NCBI GenBank assembly: GCA_019894715.1
Contig: JAGXOA010000192.1
Coordinates: 1-51,840, forward strand
DNA length: 51,840 nucleotides
Source of the DNA: Promethearchaeota archaeon
GTDB taxonomy: Archaea; Asgardarchaeota; Lokiarchaeia; Sigyniarchaeales; SOKP01
Reading direction: 5' to 3'
In this document: piece by piece, positions 1 through 51,840 of the stretch
How positions within the stretch are numbered: position 1 is the first letter of the stretch
Layout: each line of letters starts with the position of its first letter
Translations under genes and position numbers: made by a program
Notes under the pieces: generated by a model
Databases searched by the model: none
The model's input: the letters and a program-made list of their open reading frames with translations, nothing else
Told to the model about the DNA's origin: nothing

Positions 1-55
1 ACGCAGCGAGAAATATAGCTCTTAGCACATCATAATTTATAATTGAAAGCTTTCT
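1..55 (+). rRNA. probable 3' end of 23S rRNA (partial)
   Basis: The window opens in sequence that codes for no protein and is less AT-rich than the flank. The segment contains the 8-mer CGCAGCGA, which also occurs in the last helix region of bacterial 23S rRNA. It continues with an order of motifs (GAG..CUC, UUAGC, AUAA, GAAAGC) that aligns by eye with the extreme 3' end of archaeal large-subunit rRNA. The end near 55 is an estimate. The 5' partner strand of the terminal helix lies outside the window, so the fold cannot be checked here. This is an alignment from memory; another structured RNA remains possible. Confidence 0.42.
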
Positions 56-84
56 TGGCTATGTCTATATGGTATAGTCATGAT

Positions 85-156
85 CGTCCGTTGCCGATCC
101 CTTAGGAGGTCATTTATGGAGAATGTCTATAAATGTCCAGAATTTTTGCAACGGTA
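85..156 (+). other. long-range stem-loop after the putative rRNA end
   Basis: CCGTTGC at 88-94 is perfectly complementary to GCAACGG at 148-154, enclosing 53 bases. The enclosed part contains a smaller imperfect hairpin around CTTAGG (about 97-112). Base composition is clearly richer in G+C than the AT-rich DNA that follows. It could be a processing stem of the rRNA transcript or part of a small structured RNA. The sequence ATGTCTATA occurs at both 61-69 and 123-131. Confidence 0.35.
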
Positions 157-408
157 TTATTCATTAAAATTTTTAACATTCTTCATTAGAATCTGATAGA
201 TTATTAAAAATAAAAATTTCTAAAAAAGAAATTTTTTTCAATTTTCTATATTTAACATATTTTTTTCGAAATATAAATGTTGTTTTCAATATCAAAATGA
301 TAAATTTTAATATTTTTTTTTCCTTTTTTAAATATAAGGATATAGGTTTTTTTTAATTAAAATTATAATTTTATTTTTATATCAATCAATCATAAAGGAT
401 GAATCGTA
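157..408. other. AT-rich intergenic region upstream of the lrp-like gene
   Basis: No reading frame or RNA is seen. Two TATA-like stretches lie before the next gene: about 324-338 (TTTTTTAAATATAAG) and 373-383 (ATTTTTATATC). In such AT-rich DNA neither can be singled out. The purine-rich AAAGGATG at 394-401 is a possible ribosome binding site for the start at 409. Confidence 0.4.
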
Positions 409-828
409 ATGGATGTTATAGATCTTAAAATTCTGGAAGAATTAAAAGAAGATGGTAGAAAATCATATAATGAAATTTCTGATAATATAGGAAAAACAGA
501 AGCTACTGTCAGAAGAAGAGTAAATAGATTAATCAAAAATGGAATTATTAAAAAATTCACTATTGAATATGAGGTCGATTCCAAACCAAAAACAAAAGCT
601 ACTGTAAAAATTGAGCCCGATTTTAAAGAAATGAAGAATATATTAAAAGAATTAAGAAATATTAATGAAATCACTGATATTTGGAGATTAAGTGGTGATT
701 GTGGGCTTTTTATAAAGGTTGAAATTCCCACAATTGAAGATTTTAATCCTTTAATTGAGGATAAAATCTCACCTATAAAAGGAGTTAAAATCATGGAAAC
801 TTGTTTTATTACAGATATTATCAAATAA
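409..828 (+). CDS. Lrp/AsnC-family transcriptional regulator
   Basis: A 139-residue protein of the usual length for single Lrp/AsnC regulators. Residues 1-50 form the AsnC-type helix-turn-helix, beginning MDVIDLKILEELKEDGRKSY with the recognition helix around EATVRRRVNRLIKNGII. Residues about 60-139 fit the ligand-binding RAM (ferredoxin-like) domain. The ATG at 409 places the conserved Asp-x-x-D start of the HTH at the N terminus and has AAAGGATG upstream. The next gene is a homocitrate/isopropylmalate synthase-like enzyme 131 bases downstream on the same strand. An amino-acid-responsive role resembling archaeal LysM is therefore reasonable, but it is inferred from context only. The effector is unknown. 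Confidence 0.85.
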   Translation: MDVIDLKILEELKEDGRKSYNEISDNIGKTEATVRRRVNRLIKNGIIKKFTIEYEVDSKPKTKATVKIEPDFKEMKNILKELRNINEITDIWRLSGDCGLFIKVEIPTIEDFNPLIEDKISPIKGVKIMETCFITDIIK

Positions 829-959
829 ACTCTTTCTATTAAATATATCTCCTATATATTGTCCGTAAATAATCTTTCATATTTTCATTATGTACAAGTT
901 AATTTATTTACATTCAATTATTTTTATAATTATTATTTTGGTTATTTTATAATTCAATT

Positions 960-2297
960 ATGTCCTATAAATTCAGTAAAGAAGAATTAAAGAACTTATT
1001 AGTTAATCACAACGAGACTGCTCTTAAAAAATATAATTCTCCTAAAGAAACCTTTATTTGGGATGAGACCCTCCGAGATGGAGAACAGAATCCAACAGTT
1101 ACTCTAACCTTAGATGAGAAAATCCATTTAGTTAAGCTAATGGATGAGATCGGCGTAAATATTATTGCAGTTGGATATCCTGCAGTATCTGAAACAGAGA
1201 AAAATATTGTCAAAACTATAGTTAATGAAGGTACACTCAATGCTTCAATAGTAGGTGTTGCTCGTCCTAAAAAGGAAGATATAGATGCTTGTATAGAAGC
1301 TAATCTTAAAGAAATTGTTATATTTATGCCTATTTCTCCTATTTTTATGAAGACATTAAAATCTACTGAAGAAAATGAATTACAACAAATATCTTCTGCA
1401 ATTCGATATGCTAAAGATAATGGATTTAAGGTTAATTGGGTTTCTGAGGATGGCTCGAGAGCAGATCTTAATCATTTAAAGAATGTTTTTAAAACAGCTA
1501 TAAATGCAGGATCAGAGAGAATTATTTTAGGGGATACTGTAGGTATTTTAACTCCTCAATCAACTAGTTATTTAATAAAAGAAATCAAAGAAGACGTAAT
1601 AAAACCTCTTAAGAGTAGAATTCCAATGGGAATTCATACACATAATGATTTTGGATTAGCTGTTGCAAATACTATCACTGGAGTATTTGAAGGATGTGAA
1701 TTTCCCCACACATGCATAAATGGATATGGCGAAAGAGCTGGAAATGCTGCTTTAGAAGAAGTAGTTACAATTTTAGAAAGAATGAATATAAAAACTAGTA
1801 TTAAATTGAATAAATTACCCGAATTAAGTAAAATATGTGAAAAGTATTTTTGTATGCCTATTTCCCAATATAAACCAATTGTTGGGGAAAATGCTTTTAG
1901 TCATGAAAGCGGGCTTCATATCGCCGGAATCCTTGCTCATCCTCTTACTTACGAACCAATTAACCCAAAAATGGTGGGAAGAAAAAGAAAGTTTTATATT
2001 GGCAAATTTTCAGGCTCTTCTTCAATAATGTATGCGTTAAAAGAACGATTAAAAGTATTGGATTTAGAATGCATTCCAGATGATGTTATAAAAGAGATAG
2101 TATATCAAGTCAAAAAAACTCATGAATCAAAATCTAAAGAAGAGATTAGACGCTCATTTCAACTAATTAAGGATGAGTTAAAAAAAATAACAAGAGGATT
2201 TAGTGACACTGATTTTTTTAAAATAGCTAAAAAATATGCTCTTCCTTATGTGCCTAATGAATTTAAATTTAAACCCTATAAAGATGATAAAAAATGA
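960..2297 (+). CDS. homocitrate / 2-isopropylmalate synthase-family enzyme
   Basis: A 445-residue member of the HMG-CoA lyase-like TIM-barrel synthases that condense acetyl-CoA with a 2-oxo acid. Visible motifs are DETLRDGEQ (35-43), HTHND (226-230, metal ligands), the glycine-rich GYGERAGNA (255-263) and HESGLH (315-320). The last resembles the NifV/homocitrate synthase region, followed by [13 protein letters not shown]. The C-terminal helical part is too short for the LeuA regulatory domain, so leucine feedback by that domain is not expected. The residue after DETLRDGEQ is NPT rather than the common TPG, which makes substrate assignment uncertain. Homocitrate (lysine by the aminoadipate route), citramalate and isopropylmalate are all possible. 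It overlaps the next gene by four bases (ATGA). Confidence 0.82.
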
Positions 2298-3166
2298 TTG
2301 ACCTTCATTTACATTCTCAAGCTTCTGACGGAGTAGATTTACCATCCAAATTAGTAGAATTGGCATCTGTTCTAAATCTAAAAGCAATTGCTCTTACTGA
2401 TCATGATACTGTTGATGGGGTGCAAGAATTCATTAGATTTGGGGAAGAACAAGAAATAATAGTAATTTCTGGAATTGAATTATCAATTAAACATGAACCT
2501 AGTAGAGATATAAAAGACGTTCATATAATTGGACTGAATATCGATCATAATGCTAATCTCTTAAATAAAACACTCAAACTTCAAAAAAAAGGAAGAATGA
2601 ACCAAAAAAAAGAGATTTGCAAAAGATTAAATCAAGAATATGGATATAATATTACATTTGATGAAGTTAAGAAAGTAGCTCATTCTACTTCGATTGGACG
2701 CCCTCATATTGTTGAAGTCCTAATAAAAAATAATCTTGCTAAAGTAAAAAATAAGACAAAGAATGAACTTTTTAAAATGATTAGTTTAGGGGGAGAAGCT
2801 TATGTTGATCGGGAATTTGAGGTTAATCTTGAAGAATCAATAGAACTGATAAATAATGTTGGAGGAATTCCTATATTGGCTCATCCAGGTATTTATGAAA
2901 TTTTAAATACTAAAAAGTTTATCAAATTGTGCGTTCAAGCGGGTATGAAGGGAATTGAAATAGAATATACATACAATAAAAATCGTCCATATTTTGATAC
3001 TAATAAAGGAGAGTGGGCCTTAAAAACACTTCCAGAATACTTTCAAAAAATCGCAAATGAATATAAACTACTCAAATCTGGTGGTTCTGATTATCATGGT
3101 GATAAAAAAGATATAAAAATAGGAGAAGCAAAAGTTCCTGATAAATATTTATTAGATATACTTTAA
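2294..3166 (+). CDS. PHP-domain metal-dependent phosphoesterase
   Basis: A 290-residue PHP-superfamily protein similar to the TrpH/YciV and nucleoside 3',5'-bisphosphate phosphatase group. Metal ligands expected for the fold are visible: HLHSQASDG (H5, H7, D12), TDHDTVDG (35-42), the Glu of GIELS (62) and a His near 77. Further C-terminal ones are LAHPG and the GGSDYHG end motif. It starts inside the stop codon of the upstream synthase (ATGA overlap), so the two are co-translated. The physiological substrate cannot be told from sequence; 5'-3' RNase activity or pAp hydrolysis are known in this family. It ends 18 bases from the convergent GTPase gene. Confidence 0.8.
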   Translation: MIDLHLHSQASDGVDLPSKLVELASVLNLKAIALTDHDTVDGVQEFIRFGEEQEIIVISGIELSIKHEPSRDIKDVHIIGLNIDHNANLLNKTLKLQKKGRMNQKKEICKRLNQEYGYNITFDEVKKVAHSTSIGRPHIVEVLIKNNLAKVKNKTKNELFKMISLGGEAYVDREFEVNLEESIELINNVGGIPILAHPGIYEILNTKKFIKLCVQAGMKGIEIEYTYNKNRPYFDTNKGEWALKTLPEYFQKIANEYKLLKSGGSDYHGDKKDIKIGEAKVPDKYLLDIL

Positions 3167-3184
3167 ATCTTTATATTAAATAAA

Positions 3185-4873
3185 CTAATCTTCAACAAGT
3201 TTTTCTAGTTCTTCAATTTCCTGATTGATGTTCTTTTTTAAAGATTTTATTCGTTGTTTCTTTTCATTTAATTCTTCTGTTGTGATCTCTCCAGATAATT
3301 CTTTCATTTCAAAATCTAATTCCATTTTTGACATTCTTGCTTTTTTAATTTTAAGATCCATCAACTCTTTTTTTAGACTTTTTTGTTGGTTAACTATAGG
3401 CTCGACTGGATCTATAAATATTTCCTCTTGGGGTTTCTCTTTAACTTCTTCCTTTTTCTCTAAAATTGTTATTGTTTCTTCAATTTTCTTAACATTAACT
3501 TTAAAAGAATCTTTTTTATTCACTTCTAAAGGAGTTTTCTCATTCTTTTCAATTTTAGTAGAATCAGTAGGATTGATAACATGACCAAATGAGGAAGTTT
3601 TTAATTTATTTTTAGCACCTTTAGGAACATTTAAAACTTGTTTAGGACGCTTTTTTACCATAAAATCTTCTGGATTAATATCTAATCCTGCAATATCATC
3701 TTTAACAGCCATTTGTTCTTTAGTTTGTTTTTCTTCAAGAATAATCTCCTTAGGTACACTTTCTTCTGTGGAGTCTTTAGGTACTTTTGGAAGTGATTTA
3801 ATTTGAGGTTTATTTTTATTTTCTAGCTTTACTTCTTTCTTCTCATCAATTTCCTCTGTTTTAACAGATTTTTCTTCAACTTTTTCTTCTTTTTTACCCA
3901 ATTTTTCCAACATTGCTTTTATTTTCTGTGATTTTTCGTAAAATTCTTTGCTAAGACTGTCATCACCTAAATCTATACATAGATCACTTATTTCTTCAAA
4001 TAATTCAACAGCACGATCAAATTGAGCATTTTCTAAAGAAATTTGAGCTTCTTTTATCTTGTTGTCTCTCTCCAATAATGGTTTTAATAATGGAGATATC
4101 GATGTATTCATTTCTAAAACATCTGCTATTATTTTAATCATCTTATCTCTATTATTTTCTTCAATTGCAATCATAGAATATGCTTTTAAACCTAATTCTT
4201 CTTCAATTTGTTCTGGGCTCATAGATTTTGGACGATCTTGTTTATTAGCTATAACTGCTGAATGAGCATGAGGTGCTTGTTCTTTTATTAATTCTAAAAA
4301 GAATTTACTTTTCTCAACATTTTCCATCGAAGAATCTGTTATAAGTAGGGCAGCATCGCTTCCTTTTATAAAATTGGACCATAAATAACTAAATTGCTCC
4401 TGTCCTGCAAAATCCCATAAATGAAAATGTAATTTACCTATTTTAATTGTTGCAATATCTCCAGTTATAGTTGGTACATGTTTCATTGGAATCTCCTCTG
4501 CTTTTATTAATCGAGTTAATGTTGTTTTTCCTACTCCTGAAAATCCAATAAGAGATATTTTTGGTCGAAGACTCCTATGAATTGCATCTACTGTAGGGTC
4601 AAAAACTTCAAATGTTTTAGTATCAAATTTATGTTGGATGATGTCTCCAAATAAATTTAAAAATTCCTTTTTACATTTTTTTAATTCTTTTTTTATACTA
4701 TCAAAATTATCTGTTAATCCTGTAATAAATAAAAACAACACATTGTAACTAATATCAGTGACATATGAAATCCTAAACTTATAATAGTCATGGTAGATAA
4801 CTTCATCACTGGGATTATTTGATATTTCTTTAGATATATCATCTAATATTGTTTTGAAAGCTTCGTCTTTCAT
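3185..4873 (-). CDS. longin-like - Arf/Rab-like small GTPase - coiled-coil fusion protein
   Basis: A 562-residue multidomain protein. Residues about 25-80 fit the second half of a longin/roadblock-type fold (YYKFRISYVT, then a hydrophobic strand and a helix ending FLNLFGDI). Residues about 103-255 are a Ras-superfamily GTPase with P-loop GFSGVGKTT (110-118), switch I Thr in HVPTITGD (132-139), G3 WDFAGQE (153-159) and G4 NKQD (210-213). Residues about 270-325 form a helical-hairpin, TPR-like pair. Residues 325-500 are Lys/Glu/Pro-rich and probably disordered. The last 60 residues form a coiled coil. No lipidation site or membrane segment is seen. It follows the roadblock-like gene by 78 bases on the same strand, which suggests a GTPase-regulator pair. 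Such fusions are known among Asgard small GTPases. Confidence 0.8.
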   Translation of the reverse strand: MKDEAFKTILDDISKEISNNPSDEVIYHDYYKFRISYVTDISYNVLFLFITGLTDNFDSIKKELKKCKKEFLNLFGDIIQHKFDTKTFEVFDPTVDAIHRSLRPKISLIGFSGVGKTTLTRLIKAEEIPMKHVPTITGDIATIKIGKLHFHLWDFAGQEQFSYLWSNFIKGSDAALLITDSSMENVEKSKFFLELIKEQAPHAHSAVIANKQDRPKSMSPEQIEEELGLKAYSMIAIEENNRDKMIKIIADVLEMNTSISPLLKPLLERDNKIKEAQISLENAQFDRAVELFEEISDLCIDLGDDSLSKEFYEKSQKIKAMLEKLGKKEEKVEEKSVKTEEIDEKKEVKLENKNKPQIKSLPKVPKDSTEESVPKEIILEEKQTKEQMAVKDDIAGLDINPEDFMVKKRPKQVLNVPKGAKNKLKTSSFGHVINPTDSTKIEKNEKTPLEVNKKDSFKVNVKKIEETITILEKKEEVKEKPQEEIFIDPVEPIVNQQKSLKKELMDLKIKKARMSKMELDFEMKELSGEITTEELNEKKQRIKSLKKNINQEIEELEKLVED

Positions 4874-4951
4874 AGCTTTACCAAAATGCCTATGGTAAAG
4901 AAGATCTGATTCTTTATATATGTAAACTTGTCTTAAAATTTTAAATCACCT

Positions 4952-5443
4952 TCATTTTGACATATGTTTTATGAGAGTTTTGACAATTGAATATTTTTCA
5001 TTATTTATTTTCTCTTTCTCTAAACTTTCTTTTATTTGATTTAATTCTTTTGAAAAATCAAATGGAGAAAAATCAATACGTTCTGTTTTTTTTAATTTTG
5101 CACTTAAACTTTTAAGAAATAAACGAATACTCGGCATAAATTTAGCTAAATTAACATCTAATCCTAGTTTTGATACTAAAATGAAGTCTTCAGAAAAAGT
5201 GAATAAATAGTTATTTTCTTTAGCTTCAAGAGCAAATGATGTAATCTTATCAAGTTTGAGTGCATTAGCAATACCTTGTCTATTTGATATCAATTCTAAT
5301 ATATTTTGAGGGATTATTTTATCTTTTGATAATTCTTTGATTACTGATCCAAGAATTATACCATATTTATTTGATATAGCACATTTAGCATTCAATTCAT
5401 TTTCCAAACGAGATAAAATTTCATCATAATCTAATTCAATCAT
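4952..5443 (-). CDS. roadblock/longin-like small protein, probable partner of the GTPase
   Basis: A 163-residue protein whose first 115 residues have the strand-helix pattern of roadblock/LC7 or profilin-like domains. A strand with AISNKYGIILGS is followed by two helices and a central helix NRQGIANALKLDKITSF. Then come strands around YLFTFSEDFILVSKL and a long C-terminal helix. The rest (about 115-163) is charged helix. It is the promoter-proximal gene of a two-gene unit with the longin-GTPase fusion downstream. Roadblock proteins act as GTPase-activating or platform subunits, as in MglB with MglA. That role here is inference from fold and position. Sequence identity to characterised roadblock proteins looks low. 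Confidence 0.6.
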   Translation of the reverse strand: MIELDYDEILSRLENELNAKCAISNKYGIILGSVIKELSKDKIIPQNILELISNRQGIANALKLDKITSFALEAKENNYLFTFSEDFILVSKLGLDVNLAKFMPSIRLFLKSLSAKLKKTERIDFSPFDFSKELNQIKESLEKEKINNEKYSIVKTLIKHMSK

Positions 5444-5543
5444 AATTTAAAAGTATTAAGTTTTTAATAACTTAATAATACAATATTTATTTATATTTTA
5501 TTTTATAGAATCACCTAAAAAGAGAATTTTAAATATTATTATT

Positions 5544-6299
5544 TTGAAAACATATAAATTACATTTTAAGGAAAAAGAATCAGATGTCACTATTATATCA
5601 GAGTCAAATTCTGCAATAAAAAAAGCCAAGAAATCTTTCTTTTATCAAAGAAACGTGTTAGAAAAATATGCTTATAAAAACAAGGAATTTTTAACTTCTT
5701 TTTCTCCTATAAAAGTAGAAAGTAATGAGAAAATTATAAATATAATGGCAGAAGCAGGATATTTATGTGATGTCGGACCTATGGCTTCAGTTGCAGGAGC
5801 AATTGCAGATATCATGGTAGAAGTAATGCAAAAAGTTAATCTAGAGAATTATGTGCCTGCAAGAATCGCCCTTGTGGAAAATGGTGGAGAAATTGCGATA
5901 AATTCAGTACAACCTATGAAAGTTGGATTATATACTGGACCTAATGACTTAAATTTTAATATTGGTTTTTTAATTGAGGAAAAAGACTGTCCTATTGGTA
6001 TAGGAACGAGTTCGGCAACAATTGGACATGCCTTTAGTTTTGGTGATGCTGATGCGGTAACTATTTTTGCTGAAAATGCAACTTTAGCAGATGCTTCTGC
6101 TACTAGGGTTGCAAATGTTGTAAAAGGAAATGATATTGAGAAATCTATTAATATTGGATTAGATATTGCTCAAGATATTGTTGGAATAAGAGGGGCTATT
6201 ATAAATCGTGAAAATAAAGTGGGTAAGGTAGGTAAAATTCCAAAATTGATTAAAATTGAGGGAAATGCAGACTATTTATTAGAACAAAAAAAAAGTTAA
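5544..6299 (+). CDS. UPF0280 family protein (ApbE-like fold)
   Basis: A 251-residue protein with the hallmarks of UPF0280, a family found widely in methanogens and other archaea. These include GPMASVAGAIADIM (about 78-91), a central ENGGEIAI segment and GIGTSSATIGHAFSFGDADAVTIFA. The last closely follows the family's GTSSGTxGHSxSxGxADAVTV-type motif. The family is structurally related to ApbE flavin transferases, but no function is established. No ATG is available near the N terminus and the frame opens with TTG at 5544, which gives a family-typical length. It is divergent from the roadblock gene with a 100-base gap and stands alone on the plus strand. Confidence 0.8.
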   Translation: MKTYKLHFKEKESDVTIISESNSAIKKAKKSFFYQRNVLEKYAYKNKEFLTSFSPIKVESNEKIINIMAEAGYLCDVGPMASVAGAIADIMVEVMQKVNLENYVPARIALVENGGEIAINSVQPMKVGLYTGPNDLNFNIGFLIEEKDCPIGIGTSSATIGHAFSFGDADAVTIFAENATLADASATRVANVVKGNDIEKSINIGLDIAQDIVGIRGAIINRENKVGKVGKIPKLIKIEGNADYLLEQKKS

Positions 6300-6335
6300 T
6301 TGTTCTTTAAAAGAACGTTTTTATATGACATCTAA

Positions 6336-7100
6336 TTATGATTTATATTTTCTAAAGAAATAATATGCTACACATAATAAGATTGACTTAATAAGTTTAA
6401 TTAAATGAACACGGGAAACACCATGCATTCTTGGATTAACAGTTATTGGAATTTCTCGTAATCTAAGATTAGATTGACAGGATCTAAATAATATTTCCGT
6501 TGTAAATCCCATTCCCGTATCTTTTGTATATTTAATACAATTGATACTTTTTCTATTAAATGCCCTAAATCCACTTTGATTATTGTTTATTTTATTACCA
6601 AAGAAAACCCATAAGATATAACTTATAACCATTTCACCAGTTCTAACATAAAGGGGTACTTTATAGTTGCTTTTTCCTAAGTATCTTGATCCTATTATCA
6701 TATCTGCTTTATTGAATTTAATTGGCCTAATTACTCTTGAAATCTCCTCAGGATTATGTTGACCATCAGAATCAAGGGTTACTACGATACTTCCTTTCGA
6801 ATATTTGAAACCTGATAAGATAGCTTTCCCATATCCTTGATTTTGTTCATGTTTTATAATGTTTATTCTTGGATCGTTAATTTCTTGAATTTTTTGGACA
6901 CTATTATCTGTAGAACCATCATCAACAACTAATATTTCATAATTTTCATCGTAGGGGATTTTTGATAAAACTTTTTTTATTGATTTCTCTTCATTATATA
7001 ATGGTATGACAATTGAAATTAACAGCTTATTTTTCTTAGAGGATTTTTCTGCACTCCTTCTCTTTATATCTGTTTCTACTAATTTCTTTTTTAATTCCAT
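6336..7100 (-). CDS. polyprenyl-phosphate mannose/glucose synthase-like glycosyltransferase (family 2)
   Basis: A 254-residue GT-A enzyme of the DPM1 type. After a basic N-terminal stretch the nucleotide-sugar fold starts at SIVIPLYNEEKSI. VVDDGSTDNS follows, then the metal-binding DSDGQHNPEEI and MIIGSRYLG. The distal NQSGFRAFNRKS and GFTTEIL motifs are typical of dolichyl-phosphate mannose synthases. The C terminus has only a short hydrophobic helix (ILLCVAYYFF), so it is the minimal form without a GtrA domain. The product would be a lipid-phosphate sugar for extracytoplasmic glycosylation, a plausible donor for the GT-C-like protein encoded at 7738-9993. Confidence 0.85.
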   Translation of the reverse strand: MELKKKLVETDIKRRSAEKSSKKNKLLISIVIPLYNEEKSIKKVLSKIPYDENYEILVVDDGSTDNSVQKIQEINDPRINIIKHEQNQGYGKAILSGFKYSKGSIVVTLDSDGQHNPEEISRVIRPIKFNKADMIIGSRYLGKSNYKVPLYVRTGEMVISYILWVFFGNKINNNQSGFRAFNRKSINCIKYTKDTGMGFTTEILFRSCQSNLRLREIPITVNPRMHGVSRVHLIKLIKSILLCVAYYFFRKYKS

Positions 7101-7565
7101 AAAATATTAAGCCAAATTGTAAATATATTAGTTATTTTAATAAGAAAACATATTCTTTTTAATAGAATTAAATGAAAGAACTGTTTTAATGATATAAATA
7201 TAGTATTTTATTTATATCAATGCTTATCTATAAAAATGTTTCTAGTTATCGAAGTTATCAAATAATATTATCTTGAAAATTCGAGATATACATTTTTAAT
7301 CTTCATTAATAATAGGTAATACAGTAGTTACTAGTCGAAGAATATATGGATAACCTTGGACATTATTCAAAGAATATCAAATAAGAACCATTGTAAAAAT
7401 CAAAAAATCGTCATTCCCATTCTCTTTATCCTTCTTAAAATATTATATAAAATAAATAATAATGAAAGCTATATTCAAAGAATCTATTGAAGTGAATGAG
7501 GAAAAATAGAGGTATAGCGTTTAGGTATGCATTGATAATGAAAAATAAGGGGATTTCCCTCAATT

Positions 7566-7592
7566 GTGGAAAAAATATCCCTCTTCGGGATA
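7566..7592 (-). terminator. stem-loop followed by T-run downstream of the GT-C operon
   Basis: Read on the minus strand, TATCCC pairs with GGGATA around the loop GAAGA and is followed directly by six T residues. It lies about 145 bases beyond the stop of the membrane-protein gene ending at 7738. The arrangement is that of an intrinsic terminator. Archaea mainly use T-runs, so the stem may be incidental or may stabilise the RNA end. Confidence 0.4.
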
Positions 7593-7644
7593 AAAAGTAG
7601 AATGAGAATCAAGTTGGAAAAAAAGTTATATCTAATGAGTACCA

Positions 7645-7680
7645 CCCCCATCTCCTCTAACGATGGGATAACTGGACAAT
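7645..7680. mobile_element. decayed IS200/IS605-type end hairpin
   Basis: CCCATC (7647-7652) pairs with GATGGG (7662-7667). The apical part TCCTCTAACGATGGG matches the left-end hairpin of the element at 12225-12244 (TCCTTTAGGGATGGG) at 12 of 15 positions. It is followed by ATAACTGGACAA. No transposase or partner hairpin is obvious nearby, so only an eroded end remains, if it is mobile in origin at all. Confidence 0.3.
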
Positions 7681-7737
7681 ATGTTTAAGTTTATAGTTAG
7701 AGTTAAAAAATAAATGAAAAAAATTTAAAATTTAAAA

Positions 7738-9993
7738 TTATATAACCCAATACAGAGGTTCTACTATTCCATCAGTACTTTTAGACGAGCATACCCTATT
7801 TAGATATGGCAAATTATAATATTCTTGAATCTGTGTTTGATTCAAACTATCATAAAATGTCCATCCCCCATATACCAGATAATAATCTGTCAGGAATATG
7901 TAGAAATTTGTATTGTAATCACTCTTTAGTTTCTGTAATATATTTGTATTATTAAAAATATGTTGTCCTGGTTCTAGAATACTTGAATTTACATATATAA
8001 TATAATGCACACTATCTAATCCAAGGGACTCGTTATTTTGATCATAAGGATAATCATAATACATAATACCATAATGCCATCCAAATTCGATTGATACTAA
8101 TCCTTTATCTGAAGTGTATTCACTATACCAATAAATTGTATTTAATTCTCTTCTTTCAAGACTAAAATGCCTAAAAACAGTATTATTATAAGAAAAAGCA
8201 GAGATTAATGAGAAGAAAATGATTAATGTGATAATAATTGAGAACTTTTTATATTCAAATGCTTTAATTTTAATTAGTTTATGGATATAAGAAAGGAATC
8301 CTATCACCATCGTAGGAGAACTAAGATGTAAAATTCTTAACCAAAAACCTTTAACAATAAAAAACATATCATAAATTAGAGCAGCGAATATTAATAGACC
8401 AAGCCCCACCAGCCAAATAATTAGGACTTTTCCTTTAGAAATTTGTTGAAATATTACAAATCCCCAAATTGCAAAAAAGGCAAAAATAAATATTTCTATG
8501 GAAGTAATAGCACTTATAATATCTAAATTTAGTGAAAAGAAATTACCAATCATAAATATGATAGATAAAAATGATACTATAATTATTGATAAAGGTATAA
8601 TGATTTTATTCTCAAAATCTAGATATTTTTTAAATTCTCGTGATTTCATTTCAAAGAATTCAATTTTTCCAAATTTCATTGATTTATGAAATGATCTAAT
8701 GATTGGTAATAATACCACAACTAAAGCTATCAATAATAAAAAGTAATAAAAGAGGGGAAGATCAAGGAAATTTGAGAAGACATAAAAATGTCCTACTCCT
8801 ATATTTAATGAAAAAAATACAAGAATTATACCTACCAAAAAACATAAGATAATGAAATCAATACCTCTTCTATAATCTTTTAGAAAATAGATTAGATATA
8901 TCCATAAAAAGGAGATTAATAAAATAACTGTGACTAATGAATGGGTAATCAAAGAACTCAAAAAGATCATAACAATTAGAGTATAGGAAATAATGAGATT
9001 TGCATAGATATTTTCTTTTTTAATGGTTTTAAGTTCAGTAAACTCACTAATTCTGAGATATAATATGAAAAATATTGTTAATCCTTGTAAAACGGTTAGG
9101 CTTTCTGGCCAGAATAAATGCATAATTCCTCCGAAACCTAGAGATGAAAATTCTAAAATAAATACTCCAAAAATAGCGATATTTTGATTTTTAAATATCC
9201 TTTTTAGAATAATATATAAAATCATAGCCGATATTGGGAATGTATAAAAGACATAAAACCTTGGGATTAATAGGATATCTATACCTGAGAAAAAATGAAA
9301 AACAGCACTATAAATATGTAAACCCATTGCACCAAAATATTCGTTATGTGGTACTACGTTCTTTTCTGTAATAAACCGAATAATTGAAACATGAAGCCAT
9401 GAATCTGTACCTAGAAAAATGCTTGCAGAAAACAAATTAAATATACAAATTAAAAATAGAAAAATAATAAGCAAAAGGTGATTAAATGAAATTTTCCTTT
9501 TTATGAAATTCAATAATGAGAAATTATCACAAAAATCCGTATATTCCTTAGAATTCTTTTCTACAGTTAAAAATCCTTGATAATTAGAATTCTGTAATTG
9601 AATTAAGGAATAGATAAAAATAACTGTAAAGGTTATTATAGTCATTATAACATAATAATATGATGTTATAGCTAATCCTGTAAATGATCCAAAGTATCCG
9701 ATTATGATATAAAATGATAAATTTACAATGATTGTTAATGTTAATCTCTCCAATATATTAATTTTCCATCTTTTTAATAAATAAAAAAAAAGTGGATAAG
9801 AAGGTAAGAATAAGAGAGTAAATAATGAACTAAAGTAGTATATTATATTATTAATATTTAAATTAAAGATTTGAAATATTATCATAATACATGAAATCAA
9901 TGATATAACAAAGCTAAACAAAATTCGATTATTATAAATCGAAATAATTAATGGATTTAATTTATTTCTTGCTTCATTCATTTTTTTTTTCAT
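7738..9993 (-). CDS. GT-C-like multi-pass membrane glycosyltransferase candidate
   Basis: A 751-residue protein with about 14 or more hydrophobic segments. Four helices (about 20-135) precede a small polar insert. A helix at 172-192 then leads to GTDSWLH (195-201) in the first outer loop. Such an acidic motif in that loop is the signature of GT-C enzymes such as AglB/Stt3 and related mannosyltransferases. The last 120 residues form a soluble outer domain. The WWDYG motif of oligosaccharyltransferases is absent, so it is unlikely to be the protein N-glycosylation enzyme. It may instead add a sugar from a lipid-phosphate donor or transfer a glycan to another acceptor. It is the last gene of a minus-strand operon behind two sugar epimerases (20-base gap). 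Confidence 0.6.
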   Translation of the reverse strand: MKKKMNEARNKLNPLIISIYNNRILFSFVISLISCIMIIFQIFNLNINNIIYYFSSLFTLLFLPSYPLFFYLLKRWKINILERLTLTIIVNLSFYIIIGYFGSFTGLAITSYYYVIMTIITFTVIFIYSLIQLQNSNYQGFLTVEKNSKEYTDFCDNFSLLNFIKRKISFNHLLLIIFLFLICIFNLFSASIFLGTDSWLHVSIIRFITEKNVVPHNEYFGAMGLHIYSAVFHFFSGIDILLIPRFYVFYTFPISAMILYIILKRIFKNQNIAIFGVFILEFSSLGFGGIMHLFWPESLTVLQGLTIFFILYLRISEFTELKTIKKENIYANLIISYTLIVMIFLSSLITHSLVTVILLISFLWIYLIYFLKDYRRGIDFIILCFLVGIILVFFSLNIGVGHFYVFSNFLDLPLFYYFLLLIALVVVLLPIIRSFHKSMKFGKIEFFEMKSREFKKYLDFENKIIIPLSIIIVSFLSIIFMIGNFFSLNLDIISAITSIEIFIFAFFAIWGFVIFQQISKGKVLIIWLVGLGLLIFAALIYDMFFIVKGFWLRILHLSSPTMVIGFLSYIHKLIKIKAFEYKKFSIIITLIIFFSLISAFSYNNTVFRHFSLERRELNTIYWYSEYTSDKGLVSIEFGWHYGIMYYDYPYDQNNESLGLDSVHYIIYVNSSILEPGQHIFNNTNILQKLKSDYNTNFYIFLTDYYLVYGGWTFYDSLNQTQIQEYYNLPYLNRVCSSKSTDGIVEPLYWVI

Positions 9994-10013
9994 TTTTTGA
10001 TTTATTATTATTA

Positions 10014-10982
10014 TTATTTATCTACAAAATATTTAAAATAATCTTTTAATCCTTCTTCATGATTATACTTTGGAATAAATCCAAGGATTTCTTTAGCTTT
10101 ATTATTATCACAATAACTATGTAATATATCACCAATTCTCTGCTCAGCATATTGGATTTTTAAATTATTTTTATTTGTTATTTTTAATAATAGTTCTGCA
10201 ATTGCATTCAAACTAATTGGAAACCCTAATCCTATATTAAAGACATCTCCAGAATTCTTTATTTCAGAAGCTAATAAATTAGCATTAATTATATCTTTTA
10301 CATAGATAAAATCTCTTGATTGAGTTCCATCACCAAAGATCAGTAGATCCTCATTCCTGACTATTTTTCCAAGCCAAATAGCAATTACTCCACTATAAGG
10401 AGAATCTTTTTGCCTTGGTCCAAAAACATTAAAATAACGTAAAGTAGTTGTTTTTAATCCATAAACATGATGGTATGATTGCATATAAGCTTCACCAGCT
10501 AATTTAGAGACCCCATATGGAGAAATTGGCAAACATCTCATATCTTCTTTTTTTGGTAAATTGGGATCATCACCATATATTGCAGCACTGGAGGCAAATA
10601 CGATTTTTTCAATGTCTCTTTTTCTTGAAGCATTCAAGATATTTAAAATACCATTAACATTGATATCATTGCAAGAATCTGGCATTTTAATTGATTGAGG
10701 AACACTTGTGAAAGCTGCTTGATGAAATATAACATCTATATCTTGAAAAATATCTAAGAGAAAATCTAAATCTCTAATATCACCACTGTAAAATTTAAAT
10801 TTAGGGGCTTTAAAAGCTTTAGATAAATTTTCTTTTCTTCCAGTAAGAAAATTATCAATTCCAATCACTTCTGCTCCTAATTCTAATAATTTATCTGCTA
10901 AATTACTTCCTATAAAACCAGCAACTCCTGTTATAACTACTTTTTTACCTTGGAAATCCATTAAATCACTTTTTTTCTTCAT
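10014..10982 (-). CDS. NAD-dependent nucleotide-sugar epimerase (extended SDR, GalE/WbpP-like)
   Basis: A 322-residue extended short-chain dehydrogenase. The NAD motif GVAGFIGS lies near residue 19 and IDNFLTGRKENL follows the second strand. The catalytic region reads SSAAIYGDD with YGVSK as the Tyr-x-x-x-Lys pair. The Glu of 4,6-dehydratases is not present after the Ser, so epimerisation is the more likely reaction, for example UDP-glucose/UDP-GlcNAc 4-epimerase. FGPRQ and RDFIYVKDI are the usual substrate-domain motifs. It starts seven bases after the upstream epimerase and ends 20 bases before the GT-C-like gene, so all three are probably one transcript. The exact sugar is not decidable. 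Confidence 0.8.
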   Translation of the reverse strand: MKKKSDLMDFQGKKVVITGVAGFIGSNLADKLLELGAEVIGIDNFLTGRKENLSKAFKAPKFKFYSGDIRDLDFLLDIFQDIDVIFHQAAFTSVPQSIKMPDSCNDINVNGILNILNASRKRDIEKIVFASSAAIYGDDPNLPKKEDMRCLPISPYGVSKLAGEAYMQSYHHVYGLKTTTLRYFNVFGPRQKDSPYSGVIAIWLGKIVRNEDLLIFGDGTQSRDFIYVKDIINANLLASEIKNSGDVFNIGLGFPISLNAIAELLLKITNKNNLKIQYAEQRIGDILHSYCDNNKAKEILGFIPKYNHEEGLKDYFKYFVDK

Positions 10983-10989
10983 TATAAAA

Positions 10990-11958
10990 TTATCTTGAAT
11001 GGAACAAATTTTTCTGCCAAGAATTTGTATACTCTAATCCTTGATCGATATTTATTTTAGGAGAATAGTCTAAAATTTTCTTTGCTTTTTCTATATTTGA
11101 AAAAGTTTTGTCAACCTCTCCTCTCTGTTTATTAACATATTTGACTTTTTTTGGTCTATTTGTCAATTTATACATTTTATCTACTAAATTGTTTATAGAA
11201 ATTTGATTAGAATTACCTAAATTAAAAATCTCACCTGAAGAATCATTGCTTTCTGCTGCCAAGATTAAACCATCAATAACATCGCTAATGTAAATAAAAT
11301 CTCTGATTTGCTCTCCATCTCCATAAATTGTAATTTCTTTATCTTGATAAATGAGATCAAAAAACTTTCTAATAGCCATATCAGGTCTACCATTTGGACC
11401 ATATACTGTGCTAAATCTTAATGTACAAATAGGTAATTTATAATGTAAATGATAATAATTCGCATATAATTCACCGCACAATTTTGAAATAGCATAAGGT
11501 GAAATTGGATTTTTTGGATGTTCTTCATCAGTTGGTACATATATGGGATTTCCATATACAGAGGATGATGATGCAAAAATAGTTTTTTGAATATTATGAT
11601 TTAAAGCATAATCAAAAATATTTATTGAACTTATAATATTATTTTTTGATATCTTACTAATATGTTTTAAAGAATGTCGAACATTAGCTTGGGCAGCTAA
11701 ATGAAATATTATATCAATTTCATAATCAAATTTTTCTAATACTGATTTTTTTATAAGATCTCCTTTTATAATATTATAGTCTTCCTTATGGTTATAATTC
11801 GCCACAATACCATTTAATTGCTCTTCTTTACCCAAATAATAATCATTGAAATCATCTATCACTAAAACGAAATTATTCTCATAAAGTAATTTATTAACTA
11901 GATTAGATCCTATAAATCCTGCTCCTCCAGTTATTAAAATATTTTTATTTTTTATCAT
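10990..11958 (-). CDS. NAD-dependent nucleotide-sugar epimerase (UDP-glucuronate 4-epimerase-like)
   Basis: A 322-residue extended SDR and first gene of the three-gene minus-strand operon. It has GGAGFIGSNL (about 10-19), HLAAQANVRHS, SSSSVYGNP and the catalytic YAISK. STVYGPNGRPDMAIRKF resembles the UDP-glucuronate 4-epimerase group, where the Arg-Pro-Asp-Met-Ala segment is typical. RDFIYISDVI closes the substrate domain. The pair of SDRs beside a membrane glycosyltransferase suggests supply of a particular nucleotide sugar or its lipid-linked form. It is only about 30 percent similar by eye to the adjacent epimerase, so this is not a recent duplication. Confidence 0.8.
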   Translation of the reverse strand: MIKNKNILITGGAGFIGSNLVNKLLYENNFVLVIDDFNDYYLGKEEQLNGIVANYNHKEDYNIIKGDLIKKSVLEKFDYEIDIIFHLAAQANVRHSLKHISKISKNNIISSINIFDYALNHNIQKTIFASSSSVYGNPIYVPTDEEHPKNPISPYAISKLCGELYANYYHLHYKLPICTLRFSTVYGPNGRPDMAIRKFFDLIYQDKEITIYGDGEQIRDFIYISDVIDGLILAAESNDSSGEIFNLGNSNQISINNLVDKMYKLTNRPKKVKYVNKQRGEVDKTFSNIEKAKKILDYSPKINIDQGLEYTNSWQKNLFHSR

Positions 11959-12194
11959 AAAAGGTTCTATTACCTAAAACATATATCTTTCCAATATTGA
12001 TTATTGAAATTATCTATCCTTATTTAATACTTCTATTCATATTTTCTATGTTTATTTTCTCTTATTTTTTATAATCCCTTATAAAATTCAAATAATCTCT
12101 CTTTCTCTCTCATTGGAATTCATTTTTATATTTGTGGTGCTATAGTAACTCATGGGTTTGTAATTTCTCTTGGTCATAGAAAAATAACTATGAT

Positions 12195-12484
12195 CTTAAC
12201 ATTTATCACATAAACAAAAGAAAACCCAATCCTTTAGGGATGGGAAGAATTTTGTTAAAAAAATATTGCAAAAATCACTAATCGATATCGTACCCTATTT
12301 TTAAATATAGGAAAAACTCTATATTAAGTATTGATGATAAATTAGATAACCAATAATTAATCATCATACTACCTTAGGGACTACGGGATGATAAGCGTTT
12401 AGAGAAACTATAAGACTCAAGTAATCCATTGAACTCGTTTCGATGAATTAAGAATCCAACACCTTTAGGTGATGGTGGGTCAAA
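12195..12484 (+). mobile_element. non-autonomous IS200/IS605-like element (no transposase)
   Basis: The left part carries an imperfect hairpin, CCCAATCC-TTTA-GGGATGGG (12225-12244). The right part carries CCAACACC-TTTA-GGTGATGG (12456-12475). Both have a TTTA loop and a single A-A mismatch at the same stem position, which is typical of the subterminal hairpins of IS608-like elements. The right end finishes GTGGGTCAA, like IS605-family right ends. The sequence before it (AACTCGTTTCGATGAATTAAGAATCC) resembles the region downstream of tnpB. There is no room for tnpA or tnpB, so this would be a MITE/PATE-like derivative. The outer left boundary (about 12195-12200) is a guess. Confidence 0.6.
12370..12483 (+). 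ncRNA. possible omega-RNA-like right-end RNA of the IS605 element
   Basis: Right-end sequences of tnpB elements encode guide RNAs whose scaffold ends in the right-end hairpin and TCAA, with the guide read from flanking DNA. The segment from about 12370 to 12483 has that architecture: G-rich start (AGGGACTACGGG), an unpaired central part, then GAATCC, hairpin and TCAA. The flank after 12483 would be the guide. There is no tnpB here, so function in trans with another copy is speculation. Confidence 0.35.
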
Positions 12485-12796
12485 AGTGGAGTATCTAACA
12501 TATTATATAATTATTTATTTGTCTTTTTTTTTTGCTTTCTTTGGTATTTTTTATTACACTATATTAGTTCATATATTCTAATACTCTTATTATATTTCAT
12601 AAGATAATTTATAAAAAAAGATATCAAATTTGATTATAAAAATTAGAAGCTTATTTTGATATTATCATACAGAATCTCTTTTTTATTTTTTTTTTAACTT
12701 TAGATTAAATATTTTAAAGAAAAAACCATTTCAATTGACTCAATAGTCTTTTTTATCATAAATTTAGCCAATCTTTTTATGTAGAATTATGAAAAG

Positions 12797-13639
12797 CTAT
12801 AATTTCAAAATTCTTGAAAAATATTTGATATATATTTTATACATTACCAATGTTAATCTTGGAAATAAAATCAGTATCTTTAAGAAAAGCCTATTTAATT
12901 TTAGATAAATTGAATCCTTATAACCATATTTTATTATTGCTTTTTTTTGAATTTCAAAAGTGTGTTTTAAAGTTTCTTTGAGAAATCTATTTTTTACTTG
13001 ATTAGTATTTAGTCTATACTTAATTAGAGGTTTGTTTAAATTTTTTAACTTCCATTTCCTTCCTACTCTTAACCAATAATCATAATCTTGACATACAAAC
13101 CATCTTTTATCATAAAAACCTATCTCTTTTATAGTCTTTTTTCTAAGGGTTACACTGGATTGTGTAAAAGGATTAACTCGGGGTATTAATTTTTTAATTT
13201 TATCATTTTCTAAAGGATAATTTCTATTTCCTATTATTTTAGAATCTTCATTAATTATTATTGCATTGGATCCAATCATACCATATTCTTGATTATTTTC
13301 AAGAAAGTCAATTTGTCTTTCTAATCTTTTGCTATATGCTACATCATCGCTATCGATAATTGAGAAATATTTAGCATTTGGTGAACTATACTGAAATCCT
13401 TTATTTCTGGTCTCAACAATTTTTAAATTTTTTTCATTTCTATAACATTTTATTCTACTATCAATTTTAGCATAATTTTGGATTATATTCCAACTATCAT
13501 CTGTTGAGCAATCGTCAATTATAATGTACTCAAAATTAGTATATGTTTGGTTGATAATACTCTCAATTGTTTCAGATATAAACTTTGATTTATTATAATT
13601 TGGTGTGAAAATCGTTATAAAAGGTTGATTTTTCTCCAT
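12797..13639 (-). CDS. family 2 glycosyltransferase
   Basis: A 280-residue GT-A enzyme. ITIFTPNYNKSKFI opens the fold and IIDDCSTDDSW is the nucleotide-binding segment. IIDSDDV supplies the metal-binding acidic motif, and CQDYDYWLRVGRKW is the family's usual acceptor-side Asp motif. The C terminus carries basic and hydrophobic residues that may lie on the membrane. It is alone on the minus strand, divergent from the flippase gene with 256 bases between them. Such enzymes assemble surface polysaccharide on lipid carriers, and the adjacent flippase fits that. Donor and linkage cannot be inferred. Confidence 0.82.
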   Translation of the reverse strand: MEKNQPFITIFTPNYNKSKFISETIESIINQTYTNFEYIIIDDCSTDDSWNIIQNYAKIDSRIKCYRNEKNLKIVETRNKGFQYSSPNAKYFSIIDSDDVAYSKRLERQIDFLENNQEYGMIGSNAIIINEDSKIIGNRNYPLENDKIKKLIPRVNPFTQSSVTLRKKTIKEIGFYDKRWFVCQDYDYWLRVGRKWKLKNLNKPLIKYRLNTNQVKNRFLKETLKHTFEIQKKAIIKYGYKDSIYLKLNRLFLKILILFPRLTLVMYKIYIKYFSRILKL

Positions 13640-13895
13640 TTTTTTCAGTGTGCAATTATAATTGTTGATATTGTTATTTTATCTAAACCTTGTATGTCAA
13701 AAATAAATCCTTAATTCTACTAAAATTTACTTATAATTTAATTTTTTTACCTACTATTACTCATTTTTTTTTATTTACAGAAAATCTGAAAATTTAAAAG
13801 ATTTATTATCAAAAAACTCGTTAAAATTGCTCTAAAATAAAAAAAAATACATTTTGTTTAACTTTTTATTATTTATAATTTTATAAAAGTAAATA

Positions 13896-15161
13896 ATGAA
13901 GAATATAAAATCATTCCTCCAACAGTATCAAATTCTTGGAAAAAACTTAATTTGGAGAATTTTTCAAAAACTTAGTAAAGTAATTATTGATTTTATGCTA
14001 TTATTTATATCTTCTTTACTATTGGGGGATGTTCTTTTTGGAACTTATGAATATTTGTTAATACTTATGGGATTTTTTGTGATTATTGGTGAATTTGGTC
14101 TTAGTGCCTCTGTTGGGAAATATATTGCAGAAAATTCGATTAAAAGTAAGGAAAAAGTTGATTCTGTAATTGCTTCTTCAATTTTTATGTTCTTTATTTA
14201 TTGCTTTATAGTATTTATCGTATTTCTTACATCAAATATCCTTTTTTTTAACCTCAATATAACATATTTTTTATATCTAATAATGTTATTGCTGTTAATA
14301 AGTGCTACAAATCTTTTTGATGGTATATTTATAGGAACAAAACAATTTAAAAAATCATCAATAGTTACTCTTATTCCCGGAGTATTTATCCTACCATTGA
14401 GTTATGTATTGATCAGTAATTACTCAATAAATGGTGCATTATTAACTCATATTATTTATTACTTCCTATTAATCATTTTGATGATTAAATTCACTCACAT
14501 TAAAAATATGCATTATGATAAAGAATTTATAAGTAAAATATTACGATATTCTCTCATAATTGGATTTGCAGGGATAGGATCATTTTTATATACAAATATT
14601 GATGCCATTATATTACAGCAATATGAATTTACCGTCGAAGTAGGATATTTTCAAATCGCGTTTTATGTATTTAATTTGTTTATCCTTCCCTGTTCTTTAT
14701 TTGGACAAGTAATTAGTCCATATATAGCGCAAAAAGGGATAAAAAGAGAATATAGTAAAATAAATAGCTATTTAAAAAAGATTTGGATAATTGATATCCT
14801 TGGAATCTTAATTGCATTAGGTGGCTTTTTTGTAGGGCCGATTTTTTTTAAGATTTTTTTTCCAGATTATGCTACAAATTCCTTGTTTTCTATTTGGAAT
14901 CTTCTCCTGATATTAATTCCTTTTAAATTTCATAATGCAATACTTATTCATGGATTTATTTATCCTCTTGGTCAAGGTAAAATAACAATGATTCTTACTG
15001 TTATTGGTGGAGTTTTAAATGTATTATTGGACTATATTTTTATTGATTTTATGGGATTCATTGGTGTTATCTATTCTACAGTTATTATTCATGTAATTGT
15101 TGTAATTCTAACTTCGGTTTTCTTCTATTTAAAGAGAAAAAAAAAGAATTACAAGAATTAA
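13896..15161 (+). CDS. Wzx/RfbX-type polysaccharide flippase (MOP superfamily)
   Basis: A 421-residue protein with about 12 membrane helices and short loops, starting with the basic amphipathic KNLIWRIFQKLSKVI segment common to Wzx proteins. YEYLLILMGFF, then GEFGLSASVGKYIAE around residues 67-81, is the recognisable Polysacc_synt motif of helix 2. The C terminus ends in a lysine-rich tail. It would move lipid-linked oligosaccharide across the cytoplasmic membrane. The gene is single, flanked by a divergent family 2 glycosyltransferase, and lies 269 bases before the RWD-RING gene. The right end of the window encodes an ABC-2 exporter, so two export routes may exist. Confidence 0.85.
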   Translation: MKNIKSFLQQYQILGKNLIWRIFQKLSKVIIDFMLLFISSLLLGDVLFGTYEYLLILMGFFVIIGEFGLSASVGKYIAENSIKSKEKVDSVIASSIFMFFIYCFIVFIVFLTSNILFFNLNITYFLYLIMLLLLISATNLFDGIFIGTKQFKKSSIVTLIPGVFILPLSYVLISNYSINGALLTHIIYYFLLIILMIKFTHIKNMHYDKEFISKILRYSLIIGFAGIGSFLYTNIDAIILQQYEFTVEVGYFQIAFYVFNLFILPCSLFGQVISPYIAQKGIKREYSKINSYLKKIWIIDILGILIALGGFFVGPIFFKIFFPDYATNSLFSIWNLLLILIPFKFHNAILIHGFIYPLGQGKITMILTVIGGVLNVLLDYIFIDFMGFIGVIYSTVIIHVIVVILTSVFFYLKRKKKNYKN

Positions 15162-15390
15162 TTAAAAGAACCTATAATTTTTTAAAATGTTTGTTTGGAT
15201 TTTTACTCTTTTGTGTGGTGACTACTTTTTCTATCTTTCCTTAATTGATAAGGTCTTTTATTTTTTTACTTTATTTTTTTTAAAGGCATAATTTTATCAT
15301 AGTTCTAAAAATTTCAATTAAGTAAAGAAATTCTTTTACTAAAAGTTTTCCCTCTATTAGAAAACATTTTTAATATTCTGTTAGTATTCT

Positions 15391-15400
15391 ATTTATAAAG
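15391..15400 (+). promoter_or_regulatory. TATA-like promoter element of the RWD-RING gene
   Basis: ATTTATAAAG lies 30-39 bases before the ATG at 15430, close to a consensus archaeal TATA box. Transcription would then begin within a few bases of the start codon, giving a leaderless or nearly leaderless mRNA. No Shine-Dalgarno sequence is visible. The rest of the 268-base gap is featureless. Confidence 0.4.
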
Positions 15401-15429
15401 ATTAATTAATTGACATAAAAGCTGATTTA

Positions 15430-17091
15430 ATGGATAATCAAAGAATTCTAAAAGAAGCGCAAATAATCGCCTCAAAATATTCGTTTTGGATGGTTTCTGG
15501 AGATATAAATCATTTATACGGTTATGTCTATAAGACAGATGAAATTAAATATGAACTTGAAATAAAATTCAGTTCCAATTTTCCTCATTCTCCTCCAGAA
15601 CTTATATTTCATGAAAAAATCAGAAATTTACTTGGTGATATTCAATTAAATACACTATTTAATTGGGATGAGAATCAAAAAGTTGTAAATATTATTGATG
15701 AACTTAAAATGAAAATACAAGAGAGACTGGTTTCTCCTCAAGAAATTCCCGATACTAAAGAACAAAATGATTATATAACCCCCGATATGGATATGTATTC
15801 TTCTGATTTTGAAACAGACCAATATGTTACTCCTACTCTTACAGATAATGATTTTTACTTCGACAATGAAGATAAAATCGAGAAAAATAATCCAAATATT
15901 GAAATGGCAGAAGAAAATAATAATCTTCCTAAAAATATAATAACATCTCCAGAAGAATTATTTGTGGATTCTGATTCAGATTCATTGAAGATTAATACAG
16001 AATTAGGATTAATTCAGCAGGAATATGCTTTTGATCATCAAGGAGATGAAATAGCTGATATTGTTATTTACATGACAATTACATTAACTAAAACATTTTT
16101 AATAAACATTAATTTTTCAAATTATCCAAATAAACCTACTATTATATTACCAAATGAAATAAAATCTATTTTTGGGGATATAAATCAAACATTAACAGCA
16201 TTAAGAAATTGGGAAAAAAAAAATCCTCTTCATATAATTGATATAATTCATGAGCTTGAAAAAAAACTTTCTTCTGTAAAAAAAATAGAGACAGAAGTAA
16301 ATACAATTACCCAAGAATATCAATTTGAAAAGGTATATGGAAGTCTAAGTAAAATTCAAGTAAAGTTGCTAACCTATGGCTTTAAAGAGTATTTTCTAAA
16401 AATGGATTTAGAAACTTTTCCAAAACTGCCAATAATTGAATTAACCCAAGAATTAAGAGACCTTATACGAAAACCTCTAAATGAACTAGAATCAATTAAA
16501 AATTGGGTGGAAAAGGAATCTGAGTCTATTAGTATTTTAAGAGAAGTTTCTTGGTTGATAGATAAACATTCTCGTATCAATTTTGAAATAGATTTGTTAA
16601 GAGAACATTATAAAAATATCAATTATGATATTCTAAGTAATACAATTTATGTAGATATGAAGGGTAAAATGAAATCAGAAGATCTTACCTTCGAATTTAA
16701 AATTGAGTTACCTAAGGATTATCCTATGATGATGCCAAAAATAATTGTAGTAAATGAATTTGACATAGAATCTCATGAAAAGATTAAAAATGACCTAAAT
16801 GCTTCCTTTAAAGACTTTTATAATGATTGGACACCAAATCATTATTTAGTTGATCTTTTTAACATGATTTCCAAGAAAATATTTGAAGTTTCTGTTGTAT
16901 CGTGTGTTATCTGTCATAAAATAGAATGTCCTGAATGTAACGTAAGAATAGCTGGTGCTGAGGGTGATTCATGTCATATTGAATGCCCTTATTGTGAACG
17001 TTCTTATCATAAACATTGTTGGACACAAACAATTAAATCTTTTGGAAAATGTGGATTTTGCTTAAAAACACCTCCACCATCATTCTATTAA
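15430..17091 (+). CDS. protein with four tandem RWD/E2-like domains and a C-terminal RING-type zinc finger
   Basis: A 553-residue soluble protein. Four segments repeat the E2/RWD pattern of an amphipathic helix, a beta meander with a Phe/Tyr-Pro-x-x-Pro turn, and a closing helix: residues 1-100 (NFPHSPPELIF), 186-283 (NYPNKPTIILP), 284-381 (TFPKLPIIELT) and 384-487 (DYPMMMPKIIV). No catalytic Cys of active E2 enzymes follows the turn. The first two domains are separated by an acidic linker (101-185). The C terminus (492-544) has CVIC, CPEC, CPYC, YHKHCW and CGFC zinc ligands resembling a RING or RING-CH finger. RWD-RING proteins in eukaryotes are ubiquitin E3 ligases. A ubiquitin-type E3 or scaffold role in an Asgard archaeon is inferred. 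No ubiquitin, E1 or E2 gene is in this window. Confidence 0.72.
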   Translation: MDNQRILKEAQIIASKYSFWMVSGDINHLYGYVYKTDEIKYELEIKFSSNFPHSPPELIFHEKIRNLLGDIQLNTLFNWDENQKVVNIIDELKMKIQERLVSPQEIPDTKEQNDYITPDMDMYSSDFETDQYVTPTLTDNDFYFDNEDKIEKNNPNIEMAEENNNLPKNIITSPEELFVDSDSDSLKINTELGLIQQEYAFDHQGDEIADIVIYMTITLTKTFLININFSNYPNKPTIILPNEIKSIFGDINQTLTALRNWEKKNPLHIIDIIHELEKKLSSVKKIETEVNTITQEYQFEKVYGSLSKIQVKLLTYGFKEYFLKMDLETFPKLPIIELTQELRDLIRKPLNELESIKNWVEKESESISILREVSWLIDKHSRINFEIDLLREHYKNINYDILSNTIYVDMKGKMKSEDLTFEFKIELPKDYPMMMPKIIVVNEFDIESHEKIKNDLNASFKDFYNDWTPNHYLVDLFNMISKKIFEVSVVSCVICHKIECPECNVRIAGAEGDSCHIECPYCERSYHKHCWTQTIKSFGKCGFCLKTPPPSFY

Positions 17092-17221
17092 TTTGAAAAA
17101 GAAATTCTAAAAAATCAACTTATAAAAAAAGCTAATTAATTATTCTATCAAGATAATTGATAAAATTTTTTAATTTTTCCTTATTATTTAAAATAATTAT
17201 TAAATATAGATTGATGTAATC

Positions 17222-20200
17222 TTGGAACCATTAAGTAAAAACTTAGATCTTTTAATATTAGAAGAAAAAATTTTAGAATTTTGGCAGAATAAAGATATAT
17301 ATTCAAAGATAAAATCAAAAGAAAAAGGAAAAGATGTATGGAGATTTATTGATGGACCTCCCTATACAACAGGTTCAATACATCTAGGTACCGCATGGAA
17401 TAAAATTCTAAAGGATTATTTAATTCGATATAAACGAATGCAAGGATTTAAAGTCACTGATACACCTGGTTATGATACTCATGGTTTACCTATTGAGGTT
17501 CAAATGGAAAAAATATTAAAAATAAAAAATAAACAAGAGATTTTCGACTATGGTGTTGATAAATTTATCATAAATTGTAAAGAATTTGCCCAAGAAAATC
17601 TTAAAGTTATGAACGAACAATTTAAAAGACTTGGATCCTATTTCTGGAATTGGGAAAATCCATACATTACTTTTAAAAATAGTTATATTGAAGGAATATG
17701 GTGGACTTTAAAAAAGGCATGGGAAAATGATTTTTTATATCAGTTCTACAGACCATTAAATTGTTGCCCTCGATGTGCTACTGCTCTTGCAAAACATGAG
17801 CACGAATATTTGAATGTGAAAGACACAAGTATTTTTGTCAAATTAAAATCTTCTGATATAGAAAAAACATATTTTATTATTTGGACAACAACTCCATGGA
17901 CATTAGTAGCAAATTCAGCAATTATGGCAAACCCAATTGCAGAATATGCTAAGGTCTATATTAAGGATTTAGATGAATATTGGATTTTGTCCAAAAATTC
18001 TATTACATTCTTTATCTCAGGACAATTAGGTCATAAATATAAAATTGACAAGAATTATATTGGTGAAGAATTAGAGGGTATGAAATATATCCATCCCTTA
18101 TTAGATGAAGTACCATTTCAAAAAGAATTAGGAAAAAAGAGTGAAAAAATGCATTCAATTCTTTTATCGGAAGAATATGTTTCTGCCGGTGAAGGTGTTG
18201 GATTAGTTCATATGGCTCCAGGACATGGGCCTGAAGATTTTGAAGTAGGAGTAAAGAATGGATTACCAATTTTTAATCCTGTTGAAATTAATGGATTATA
18301 TAATGATAAAGCTGGTAAATTCAAAGATAAATTTGTTTTTGACGCTAATAAAGAGATTATAAATCTTTTAAAAGAAAAGGGCACTCTAATTGATACAGAT
18401 GTAGTTGAACATGAATATGCTCATTGTTGGAGATGTAAATCTAAATTAGTATATATAGCTACAAAACAATGGTTTTTAAAAACGGAGAGCATTAAGCATG
18501 AATTATTAAAAAAAAATGAAGAAATCTATTGGATTCCTGAATGGGCCGGAAAGAAATGGTTTAAAAGCTGGTTAACATCTTTAAAAGACTGGTGTATATC
18601 TCGTCAACGCTTCTGGGGTATTCCTTTAAGCGTTTGGATCTGTGATGATAAAAAATGCGGAGATATAACTGTAATTGGGTCTGCTAAGGAATTAAAGGAA
18701 CTCGCTGGTAGCTGTCCTGATGACTTACATCGGCCTTGGATAGATAAAATCACATGGAAATGTGAAAAATGTAAAAAAGGGACAAAAAACAGAATTCCAG
18801 ATATTCTCGATGTATGGTTAGATTCAGGATCAGTTGTTTGGGCCGCTCAAGAAGTATATGATGGTGAAAGTCATTATGATACATGGACTCCGGCAGATTT
18901 CATAATGGAAGGGAAAGATCAAATAAGAGGTTGGTTTAATAGTCTTTTATGTAGTGCAATGATATCATCTAAACGTAAGAATTATAACGCATGTTATATG
19001 CATGGATGGGTTATGAAAAAAAATGAGAAAATGAGTAAATCTCTTGGTAATTTTATTGGACCTGAGGACTTAATCAATGGTACCTTGAAAGAACTACAAC
19101 AAAAGAAATCATATTCAAAAATTAAAGGTATTGAGACATTTCGATTTTATTGCATTGGAGCTACTCAACCAGGAAGAGATTTAAATTTTAGTGTGAAAGA
19201 ATATGCAGATACATACAGAATCATAAATACAATATGGAATATTTATGTATATGCAAATGAGAAATGTAGATTAGCAGAATTTAATCCTTCTAAACATAAA
19301 TACGATATTAATAAAATGAATATAACTGATAAATGGGTTATATCAAGATTACACTCCACCATTAAGAAGATTACAAAAATATCGAATGAATATAAACTTC
19401 CATTGATTACTGAGACTTTAAGAGACTTTATTGTAAATGACCTTAGTAGATGGTACATTGTTTTAATTCGGGATAAAATTGAAATATATGCTGATGATTC
19501 AGTGAAATATTCAATTCTATCTTTATTATATGAGGTTCTACTTAAAGTATTATTGTTATTAGCTCCAGTTAATCCTATGTTATCTGAAGATATTTATCAT
19601 AAAATGTTTAAATCCAATATGAAATCAATGGACTTAGAGGAAACAGACAGTATTCATCTACAAAATTGGCCAAAAGCAGAAGAAAAGCTGATTGATGAGG
19701 AATTAGAAGAACAAATGATATTCACCCAAGAATTAATTGAAGAAGCCAGAGCATTAAAAGACGAAAATAGGATTAGACTGAGATGGCCAAATAAGAAAAT
19801 TGTAATAGAAACCGAAGAAAAAATACCCGAAGAAGAATTCCTAAATATATTCAAAAAAACAGTTAATGTAAAAGATTTGGAGATTAAGAAATCATTTAAA
19901 GCTAATGATGCTTATATAAAAACTGATTCAAAATATGGAACTATTTATTTAGATAAGAGTGTAGATGAAAATATTCTAACAGAGAGAGTTATTAATGATC
20001 TTATTAGAAACATTCAATTCTCAAGAAAAGTAAATAAATTTCAAGTAGGTGAGAAAATTTCACTCAAGATTGGTACGAATACCAATTATTTAAATCAGTA
20101 TATCGAAAATTCAAAAGATCTTATCTCCAATAAAGTATCTGCTAATGCTTTTGAAGTTTATAATGAAGACATAAAAGATGATAAAAATGAGATCTATGAA

Positions 20201-20362
20201 GAACTTAAATTATGTGCTAATAAAGACTGTTCAGCTTCATTAAAAAATAATTTAATTAAAAAATTCGAAAAACAATCAACTATAAAATGTCCACATTGTG
20301 AAACAGAATTAAAAGTTGATAGCACAAAAACAATTTCTTTTACTTATGAAAAGAATATATAA
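17222..20362 (+). CDS. ileS: isoleucyl-tRNA synthetase
   Basis: A 1046-residue class I synthetase charging tRNA-Ile. HLGT (54-57) in the GSIHLGTAWNKIL context is the HIGH signature. KMSKSLGN lies near residue 602, and the editing domain sits between (TTTPWTL, GEGVGLVHMAPGHG). Cys pairs in the C terminus (CANKDC, CPHCE) form a zinc site of the archaeal/eukaryotic-type enzyme. WKCEKCKKGT in the middle is another Cys cluster. The frame opens with TTG at 17222, because the nearest ATG upstream runs into a stop. Archaeal IleRS proteins start at this point relative to the LEEKILEFW motif. It is a housekeeping gene between the RWD-RING gene and the glycan island and ends 10 bases from a convergent SDR gene. 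Confidence 0.96.
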   Translation: MEPLSKNLDLLILEEKILEFWQNKDIYSKIKSKEKGKDVWRFIDGPPYTTGSIHLGTAWNKILKDYLIRYKRMQGFKVTDTPGYDTHGLPIEVQMEKILKIKNKQEIFDYGVDKFIINCKEFAQENLKVMNEQFKRLGSYFWNWENPYITFKNSYIEGIWWTLKKAWENDFLYQFYRPLNCCPRCATALAKHEHEYLNVKDTSIFVKLKSSDIEKTYFIIWTTTPWTLVANSAIMANPIAEYAKVYIKDLDEYWILSKNSITFFISGQLGHKYKIDKNYIGEELEGMKYIHPLLDEVPFQKELGKKSEKMHSILLSEEYVSAGEGVGLVHMAPGHGPEDFEVGVKNGLPIFNPVEINGLYNDKAGKFKDKFVFDANKEIINLLKEKGTLIDTDVVEHEYAHCWRCKSKLVYIATKQWFLKTESIKHELLKKNEEIYWIPEWAGKKWFKSWLTSLKDWCISRQRFWGIPLSVWICDDKKCGDITVIGSAKELKELAGSCPDDLHRPWIDKITWKCEKCKKGTKNRIPDILDVWLDSGSVVWAAQEVYDGESHYDTWTPADFIMEGKDQIRGWFNSLLCSAMISSKRKNYNACYMHGWVMKKNEKMSKSLGNFIGPEDLINGTLKELQQKKSYSKIKGIETFRFYCIGATQPGRDLNFSVKEYADTYRIINTIWNIYVYANEKCRLAEFNPSKHKYDINKMNITDKWVISRLHSTIKKITKISNEYKLPLITETLRDFIVNDLSRWYIVLIRDKIEIYADDSVKYSILSLLYEVLLKVLLLLAPVNPMLSEDIYHKMFKSNMKSMDLEETDSIHLQNWPKAEEKLIDEELEEQMIFTQELIEEARALKDENRIRLRWPNKKIVIETEEKIPEEEFLNIFKKTVNVKDLEIKKSFKANDAYIKTDSKYGTIYLDKSVDENILTERVINDLIRNIQFSRKVNKFQVGEKISLKIGTNTNYLNQYIENSKDLISNKVSANAFEVYNEDIKDDKNEIYEELKLCANKDCSASLKNNLIKKFEKQSTIKCPHCETELKVDSTKTISFTYEKNI

Positions 20363-20371
20363 TTTTTCTTT

Positions 20372-21418
20372 TCACTTTTTATAATTTTTGTAATAATTTA
20401 TCCAATAATTAAACATTTCTTTCAAAAATTCTTCAACTGATTGTTGAATTTCAAAGTTTAGTTCTTCTCTAATATTAGAATTATCTCCTAGTATAATATC
20501 CTCATCAGTTTTTCTTAGTTTTTCAGGTTTATTTTCGATAACTTTTATTTTTTTTGAAGAAAAACTTAAAGATATTTCCAGAACCTTTCTTATCTGTATT
20601 TTCCTATTTGAACAAACATTATATGTCTCACCAGATCTTCCTTTCTCTGCACCCAACCAAATTGCTTGAATTGTGTCTTTAATACCCATTATATCTCTAT
20701 ATGGATCCAAATTCCCAACTTCAATTATAGGTGCTACCATATCCAATTCAATTTGAGCTACTTTTTGAATAAAATCAGAACAAGCATCATTTGTTTTTCT
20801 TGGTCCTGTTTGGTTAAAAAATCTCAGATTTACAATATCAATATTGAAATTTAAATAATATTGTCTTGCCATAAGCTCCGTAGCAATTTTACTAATACCA
20901 TAAGGGTGAATTGCTTTTAGTGGATCTGATTCTTTTAAAGCTCTTTTGATTTCTTTAGTTGTCGTTCCATAAGCGGCACTTGAACCCGCTAAAACAACTC
21001 TACAATCAATATTATATTTTTTTATTGGTTCAAAAATGTTTATTGTACCAATTATATTTGTTTGAATTGTTGAACGAGGATTTTCCCATGAAGGAATAAC
21101 ATAAGGTTGGGCAGCAAAATGATATATTATATTAGGTTTAATTTTATAAATCAATTGTTCTACTAGCTCAAAATCATTTATATCAACTTCTAAAATTTTT
21201 AAATGCTTTTCATTAGTTGGAATTTTGATTTTTTTATCCAAATAAGCTTCATTTTCTATATCTTGATATTTCTTAGAACTATCTAAATAATGAGCTAAGT
21301 TATGCATTGAACTATTTGGTTTTATAAAAGCAAAAATAAAAAAACCTTTTTTTAATAAAAAATCAACTAGATGGGAGCCTAAAAATCCATCCGAACCTGT
21401 TATTATTACATTTCTCAT
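20372..21418 (-). CDS. extended SDR, GDP-4-keto-6-deoxymannose reductase (RMD)-like
   Basis: A 348-residue SDR with GSDGFLGSHL (about 8-17), HFAAQPYVIPSW and SSAAYGTTT. The catalytic pair is YGISK and a later segment reads FFNQTGPRKTND. The Phe-Asn-x-Thr-Gly-Pro motif is characteristic of the GDP-mannose dehydratase/reductase branch. The Ser-Ser-Ala in place of Ser-Glu argues against a 4,6-dehydratase and for a reductase or epimerase. It is divergent from hddA with a 160-base gap, so a GDP-linked heptose or mannose intermediate is a sensible substrate. The GMD-like enzyme encoded at 31208-32365 could supply the 4-keto sugar. Confidence 0.72.
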   Translation of the reverse strand: MRNVIITGSDGFLGSHLVDFLLKKGFFIFAFIKPNSSMHNLAHYLDSSKKYQDIENEAYLDKKIKIPTNEKHLKILEVDINDFELVEQLIYKIKPNIIYHFAAQPYVIPSWENPRSTIQTNIIGTINIFEPIKKYNIDCRVVLAGSSAAYGTTTKEIKRALKESDPLKAIHPYGISKIATELMARQYYLNFNIDIVNLRFFNQTGPRKTNDACSDFIQKVAQIELDMVAPIIEVGNLDPYRDIMGIKDTIQAIWLGAEKGRSGETYNVCSNRKIQIRKVLEISLSFSSKKIKVIENKPEKLRKTDEDIILGDNSNIREELNFEIQQSVEEFLKEMFNYWINYYKNYKK

Positions 21419-21578
21419 GAAATTATTCTCATTTAAAAATATTTTTTTTCATTTGATATAATACAAATTAAATCATTAAATTTATTGAAATTAGATTTAG
21501 AGTAACTTCGAAATTTTATAATAATCAATACATTATATCAATAAAAGTAGAAAATAATAGACATAAAATAGAATTATT

Positions 21579-22592
21579 ATGATTATTCGATCTAAAGCTC
21601 CTTTTCGTGTAAGTTTTGGTGGTGGTGGTACTGATATGCCTCCATATTGTTTGGATCATGGGGGATGTGTAATAAGCACTACAATTGATAGACATGTTTA
21701 TGTATCAATTAAACCAAGAGATGATAATTATGTTCACATAAATGCTATTAATTTTAATGAAAAATATATTTTCCAAATAGGAGATAATGATTATTCTACC
21801 AGATTTGAAGTAATTAAAGGTGTTATTAATTACTTGAAGGTCGATAAAGGATTTGATATTACTATATTTTCGGAATTACCTGTAGGATCCGGTATGGGCG
21901 GATCATCTTCCCTTGCTGTAGCTCTAATTGGTGCCTTTGATAAATATTACAATTTTGGATATAATAAACATGAAATAGCTCAAAAAGCTTATGACATAGA
22001 AAGAATTGAATTAAATCAAAAAGGAGGATATCAAGATCAATTTGCAGCATCATATGGGGGATTTAACTTCATAAAATTCAAAAATGAGGTAGAAGTAATA
22101 CCAATAAAGACATCTATTGATATGATTAATGAACTTCAACATTGTATGATAATGTGTTATGTAGGTGGTTCACATTTCTCTTCAGATATCCAAGATAATG
22201 TATTAGAAGGTTATCAAATAAAAAGAAAATCCTTCATGGAATCAATGGATGATTTAAAGAAAGTTGCATATGGAATGAAAGATATTATTGAATCAAAAGA
22301 CCTAAATAATATTAAACAATTTGGTGATTTATTACATCAAGGTTGGCTGGCAAAAAAAAGTCTTAGCAATAAAATCTCGAATAAAAATATAGAAAACTTT
22401 TATATTAGTTCAAGAAAATTAGGTGTAATTGGAGGAAAGCTTTTAGGGGCAGGTGGTGGAGGACACCTATTATTATTCTCCGAATCCAATCATAAATATG
22501 AAGTAATTGATGAATTGGAAAAAAAAGGTGGAAAAATAATAAATTTTCATTTTAATCCTAATGGATTAGAAGTGTGGAAAATAGATAATTAA
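21579..22592 (+). CDS. hddA: D-glycero-alpha-D-manno-heptose 7-phosphate kinase
   Basis: A 337-residue GHMP kinase. APFRVSFGGGGTDMPPY at the N terminus is the signature of the HddA/fucokinase-like sugar kinases. LPVGSGMGGSSSLAVAL (about 101-117) is the ATP-binding GHMP motif, and LLGAGGGGHLLLF near residue 305 is the C-terminal glycine-rich motif. It phosphorylates heptose 7-phosphate at O1 to the alpha-1,7-bisphosphate of the GDP-heptose route. It is the first gene of a nine-gene plus-strand operon that also has gmhA and gmhB, which makes the assignment firm. The nucleotidyltransferase HddC that would complete GDP-heptose is not in the window. A TATA-like ACATTATATCAAT sits near 21530. Confidence 0.88.
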   Translation: MIIRSKAPFRVSFGGGGTDMPPYCLDHGGCVISTTIDRHVYVSIKPRDDNYVHINAINFNEKYIFQIGDNDYSTRFEVIKGVINYLKVDKGFDITIFSELPVGSGMGGSSSLAVALIGAFDKYYNFGYNKHEIAQKAYDIERIELNQKGGYQDQFAASYGGFNFIKFKNEVEVIPIKTSIDMINELQHCMIMCYVGGSHFSSDIQDNVLEGYQIKRKSFMESMDDLKKVAYGMKDIIESKDLNNIKQFGDLLHQGWLAKKSLSNKISNKNIENFYISSRKLGVIGGKLLGAGGGGHLLLFSESNHKYEVIDELEKKGGKIINFHFNPNGLEVWKIDN

Positions 22593-22683
22593 TCCCAAAC
22601 AAAATAAAAATAGTGGTTATCTTTTTTTTTTACCTTTGTTTATTAAAATAAATTTAAAAAAAAATTTCCAAAATTATAATATT

Positions 22684-23250
22684 ATGAAAAAAGAAATTAT
22701 ATCCATAATAGATGAATCTATTAAAATAAAAGAAAAATTAAAAAATCAAGCAGAATTAATAGCTGATATTTCAAAAAAGATAATAGAAGCATATAAAAAT
22801 CATAAAAAAGTCGTTGTATTTGGAAATGGTGGAAGTGCTGCTGATGCTCAACATATAGTGGCTGAGTTTGTCGGTAAATTCTATATGGATAGAGAATCAT
22901 TACCTGCTTTAGCTTTAAGTACTAATACTTCAAGTCTGACTGCCACAGCAAATGATTTTGGTTATGATAATGTGTTTGAAAGACAAGTATCATCACTCGT
23001 TAATAAAGGAGATATTGTAATTGGTATTAGCACTTCTGGCAATTCTCCGAATGTTATAAAAGGTCTTGAAAAAGCAAAAAATAAAGATGCAATTACTATT
23101 GGATTCACAGGAGAGAAAGAAAACTTTATAGAAAAAATCGTCGATTATTGCTTGAAAGTACCCTCAACAGATACACCTCGTATTCAAGAAGGTCATATAA
23201 CAATAGGACATATTATTTGTTATTTGGTTGAAAAAGAGATCTTTAGTTGA
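22684..23250 (+). CDS. gmhA: sedoheptulose 7-phosphate isomerase
   Basis: A SIS-domain protein of 188 residues from the ATG at 22684. An upstream in-frame TTG at 22636 would add 16 unlikely lysine/asparagine-rich residues. VVFGNGGSAADAQHIVAEFVGKF contains the phosphate-binding Ser and the zinc-ligand His typical of GmhA. STNTSSLTATANDFGY and GISTSGNSPNV complete the active site, and TPRIQEGHITIGHI provides the C-terminal Glu and His residues. The reaction turns sedoheptulose 7-phosphate into D-glycero-D-manno-heptose 7-phosphate. In the operon it follows the kinase and precedes three genes able to make sedoheptulose 7-phosphate. Confidence 0.92.
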   Translation: MKKEIISIIDESIKIKEKLKNQAELIADISKKIIEAYKNHKKVVVFGNGGSAADAQHIVAEFVGKFYMDRESLPALALSTNTSSLTATANDFGYDNVFERQVSSLVNKGDIVIGISTSGNSPNVIKGLEKAKNKDAITIGFTGEKENFIEKIVDYCLKVPSTDTPRIQEGHITIGHIICYLVEKEIFS

Positions 23251-23264
23251 AGGAAGTATTTAAA

Positions 23265-23891
23265 ATGAAGAAAGTAGCTGTAGCATTACATGCCATTGAA
23301 AATGTTAATTTGGATTTGATTAAAAAGTTAATAAACTTAGATTTTATTCATATAGACGTTATGGATGGTATTTTTGTTAATAATACTATGTTGAATTTGG
23401 AGCTCTTTAAAACTATAAAAGAAAATTTTAAAATCCCAATTATTGCACACTTGATGGTTAAAAACCCAATTGATTATATTCAAAAAATAATTCAATATGT
23501 AGATGTGTTTTTTTTTCATATAGAAGCAGAAGATTCCACAAATTTAGTTATCAAAGAATTAAAAAAATATAAGAAAGGAATTGGATTAGTTCTTAATCCT
23601 CCAACACCTATTATAAAAATTGTTCCCTTTTTAGAAGATATAGATTTTATTCTTGTTATGGGTGTAAATCCCGGATGGTCTGGTCAGAAATTTATTCCAG
23701 AAACGATTGAAAAAGTTAATAAAATCTCTAAGTATAAAGATAAATTTAGCTTTGAGATTGATGTTGATGGAGGAGTTAATTTGGAAAATGGTAAGTTGCT
23801 CATAAATGCAGATATTTTAAGTAGTTCAAGTACAATTTTAAATGCTATAGATCCCAATAAAGTGATTAATTCAATAAAAAACCTAACCTAA
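23265..23891 (+). CDS. ribulose-phosphate 3-epimerase family protein
   Basis: A TIM-barrel protein of 208 residues from the ATG at 23265. An upstream TTG at 23247 in the stop region of gmhA is less likely, and GAAGGAAG precedes the ATG as a ribosome binding site. Active-site features of ribulose-phosphate epimerases are present: HIDVMDG, AHLMV, MGVNPGWSGQKF and EIDVDGGVN. It would interconvert ribulose and xylulose 5-phosphates. Placed between gmhA and gmhB with transketolase downstream, its job is probably to feed xylulose 5-phosphate into sedoheptulose 7-phosphate formation. The N-terminal strand (VALHAIENVN) departs from the usual SILSAD, so another heptulose-phosphate substrate is possible. 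Confidence 0.82.
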   Translation: MKKVAVALHAIENVNLDLIKKLINLDFIHIDVMDGIFVNNTMLNLELFKTIKENFKIPIIAHLMVKNPIDYIQKIIQYVDVFFFHIEAEDSTNLVIKELKKYKKGIGLVLNPPTPIIKIVPFLEDIDFILVMGVNPGWSGQKFIPETIEKVNKISKYKDKFSFEIDVDGGVNLENGKLLINADILSSSSTILNAIDPNKVINSIKNLT

Positions 23892-23892
23892 A

Positions 23893-24441
23893 ATGAAAGA
23901 TAAGAATGTCGCAATTTTTTTAGATAGAGATGGAGTAATTAATAAAGAAGTAAATTATCTTGCAGATCCTGATAAGTTTATTTTGTTAGAAGGGACTATA
24001 GAAGCACTTAAAATTCTAGTTAGTAAAGGTTATCTTTTAATTTTAATTACTAATCAAGCAGGTATTGCGAGAGGATATTTTACAGAAACTAAACTTACTG
24101 AAATACATGATAAAATGAATAAGATTTTTAAGGAAAATACAACTTCTCTTGATGATATTTTTTATTGTCCTCATCATCCAATGTTCACTGGTCCATGTGA
24201 ATGCAGAAAACCTAATCCAGGTATGATTATTGAAGCAAAAAAAAAATATAATATAGATCTTGAGAACTCTTACATGGTTGGGGATACTTTGAATGATATT
24301 AAAACGGGTAAAAATGCAGGATGTAAAACAGTTTTGGTTTTAACTGGACATGGAACTGTTGAAAAAGAGAAAATAAATGAAATTAAACCAAATTATATTT
24401 ATAATAATCTATTGCAATTTGCCGAAAATATAAAATTGTAA
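23893..24441 (+). CDS. gmhB: D-glycero-D-manno-heptose 1,7-bisphosphate 7-phosphatase
   Basis: A 182-residue HAD phosphatase with FLDRDGVIN (nucleophile Asp and acid/base Asp) and ITNQAGIARG. A zinc loop CPHHPMFTGPCECRKPNPGM and GDTLNDIKTGKNAG supply the remaining metal and catalytic ligands. The Cys/His zinc loop is specific to the GmhB/histidinol-phosphate phosphatase subgroup. It removes the 7-phosphate from heptose bisphosphate after HddA. It starts one base after the epimerase stop. The pathway step after it, transfer of a nucleotide to heptose 1-phosphate, is not encoded nearby. Confidence 0.92.
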   Translation: MKDKNVAIFLDRDGVINKEVNYLADPDKFILLEGTIEALKILVSKGYLLILITNQAGIARGYFTETKLTEIHDKMNKIFKENTTSLDDIFYCPHHPMFTGPCECRKPNPGMIIEAKKKYNIDLENSYMVGDTLNDIKTGKNAGCKTVLVLTGHGTVEKEKINEIKPNYIYNNLLQFAENIKL

Positions 24442-24482
24442 TAAAGATTATTATGACTAAAAAAATAATGTAGTGAAATTAG

Positions 24483-25142
24483 ATGAAATTTTTTATTGAT
24501 ACTGCTAATTTAGAACAAATAAAAGAATACCAGGAATTAGGTATTCTAGATGGAGTTACTACAAATCCAAGTCTTTTAGCCAAAGAGGGTATCGAACCAA
24601 TGGAACAATTAAAAAAAATTTGTGAAATTGTAGATGGACCTGTTAGTGGTGAAGTTATAGGATTAAAAACTGAAGAAATGGTAAACGAAGCGAGAGAATT
24701 GATAAAAATAGCTTCAAATATTGTCATTAAAATTCCCTTTACTAAAGATGGGATTAAAGCAGTTAAAATATTAGAACCTGAAGGGATTAAAACTAATGTT
24801 ACTCTTGTTTTTTCCCAAAATCAAGTATTAATTGCCGCAAAGGCAGGTGCTACCTATATTAGTCCCTTTATTGGTAGATTAATGGATAGTGGTCAAAATG
24901 AGATTGATATGCTAAAGGAAAGTATGAAAATCATAAAAATATATGATTACAAGTCTGAAATAATTGCAGCGTCAATAAGAAATGCAAGACATGTAATTGA
25001 ATCAGCTAAAATGGGTGTTCATATTGCTACAATTCCTTTTGGTGTTTTAGAAAAAATGTTTAAACACCCAAAAACAGAAGAGGGAGTAAAAGCATTTTTA
25101 AAAGATTGGGAAAAATTACAGACTCAATTAAAAAAAAAATAA
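24483..25142 (+). CDS. transaldolase (TalC/MipB-type, short form)
   Basis: A 219-residue TIM barrel of the short transaldolase/fructose-6-phosphate aldolase family. [16 protein letters not shown] and [13 protein letters not shown] open the fold. [14 protein letters not shown] holds the Schiff-base Lys. [11 protein letters not shown] and [10 protein letters not shown] follow. The Phe in SPFIGR occupies the place where fructose-6-phosphate aldolases have Tyr, which favours true transaldolase activity. It would make sedoheptulose 7-phosphate from erythrose 4-phosphate and fructose 6-phosphate. Its position inside the heptose operon supports a supply role there rather than general carbon metabolism. 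Confidence 0.88.
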
Positions 25143-25157
25143 TATAATTCCTTAAAA

Positions 25158-26141
25158 ATGAATCTTATTGAAGGTATAGAAAGTTGGAATAAGAAAAAAG
25201 TCTTAATAATCGGAGAAGCCTTATTAGACAAATATATAACGGGTCAAGCTGATAGAATTTCTCCTGATGCCCCAGTTCCTAATATAAAAATCGAAGGAAA
25301 CTCTACTTATTTGGGGGGGATTGGACTTGTTTTAAGATTTATAAAATCCTTAGGTGGGATACCAAAAATCTGTACTATTATAGGAAATGATTATGAAGGA
25401 GAATTCTTTCTGAAGAAATTAAAAGAATTATCAATAGAAACATCTGGAATTTTAATTGATGATACTATTAGTACACCTCAAATAACCAGAATTAAAGCAA
25501 TGAATCAACATATTCTACGATTAGAGACTGATTATAATCAAAATATACCAAATTCAACTCTTAATAAATTTATTGAAAAAATAATATCTACAGAATCAGA
25601 TTTAGATTCTATTTTGATATTGGATTATGGAATAGGAGGATTATTTCAAGATATTTTTATAAACAATCTAATCATCAAATTAAAACAAAATTTTTCAGTC
25701 CCTATAATTGCTCGTCCAAATATAAACAATTATTACCTATACGAAGATATAGACATGATTAGATTACACCTCAAAAATGCTCTTAATGCATTATCTATAG
25801 AATGCTGTAATGATACCAGTGTTTCAATCGTTGGGAAAAAAATTATAAATACCACTAAAACTAAAAGTGTTTTACTCAATCATATTGAATCTAAATCTTA
25901 TTTATTTGAAAATAAAAAAGAAAATTTTGAAATTGTTCCATCCTCATTAAACACTCCTGTTAGAAGCTATGTAACTGTGGGTAGTATTATTATGGCAATT
26001 TTAGGTTTAACTTATGCAAATAAATTTCCTCCATTAAAAGCTGCAGAGTTGGCTATTAAAGCTGCTTGTTTTTCAGCTTCATTACCCCCTATTGAATTTT
26101 TTAATCAAGAAAAACTGATAAATAATATTTCAAAAGAATAG
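25158..26141 (+). CDS. HldE/PfkB-like protein lacking the kinase catalytic motif
   Basis: A 327-residue ribokinase-fold protein. The start of the fold (VLIIGEALLDKYITGQADRI, then SPDAPVPNIKIE) matches the first domain of HldE/RfaE heptose-phosphate kinases. However, the substrate-binding GGAANVA becomes GGIGLVLRF. The catalytic DVTGAGDTVIATL stretch aligns with SYVTVGSIIMAIL, so the Gly-Ala-Gly-Asp anion hole and the base Asp are gone. There is also no C-terminal cytidylyltransferase domain. It is in frame throughout and spaced 15 and 8 bases from its neighbours, so it looks like a maintained gene rather than debris. A sugar-phosphate sensor, a regulator or a structural partner of the heptose enzymes is possible; kinase activity seems unlikely. 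Confidence 0.7.
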   Translation: MNLIEGIESWNKKKVLIIGEALLDKYITGQADRISPDAPVPNIKIEGNSTYLGGIGLVLRFIKSLGGIPKICTIIGNDYEGEFFLKKLKELSIETSGILIDDTISTPQITRIKAMNQHILRLETDYNQNIPNSTLNKFIEKIISTESDLDSILILDYGIGGLFQDIFINNLIIKLKQNFSVPIIARPNINNYYLYEDIDMIRLHLKNALNALSIECCNDTSVSIVGKKIINTTKTKSVLLNHIESKSYLFENKKENFEIVPSSLNTPVRSYVTVGSIIMAILGLTYANKFPPLKAAELAIKAACFSASLPPIEFFNQEKLINNISKE

Positions 26142-26149
26142 TAATAAGC

Positions 26150-27004
26150 ATGGAAATCTCACAAACAGAAGAAAAAGAATTATCAGTAGATATTTTAGAG
26201 ATCAAAAAAGAAATATTAAAAATGATCTGGTTAGCTCAATCAGGCCATCCGGGAGGATCATTATCATGTATTAGTTTAATTTATATTTTGTATAAGAATA
26301 TCATGAATATTGATTCTAACAATCCAAACTGGGAAGATAGGGATATTTTTATTCTTAGTAAAGGGCATGCTGCTCCTGCTTTGTATGCTGTTTTATCTAA
26401 AGTAGGATTTATAAAAAAAGAAGATTTGTTCACTCTTAGGAAATTTGGTTCAAAACTTCAAGGGCATCCAACGAAAAATTTAAAGTTAGGAATAGAAATA
26501 TCTACCGGATCTTTAGGTATGGGTTTTTCTACCAGTATAGGATGTGCTTTAGCAGCTAAATTAGACAATAAAGATAAAAAAATATTTGCTCTATTAGGTG
26601 ATGGTGAATTAAATGAAGGAGTTATATGGGAAGCTGCTATGGCAGCAAGTCATTATAAACTGGATAATCTCATAGCAGTTATCGATAGAAATGGTATTCA
26701 AAGTGATGGCTCAACTGAAGAGATTATGGCATTAGAACCTTTAGCAGACAAATGGAAAGCATTTGGGTGGCATGTAATAGAAATAGATGGCTCTAATATA
26801 AAAGATATCATTAATGGCTTTGAAAAAGCATGTAATACTTTTCGTAAACCCACAGTCATTATATCATATTTAATAAAGGGAAGTGATGTTTCTTTTATGG
26901 AACATACAAAAAAATATCATGGAAAACCTCCAAATAAAGAAGAATATGAAATTGCGATTACTGAAATTGATAAACAAATAAAACGAATTCAAGGTGATTT
27001 GTAG
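26150..27004 (+). CDS. transketolase, N-terminal (TPP-binding) subunit
   Basis: A 284-residue split transketolase half. WLAQSGHPGGSLS and LSKGHAAPALYAVL are active-site His motifs, and LGDGELNEGVIWEAAM followed by DRNGIQ is the thiamine diphosphate motif. Length and end point are those of archaeal and bacterial two-subunit transketolases. The partner begins two bases after the stop. Together they transfer a two-carbon ketol unit, giving sedoheptulose 7-phosphate from xylulose and ribose 5-phosphates. Placed in the heptose operon, the pair is probably dedicated to precursor supply. Confidence 0.93.
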   Translation: MEISQTEEKELSVDILEIKKEILKMIWLAQSGHPGGSLSCISLIYILYKNIMNIDSNNPNWEDRDIFILSKGHAAPALYAVLSKVGFIKKEDLFTLRKFGSKLQGHPTKNLKLGIEISTGSLGMGFSTSIGCALAAKLDNKDKKIFALLGDGELNEGVIWEAAMAASHYKLDNLIAVIDRNGIQSDGSTEEIMALEPLADKWKAFGWHVIEIDGSNIKDIINGFEKACNTFRKPTVIISYLIKGSDVSFMEHTKKYHGKPPNKEEYEIAITEIDKQIKRIQGDL

Positions 27005-27006
27005 AA

Positions 27007-27945
27007 ATGTCAAATATACCTGCACGTGATATACTGGGTAAGTTCTTGGTGGAAAATGGAGATAAATATGAAAATATGGTTGTATTAAGCGCAGATTTAT
27101 CTTTATCAATAAAAACAGATATATTTGCTCAGAAATATCCGGAGCGATTTTTTAATTTTGGAATTGCGGAACAAAATATGATAGGTGCTTCGATGGGTTT
27201 TGCAATTTCAAATAAAATGCCTATAGTATGTGGATTCTCTTTATTTACAACAGGTAGAGCATGGGAGTTCATAAGATTAGCTTGTCATGATAATTTAAAT
27301 ATTAAATTTGTTACCACTCATGCAGGACTCGTTGGGGGTGATGGGAGTACCCATAGTGCTTTAGAAGATCTAAGTTTAATGTCTTGTTTACCAAATTTAA
27401 ATGTATTGGTTCCAGGAGATAATGTGGAAATCGAAAAAATTCTTGAATATGCATTTAATACACCAGGCCCTTTCTATATAAGATTACCCAGAGGTAGTCT
27501 TGAGGATATTCATAAAAAGGATTTTACTTTTAATCCCAATTCTATAGATATAATAAAAGAAGGAAATGAAATAAATGATATTTGCATGATAGGTGTTGGA
27601 TCTGGTTCTTCTATTGCCATTCAATCAGTATCAAAACTAGAAAAAGATTTGAATATTTCGATAAAAATAATAAATCAATCAGTTGTAAAACCCATAAATA
27701 TCAAAAATTTTATATCTAGAATAAAAAATGACAAATGTATTTTAGTTATTGAAGAACATAATACATATTGTGGTTTTGGAAGTATAATATCCAGAATCGT
27801 ATCTGAAAACTGTCCTAAATATATTAAAACACTTGGTATAGAAAATAGTTTTGGTCAATCTGGATCAAGAATTGAACTCCTAGATTATTATGGATTTAAT
27901 TATGAAAATATAAAAAAAATAATTTTAGATCTCATAAAATCATAA
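27007..27945 (+). CDS. transketolase, C-terminal (pyrimidine-binding) subunit
   Basis: A 312-residue second half of a split transketolase. FFNFGIAEQNMIGASMGFA carries the Glu that activates thiamine diphosphate. THAGLVGGDGSTHSALEDLSLM is the substrate-phosphate region, and PFYIRLPRGS precedes the C-terminal domain with VIEEHNTYCGFGSI. It starts two bases after the N-terminal subunit. An acetylated or novel substrate is not suggested by any visible change. The following gene is an FkbM methyltransferase after a 68-base gap that contains a TATA-like AAATTATATATTAAAT, so the operon may be partly re-initiated there. Confidence 0.92.
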   Translation: MSNIPARDILGKFLVENGDKYENMVVLSADLSLSIKTDIFAQKYPERFFNFGIAEQNMIGASMGFAISNKMPIVCGFSLFTTGRAWEFIRLACHDNLNIKFVTTHAGLVGGDGSTHSALEDLSLMSCLPNLNVLVPGDNVEIEKILEYAFNTPGPFYIRLPRGSLEDIHKKDFTFNPNSIDIIKEGNEINDICMIGVGSGSSIAIQSVSKLEKDLNISIKIINQSVVKPINIKNFISRIKNDKCILVIEEHNTYCGFGSIISRIVSENCPKYIKTLGIENSFGQSGSRIELLDYYGFNYENIKKIILDLIKS

Positions 27946-28013
27946 GAAAACAATAAATTTAGGAATAGAAAATTGATAAAATTATATATTAAATAAAATC
28001 TATCTACATAATC

Positions 28014-28940
28014 ATGAAATTTATAAATTTATTAATAAAATTTCTCAAAAGGAATAAGGAAATTTATTCAAAAATATTAATTTTTTATTATAAATCGATT
28101 ATTTATCGGAAGAGACATATCAACTTAAAGAAATTAAAATGGTTAAAGGATCTTAAAATCGATTTGTTAGAAAATAAAGATGGTATTTTAAAATATAAAG
28201 AATTTGAGTTTGTTTTGGAAAGAAATATATATAAAGATATTCCTCTACATCAAAAATATTTATATGCCGCTCTTATACCAATTTTAAAAATACCTAAATA
28301 CTATCTTTTGTTTTGGGACGATATTATTATTTTTAGAGAAATTTTTATTGATAACTTCTATGGTAAAGAATCAGATAATTTAGAATATGGTGATATTGTA
28401 TTAGATATTGGATCAAGTATAGGTTGGTATAGCCTTTTTCTTTCAAAATTAATAGGTAAAAATGGAAAAGTTATATCTATTGAACCAAATCCTAATAATT
28501 TCCGATATTTAAAGAAAAATATAAAATGGAATAACTTAGATAACATTATTGCAATAAATAAAGGTATTTGGTCTAAGAAGTCAAAATTATTTTTTACAAA
28601 TACAAAATATTCATCAGAATTAAATCTGACTAGTATTTCATTGAAAAAAAAAGAAATTGATGTAGATAGTATTGATAATTTAATGAAAGAATTGGATATT
28701 GAACAAGTAAATCTTATTAAAATGGATATTGAAGGTGCTGAGATCAAAGCAATAAAAGGAGCTTTGGATACTATTAAAAATTCACAAAGGATAATTCTTA
28801 AAATAGCTGCTTATCATAAACTTGATTCTGGTATTGAAACATATAAAATATTAGTTCCTTTATTAGAAAAATTAGATTTTAAAATAAATAAAAAATATCT
28901 TCCAATGATTTTTGCCATAAAGAATAATAGTCTAAAATAA
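28014..28940 (+). CDS. FkbM-family methyltransferase
   Basis: A 308-residue protein with about 90 N-terminal residues rich in Lys/Ile and no known motif. A Rossmann methyltransferase follows: VLDIGSSIGWYSLFLSKL binds S-adenosylmethionine, VISIEPNPNNF is the acidic end of strand 2, and LIKMDIEGAEIKAIKGA is the FkbM signature. FkbM proteins commonly O-methylate sugars of surface glycans. It is the last gene of the plus-strand heptose operon, facing cysC. One of four FkbM genes in the island; methyl acceptor unknown. Confidence 0.85.
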   Translation: MKFINLLIKFLKRNKEIYSKILIFYYKSIIYRKRHINLKKLKWLKDLKIDLLENKDGILKYKEFEFVLERNIYKDIPLHQKYLYAALIPILKIPKYYLLFWDDIIIFREIFIDNFYGKESDNLEYGDIVLDIGSSIGWYSLFLSKLIGKNGKVISIEPNPNNFRYLKKNIKWNNLDNIIAINKGIWSKKSKLFFTNTKYSSELNLTSISLKKKEIDVDSIDNLMKELDIEQVNLIKMDIEGAEIKAIKGALDTIKNSQRIILKIAAYHKLDSGIETYKILVPLLEKLDFKINKKYLPMIFAIKNNSLK

Positions 28941-28979
28941 AAATATATTTATAATCTTTAATTAAAATTAAAAGATTGT

Positions 28980-29519
28980 TTAAATGGGGAGATATCCCAA
29001 ATTATCTAGTGCATTTAGTATAATTTGTTTACTTTCTTCTATTGTTTGTTTATCAGTTTCAACAATAATATCTGGATTATTTGGCTCTTCAAATGGATGA
29101 TCAATTCCTGTAAAATTCTTTATCTCCCCTGCTCTTGCTTTTTTATACATCCCTTTAACATCTCTTTCTTCACATTCTTTTAAAGAACATTTCACATAAA
29201 CCAGAATATAATTGCTAATTTCACTACGAGAAAATTCCCTTATTTTATTATAAGGTGAAATAAAAGAAGCCAATACAGCTACTCCATTACGAGTTAGTAA
29301 TTTTGCTACAAAAGTAACTCTTTCAATATTTTTATTTCTATCTTTTTCAGTAAATCCTAGATCTTTAGTTAGGCTTTTTCTAACAATATCTCCATCTAAT
29401 CTTTCTACTTTCATATTATATTTCTTTAATTCTTCTGCAACACCATTAGCAAGAACAGTTTTTCCTGAGCATGCTAAACCTGTAAACCATAATGTAAAAC
29501 CTGTATGTTCCATATACAT
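28980..29519 (-). CDS. cysC: adenylylsulfate kinase
   Basis: A 179-residue P-loop kinase that phosphorylates APS to PAPS. GLACSGKTVLANGV is the Walker A region in its APS-kinase form. LDGDIVRKSLTKDLGFTEKDR contains the APS-binding Asp/Arg and Phe residues, and FISPYNKIREFSR follows. The lid motif is KARAGEIKNFTGIDHPFEEP. An internal ATG two codons later (MEHTGF) is an equally possible start. It begins 21 bases after the ATP sulfurylase gene. PAPS is the sulfate donor for sulfotransferases, and no PAPS reductase gene is near. Use in sulfating the surface glycan is therefore a reasonable inference. Confidence 0.93.
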   Translation of the reverse strand: MYMEHTGFTLWFTGLACSGKTVLANGVAEELKKYNMKVERLDGDIVRKSLTKDLGFTEKDRNKNIERVTFVAKLLTRNGVAVLASFISPYNKIREFSRSEISNYILVYVKCSLKECEERDVKGMYKKARAGEIKNFTGIDHPFEEPNNPDIIVETDKQTIEESKQIILNALDNLGYLPI

Positions 29520-29540
29520 ATCACCATTTATTTTTAAAAT

Positions 29541-30686
29541 CTAACAAAAAGGATTTTGATATTTTAAAATAACTTTTACGACTTCTGGTCTCATAATGTC
29601 TGTTGTAGGTTTTTTTCCAGATAATAAGATATTTCTAATATGTGTTCCACTAAAGAATACATGTTGATCTGGTGGGTGTGGACAAATTTTATCATTTACA
29701 ACTGAATTACAAATTCTACATTTTGAAAATGATCTAAAGAACAATGGTTCTATACCTAAATCTGGAAAATTCTTAAAAATATCATGGGCATCATATGGTT
29801 TGTAAAAATTACCTACTCCTGCATGATCCCGTCCAATTATAATATGATCACATCCATAATTTTTCCTAGCAATCGCATGAAATATAGCTTCCTTTGGACC
29901 TGCATATCTCATCTCAGTTTCAAAAATACTCATAACAACACGATCTTTTGGAAAATAATTTTTGATAAGAGCTTTATAAGATTCTACAATAACTTCATCA
30001 AGAAAATCCCCTCGTTTTTTTTTTCCAATAACAGGATTAATAAACAATCCATCATTGAAAGTTAAAGATGCTTTTTGAACATATTCATGTCCTAAATGTG
30101 GTGGATTTCTAGTCTGAAAAGCAACAACTCTATCCCATTTCTTAGCTTTAAATAAAACACGAGTTTCAAGAGGTTTTAAATCTAAATTTGGAAAAGAAGA
30201 ATTTAATTCATTTATTAAAAATATATCTCCTCCTATTAGAAATTCTTTTTGCTCTTTTATTTTCTTTACACCTGGATGAGAAGCATCCTTTGTAGAAAAT
30301 ATTTTCTCTATAAAATGATCTTTATCATATCTATAAATATCTTCAATATTAAGAAGAGCTAAAGGATAATCTGTTTCATCTGTTATAATTAGACTATCAT
30401 CTTCCTTTATATTGTTTATATCCTCTTTAGAAACATCTAATACAATAGGAATAGGCCAAGCAATATTATTTTCTAAATACATATGTTCAAGAACATTTAT
30501 TGTATCATTTTGATTCATGAATCCTCCTAATGGACTAAAAATACCATGAGCGATATTTTTTATTTCTTTCCATTTCTGCAAATTTACTTGGATTTTCTCA
30601 AATTCATGAATTTCATTAAAAATTCTTTTTTTTTCTAATTGAGGTAAAGATTTATTGATTAAAGTACCTCCATGTGGGTCAATCAT
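29541..30686 (-). CDS. sat: sulfate adenylyltransferase (ATP sulfurylase)
   Basis: A 381-residue monomer-type Sat that activates sulfate with ATP to APS. The N terminus IDPHGGTLIN matches the archaeal/bacterial start. VVAFQTRNPPHLGHE (187-201) holds the ATP- and sulfate-binding motif, and IIIGRDHAGVGNFY is the second conserved motif. Four Cys/His residues in CRICNSVVNDKICPHPPDQH form the zinc loop. Second gene of a three-gene minus-strand set with the ribbon-helix-helix protein upstream and cysC downstream (gaps of 26 and 21 bases). Confidence 0.95.
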   Translation of the reverse strand: MIDPHGGTLINKSLPQLEKKRIFNEIHEFEKIQVNLQKWKEIKNIAHGIFSPLGGFMNQNDTINVLEHMYLENNIAWPIPIVLDVSKEDINNIKEDDSLIITDETDYPLALLNIEDIYRYDKDHFIEKIFSTKDASHPGVKKIKEQKEFLIGGDIFLINELNSSFPNLDLKPLETRVLFKAKKWDRVVAFQTRNPPHLGHEYVQKASLTFNDGLFINPVIGKKKRGDFLDEVIVESYKALIKNYFPKDRVVMSIFETEMRYAGPKEAIFHAIARKNYGCDHIIIGRDHAGVGNFYKPYDAHDIFKNFPDLGIEPLFFRSFSKCRICNSVVNDKICPHPPDQHVFFSGTHIRNILLSGKKPTTDIMRPEVVKVILKYQNPFC

Positions 30687-30712
30687 GTTAAATAAATCCT
30701 TTGAGTGTACTT

Positions 30713-30952
30713 CTATTCTAAATATCCTAAATTGATCAATCTCTGCTTAATAGATTCTTCTTCTTCTTTAGAAAATGCCTGTTTTAGATTTTCTTCTTCT
30801 TCATTAGTTGATATAACTTGTCTAAGGATATAAGTTATATAATTTGAAACTGATGAAAATCCTTTATCTTTCATCTTTTCCTTAAATTTTTCTGCTAAAG
30901 GATTTGGAATTAATATATTTTCATATTCAAATTTATTTTCTTCTTTATCCAT
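30713..30952 (-). CDS. small ribbon-helix-helix (CopG-like) protein
   Basis: A 79-residue protein. FEYENILIPNPLAEKFKEKM followed by SSVSNYITYILRQVI fits a ribbon-helix-helix dimer with a short strand and two helices. The tail ending EEESIKQRLINLGYLE is acidic then helical. Similar small CopG-like proteins accompany sat genes in archaea, as far as I recall. It is the first gene of the sat-cysC transcript and could regulate that transcript in response to sulfate or PAPS demand. This is an inference. A TATA-like TTTATATA directly abuts the ATG. Confidence 0.65.
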   Translation of the reverse strand: MDKEENKFEYENILIPNPLAEKFKEKMKDKGFSSVSNYITYILRQVISTNEEEENLKQAFSKEEEESIKQRLINLGYLE

Positions 30953-31207
30953 ATATAAACATCTTTAGTGGTATAGGTAATATTTTATTAATTATTGCGT
31001 TTATATCTGTTTGAACAATAACAGAATTTGTTGGTTCATTATTAAAAAACATTTCGACTTGTTAGAACAATCTTTCTATATGTGAAGAGAAATCGATATT
31101 TTTTATCTTTAAAGATGTTATAGGTATATAGGAAATAAGATTTTTAATAATTAGTTCTATATAATTATTATTTTTCTCCAAATATTATTTCTGGTCGTCT
31201 TTTTATT

Positions 31208-32365
31208 CTAATGTGCTTCAATACCTAATTGTTCAGGATGTTTATCAAAAAAACTTACACCCTCTTTAATTATATCAATTATAGTCTTTTCTGGCTGCCA
31301 TCCTGTTTTTTTTACAATTTTATCATTTTTACCAATTAACAAAGGTACTTCACTTGGACGTAACCTATTAGGATCAATAAAAACATCTGCTTCTATGTTA
31401 AATATTTGTTTTGTAATTTTAATATAATCCGCTATACTGATCCCTTTTCCAGTACACACATTATATGGATCTCCTGGAATTCCTTTTTCACATGCAAGAA
31501 TATATGCGTTAATGGTATCTTTTACATGTGTAAAATCTCGAATAGCATTCGGATTCCCGATTATTATATTTTTTCTCTTATTTTTTTGAATCTCAACAAT
31601 TTGACGATGAATAACGCTTGTTACAAATTGAATACCTCTTCTTGGTCCTTCATGATTAAATCCCCGAGTTATAATTGAAGGAATACCATAGGAATTATGA
31701 TAGAGCCAAGCTATTTGTTCCGTTGCTACTTTAGTAATACCATAAATGCTTCTTGGTCTAAAGGGATTCATTTTTAATTCTTCTATTACAGGTACTTCTG
31801 AGGGATCTACAAGACCGTATTGCTCACTACTGCAAGCAACTTGTATCTTTTCTATATCATTACCATATTTTCTTATTGCTTCAAATACATTGATAGTACC
31901 AACAATATTATTATTAATTACTCTTGCTGGTTCCCGAAATGAGGTCGGTACAAATGATTCGGCAGCAAGGTGAAAAACATAATTTGGACTAATTTCTTCT
32001 ATAATATTAAATACTCTTTCGGCACTAGTTAGATCTGCTTCAAAAAGTGCAATTCTTCCACGAAGATGTTCAATATTCTCATACATCGGAACAGCATGTC
32101 TTCTAATTGTGCCAAATACCTCACATCCTATGTCCAATAAACATTCTGCTAAGTGACTACCAGCAAAACCACTTATTCCAGTAATTAATATTCTAGAATC
32201 ATCCCATATGCTTTTATTAGGTTTAGCAGATATTCTATTCTCAAATTCTTTGAGATATATATCAATATTTTCGGGTTTTATGATAAAATTATTTTTCTCA
32301 AGTTCTTTAACTCTTTCATTTTCTTCCAGGACCTTTTCTATAGGAATAAGATTTTCTTCTGACAT
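31208..32365 (-). CDS. GDP-mannose 4,6-dehydratase-like extended SDR
   Basis: A 385-residue protein with an unusual charged N-terminal extension of about 55 residues before GISGFAGSHLAECL. The core has FHLAAESFVPTSF, the dehydratase-type CSSEQYG with Glu after Ser-Ser, YGITK and RGFNHEGPRRGIQFVTS. These match GDP-mannose 4,6-dehydratase more closely than other SDRs. The product would be a GDP-4-keto-6-deoxy sugar, from mannose or possibly manno-heptose given the heptose operon. The RMD-like reductase at 20372-21418 could act next. It is followed after 255 bases by the RHH/sat/cysC set on the same strand and preceded by four modification genes. Confidence 0.78.
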   Translation of the reverse strand: MSEENLIPIEKVLEENERVKELEKNNFIIKPENIDIYLKEFENRISAKPNKSIWDDSRILITGISGFAGSHLAECLLDIGCEVFGTIRRHAVPMYENIEHLRGRIALFEADLTSAERVFNIIEEISPNYVFHLAAESFVPTSFREPARVINNNIVGTINVFEAIRKYGNDIEKIQVACSSEQYGLVDPSEVPVIEELKMNPFRPRSIYGITKVATEQIAWLYHNSYGIPSIITRGFNHEGPRRGIQFVTSVIHRQIVEIQKNKRKNIIIGNPNAIRDFTHVKDTINAYILACEKGIPGDPYNVCTGKGISIADYIKITKQIFNIEADVFIDPNRLRPSEVPLLIGKNDKIVKKTGWQPEKTIIDIIKEGVSFFDKHPEQLGIEAH

Positions 32366-32458
32366 GTTTAATTTTATTAATTAAAAATTAATTTTTAAAT
32401 TAATCATTTAAAATGAATGAAATAAGATATGGAATAAATTAATTAATATTAAATTGTT

Positions 32459-33337
32459 TTATTTTTTTTGTAATGTAAATCCAATTGAAGTTTGTAAATA
32501 CTTTGGAAATTTTGTGATATGTATTTCATTATAATTCAAAATATTTTTGTAGTTAAAATCTTTTTCACCAGGAAAAGCTAATTCAATCTTATTACCATAT
32601 AATTCAGCACCTTCTATATCTATGAGATTTTTTACATTAATATTAGATTCGAGGAGAATAAGTTTACTAGGAAAATAAAAATCTACTGTAACTATACATA
32701 ATCCTTTTGGTTTTAATACTCTAATCATTTCTGTCATTATTTTCTTATGCAATTCTGAATCCTTTTTGGTTAAAGGAATTCTATTACAAATTTTTTCATC
32801 TACGGTTCTGCAATGTTCAATTACAGAGACACATATAACGCGATCGAAATAATTATCTTCAAAACTTATATTATCACCACTTTCTTTTCGATAATGAATA
32901 TCACAATTGAACATTTTTGCTTTTTTTGTATCTATACCATGCCATTCAGTATTAATAGATGGATCTATCCCATATACACTCATTCCTAGATCAGATAATA
33001 AATATTGTAACGGAGATTTACCACATCCTACATCTAATATGGATAATCCTTTTTTTAGACGTAAATTAGCCAAAACCCATGGATATTCCCATAATTTACT
33101 CTCTCCTATAGGACCTGTCCCCAGATAACTTTTCAATCTTTTAATTATCTTATTTTTAAAAATAAATGAATCTTTTTCAGATATTAATGTATAAGAATTT
33201 GAATATTTTGTTTCAAAATTTAAATCTGATATAACTATTGGAGTTTTAAGTTTTAGATATTTATATAATAGTTTATGCAAAATGGGTATTTTTTCTATAA
33301 TCTTCAATCTTTTTAGGATAGATGATATATATTCCAT
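32459..33337 (-). CDS. class I SAM-dependent methyltransferase
   Basis: A 292-residue protein with about 90 N-terminal residues of no known domain and then a methyltransferase fold. LSILDVGCGKSPLQYLLSDL is motif I, VYGIDPSI the acidic second strand and FDRVICVSVIEHC motif IV. RVLKPKGLCIVTVDF is the post-motif strand. It resembles Methyltransf_11/25 proteins of sugar or lipid modification clusters. The acceptor is unknown. It is one member of a minus-strand series with two other methyltransferases and two SDRs, spaced by 68 to 125 bases rather than overlapping. Confidence 0.8.
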   Translation of the reverse strand: MEYISSILKRLKIIEKIPILHKLLYKYLKLKTPIVISDLNFETKYSNSYTLISEKDSFIFKNKIIKRLKSYLGTGPIGESKLWEYPWVLANLRLKKGLSILDVGCGKSPLQYLLSDLGMSVYGIDPSINTEWHGIDTKKAKMFNCDIHYRKESGDNISFEDNYFDRVICVSVIEHCRTVDEKICNRIPLTKKDSELHKKIMTEMIRVLKPKGLCIVTVDFYFPSKLILLESNINVKNLIDIEGAELYGNKIELAFPGEKDFNYKNILNYNEIHITKFPKYLQTSIGFTLQKK

Positions 33338-33462
33338 ATCTCTATTAAAAGTATAAAATATTATTAATTTTTCTATTAAATTAGATATTCTATTTAATAG
33401 CGTAATAACAATCTATATTTGTCTAATAGAAAAGGAAGAAAAATCTGAATTTACTCTAAATT

Positions 33463-34398
33463 TCACTTTAAATGGTGTGGTAAAAAACAGAATAAATTTT
33501 CATTTGAATGTGGTAAATCTTCTTTATTTTTAACTTCTATTAGATCTGAAATAAATTCTTTAGATTTCTTTAATTTATATATTTTATAATTATTTATAGA
33601 ACTAATATAATTGACAAAATTAATTGGTAAACCTCCTTCTGCATTTATTCCCTCAAAATATTCAATTGAAATGATTGGAGCATTTTTACTTTTTAATAAT
33701 CTCTCAGCACCCTTTAAAACCTCAAATTCCCAACCTTCTACATCTATCTTTATCATTTTAATTCTTTTAATGTTATTATCTTTGATTACATTATCAAGAG
33801 TGTCAATAAACACTTTTTTTTCAATAGGTTTATTTTTATTATTTTCTAATTTTATAAATGTTGAATTTCCATATTCTTCATGATAGTAAATATTCTTAGT
33901 TTCTTTAATTGAACCTAATCCATGTTTAAAAGCAGTTATATTTTTGATATTATTGAGCGAAATATTCTTTTTGAAAAAAAAAAAGGTATCTGGTTCAGGT
34001 TCAAATGAATATATATGACCATTATCTCCAACAATTTGAGAAGCTGCCAAAGAAATGATTCCTATATTACTTCCTATGTCCATAAAAGTATCTCCTGGTT
34101 TTAAATAATTTCTTATTACATTAATAATTCCTGCTTCATAAGCACCATATCTATATATACCTTGTTCTATTATGTTTTTATTCTTAAAATTAAGAAAAAA
34201 ATTAAATCCATAAACTGTAGGCCATATTGTTTCTCCCTTAGGTTTTGGAATCAAAAGTTTAGAAATTGTCTTTCGAATTCTTTCAGAACCTTTAAATGTA
34301 AATTTTAAAAAGAAATAATTAATATTATGTGCTAAAGAAATTTTATTTTTGAGTTTTGCTGGAAAAATAGGTCCTTTGTTTAATTTAATCCTATTCAT
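33463..34398 (-). CDS. FkbM-family methyltransferase
   Basis: A 311-residue FkbM protein. FMDIGSNIGIISLAASQIVG is the S-adenosylmethionine loop, IYSFEPEPDTF the second-strand acidic motif and IKMIKIDVEGWEFEVLKGAE the family signature. The first 90 residues are basic and specific to this gene. An 11-base T/A run at 33974-33984 encodes part of FFFFKK and could be a slippage-prone site. It likely methylates a glycan hydroxyl and neighbours other methyltransferases on the same strand. Acceptor not predictable. Confidence 0.83.
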   Translation of the reverse strand: MNRIKLNKGPIFPAKLKNKISLAHNINYFFLKFTFKGSERIRKTISKLLIPKPKGETIWPTVYGFNFFLNFKNKNIIEQGIYRYGAYEAGIINVIRNYLKPGDTFMDIGSNIGIISLAASQIVGDNGHIYSFEPEPDTFFFFKKNISLNNIKNITAFKHGLGSIKETKNIYYHEEYGNSTFIKLENNKNKPIEKKVFIDTLDNVIKDNNIKRIKMIKIDVEGWEFEVLKGAERLLKSKNAPIISIEYFEGINAEGGLPINFVNYISSINNYKIYKLKKSKEFISDLIEVKNKEDLPHSNENLFCFLPHHLK

Positions 34399-34477
34399 TT
34401 TTATCCAAATTTATTTAAGATTATATTCTAACAAATAATTTAATTATATATAAGCAGAGTTTCCATATAAATCTAAA

Positions 34478-35281
34478 CTACAAATTATTATATAAGATTC
34501 CAATACCCCAATGTTTTTGGTTCCAATCATCCACTATTTCTTGGTGTTTATAGTTTTGTTTAATTTCATTCCAAAATTCGTTCACTTGACAATTCTCTTC
34601 TGATTGATGAACAACAATGTCATGAAATACAATCAACCCATCTTTTTTTACTAATGGACTATACATTTTAAAATCTTGTTTTACTCCTTTGTACGTGTGA
34701 TCTCCATCAATGAATAGAACATCAATTGTTCTATTTTTTAAAATTGTCTCTATCTCATTTAATGCGGAGATTTTATGGGAATCCTTAGCCAATAGAATAA
34801 GTTTTTGATGCTTTAATAGAAAAGATCTGTATAATTTACCTCTTAAATATCCATAACCCCCATATATATTCCAAGTAGGTAAATCTAAACTAATTATTAA
34901 AGCATCATCTGAACTAAATCTAGATAGAAGAAATAAAGTTCCTCCCTTACAAGTTCCAATTTCGACTATTATTTTTGGGTTTTTTTTTTTAATTATTTTA
35001 ACAAAATTTTTAATCTCTAATTTATTTTGTAATGATTTTATTTCAGATTTATAATTTAGAGTATCAAATAAAGAATATTCAAATGATAAAGCTAAATCAA
35101 CATAATCATCAAATGTTCTACATCTTGATATTTTTTTTTTAAAATTTATTTGAGCCATAAAATTATTGACATATTTAAGAAAATTGATTAAAAATCTATT
35201 TATCATTTTAATTAATTTTTGATTTCGGTCAGAAATCATTAGGAATTTATTAATGAATGATTTTATTGCTCTTTTAATCAT
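34478..35281 (-). CDS. CmcI/RhamnosylO-methyltransferase-like class I methyltransferase
   Basis: A 267-residue protein. The fold starts near residue 100 with PKIIVEIGTCKGGTLFLLSRF and continues with ISLDLPTWN. VLFIDGDHTYKGVKQDF carries the metal-binding Asp/His segment, and LIVFHDIVVHQSE follows. This pattern matches cephalosporin-hydroxylase/rhamnosyl O-methyltransferase (CmcI-like) proteins, in which a metal ion aids sugar O-methylation. The N-terminal 95 residues are Lys/Ile/Asn-rich and helical. It lies between an FkbM gene and the SDR gene on the same strand, gaps 79 and 68 bases. Confidence 0.8.
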   Translation of the reverse strand: MIKRAIKSFINKFLMISDRNQKLIKMINRFLINFLKYVNNFMAQINFKKKISRCRTFDDYVDLALSFEYSLFDTLNYKSEIKSLQNKLEIKNFVKIIKKKNPKIIVEIGTCKGGTLFLLSRFSSDDALIISLDLPTWNIYGGYGYLRGKLYRSFLLKHQKLILLAKDSHKISALNEIETILKNRTIDVLFIDGDHTYKGVKQDFKMYSPLVKKDGLIVFHDIVVHQSEENCQVNEFWNEIKQNYKHQEIVDDWNQKHWGIGILYNNL

Positions 35282-35349
35282 AAAATAAATATTCTTTTAT
35301 TCAATAAAAATTTTACTTCAATTAGTTTCAATCTCTCATTGATTTACTA

Positions 35350-36204
35350 TTATTTATGTTCCAAAATTAATTTTAATTTCTTATTATTTCCCCAAAATGC
35401 CATTGGTTCATACTTAGGGTATGGATAATAACCTAGATTTAGATTAATTTTTTTTTTTTTTTTTTTTAAATAATCTTCTACGATTTTTCTTATTGATATT
35501 GGTTCACCACTACATAAATTAATAATCCCATTTATTCGATTCTGAAGAGCTATTTTTACAATATAACTACCTACATCTTCTACAGGTAAATAATCTCTTA
35601 GTTGTTCTCCTTCTGACATGTTAAAGATCTCTTCTTTCTTCTCTAAAGCTCTATCTAATTGAGGAAAAAGAGAATTAGGATTTTGTCCTTGTCCATACAT
35701 ATAAAATAATCTAATCCATTTAAGATCAAAATTATAGATCTTATTTAATTGCTCAATCGACTTCCTTAGTGTATCTTTTGCTAATCCATAAATTGTAATT
35801 GGATTAGTTGATAAGTCTTCTGACAAACAACCTTCGATTAATCCATATTCTAAGCATGTTCCAATGACAGAAATATCCTTCAATCCATTTTCAATCAAAT
35901 TCTTAATAAAAAAATAGTTTGTTATCAAATTTTTTTCAAAATGATATAATTTATTATAGTTTGGTAATCCCTGCCAAGCTAAATGAATTAATATATTTGG
36001 ATTCTTGAAAAATTTGAAAAAATTATCAATTTTTTGATTTAGATCACATTGAATATACTCAATTTTTTGATCCCAATTAAAATCTTTAATAATATCGTTA
36101 TTTTCAATTCCAGCTGCAATAATATTGATATCTTTAATCTTAACCAATTCATTTATTACATATTTTCCAATAAATCCTGTTGCACCTGTTACTAAAATAT
36201 TCAT
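35350..36204 (-). CDS. SDR nucleotide-sugar reductase/epimerase with an internal 20-base A-run
   Basis: A 284-residue extended SDR. VTGATGFIGKYVINEL is the NAD motif, GTCLEYGLIEG the Ser/Thr position and YGLAK the catalytic Tyr/Lys. LFYMYGQGQNP, then RDYLPVEDVG, belong to the substrate domain. It most resembles NAD-dependent reductases that finish CDP- or dTDP-deoxysugars (CDP-abequose synthase or RmlD-like). It may therefore complete the CDP-sugar made by the cassette at 37492-41123. Near the C terminus a run of 20 A (20 T on the plus strand, 35448-35467) encodes a poly-lysine stretch. Insertion or loss of one base there would change the last 25 residues. It is divergent from the sugar O-methyltransferase gene. 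Confidence 0.75.
   Translation of the reverse strand: MNILVTGATGFIGKYVINELVKIKDINIIAAGIENNDIIKDFNWDQKIEYIQCDLNQKIDNFFKFFKNPNILIHLAWQGLPNYNKLYHFEKNLITNYFFIKNLIENGLKDISVIGTCLEYGLIEGCLSEDLSTNPITIYGLAKDTLRKSIEQLNKIYNFDLKWIRLFYMYGQGQNPNSLFPQLDRALEKKEEIFNMSEGEQLRDYLPVEDVGSYIVKIALQNRINGIINLCSGEPISIRKIVEDYLKKKKKKINLNLGYYPYPKYEPMAFWGNNKKLKLILEHK
35448..35467 (-). repeat. 20-base homopolymer inside a coding region
   Basis: An uninterrupted run of 20 T on the plus strand is read as A20 in the mRNA of the SDR gene, coding for six Lys residues. This is the longest homopolymer in the window and is in a coding region, which makes it a candidate slippage site or an assembly weak point. Confidence 0.8.
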
Positions 36205-36342
36205 TTTTAAAAATCACTATCTCCAAAGTTAATTTCTTGATAATTATATTGAAAATAAATATTTATTTGTTGGGGTTCTTATATTCTCTCATTTATTATA
36301 TCTAAAAATTTATATTCTTTTTTTTCTTCAATTTTTCATACA

Positions 36343-36357
36343 AATATATATATAAAT
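36343..36357 (+). promoter_or_regulatory. TATA-like promoter of the sugar O-methyltransferase gene
   Basis: AATATATATATAAAT lies about 35-49 bases before the ATG at 36392 in the divergent 187-base gap. It is a good archaeal TATA-box match and the only such alternation in this gap. No Shine-Dalgarno sequence is present before the start. Confidence 0.4.
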
Positions 36358-36391
36358 ACTATTAAATTAGAATTTTTGAGTAAATACTAAA

Positions 36392-37447
36392 ATGTATATA
36401 AAACCCTCTGGAAAGGAAGAATATAATCAATTAAATAAAATGAAACAAGAATTTATGAATTCAAGAAAAGATTTACTACCAAGTAATTATTGGATTTTAG
36501 TAAATGAGAAAAATATTTCTCAATTAAAACAGCATGGATATAAAAATTTTAAAAGAACTCTTGCACTTAATTATTATACTTGGATTATTAGATCAATTAA
36601 AGTCTGGGAAGATGATCAAATGAAATTTTTATTATCTAACATTTCAAAATTATCAATAATAAAAAATCTAATTTGTGCTTTTGTCTCTAATTTTACAAAT
36701 AAATTCATCAAATCATTTTTAAAAAGATATCTTTATAATTTTTTAGTATTTATGTTGTGGAGTTACACTAAAAAATTAGATAAAGATAATCTACTGAAAA
36801 GAATTAATGAACCAATTGAGGGGAATCCTCCAAGAATATATAAGAAAAAGAAAATAATTTCACAGGATTTATCTAATTCAATTTTAGAATATTATTCTAT
36901 AACAGAAAACCTTGATAAAAAGGAAATTAAATCTATAATGGAATTAGGGGCCGGTTATGGTAGAACTGCTTTTGTATTTTTAAAATTAATGCCTGGAATA
37001 AAATATATTATTATTGATATACCCCCAGCATTATATGTTGCTGAAAGATATCTCTCCAATCAATTTAGTGAAAAAAAAGTTTTCAAATTCAGAAGTTTTA
37101 AAAATTATCTTGAAATAAAAGAAGAATTCGAACAAGCAGATATAGCGTTTTTCCTTCCCTCCCAACTGGAATTACTACCTCCAAAAATTTCAAACTTATT
37201 TATTAATATCTCTTCTTTTCATGAAATGCGTCCAAATCAAATTCAATATTACTTTGATTGTATTGATAGATTGATAACTAAATTAATCTATATTAAGCAA
37301 TGGAAAGTCTCAGAAAACTATTATGATAAACTTACTATAAAAGAAAAAGATTATCCAATAAAAGATAATTGGAAAAAAAGATTTTGGAGAGAATGCAAAG
37401 TAAAAACACAATTTTTTGAATCTTTATTAGAAATAGAGAATAAATAG
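36392..37447 (+). CDS. putative sugar O-methyltransferase (TIGR04371-like)
   Basis: A 351-residue protein recognisable as the putative sugar O-methyltransferase family. The N-terminal helical part has the SNYW(I/L) element, here LPSNYWILVNEKNI, and the LNYYTW element. It is followed by SIMELGAGYGRTAFVFLKLM as the S-adenosylmethionine site and YIIIDIPPALYVAERYLS. The late ISSFHEMRPNQI segment is also typical. It sits alone on the plus strand between two minus-strand operons. Proteins of this family occur in polysaccharide and capsule clusters. Sugar and position unknown. Confidence 0.8.
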   Translation: MYIKPSGKEEYNQLNKMKQEFMNSRKDLLPSNYWILVNEKNISQLKQHGYKNFKRTLALNYYTWIIRSIKVWEDDQMKFLLSNISKLSIIKNLICAFVSNFTNKFIKSFLKRYLYNFLVFMLWSYTKKLDKDNLLKRINEPIEGNPPRIYKKKKIISQDLSNSILEYYSITENLDKKEIKSIMELGAGYGRTAFVFLKLMPGIKYIIIDIPPALYVAERYLSNQFSEKKVFKFRSFKNYLEIKEEFEQADIAFFLPSQLELLPPKISNLFINISSFHEMRPNQIQYYFDCIDRLITKLIYIKQWKVSENYYDKLTIKEKDYPIKDNWKKRFWRECKVKTQFFESLLEIENK

Positions 37448-37491
37448 TTATACTATTAGCTCTAATTTTAAGGATTTTAAACATTCTAAAT

Positions 37492-38718
37492 TTAAATTAT
37501 GATCAATTTGGGAATAGGAATTATAAATTTACAATTCCATTCTACTACATAATCTAATTGATCTATTATCTCCTTTTTAATATTCCATGGTAATATTAAA
37601 ATATAATCTGGTTTAGACTCTTTAATTTTATCTTCTTTGTATATTGGAATATGGCTTCCGGGCAAAAATTTTTCTTGTTTAAAAGGTGATAGATCAACAA
37701 CAAACTTAACTAAATCATTTCTAATTCCACAATAATTTAATAAAGTATTTCCCTTAGCTGCAGCACCATATGCAATTACTTTCTTTCCTTCATGTTTTTT
37801 ATCAATTAAAAATTGTATCAGATCGTATTTTATTTTATTAATTCTATCTTGGAATCCCATATAATGTTCTAATTTATTTATTTTAATTGAATTCTCATAA
37901 TTCAATAAATTAGTAACATTTTTAGATATATTATTTTTGTTATCATTTTTATGACGAGCATAGATTCTTAGTGAACCACCATGAGTTTCTATTTCATCTA
38001 CATCAAAAATTTCTAAGCCATGTTTTTTGAAAATTAATTTCACTGTAAAAAATGAAAAATAAGAAAAATGTTCGTGATAAATTGTATCAAATTGATTATA
38101 TTGAATTAATTTTGCTAAGTGTGGAAATTCCATTGTAATAATTCCATTTTGGTTTAATAATATTTTTAATCCTCTTACAAAATCATTTACATTTGGTACA
38201 TGAGCCAAAACATTATTTCCAATAATTAAATCTGGTTTTCTATTATTATGTACTAATTCATTAGCAAGATTAGTTCCAAAATAGTCTTCTATTACTTCAA
38301 TACCTTTTTGCTTGGTAACCGCAGCTGTGTTTGATGATGGTTCAATACCTAAACATGGAATCTTTTGTTCTTTAAAATATTGAAGTAAATATCCATCATT
38401 ACAAGCAATTTCGATAACAAGTGAGTTATTATCTAATTTAAATCTTTTAATTGCCATATCAACATAATTTTTAGAATGCTTTAACCAAATTTTTGAAAAT
38501 GAGGAAAAATATGCATATTTTTCATTAAAAATTTCATCAGATTTTTTATATTCATCAATTTGTACTAAAAAACAATAATCACATACATATAGCTTAAGTG
38601 GAAAAAATACTTCTGGTTTATTAAGTTCTTCGAAGGTTAATATGGAATTTGAAAGAGGTGAACTACCAAGATTAACAAATTCAAAAAATAATTCTTTTTC
38701 ACAAAATCGGCATATCAT
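37492..38718 (-). CDS. nucleotide-sugar C-methyltransferase (TylCIII-like)
   Basis: A 408-residue three-part protein. The N-terminal zinc domain has CRFC (3-6) and CDYC with the NLGSSPLSN motif. The central methyltransferase carries VIEIACNDGYLLQYFKEQ and GIEPSSNTAAV. A C-terminal Methyltransf_14 domain has YGAAAKGNTLLNYCG and PIPKL at the end. The same architecture is seen in sugar C-3 methyltransferases such as TylC3 and TcaB9, and in enzymes for branched sugars like yersiniose. Its ATG overlaps the stop of the 3,5-epimerase gene by four bases (ATGA), so the two are co-translated. With rfbF and rfbG upstream, the substrate is probably a CDP-4-keto-6-deoxyhexose. Confidence 0.85.
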   Translation of the reverse strand: MICRFCEKELFFEFVNLGSSPLSNSILTFEELNKPEVFFPLKLYVCDYCFLVQIDEYKKSDEIFNEKYAYFSSFSKIWLKHSKNYVDMAIKRFKLDNNSLVIEIACNDGYLLQYFKEQKIPCLGIEPSSNTAAVTKQKGIEVIEDYFGTNLANELVHNNRKPDLIIGNNVLAHVPNVNDFVRGLKILLNQNGIITMEFPHLAKLIQYNQFDTIYHEHFSYFSFFTVKLIFKKHGLEIFDVDEIETHGGSLRIYARHKNDNKNNISKNVTNLLNYENSIKINKLEHYMGFQDRINKIKYDLIQFLIDKKHEGKKVIAYGAAAKGNTLLNYCGIRNDLVKFVVDLSPFKQEKFLPGSHIPIYKEDKIKESKPDYILILPWNIKKEIIDQLDYVVEWNCKFIIPIPKLIII

Positions 38719-39269
38719 AATTCTAATCCTCTAAAATTATTATCTAAATATTTGTAATTGTTATCTTTTTCTGAGATTTGAGTAATATTCAATGGCCATT
38801 TTATTTTAAATTTAGGATCATTACAATTAACACCTTCTTCATAATTTGGACTATAAAATTCTGTATGTAGATAAAGGAGTTCGGAATTTTCTTCTAAAGT
38901 TTGAAATCCATGGGCAAAACCTTCAGGAATATAAATCATTTTTAAATTATCTGAAGAAAGAATTTCTCCATGCCATTTTAAAAAAGTTTTTGAAACTTTT
39001 CTTAAATCTACTGCAACATCATAAACAGAACCTTTAATACATCTTACCATCTTAATTTCTGATTTAGGGGGATATTGAAAATGCATTCCTCTTATTGATC
39101 CTTTCTTTTTCGTTTTTGAGAGATTTATTTGAACAATTTCTTTGGTATGATAAATTTTTCTCAGTTCTTCCTTACAAAAAATCCTAGTAAAACAACCTCT
39201 TTCATCATTAAATGATTTTAGATTTATTATGTATAGATTCTTTATTTTAGTCTCAGTAAATATCATCAT
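38715..39269 (-). CDS. dTDP-4-dehydrorhamnose 3,5-epimerase-family (RmlC-like) enzyme
   Basis: A cupin epimerase of about 184 residues. The frame opens further upstream at 39332, but the ATG at 39269 is chosen for three reasons: it follows the rfbG stop by four bases, has GGA upstream, and starts where RmlC proteins start. INLKSFNDERGCF and RGMHFQYPP (catalytic His) are the expected motifs. SVYDVAVDLR, PEGFAHGFQ and LLYLHTEFYSP (catalytic Tyr) complete the set. It would epimerise C3 and/or C5 of the CDP-4-keto-6-deoxyglucose made by RfbG before C-methylation. The usual dTDP-glucose genes (rmlA, rmlB) are absent from the window. Confidence 0.85.
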   Translation of the reverse strand: MMIFTETKIKNLYIINLKSFNDERGCFTRIFCKEELRKIYHTKEIVQINLSKTKKKGSIRGMHFQYPPKSEIKMVRCIKGSVYDVAVDLRKVSKTFLKWHGEILSSDNLKMIYIPEGFAHGFQTLEENSELLYLHTEFYSPNYEEGVNCNDPKFKIKWPLNITQISEKDNNYKYLDNNFRGLEL

Positions 39270-39273
39270 TTTT

Positions 39274-40350
39274 TTATTCCTTAATTTTATTAATATATTC
39301 CTTAATTTGCCGCACATCAAAATCATAATCAATTTTCGATTCTTTATACCAGTTACATGTCATTTTAATAGCTTCTTTAAATGATAATTTAGGTTCCCAA
39401 TTTAAATATTTTTTAGCTTTATCTATATTTAATAATAAGTTATTTGTCTCATGAAGGTGAATTTCGCTTCCTTTCTTAATTAGGTGAGAATCCTTACCCA
39501 TATATTGAAAAATATTTTCAACTAACTCTTCAACATTATATATCTCATCCATTTTAGGCCCAAAATTCCAACAACTTGAATATTGATTATTTCCATTCAT
39601 CATTTTCATTGCTAAAACTAGAATTCCACGTAATGGCTCTAATACATATTGCCATGGTCTAACCGAAAATGGATTTCTGATTAGAATTTTTTCATTATTA
39701 TTTATTGATCTCAATATATCTGGTACTAATCTCTCTATTTGCCAATCACCACCACCAATGACATTTCCAAATCTCACAGAAGATATTTTTTTTTCATCAT
39801 TATTATTAACATTGTTAAAAAAAGAATTTCGATAGGCAGAAGTTATTAATTCAGAACATGCCTTACTAGAACTATATGGATCATAACCTCCTAAACGATC
39901 ATCCTCACAATATCCACAATCTAATTCTAAATTTTGATATACTTTATCTGTTGTGAGATTAATTAGAATTTTAGCATTATTTGACTTTCTAAAGATTTCT
40001 AATATATTAATAGTGCCTCCAACATTTATTTCATAAGTTTCTTTTGGAATAGAATATGATTTTCTTACAATTGGTTGTGCTGCTAAATGATAAATAATTT
40101 CTGGATTATATTTATTAAAAATTTTCTCCAAATTGGAATAATCTCTAATATCTCCTATAATACTTGTTATTCTATTCTCAAGATCTGTTTTTACAAAATT
40201 ATCATTAGGTGTCAAGGGAGGTAAAGCATATCCTATTATATTGGCACCCAATTCTTTTAAAAAAATAGTTAACCAAGATCCTATGAAACCTGTATGACCT
40301 GTAATTAAGACTTTTTTATCAACGAAAAAGTTATTAAATAATCTAATCAT
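39274..40350 (-). CDS. rfbG: CDP-glucose 4,6-dehydratase
   Basis: About 358 residues from the ATG at 40350. That start overlaps the rfbF stop in ATGA; an ATG at 40365 would extend it five codons into rfbF. VLITGHTGFIGSWLTIFL is the NAD motif with the Ser-Trp typical of RfbG. HLAAQPIVRKSY follows. NLTTDKVYQN is the dehydratase Thr-Asp-Lys motif of this subgroup, and YSSSKACSEL holds the catalytic Tyr/Lys. RFGNVIGGGDWQIERLVPD and RPWQYVLEPL confirm the family. It converts CDP-glucose to CDP-4-keto-6-deoxyglucose. Confidence 0.92.
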   Translation of the reverse strand: MIRLFNNFFVDKKVLITGHTGFIGSWLTIFLKELGANIIGYALPPLTPNDNFVKTDLENRITSIIGDIRDYSNLEKIFNKYNPEIIYHLAAQPIVRKSYSIPKETYEINVGGTINILEIFRKSNNAKILINLTTDKVYQNLELDCGYCEDDRLGGYDPYSSSKACSELITSAYRNSFFNNVNNNDEKKISSVRFGNVIGGGDWQIERLVPDILRSINNNEKILIRNPFSVRPWQYVLEPLRGILVLAMKMMNGNNQYSSCWNFGPKMDEIYNVEELVENIFQYMGKDSHLIKKGSEIHLHETNNLLLNIDKAKKYLNWEPKLSFKEAIKMTCNWYKESKIDYDFDVRQIKEYINKIKE

Positions 40351-41123
40351 TCCCAAATCTTCCAAAATGCTTTATTTGAATACCATAAATTATTAAGATA
40401 ATCAACATCACGTTCATGGTCCATGCATTCCCATGTTCCTTTATGTTTATATACCATCAGCTCTCCATTTTTTGTAATTTCTTCAAGAGGACCCTTTTCA
40501 AAATCACATTTTTCATCAACAGTTAATAAATCAAGAAATGAATTATTAAAGACCATAAATCCCCCATTTATTAATCCTACAGATGTTTGTGGTTTTTCCA
40601 TATAGGATATAACCTTTGAGTTTTTTTCAACCAATTCTCCAAAACGTGCTGGTGCATGAACTCCCGTAATGGTCATGGTCTTTCCATGATTTTTATGAAA
40701 GTCTACTAATTTTTTAATATTAATGTCAGCAATACCATCACCATATGTAAGCATATTTATTTCTGAATCAAGGTATTTCTCAACTTGTTTAATACGACTT
40801 CCTTTCAAAGAAATTAGTCCTGTATCTATAAGAGTTACTTTCCAATTCTCTTTTTTATTTCTATCAAAAAATTCTATTGTTTTGTCTGAAAGATTAATGC
40901 TAAAATCATTATTCTTAAATTCAAAATTGTAAAAATAATCCTTGATAATATCTCCTTTCACTCCTAAGCATATAATAAAATCATTATATCCGTAATATGA
41001 ATATAATTTCAAAATATGCCATAAAATAGGTTTTCCTCCAACCTTAACCATAGGTTTTGGAATTAATTCTGTTAATCTACCTAATCTAGTCCCCCATCCT
41101 CCTGCAAGTATTATGACTTTCAT
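40347..41123 (-). CDS. rfbF: glucose-1-phosphate cytidylyltransferase
   Basis: A 258-residue nucleotidyltransferase. MKVIILAGGWGTRLGRLTE is the NTP-binding loop and LIPKPMVKVGGKPILWHI the conserved Lys/Pro segment. The RfbF hallmarks NMLTYGDGIADI, then GVHAPARFGEL, are clear. GGFMVFNNSFLDLL and GPLEEITKNGELMVYKHKGTWECMD close the active site. It makes CDP-glucose from CTP and glucose 1-phosphate. It is the first gene of a four-gene operon with rfbG, the 3,5-epimerase and the C-methyltransferase. Intergenic gaps are four bases or overlaps, so expression is coupled. Confidence 0.93.
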   Translation of the reverse strand: MKVIILAGGWGTRLGRLTELIPKPMVKVGGKPILWHILKLYSYYGYNDFIICLGVKGDIIKDYFYNFEFKNNDFSINLSDKTIEFFDRNKKENWKVTLIDTGLISLKGSRIKQVEKYLDSEINMLTYGDGIADINIKKLVDFHKNHGKTMTITGVHAPARFGELVEKNSKVISYMEKPQTSVGLINGGFMVFNNSFLDLLTVDEKCDFEKGPLEEITKNGELMVYKHKGTWECMDHERDVDYLNNLWYSNKAFWKIWE

Positions 41124-41343
41124 TATAAACTAATATACTCAATTCTTATGCATAATAAATATATTTCAAAATTAATAAATAAAATTAAAATGATCAATAA
41201 TGAAAAATAATGAATTGAATTGCCAAAATTCCAATTCTTTTTTTTTCGTAGTAAAATTATTTTTTTATTATTATTTTTATAGAATATATTTTAGTTATGT
41301 ATAAAAAAAGAATAGTTCTAAATTAATCTAAAGATCTCAAAAT

Positions 41344-41356
41344 TTTTTATATTTAG
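41344..41356 (+). promoter_or_regulatory. TATA-like promoter of the glycosyltransferase gene
   Basis: TTTTTTATATTTA lies 26-38 bases before the ATG at 41382, in a divergent 258-base gap that otherwise shows only AT-rich DNA. Spacing is that of an archaeal TATA box for a short-leader transcript. Confidence 0.38.
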
Positions 41357-41381
41357 ACTATTCAAAACAATTGACATTTTT

Positions 41382-42365
41382 ATGACAGAAATTATTTTGA
41401 GTATATGTATACCAACATACAATAGAAGTCCCATTATTTACAAAACATTAGACCATCTTATAAAATGTAAGAGAAATGATATAGAAATTGTTGTAAGCGA
41501 TAATGCATCTCCTGATGATACCGAAATTAGAATAAAATCTATTGAAGATCCACGAGTAAAATATTTTAAAAATCAAGTAAATTATGGTATTGACATGAAT
41601 ATTCTAAAATGCGTGGAAAGAGCTAAAGGTGAGTTCATTTACTTTATCACAGATGAAGATATTATTAATTTAGAACTAATTCCTTGGATAATAAATTTAA
41701 TAAAAAATATAAAAGAATTAAACCTTATAATTGGTTCAGTATTAGATAAACGTAATGGTTTAAATAATGTTGTTTCTAAATTTAAGGATCGAACTTTTAA
41801 TCCTGGCCCTCACGCAATACTAAATCTCTTTTTCAGGGAAGGATATTTGGCAGGAATCATAATAAGAAGAGGGGCGCTAAATGTTAGTGAAGCAGAGAGA
41901 TATAATGGCTGTATTTATATACATCAGGTATTAATGCTACAAGCAATGAAAACAGGATATGCTATGACAAGTTCAAAAATATTTTGTTATATTCCTGATA
42001 ATAAATTAATTTCTGAAATTTATATGTTAAAGGATTATTGTATTGATAAACCATTTTACTCTCCTTTAGGTACATTTTCTCAATTAGAAGATAGACAAAA
42101 AATTATCAATGAGATTCTTGGAGAATATCCAAAAATCCAATTATTTTTAAAGAATAGAGAATATAAAAAATGGGCAGAAATACTAGCAAGAACTATTTTT
42201 ATTTCACCCAAGAATTTTATTGTTGAGATTTATCAAATATTAAAAATTTTAAGAAAAAATAAAGAAATTGTAAAAACACATATCTTTATCATAGAATTTT
42301 TAAGAAAAGTTAAAAATTATCTAACATCAAAAAATTACTGGTTTACAAAAATTTTCCGAATTTGA
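41382..42365 (+). CDS. family 2 glycosyltransferase
   Basis: A 327-residue GT-A enzyme. LSICIPTYNRSPII opens the fold, IVVSDNASPDDTEIRI is the nucleotide segment, and YFITDEDIIN gives the metal-binding acidic motif in an Asp-Glu-Asp form. The C-terminal half (from about 170) lacks other known domains and ends in basic residues. It resembles the abequosyltransferase/RfbV-like group that transfers dideoxy- or deoxysugars, which fits the CDP-deoxysugar operon it is divergent from. That link is inference. The gene is the only plus-strand one between 37447 and 49865. Confidence 0.8.
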   Translation: MTEIILSICIPTYNRSPIIYKTLDHLIKCKRNDIEIVVSDNASPDDTEIRIKSIEDPRVKYFKNQVNYGIDMNILKCVERAKGEFIYFITDEDIINLELIPWIINLIKNIKELNLIIGSVLDKRNGLNNVVSKFKDRTFNPGPHAILNLFFREGYLAGIIIRRGALNVSEAERYNGCIYIHQVLMLQAMKTGYAMTSSKIFCYIPDNKLISEIYMLKDYCIDKPFYSPLGTFSQLEDRQKIINEILGEYPKIQLFLKNREYKKWAEILARTIFISPKNFIVEIYQILKILRKNKEIVKTHIFIIEFLRKVKNYLTSKNYWFTKIFRI

Positions 42366-42530
42366 TAGATAATCTCTAATTTTGAAATATTTTGATTATT
42401 ATTCTGCTTTCTCTATTATATTCAACAATATAATTACTTAAAATAATGTCTTTTATTAATTTGTCAAGTATTCAATAAATATCTGAAATCTAAATAATTA
42501 AATTATATTTATTATACTATAAGGAGGAAA
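42366..42530. other. convergent intergenic region
   Basis: 165 bases of AT-rich DNA between the 3' ends of a plus-strand glycosyltransferase and a minus-strand FkbM gene. T-rich tracts on both strands could end transcription from either side. No gene or hairpin of note. Confidence 0.4.
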
Positions 42531-43496
42531 TTATTTTTTACAATACATCATATACTCTGAATATGAATAAATCTTTGTAAATCCAATTTCTTTTAGTAAT
42601 TCTATAATATAATTTGAATTTCGTTTTTCGTCAACATAATGCGTTTCTAGAATTATACCTTCTCGTATCTTATCACTTAAACCTTTTTCTATTATATTTT
42701 CTAAGATAGAATATTCACTGCCCTCACAATCTAATTTTAAAATATCAATTGGTTCTTTTAGAATTTCATCAAGAGGAAAAATTGTTGCAGAAATCCTTTT
42801 TCCTTTTTTTTTATCTTTTTCAGTTAAATGCATACTAGAACTTGAAATGTGAGGCACTACATAGAAATCTGTTTTCATTCTTTCTTTTCCAACGCCAAAA
42901 TTATTTGCAATTAATTTTTCTTCTAATTTATTTTGCTTTATATTATATTCTAATAATTGATAAATTAATCTATTAATTTCATAGACATATACTTTTTTTG
43001 CTCCTTTAGAAATAAAATATATTGCAGTATCTCCTACATATCCTCCTATATCCATAACAATTTTATTTTTAAAATTATATTTTCCATAAACATCTAAGAT
43101 AAAAATTTCATATATTAACCCTATACCTTCAATAAAATTACTATAATTAATAAATACCCCATTAATGTTTAATTGAATACCTTGATTCGTTGTCTTAAGT
43201 TGATAATTTGCATCAAATATTTTAATACATCTTTCGAGGGCAAATAATGATTTTTTCGTACAATCTTTAAAAATAAAACCACTATTAAATATTATGTTTG
43301 ATTTTTTTTGTATATTGAAATAAATTAAAAAGATATTAATCCAATTTTTAATTTCTTTCTCCCACCAAGGAAATTTAGTAAAAAAATTGGAAACCTTTAG
43401 CAACTTTTTCTTAAATTCAGAATTTCTAAGACCTAGTATTTTATTCAATTTATCTGAAAAGATTAAGGATAAAATCTTTTTTAATAATTTACGCAT
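42531..43496 (-). CDS. FkbM-family methyltransferase
   Basis: A 321-residue protein. The first 130 residues are a variable basic region with hydrophobic stretches. KIVMDIGGYVGDTAIYFISKG is the S-adenosylmethionine loop and VYVYEINRLIYQLLE the second acidic element. IDILKLDCEGSEYSILENI is the FkbM signature, here with Asp-Cys-Glu-Gly in place of the common Asp-Val/Ile-Glu-Gly. Following it, EGIILETHYVDE is normal for the family. Likely sugar O-methyltransferase. It stands alone on the minus strand with 298 bases of non-coding sequence upstream. Confidence 0.8.
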   Translation of the reverse strand: MRKLLKKILSLIFSDKLNKILGLRNSEFKKKLLKVSNFFTKFPWWEKEIKNWINIFLIYFNIQKKSNIIFNSGFIFKDCTKKSLFALERCIKIFDANYQLKTTNQGIQLNINGVFINYSNFIEGIGLIYEIFILDVYGKYNFKNKIVMDIGGYVGDTAIYFISKGAKKVYVYEINRLIYQLLEYNIKQNKLEEKLIANNFGVGKERMKTDFYVVPHISSSSMHLTEKDKKKGKRISATIFPLDEILKEPIDILKLDCEGSEYSILENIIEKGLSDKIREGIILETHYVDEKRNSNYIIELLKEIGFTKIYSYSEYMMYCKK

Positions 43497-43794
43497 TTAA
43501 TCTCTTTAATTTATGTTTAAACTTAAATTATACTATTGAAGTATTATTATTATTTTTTTCAGAGCAATTCTTTTTGATTTTTGTAAAATATTATAATGAA
43601 TGAAACTATCTTTTTCTGATTTATCTAATAACAATGAATTGCACTTTATAAGAATAATATAATTCATTAAAAAAGATTTTGGGATTTTTTTTTTAATTAT
43701 TTTAAAAATATTCAATATAATTACACTATGATTTTTTAAGATCTTTATGTTACCATAACAAGAAAACTAGATTGCTTAAGATATATTTTTAATT
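43497..43794. other. non-coding gap between two FkbM genes
   Basis: 298 bases, AT-rich. A 60-codon frame at 43533-43715 on the minus strand has no recognisable domain and a composition like background. No RNA, repeat or strong promoter was seen. Confidence 0.4.
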
Positions 43795-44628
43795 TTAAAT
43801 GAAATTTGCATATATATCTCCTGAAGAAATGTTATATTTATTAGAACTCAATTGATTAAGAAATTCTTCAGTTTCAAGCCATTTTTCAAATATAAGGGAT
43901 TCTCCAGAATGTTGAATAATGTTAAATCTAACTTCTCCTATGTTAGAAAGCATATCACAACATTCTTTAACAACATCAGAAAATTCTTCTATATATTCAA
44001 AAGAAAGATATTGAATTGGATGAGATAATCCTTTTAATACATTTTTTTCATATCCTTCAACGTCTATTTTACAGAATTTTGGGACGCCATATTTTTGAAT
44101 CAGAGAATCTAAAGTAATAATTTCAATAGGTTGATGTTTTGTCCATTTACATCTATTTGCAAATCTAGATTCTGATACAAATCTAGATGATAAGGAAGAT
44201 AATTGTGTTTTATTATCACATAAAGCTATTTTTCCAAAATCATGTTTTTCTCCTAAAGCTTTTTGATAAATTTTAACATTTTCATTATTACCAAAATAAA
44301 TTTGAAGTTTTTCAACACATCTTTCTTGAGGTTCAACTGCTACTATTTTAGCACCTAATTTTAAAAATATTTGAACAAGTTCTCCTTCCCAAGCACCAAT
44401 ATCAAAACACAAATCACCTTTGTCTATAAATTGAGAGAAAAAATCAATAGTTTCTTGGGATAAAGTTGTAATTTTATTGAAAATAAACCTCTTTATTGGG
44501 ATGTAAATCTTAAATTTCTTTAAAATTTTAATTAATTTATTTGTCAATTCACGAATTTGATATACCATCGGAGACTTTCTTATTAACTCAAATATAAATC
44601 TCCGAATTTTACCTATTTGATTATACAA
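43795..44628 (-). CDS. FkbM-family methyltransferase
   Basis: A 277-residue methyltransferase. LCFDIGAWEGELVQIFLKLG is the SAM-binding loop and IVAVEPQERCVEKL the acidic second strand. PKFCKIDVEGYEKNVLKGL is the clear FkbM signature, with LSFEYIEEF after it. The N-terminal 60 residues are basic and amphipathic. It belongs to the group of methyltransferases scattered through the island, but its sequence is not a close duplicate of the other three FkbM proteins. It is 189 bases downstream of the GT4-like gene. Acceptor unknown. Confidence 0.82.
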   Translation of the reverse strand: MYNQIGKIRRFIFELIRKSPMVYQIRELTNKLIKILKKFKIYIPIKRFIFNKITTLSQETIDFFSQFIDKGDLCFDIGAWEGELVQIFLKLGAKIVAVEPQERCVEKLQIYFGNNENVKIYQKALGEKHDFGKIALCDNKTQLSSLSSRFVSESRFANRCKWTKHQPIEIITLDSLIQKYGVPKFCKIDVEGYEKNVLKGLSHPIQYLSFEYIEEFSDVVKECCDMLSNIGEVRFNIIQHSGESLIFEKWLETEEFLNQLSSNKYNISSGDIYANFI

Positions 44629-44817
44629 TTCAAAAACCTATTTAAAAATTCTCAGATTATCTGTTTAAGATTAAATATACATATGAAAAAGTTATATTTA
44701 ATTAAAGATTTTCTCTTATCCTAATTTGCGAAAATATCAATAGGACTTTTATGTTAATCAAAAAATAAAAACCAAAATTATTAAAAAATATTTTTATGAG
44801 GATTATATTCAGAAAAT

Positions 44818-45876
44818 TTAAATAATTGATTCTATATATGACATCAATCTATTCTTGGCAGCATTTAATGAATATTTTTTTTTTATTAATTCTATAGATT
44901 TCTTATTTGAGGTATATTCTCCATTTAAAATCATTCTCATTTTTTTTATTAGATCATCTACATTATTTGTTTCAAAATACAGTGGATAGTCACCTAATAT
45001 TTCTCTATGCACATATGTATTTGAAACAATTGAAGGTTTATTTAAAAAAGCGGCTTCAACAGGCGTCAATCCAAATCCCTCGAATTCAGAGGGATCAACA
45101 TAAAATCTTACTTGATTTAATATTTCCATTAAATCTCTATATTTCTCTACATAATAAGATGGGCAATCTAATTTTATATTTTTATCAACATAACGTCCTA
45201 TTACAGCTATCTTCAATCTTAAATTATTGGCTGCTTTCACTAAAATTTCTTGACGCTTATTTTTAGAGATCCGACTAATATTAATACAATCATATAAAAT
45301 GTCTTTTGATTTTGGGATATTTAATAAAACTTGTGAATTTACTGCAGGATACCATATCTTAGAATTAATTCCTAAAAACTTTTTTACACATTCTTCAGTA
45401 AAATTTGAAATTGATAGATTAAGACTGGATTTCTTCAAAAAATTTCGATAATTATTTTGATAAAAAATTTTATTTAAGTAGAAATTATCTGGAGTTTTAT
45501 TTATTAATCTTGATAATATTGATGTGAAATAGTTATTTCTTTTATTATTTTTTAATTTCTGAAGATAATGATTAAGAAATTGATATTTATTGGTATAGTG
45601 GTAATAATGTTGCTTGATTTGATAGGATATATGATTTAATTTAAATTCGTTTTCTAATCTCCAAGGTGGAATGTCTAAAATGATATTTATTAGTTTAATT
45701 CTTTTCCAATTTGTTCTTTTTACAAATTTATAAAAATTATACATATGAAAATGGCTTTCACAAATGACAATATCTAAGTTATTTGAGAATTTATTATGTA
45801 AAATATAATGACCATTTTCTTCTAATAAATCTATAACAGGTTTGACGAATGTATTTCCAAAGAATCCAATATTCAT
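44818..45876 (-). CDS. GT-B glycosyltransferase (family 4-like)
   Basis: A 352-residue GT-B protein. The N-terminal half is divergent. The C-terminal domain has YDCINISRISKNKRQEILVKA, then IAVIGRYVD, and the family's acidic motif in SEFEGFGLTPVEAAFLNKP. The latter shows the Glu-x7-Glu pattern, here E-GFGLTPV-E. It uses a nucleotide sugar to extend a glycan on the cytoplasmic side. Last gene of a four-gene minus-strand set after the amino-sugar cassette (17-base gap), so it may add that amino-uronic acid. Specificity is not known. Confidence 0.82.
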   Translation of the reverse strand: MNIGFFGNTFVKPVIDLLEENGHYILHNKFSNNLDIVICESHFHMYNFYKFVKRTNWKRIKLINIILDIPPWRLENEFKLNHISYQIKQHYYHYTNKYQFLNHYLQKLKNNKRNNYFTSILSRLINKTPDNFYLNKIFYQNNYRNFLKKSSLNLSISNFTEECVKKFLGINSKIWYPAVNSQVLLNIPKSKDILYDCINISRISKNKRQEILVKAANNLRLKIAVIGRYVDKNIKLDCPSYYVEKYRDLMEILNQVRFYVDPSEFEGFGLTPVEAAFLNKPSIVSNTYVHREILGDYPLYFETNNVDDLIKKMRMILNGEYTSNKKSIELIKKKYSLNAAKNRLMSYIESII

Positions 45877-45893
45877 TTTATTTCGTTATTTAA

Positions 45894-47012
45894 TTAATTT
45901 TTGAAATTATTGATTATTTTTGTGATATAATGTATCTCATTTTCATCTAAAAATGGATGTATTGGTAAGCTTATTAATTCATCAGCGAATCTAACTGTAT
46001 TTTTATTATTATTTTTATCCAAATATTTGAACGGTGTTGTTTTTTGAATTGGAATGGGATAATGGATTACTGTGGGTATTTTATTAGTGTTTAAATATTT
46101 TTCAAATATATCTCTGTTTTCTATTCTTAAAGCATAAATATGATACACAGGTTTATCCACATAGGATGCCGTTTTTGGTAAAACCAGATTCTCATTAGTT
46201 ATTAAAGAAGTATATTTCTCAGCCACTTTATTTCTTTTATTATTCCATTCTTCTAAAAATCTTAATTTTTCATCTAAAAAAATTGCTTGAATTGTATCTA
46301 ATCTGTTATTCCATCCTTTATAATCATAGTGATATTTTTTTGATGAACCAAAATTCCTCAGAGATTTTGCTTTATTATAAAGTTCAAAATTATTTGTTGT
46401 TATTATTCCAGCATCTCCGCAAGCACCCAAGTTTTTACCAGGATATAGGGAAAAAGCAGAAATATCCCCAAATGAGCCAACTTTCTTTCTATTAACTATT
46501 GCTCCATGGGATTGAGAGGAATCCTCTAAAACATAACAATTATATTTATCTGCAGTCTTAATGATCTGTTCTATATCACATGGATGACCGTAAAGATGTA
46601 CTGGAATAATTACACAAGATTTCCATTCATCTCGATGCTTCTTTAAATATTCTTCTAATAATAAAGGATCAATTTGATAATATTCATCACAATCAATCAA
46701 TACTAGCTCATGCTTGACATGGGATAGATATGTTATCGCTAATGCTGTAGCAATGTAAGTATTGGCAGGAATTATAACTCCGCAAGGGGAGTCCAAATCC
46801 AATGAAGCTAAAGAAATCTTTAATGCATCTGTGCCATTTGAAACACCAACAGCATATTTAGTTCCTATGTATTTCGCAAAATTATCTTCAAATTCTTTTA
46901 CTGCTTGACCTCCAATAAAATCAGATTTAATAAATAATTCATCTAATTTTATTTTTGCTTCTTCCTTTATAACATCCCATTGCTTTGATAAATCATTAAA
47001 TCTTATATTCAT
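45894..47012 (-). CDS. DegT/DnrJ/EryC1-family aminotransferase (WbpE-like)
   Basis: A 372-residue PLP enzyme. VGVSNGTDALKISL is the phosphate-binding segment and ANTYIATALAI follows. LEDSSQSHGA carries the pyridine-binding Asp and SLYPGKNLGACGDAG the Schiff-base Lys (K193). The C-terminal HYPIPIQKTTPF is usual for sugar 3-aminotransferases. It would aminate a 3-keto nucleotide sugar. With the oxidoreductase and hexapeptide acyltransferase genes immediately upstream, the set matches WbpB-WbpE-WbpD of UDP-2,3-diacetamido-2,3-dideoxyglucuronate synthesis. Alternative: a 3-amino-3,6-dideoxyhexose pathway (FdtB-like). Confidence 0.87.
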   Translation of the reverse strand: MNIRFNDLSKQWDVIKEEAKIKLDELFIKSDFIGGQAVKEFEDNFAKYIGTKYAVGVSNGTDALKISLASLDLDSPCGVIIPANTYIATALAITYLSHVKHELVLIDCDEYYQIDPLLLEEYLKKHRDEWKSCVIIPVHLYGHPCDIEQIIKTADKYNCYVLEDSSQSHGAIVNRKKVGSFGDISAFSLYPGKNLGACGDAGIITTNNFELYNKAKSLRNFGSSKKYHYDYKGWNNRLDTIQAIFLDEKLRFLEEWNNKRNKVAEKYTSLITNENLVLPKTASYVDKPVYHIYALRIENRDIFEKYLNTNKIPTVIHYPIPIQKTTPFKYLDKNNNKNTVRFADELISLPIHPFLDENEIHYITKIINNFKN

Positions 47013-47019
47013 TTTTTTA

Positions 47020-47913
47020 TCACAAATTTAATATTTTTATAGTCTCTAAAGTTATTTTTTGTTGCTCTTTCATTTCTTTTTCTGAAAATGAGAAAAATGA
47101 ATTTATAGATGATACTAAAGATTCTTGATATGATGAACATGGATAGTTAATATTTCCAGAATATATTGGAAATGTTATTTTAGACGCTTCCTCATATTCT
47201 AATACTCTTTTGAAATCATCCCACGTAAGTAAAAAGTTCTCAAATTCAAAAACACATTCTCTTACTTTTTTTGGATAATACCAACTTACATTTAAACACG
47301 CTGTAAAGGATTCAAATTCTAATAATCCTAAAGTGCTATCATCCATTTTTGAATTTTTATTTCTCTTGTAATCTTTCCAACTCACTTTTTTAGGAAACTC
47401 AGAAAATAAATATTGAATGATAGAGACATCATGAGATGCTAAATCCCATCTAGCATTTACATCAAATCTTTCTGGTCCTAAATTTAGACGATTCATAAAA
47501 ATACTTTTAATTTCTCCTAATTTACCGGAATTATAATCATTTTTCACTTGTCTTATATGTGAATTAAAAGTAAAAATCCAATCGGTAAATATTATTGTAT
47601 TATTTTTTGATGCAAGCTCATATAATTTTTCAGATTCTTCTAAAATTAAAGTTAGAGGTTTTTCACAGAAAACTTTTACCCCTTTACTTAAAAAGTAATT
47701 GCAAATTTCAAAATGAGTTGTAGATGGGGTTGTAATAAATACATATTCACATTCTATATCTTTATAATTATTGAAATAAGTATATTTTTGATTTATTGAT
47801 TTATTTTTTATTAAAGTATCACAAATAACAATATCTTCTTCTCCTAATTTTTCTAAATTCCTCAATATAATATTGCCCCAATACCCTAAACCTATAATTC
47901 CAATCTTATTCAT
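47020..47913 (-). CDS. Gfo/Idh/MocA-family sugar oxidoreductase (WbpB-like)
   Basis: A 297-residue NAD(P)-dependent dehydrogenase. IGIIGLGYWGNIILRNL is the dinucleotide-binding loop. VFITTPSTTHFEI and KVFCEKPLTL follow, the latter with the catalytic Lys of the EKP motif. RWDLASHDVSII gives the downstream Asp and His typical of the family. It would oxidise C3 of a UDP-GlcNAcA-type substrate before amination. It overlaps the acyltransferase gene upstream by four bases (ATGA) and ends seven bases before the aminotransferase gene. Confidence 0.84.
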   Translation of the reverse strand: MNKIGIIGLGYWGNIILRNLEKLGEEDIVICDTLIKNKSINQKYTYFNNYKDIECEYVFITTPSTTHFEICNYFLSKGVKVFCEKPLTLILEESEKLYELASKNNTIIFTDWIFTFNSHIRQVKNDYNSGKLGEIKSIFMNRLNLGPERFDVNARWDLASHDVSIIQYLFSEFPKKVSWKDYKRNKNSKMDDSTLGLLEFESFTACLNVSWYYPKKVRECVFEFENFLLTWDDFKRVLEYEEASKITFPIYSGNINYPCSSYQESLVSSINSFFSFSEKEMKEQQKITLETIKILNL

Positions 47914-48353
47914 TTATTTTCACTTATTTTTCTTATTATTTTTGCAGGATTCCCAGCTACAATACTATTTGAAAGTACATCTTTTGTAACCACAGAACCA
48001 GCACCTACTATTGAATTATCTCCTATGTTGATAGGTAACAAAGTTACATTAGAACCTATTCTTATATTATCTCCAAGATTGGTCTTTCTTTTAATCCAAT
48101 TTTTTATATCTGTGGAATCAAATAAATCATTTGTAAAAATAGTCCCATGACCAATGAAACAATTCTTTCCAATCATAACTCCCTCACAAATAAAAGAATG
48201 GCTTTGAATTCTTGTTAAATCTCCAATAACAACATTTTTCTGAATTTCAACAAAAGGACCGATAAAACAATCATTTCCTATTTCACAATCATATAAATTA
48301 ACCGGACCTATTATTTTAGTATTTAATCCAATTTTACAATTCTTGATAGGCAA
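47910..48353 (-). CDS. left-handed beta-helix N-acetyltransferase (WbpD/WlbB-like)
   Basis: A 147-residue hexapeptide-repeat protein. Repeats of the (I/V/L)Gxxxx type run through the sequence: KIGLNTKIIG, VVIGDLTRI, MIGKNCFIGHG and NIRIGSNVTLLP. The end segment reads VGAGSVVTKDV, AGNPAKIIRK. The loop carrying FTND is where WbpD-type enzymes bind substrate. It probably acetylates the amino group made by the aminotransferase. First gene of its operon, with a T-rich 150-base gap upstream that includes a 16-base T-run (48472-48487). Confidence 0.86.
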   Translation of the reverse strand: MPIKNCKIGLNTKIIGPVNLYDCEIGNDCFIGPFVEIQKNVVIGDLTRIQSHSFICEGVMIGKNCFIGHGTIFTNDLFDSTDIKNWIKRKTNLGDNIRIGSNVTLLPINIGDNSIVGAGSVVTKDVLSNSIVAGNPAKIIRKISENK

Positions 48354-48507
48354 TTGATTTACCTCTATCTTCTCTTAATATATAATTTTTAATACTGATT
48401 AAATCTAGTCTATATGATTGAGAATAGTAATTTATTTTAATTAATTAGAGATATATAAAAAATATTATCTATTTTTTTTTTTTTTTTAAGGAAAAGAAGA
48501 AAAATAT

Positions 48508-49518
48508 CTATTTTTGTGCGATTTCAATTATTTTTTTAGCAGTATGATCCCATGTATAATTATTTCTTACAAAATTATATCCCTTTTCAGCAATTTTTTT
48601 TCTTTTCTCTTCATTAATCAGATAAAAATTAATTAATTTTAGAGATTCTTCTGGAGAATTAAACCAATCCAAATGAATCGCTTTTTTAAAGACTCTTTTT
48701 AAATCAGAACAATATTTGCTTAATAGTAGTGAAGATGTGCCCATTGCTTGGAATACTCTATCAGAAAACCCTGTATCAACTCTTGGAAAATTTAATATGA
48801 TCTTAGACGTCCTATATGTTGATACTAGATCCTTTAGATAAATAGGATCATTTTCCCAACCAAAACCAAAACATTTAATATTAACATTATTTTCTCTTAA
48901 GAAATTTATATAATTTTCTCTTATTTTAGATTTAGAACCAACAAATATAACATCAAATATTTTTTCTTCCTCTTGATTTCCTGGATTAAAGAGAGTAGGA
49001 TCATATCCTTCAAGAATATAGTAAGAATTAGCACCAAATTTTAAAAATAATTTATTCATAGCAGAAGTAGAAGCACTACTCCAAGTACATCTTTTAGCAT
49101 ATTGGTATGCTCTTATATTATATGCTGTATCTATTGGATCCATAAAAAAATACCATGTTTTTGATATTTTATTTATATGGTTTATTAATTTATAATTAAT
49201 CGTGTCTATTTTTGCGAATAAAACTAAATCATATCTTTTTTTCTCTATTTTATTGAATAATAGGTAATTAATTCTCTTATTTCCAAAAAAGAAAAATTTT
49301 AAATCTCTTAATTTTGAAGGAAAATAATGATAATTGCTTATTTTAGTCAAGACATGATAAATTAATCTATTAGGATAATTTCTTTTTTTTTTTAATTTCC
49401 ATTCATTATTCCTATAATTGTAATGATCAACTGAATGGTTATTATTTTTAAGTGCTTTCTCCAAAAAAATATTTGATGACCATAGATTTTGAAAAACTCC
49501 AACAAATAATATCTTCAT
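48508..49518 (-). CDS. CgeB-like GT-B glycosyltransferase
   Basis: A 336-residue protein. ILFVGVFQNLWSSNIFLEKAL begins the N-terminal Rossmann half. The C-terminal half begins with FDVIFVGSKSKIRENYINFL, includes SKIILNFPRVDTGFSDRVFQAM and ends with a Glyco_trans_1_2 tail (YNFVRNNYTWDHTAKKI). The pattern is that of CgeB/DUF3880-type glycosyltransferases that decorate spore coats and surface glycans. It stands 154 bases upstream of the amino-sugar operon on the same strand. Sugar unknown. Confidence 0.78.
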   Translation of the reverse strand: MKILFVGVFQNLWSSNIFLEKALKNNNHSVDHYNYRNNEWKLKKKRNYPNRLIYHVLTKISNYHYFPSKLRDLKFFFFGNKRINYLLFNKIEKKRYDLVLFAKIDTINYKLINHINKISKTWYFFMDPIDTAYNIRAYQYAKRCTWSSASTSAMNKLFLKFGANSYYILEGYDPTLFNPGNQEEEKIFDVIFVGSKSKIRENYINFLRENNVNIKCFGFGWENDPIYLKDLVSTYRTSKIILNFPRVDTGFSDRVFQAMGTSSLLLSKYCSDLKRVFKKAIHLDWFNSPEESLKLINFYLINEEKRKKIAEKGYNFVRNNYTWDHTAKKIIEIAQK

Positions 49519-49864
49519 GATTTTAATATTATAACGTAATATCTTACTTTTTAATTCTTTTAAAAATTGAAAATCTTGATTTCCTTAATAGGAATTTAAT
49601 ATAAGTTAATAGATTTATAATCCCTAACTTATACATTACATTAATAAATTTGATTATTATTTGATGATTAAATTTATTTTTTATAAAAATATGGACATTT
49701 ATAGGAGGAGTAAATCGCCTAATATTTATTAGATTTTCAATCTATTATAAATTAATTATAAGTATCATTAAATATTACACATCTCAATATATTAGATTTA
49801 AGGAATGATACATTCTTACAAAAAAAAAATTAATTTAAAAATAGAATAATAATTTCCTAATAAA
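49519..49864. other. 346-base divergent intergenic region
   Basis: AT-rich DNA between a minus-strand glycosyltransferase gene and the plus-strand ABC transporter genes; it must contain both promoters. Candidate TATA-like stretches are too many to choose between. AGGAGG at about 49703-49708 looks like a strong Shine-Dalgarno sequence but no start codon or frame follows. No RNA gene was recognised. Confidence 0.4.
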
Positions 49865-50707
49865 ATGTTAGCCTCAATAACTCAAAAGAAGTTTTTCAAA
49901 AATATCCGGAGAATTTTATCAAAATCATATGCTATCTCAGAAAAGAATATCAGAATGCAATTAAGATTCAAATATACATTAATTGTAGGATATATCACAC
50001 CTTTAATATCAATAATAATGCCATTTTTCATTTTTGGCAAATTATTTGAAAATAATCCAAATTATGGGCCTTGGAATGAGAAAAATTTCATTGTATTTCT
50101 TTTTATAAGTTATAACCTTTTATTAATGCGAATTATACTAACAGGAATTCCTCAAAGGTTAAATGAAGAAAAATTCTGGAAAACACTACCTGCCTTGATT
50201 GTCGCACCATTTAATAGATTTTATTTATTAATTGGATATTTTATATCTGAATTTTTTGTTGTATGTATACCATTTTTTATTATATTCATTACGTTATTAT
50301 TCGTTTGGCCTATTTCTTTTGGAACTGCTGTTGTAATATTATTAATTTATATTTCAGTAGCATTTATTTTCAGTGGAATTGGATTGATAATTGGCGTTTT
50401 TGCTATTTCTAACGAGAATGTTTGGGGATTTCTAAGATTTGGAATATCTGTCATTTTAATAATGAGTTGTATAACGTATCCATATGAGATATTCCCTGAG
50501 AGTGTTCAATCTTGGATAAAATACAATCCAATATATTATATTATAGATATTTTAAGATTATTGTGGATAGAAGATAGTATAATTTATACAGTTACTACTC
50601 ATCTTCCTCATTTTGCAGTTTGGTTAACGGGATTAATTGTTTTTCCTTTAATTGGAGTATATTTTTTTAATTATGTGTTTAAAAAATTAGGAATCTCAGG
50701 ATATTAG
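49865..50707 (+). CDS. ABC-2-type transporter permease
   Basis: A 280-residue membrane protein with six predicted helices after a cytoplasmic N-terminal amphipathic segment (about 1-35). The helices cover about 38-58, 75-95, 117-145, 150-178, 195-210 and 252-272. The segment YEIFPESVQSWIKYNPIYYIIDILR is the ABC-2 signature found in polysaccharide and drug exporters. The gene starts with ATG at 49865 and ends five bases before the ATPase gene. In a glycan island, export of lipid-linked glycan is plausible, but the family also exports other molecules. Confidence 0.87.
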   Translation: MLASITQKKFFKNIRRILSKSYAISEKNIRMQLRFKYTLIVGYITPLISIIMPFFIFGKLFENNPNYGPWNEKNFIVFLFISYNLLLMRIILTGIPQRLNEEKFWKTLPALIVAPFNRFYLLIGYFISEFFVVCIPFFIIFITLLFVWPISFGTAVVILLIYISVAFIFSGIGLIIGVFAISNENVWGFLRFGISVILIMSCITYPYEIFPESVQSWIKYNPIYYIIDILRLLWIEDSIIYTVTTHLPHFAVWLTGLIVFPLIGVYFFNYVFKKLGISGY

Positions 50708-50712
50708 TTATT

Positions 50713-51636
50713 ATGTCAAAAGAAAATAATATTATTGAAACTTTTAATCTTTCAAAAAAGTATCATCTAAAAAAAAGAAAAAGATCTATATTAGCCTTAG
50801 ATGATGTCAATATAAAAATCAAAGAAAATGAAAAATTTGGATTATTAGGACCAAATGGTGCAGGTAAAACTACATTAGTTTCAATCTTAACTACATTAAT
50901 GCAACCAACAACTGGTTATGCGATAATTGATGGCTACAATGTTATTAAGAACCCTGTTGCTGTTAGAAATAAGATTGTTTTGATGCTTGGCAATGAAATG
51001 ATATATTATAGAATTACTGGTTATGATAATTTGAAATTTTTTTGCAAAGTATATCAAGTCTCTAATTATAAAGAAAAAATATATGATATTGCAAAAGAAT
51101 TTCAAATGGATAAATGGTTAAATGAATATGTGGAAAACTATTCTATGGGAATGAAAGTTAAGCTTTCGCTATGTAGAACACTTTTATTAAATCCAAAAAT
51201 CTTCTTTTTAGATGAACCTACATTTGGTTTGGATGTTAAAACAGTAAATTTTATTATAGAAAAATTAAAGAAATTGAATAAAACTATCTTCCTAACAAGT
51301 CATAATATGAATGTGATAGAAAAATTATGTGATAGGATCGCTTTCATCAAAGAAGGAAAAATACAAGCAATTGGAGATAAAGAATATTTGAAAGAGATAA
51401 TGAAACAAAAAATTGTATTAAAAATTGAATTACTTGATAATAGAAATGAATTGAAATCCGAACTAAATGGTAAACAATTTATAACAAATATATGTGATTA
51501 TAAAAATGGACTAATTATTGAATTGAAAGAAAGAAAGAATTATTCAAATTTATTATCCATCTTAAAGAATTATAATATACAAAGTATAAAAGAATCAGAA
51601 TTAAGCATAGAAGATCTTTTTTTAACAATAATTTAA
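50713..51636 (+). CDS. ABC transporter ATP-binding protein
   Basis: A 307-residue ATPase. Walker A GPNGAGKTT (46-54) and the ABC signature YSMGMKVKLSLCRTLL are clear. The latter is a variant of the LSGGQ loop common in ABC-2 exporters. Walker B FFLDEPTFGLD and the switch His in TSHNM follow. The C-terminal 70 residues form a small alpha/beta domain ending SIEDLFLTII, as in drug/lipid-type ABC-2 ATPases. The carbohydrate-binding domain of Wzt proteins is missing. It pairs with the permease gene just upstream. Confidence 0.92.
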   Translation: MSKENNIIETFNLSKKYHLKKRKRSILALDDVNIKIKENEKFGLLGPNGAGKTTLVSILTTLMQPTTGYAIIDGYNVIKNPVAVRNKIVLMLGNEMIYYRITGYDNLKFFCKVYQVSNYKEKIYDIAKEFQMDKWLNEYVENYSMGMKVKLSLCRTLLLNPKIFFLDEPTFGLDVKTVNFIIEKLKKLNKTIFLTSHNMNVIEKLCDRIAFIKEGKIQAIGDKEYLKEIMKQKIVLKIELLDNRNELKSELNGKQFITNICDYKNGLIIELKERKNYSNLLSILKNYNIQSIKESELSIEDLFLTII

Positions 51637-51687
51637 TATTTTTTTCTGTATTAATTAAAATTGATTAAAACATAATTTACTAAAAAT

Positions 51688-51840
51688 ATGAAGATTCTAT
51701 TACTTACATTTGGTTTTTTTCCTGAAAAAGGAGGAATTCCCCATACAATTAATTCCATGTGTAAATATTTTAAATATAAAGAACATACATTAATCATTTT
51801 AAATCCAAATTATAAAGGAGAAAATATTCATAAATTACTG
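51688..51840 (+). CDS. glycosyltransferase family 4 N-terminus (partial, runs off the window)
   Basis: The frame opens with ATG at 51688 and is uninterrupted for 51 codons to the window end. MKILLLTFGFFPEKGGIPHT is the start of a GT-B family 4 enzyme, with the Gly-Gly nucleotide-sugar loop after the first strand. It follows the ABC ATPase by 51 bases on the same strand, continuing the glycan island. Only the start is visible. Confidence 0.75.
   Translation, partial: MKILLLTFGFFPEKGGIPHTINSMCKYFKYKEHTLIILNPNYKGENIHKLL

What the first reader, a model, noticed from the sequence alone, without database searches (positions are those of the whole stretch)
15430..17091. Four tandem E2/RWD-like domains capped by a RING-type finger in an archaeon
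Sequence shows four repeats of the E2/RWD pattern (Phe/Tyr-Pro-x-x-Pro turns at residues 51-55, 232-236, 330-334, 431-436), none with a catalytic Cys. A C-terminal Cys/His cluster (492-544) resembles RING or RING-CH. RWD-RING proteins are E3 ligases in eukaryotes, usually with one RWD. Four in series suggest a multivalent scaffold or an E3 that recruits several E2s or targets. This may be a previously undescribed ubiquitin-type regulator architecture.
Basis: partly seen in the sequence, partly recalled or inferred. Interest (0 to 1): 0.88.

Follow-up and report, generated by a model that had tools for sequence, protein, structure and literature searches.

The report
Archaeal multi-RWD RING ubiquitin ligase
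A Lokiarchaeal protein strings four inactive ubiquitin-carrier-like (RWD) domains to a zinc finger of the kind that attaches ubiquitin; it is built like the human DNA-repair ligase FANCL, and its relatives lie next to ubiquitin-activating and ubiquitin-conjugating genes, which suggests that this complex type of ligase already existed in the archaeal kin of eukaryotes.

Summary
Window 15430-17091(+) encodes 553 aa with four RWD/E2-like domains and a C-terminal Cys/His finger. All ten cysteines lie in the finger, so no domain can be an active E2. Profile comparison finds D1-D2, D1-D3, D1-D4 and D2-D3 homologous (95-99% probability; column-shuffled controls at most 4.3%). D1 matches Ubc/UBE2K profiles and D4 matches RWD/Ubc13. 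The finger has an invariant C4HC3 ligand set plus a third CxxC...C...H site like RBX1. The family (23 aligned, dN/dS 0.13) is confined to the window's Asgard class, with a three-RWD core and an extra N-terminal RWD in one order. First, multi-RWD RING ligases are known: the low-confidence AF2 model best matches FANCL, and its RWD-RING end best matches Listerin. Second, genomic context: in three genomes of two other families the gene precedes a ubiquitin E1, in one followed by E2 and a JAMM deubiquitinase; a shorter RWD-RWD-RING cousin sits beside a Ub-E2-E1 operon. I conclude it is a FANCL-like E3 of an archaeal ubiquitin cascade (0.72). Caveats: AF2 did not resolve the finger, two of three usual E2-contact residues are replaced, and in the window's genome the gene is not beside the cascade.

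The parts
15430..17091 (+). Complete gene, 553 aa: RWD-linker-RWD-RWD-RWD-RING protein
   Evidence: ORF; orthologues; dN/dS 0.13
15430..15732 (+). D1, N-terminal RWD/E2-like domain (residues 1-101); absent in families f5-f7
   Evidence: Pfam UQ_con 39-92; UBE2K 5-99 E 2.5e-4; hhalign to D2/D3/D4 98.9/97.9/95.4%; AF2 order H-EEEE-H-H-H
15733..15984 (+). Acidic, poorly conserved linker (residues 102-185)
   Evidence: Gappy in alignment A1; pLDDT about 21-31
15985..16284 (+). D2, second RWD-like domain (residues 186-285); also found fused to a JAMM domain elsewhere in the genome
   Evidence: hhalign to D1 98.9%, to D3 99.3%; weak PDB hit to BRE/BRCC45 E 0.1; RWD-JAMM fusion G000:C194 E 1.8e-11
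16285..16575 (+). D3, third RWD-like domain (residues 286-382)
   Evidence: hhalign to D2 99.3%, to D1 97.9%; strands and helices in RWD order; no significant direct Pfam or PDB hit of its own
16576..16875 (+). D4, fourth RWD domain, joined to the finger (residues 383-482)
   Evidence: Pfam RWD 351-479 and Listerin-type UBC_like 414-450; Ubc13 412-476 E 1.4e-4; AF2 pLDDT mostly 62-88
16900..17067 (+). RING-like finger (residues 491-546): C492-x2-C495-x4-C500-x2-C503-x11-C515-x3-C519-x2-C522-x4-H527-x-H529-C530-x10-C541-x2-C544
   Evidence: Invariant ligands; RBX1 best match E 0.003 single sequence, 0.025 profile; zf-ANAPC11 0.011; H529 to Cys swap in three paralogues

Best explanation
A RING-type E3 ligase (or the E3/substrate-receptor subunit of one) of an Asgard ubiquitin cascade, built like FANCL. 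SHOWN computationally: four RWD/E2-like domains without any catalytic Cys; a conserved zinc finger with RING ligand order; in relatives, direct linkage to E1, E2 and JAMM genes; genes for ubiquitin-like proteins, E1s, E2s and JAMMs in the window's own genome. INFERRED: the finger docks a charged E2 (probably the type found on contig C216) and speeds transfer to a substrate lysine; the last two RWDs (D3-D4) form a rigid, substrate-binding arm next to the finger as the double RWD does in FANCL; an upstream RWD (D2, and the extra D1) binds ubiquitin non-covalently or docks partners, as the E2-like domain of FANCL does. The JAMM enzyme would process or remove the modifier. Substrate unknown.
For: Domain evidence. 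Whole-model Foldseek top hits FANCL 7kzp_L E 4.6e-6, BRE 6gvw_C 1.2e-5, FANCL again at ranks 4-5; D4+finger model top three hits all Listerin-containing RQC structures (9ofv_e 3.2e-4, 8aaf_e, 9gy4_F). Operon: orthologue followed on the same strand by a ThiF-family E1 in G051, G053 and G054, and in G054 then by E2 (UQ_con) and JAMM. Cousin RWD-RWD-RING beside Ub-E2-E1 in G047, G134, G136; its finger passes the Pfam RING cut-off in G047 (32.0 vs 27.3 bits) and nearly reaches FANCL_C (26.6 vs 27.3); it matches this family's profile as D1 and as D4+finger. Own genome holds a Ub-like/E1/E2/JAMM operon on C7, a second ubiquitin on C98, and counterparts of the G054 E1 (C52) and E2 (C216, 67%). FANCL domain roles: PMC4543658. 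Archaeal E1/E2/RING-E3 activity is proven in Caldiarchaeum: PMC5654768.
Against: The finger was not modelled with confidence (pLDDT 31-51), so cross-brace topology is inferred. Of three canonical RING E2-contact positions only I494 is kept; the position four after the sixth ligand is Thr/Asn and the Pro after the seventh is Gly/Ala. In the window and its near relatives the gene lies by IleRS, not by the cascade. E1/E2 genes are present in nearly all class genomes, the E3 in only 39 of 83, so it is not obligatory. RBX1 matches are weak and composition-biased. The AF2 models come from two-sequence alignments (pLDDT 47 and 64).
Confidence: 0.72

Rival explanations
1. A non-catalytic scaffold in the ubiquitin system: the RWDs bind ubiquitin, E2 or a JAMM deubiquitinase (as BRE/BRCC45 scaffolds BRCC36), and the finger is a divergent RING that no longer activates an E2.
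For: Two of three E2-contact residues replaced; BRE is the second-best fold match and the main ubiquitin-system family among weak D2 hits; a D2-like RWD is fused to JAMM in the same genome and a JAMM gene is in the G054 operon.
Against: All zinc ligands are invariant over a wide range of divergence; the gene directly after it is E1, not JAMM; BRE has no RING (own knowledge); the cousin in the same kind of operon has a canonical RING.
Confidence: 0.18
2. A multi-RWD protein outside protein modification (structural or cytoskeletal, like RWD kinetochore proteins) with an unrelated zinc finger; linkage to E1 in some families is incidental.
For: RWD domains occur in kinetochore proteins (Knl1 and CCAN hits); no cascade genes near the gene in the window; a weak Rubicon-homology zinc match in 15-16 members.
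Against: E3-E1 linkage in two families and RWD-RING beside Ub-E2-E1 in another lineage.
Confidence: 0.06
3. An E3 or E3-like factor for a ubiquitin-like modifier other than the canonical ubiquitin, i.e. a second, parallel conjugation pathway in Lokiarchaeia.
For: The E1 and E2 of the G054 operon are distinct from the C7-operon E1 (37%) and E2 (41%); no modifier gene was found next to them in the regions read.
Against: Whether the two pathways use separate modifiers is not known; the E2 keeps the HPN and catalytic Cys motifs and a canonical 85-aa ubiquitin on C98 is available. This differs from the best explanation only in the modifier.
Confidence: 0.04

Closest known systems
FANCL (Fanconi anaemia E3 ligase)
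   Same: Three catalytically dead E2-like/RWD folds in series followed by a C-terminal RING; best fold match of the model; the short orthologues (f5-f7) have the same count and order.
   Different: A fourth RWD (D1) plus acidic linker here; finger has a third CxxC...C...H site and no significant FANCL_C Pfam match; no FANCD2/FANCI sought; E2-contact residues differ.
Listerin/Ltn1 C-terminal RWD-RING
   Same: RWD immediately followed by a C-terminal C4HC3 RING; Pfam UBC_like 26.8 vs cut-off 27 bits (its Listerin origin is from memory); top three fold matches of D4+finger.
   Different: No HEAT-repeat body (553 aa against about 1,500-1,700); no link to ribosome quality control shown.
RBX1 / APC11 RING-H2
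   Same: Third zinc site: from C500 on, ligand spacing equals that of RBX1; best PDB sequence match of the finger.
   Different: RBX1 His77 position is not a ligand, C519 replaces it; fused to RWDs, not a small cullin partner; match weak.
Caldiarchaeum-type archaeal ubiquitin operon (Ub, E2, E1, srfp RING, Rpn11)
   Same: Same set of functions clustered: E1, E2, RING E3, JAMM (PMC5654768).
   Different: The E3 is a large multi-RWD protein instead of a small RING protein; in the window's own genome it is unlinked.
BRE/BRCC45
   Same: Several UEV/RWD folds in series in a JAMM-associated ubiquitin complex; second-best fold match.
   Different: No RING finger.

Membership tests
RWD / E2-like (UBC) superfamily | RWD/UBC sequence profile | tested here: met
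   UQ_con and RWD over Pfam cut-offs in P0001 (33.9 vs 27; 31.1 vs 22.8) and matched by 23/23 members
RWD / E2-like (UBC) superfamily | Helix, four strands, Pro-rich turn, C-terminal helices | tested here: met
   AF2 secondary structure order in D1-D4, at low confidence; D4 better. D2 and D3 rest on homology to D1
Active E2 enzymes | Catalytic cysteine | tested here: not met
   No Cys outside the finger in P0001; no conserved Cys column in the RWDs of the family
RING-type E3 ligases | Eight zinc ligands in cross-brace order C1C2..C3C4..H5C6..C7C8 | tested here: met
   Invariant in 23/23; order only, topology not solved
RING-type E3 ligases | Cross-brace fold | tested here: inconclusive
   Finger pLDDT 31-51
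RING-type E3 ligases | E2-contact residues: hydrophobic between C1 and C2, Trp or hydrophobic at C6+4, Pro at C7+1 | tested here: not met
   Only the first is kept; the cousin in L109/L110 keeps Ile and Trp
RING-type E3 ligases | Genomic link with E1/E2 (supporting, not strictly defining) | tested here: met
   Orthologues in G051, G053, G054; not in the window's own genome
RING-type E3 ligases | Ligase activity | not testable with these tools
   Needs biochemistry
FANCL | E2-like fold + double RWD + RING in this order | tested here: met
   Three-RWD orthologues L024-L027; P0001 has one more RWD; Foldseek rank 1
FANCL | FANCL_C RING profile (PF11793) | tested here: not met
   No hit at E up to 10 in P0001; not listed for the finger alignment at E up to 1; near cut-off only in cousin L109
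FANCL | FANCD2/FANCI substrates, Ube2T partner | not tested
   No search made
Listerin/Ltn1 | UBC-like domain followed by C-terminal RING | tested here: inconclusive
   UBC_like 26.8 vs cut-off 27 bits; Foldseek ranks 1-3 for D4+finger
Listerin/Ltn1 | Long HEAT-repeat body | tested here: not met
   Protein is 553 aa of RWDs; no HEAT hit in Pfam
RBX1/APC11 | Third zinc site (CxxC...C...H) | tested here: met
   C500, C503, C515 invariant, H529 22/23, H529 to C in L071, L075, L076
RBX1/APC11 | Small protein bound to a cullin; zf-rbx1 or zf-ANAPC11 over cut-off | tested here: not met
   zf-ANAPC11 16.2 vs 25 and zf-rbx1 12.1 vs 31 bits for the finger; cullins not searched

The most novel reading that the evidence does not exclude
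Asgard RWD-RING proteins are the archaeal stock from which the eukaryotic multi-RWD (FANCL) and RWD-RING (Listerin) ligases descend: a two-RWD RING ligase tied to a Ub-E2-E1 operon grew by RWD addition to three and four RWDs, acquired a third zinc site, and serves a second E1/E2 pathway.
Probability: 0.3. Interest if true: 0.87.

Novelty: new variant of a known kind. Interest (0 to 1): 0.72.

Why it matters
Substrate-choosing E3 ligases are the part of the ubiquitin system thought to have expanded within eukaryotes, and the experimentally characterised archaeal E3 known to me is a small RING protein (PMC5654768). A conserved family of large multi-RWD RING proteins, linked to E1/E2/JAMM genes in Asgard archaea and folding like FANCL and Listerin, makes the origin of these ligases testable with recombinant proteins. 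No paper in the searched library joins RWD domains to Asgard ligases; that library lacks most subscription journals and preprints, so prior description cannot be excluded.

Tried and rejected
Direct PDB/Pfam searches with D2 and D3 alone gave nothing convincing (top hits HflX, sliding clamp); their identity rests on homology to D1. D3-D4 hhalign was not significant (1.4%). Rubicon-homology domain (best 4.6e-5, 16 members) was considered and not adopted: the match covers mainly the Cys-rich stretch and the RWD-RING context explains it better. Plain RBX1 membership rejected: missing ligand, sub-threshold Pfam. Rubredoxin-like knuckle: disfavoured by the four-part ligand order, not excluded by structure. 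Conserved neighbourhood in the window's own family is only IleRS synteny. PADLOC gave only a weak E2 match and NCBIfam none for P0001. Calls that only returned errors: 5, 9, 14, 66, 71, 74, 90, 107.

Full report
OBSERVATION. The reading frame 15430-17091 on the + strand is complete and 553 aa long. It is a real, selected gene: the closest orthologue (G001) is 75% identical with dN/dS about 0.13, and 23 sequences from the same archaeal class align over D2 to the finger (one public record, L031, is a Candidatus Lokiarchaeota MAG).

FOUR RWDs. A single-sequence Pfam scan gives UQ_con (2.9e-8) and RWD (2.8e-7), both over their cut-offs; every one of 23 members matches both families. A profile of the family reaches UBE2K over residues 5-99 (2.5e-4) and Ubc13 over 412-476 (1.4e-4) in the PDB. 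D2 and D3 have no convincing direct match, but profile-profile comparison ties D2 to D1 (98.9%), D3 to D1 (97.9%) and to D2 (99.3%), and D4 to D1 (95.4%), against at most 4.3% for column-shuffled controls. An AF2 model from only two sequences has low confidence (pLDDT 47), yet each repeat shows the RWD order of strands and helices, with no N-terminal helix assigned in D2 and D3. All ten cysteines sit in the finger, so none of the four can be an active E2.

FINGER. C492, C495, C500, C503, C515, C519, C522, H527, C530, C541 and C544 are invariant in 23 sequences, H529 in 22. The order fits a C4HC3 cross-brace (C492/C495/H527/C530 and C519/C522/C541/C544) with an extra site C500/C503/C515/H529. 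From C500 onward the spacing equals that of RBX1, the best PDB match (E 0.003 single, 0.025 profile; biased composition), except that RBX1 His77 is not kept and C519 stands in (RBX1 ligand assignments from own knowledge). In three paralogues (L071, L075, L076) H529 is Cys, the swap expected of a zinc ligand. Neither AF2 run resolved the finger (pLDDT 31-51), so topology is inferred. H496 is also invariant and could be an alternative ligand. Of the three canonical E2-contact positions only I494 is kept, a real caution against assuming standard ligase activity.

FOLD NEIGHBOURS. The whole model best matches FANCL (7kzp_L, 4.6e-6; also 9a0j_L and 3zqs), then BRE (6gvw_C) (chain assignments to FANCL and BRE from the entry titles and own knowledge). 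The D4+finger model best matches chains of three ribosome-quality-control structures, taken as Listerin by chain length and title. TM-scores are modest because the models are poor. FANCL is an E2-like fold, a double RWD and a RING; its RING recruits E2, the double RWD holds substrate and the E2-like fold binds ubiquitin (PMC4543658).

GENOMIC CONTEXT. In the window's family the gene often sits beside IleRS. In families f5 and f7 the shorter orthologue (three RWDs + finger) follows a nucleotidyltransferase and is followed on the same strand by a ThiF-family E1 (G051: L082; G053: L056; G054: L057), and in G054 then by an E2 and a JAMM protein (Pfam; E2). E1 and E2 of this type are widespread in the class; the window's genome has the E2 at C216 (67% identical to that of G054) and the E1 at C52 (57-60% over its N-terminal part), besides a separate Ub-like/E1/E2/JAMM operon on C7 and a canonical 85-aa ubiquitin on C98. 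In G047, G134 and G136 a cousin (two RWDs + canonical RING; 286-288 aa where complete) lies beside Ub-E2-E1, with a JAMM gene nearby in G134 and G136. It matches this family's profile as D1 and as D4+finger and nearly passes the FANCL_C model (26.6 vs 27.3 bits in G047). G047 has 9% estimated contamination, so its contig may be misbinned.

DISTRIBUTION. With a D4+finger profile over 228 phylum genomes, strong matches (E<1e-40) occur in 39 genomes, all of the window's class (83 genomes sampled), and E2 genes in 79 of 83. Paralogues with a coiled coil instead of D1 exist in family f4 and, more divergent, in f5-f7. D2-like RWDs also occur fused to a JAMM domain, including in the window's genome.

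MECHANISM. Best supported: an E3 or E3 receptor in which the finger engages E2~Ub, the RWD arm holds substrate, and an upstream RWD contacts ubiquitin. Shown: domains, missing active site, ligand conservation, operon linkage in relatives, presence of cascade genes. Inferred: E2 pairing, ligase activity, domain roles. Main rival: a BRE-like scaffold with a RING that no longer activates an E2.

COMPARISON AND NOVELTY. Works like FANCL; not a member by the FANCL_C test, and its substrates were not sought. It has a Listerin-like RWD-RING end without the HEAT body, and an RBX1-like third zinc site without being RBX1. Best class: new variant of a known kind. No paper in the searched library describes it, within the limits of that library.

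Noticed in passing
G000:C52 (L099 6423-6926), G001, G140, G145 (E1); G139, G140, G151, G162 (E2): L099-L108: The second-type E1 and E2 genes of several Lokiarchaeia carry 30- or 39-nt insertions with in-frame stops, at one site in E1 and three sites in E2; relatives without the insertion read straight through and removal keeps the frame. They look like tiny, possibly bulge-helix-bulge introns in protein-coding genes; the G000 insertion can form a hairpin, but shuffles do about as well in some genomes. Splicing is unproven.
   Followed up: partly
G000:C194 (L046 3682-4341), L028: A D2-like RWD domain fused to a JAMM protease domain in a 219-220 aa protein: a possible deubiquitinase sharing its RWD with the ligase.
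   Followed up: partly
G000:C7 (L043 1758-6075 and 7612-9657): Ubiquitin-like/E1/E2/JAMM operon with a predicted membrane protein ending in a RING-like finger, and nearby a 681-aa protein with a C-terminal RING that keeps the canonical Trp and Pro. The 127-aa ubiquitin-like protein ends in TAGICQ, not a plain di-glycine.
   Followed up: partly
L057 12184-13368: Next to the G054 cascade: a von Willebrand A protein with two C-terminal zinc fingers, Ssl1-like by Pfam.
   Followed up: partly
L110 6332-7051, L111 1481-2209: M48 peptidase with a C-terminal RING-like finger beside the Ub-E2-E1 operon.
   Followed up: partly
window 21579-24441: Genes resembling D-glycero-D-manno-heptose synthesis (HddA-like kinase, GmhA-like isomerase, GmhB phosphatase over its cut-off) in an archaeon.
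   Followed up: partly
L029, L030: D2-like RWD in a 309-aa protein with charged, probably coiled-coil flanks in other Lokiarchaeia.
   Followed up: no
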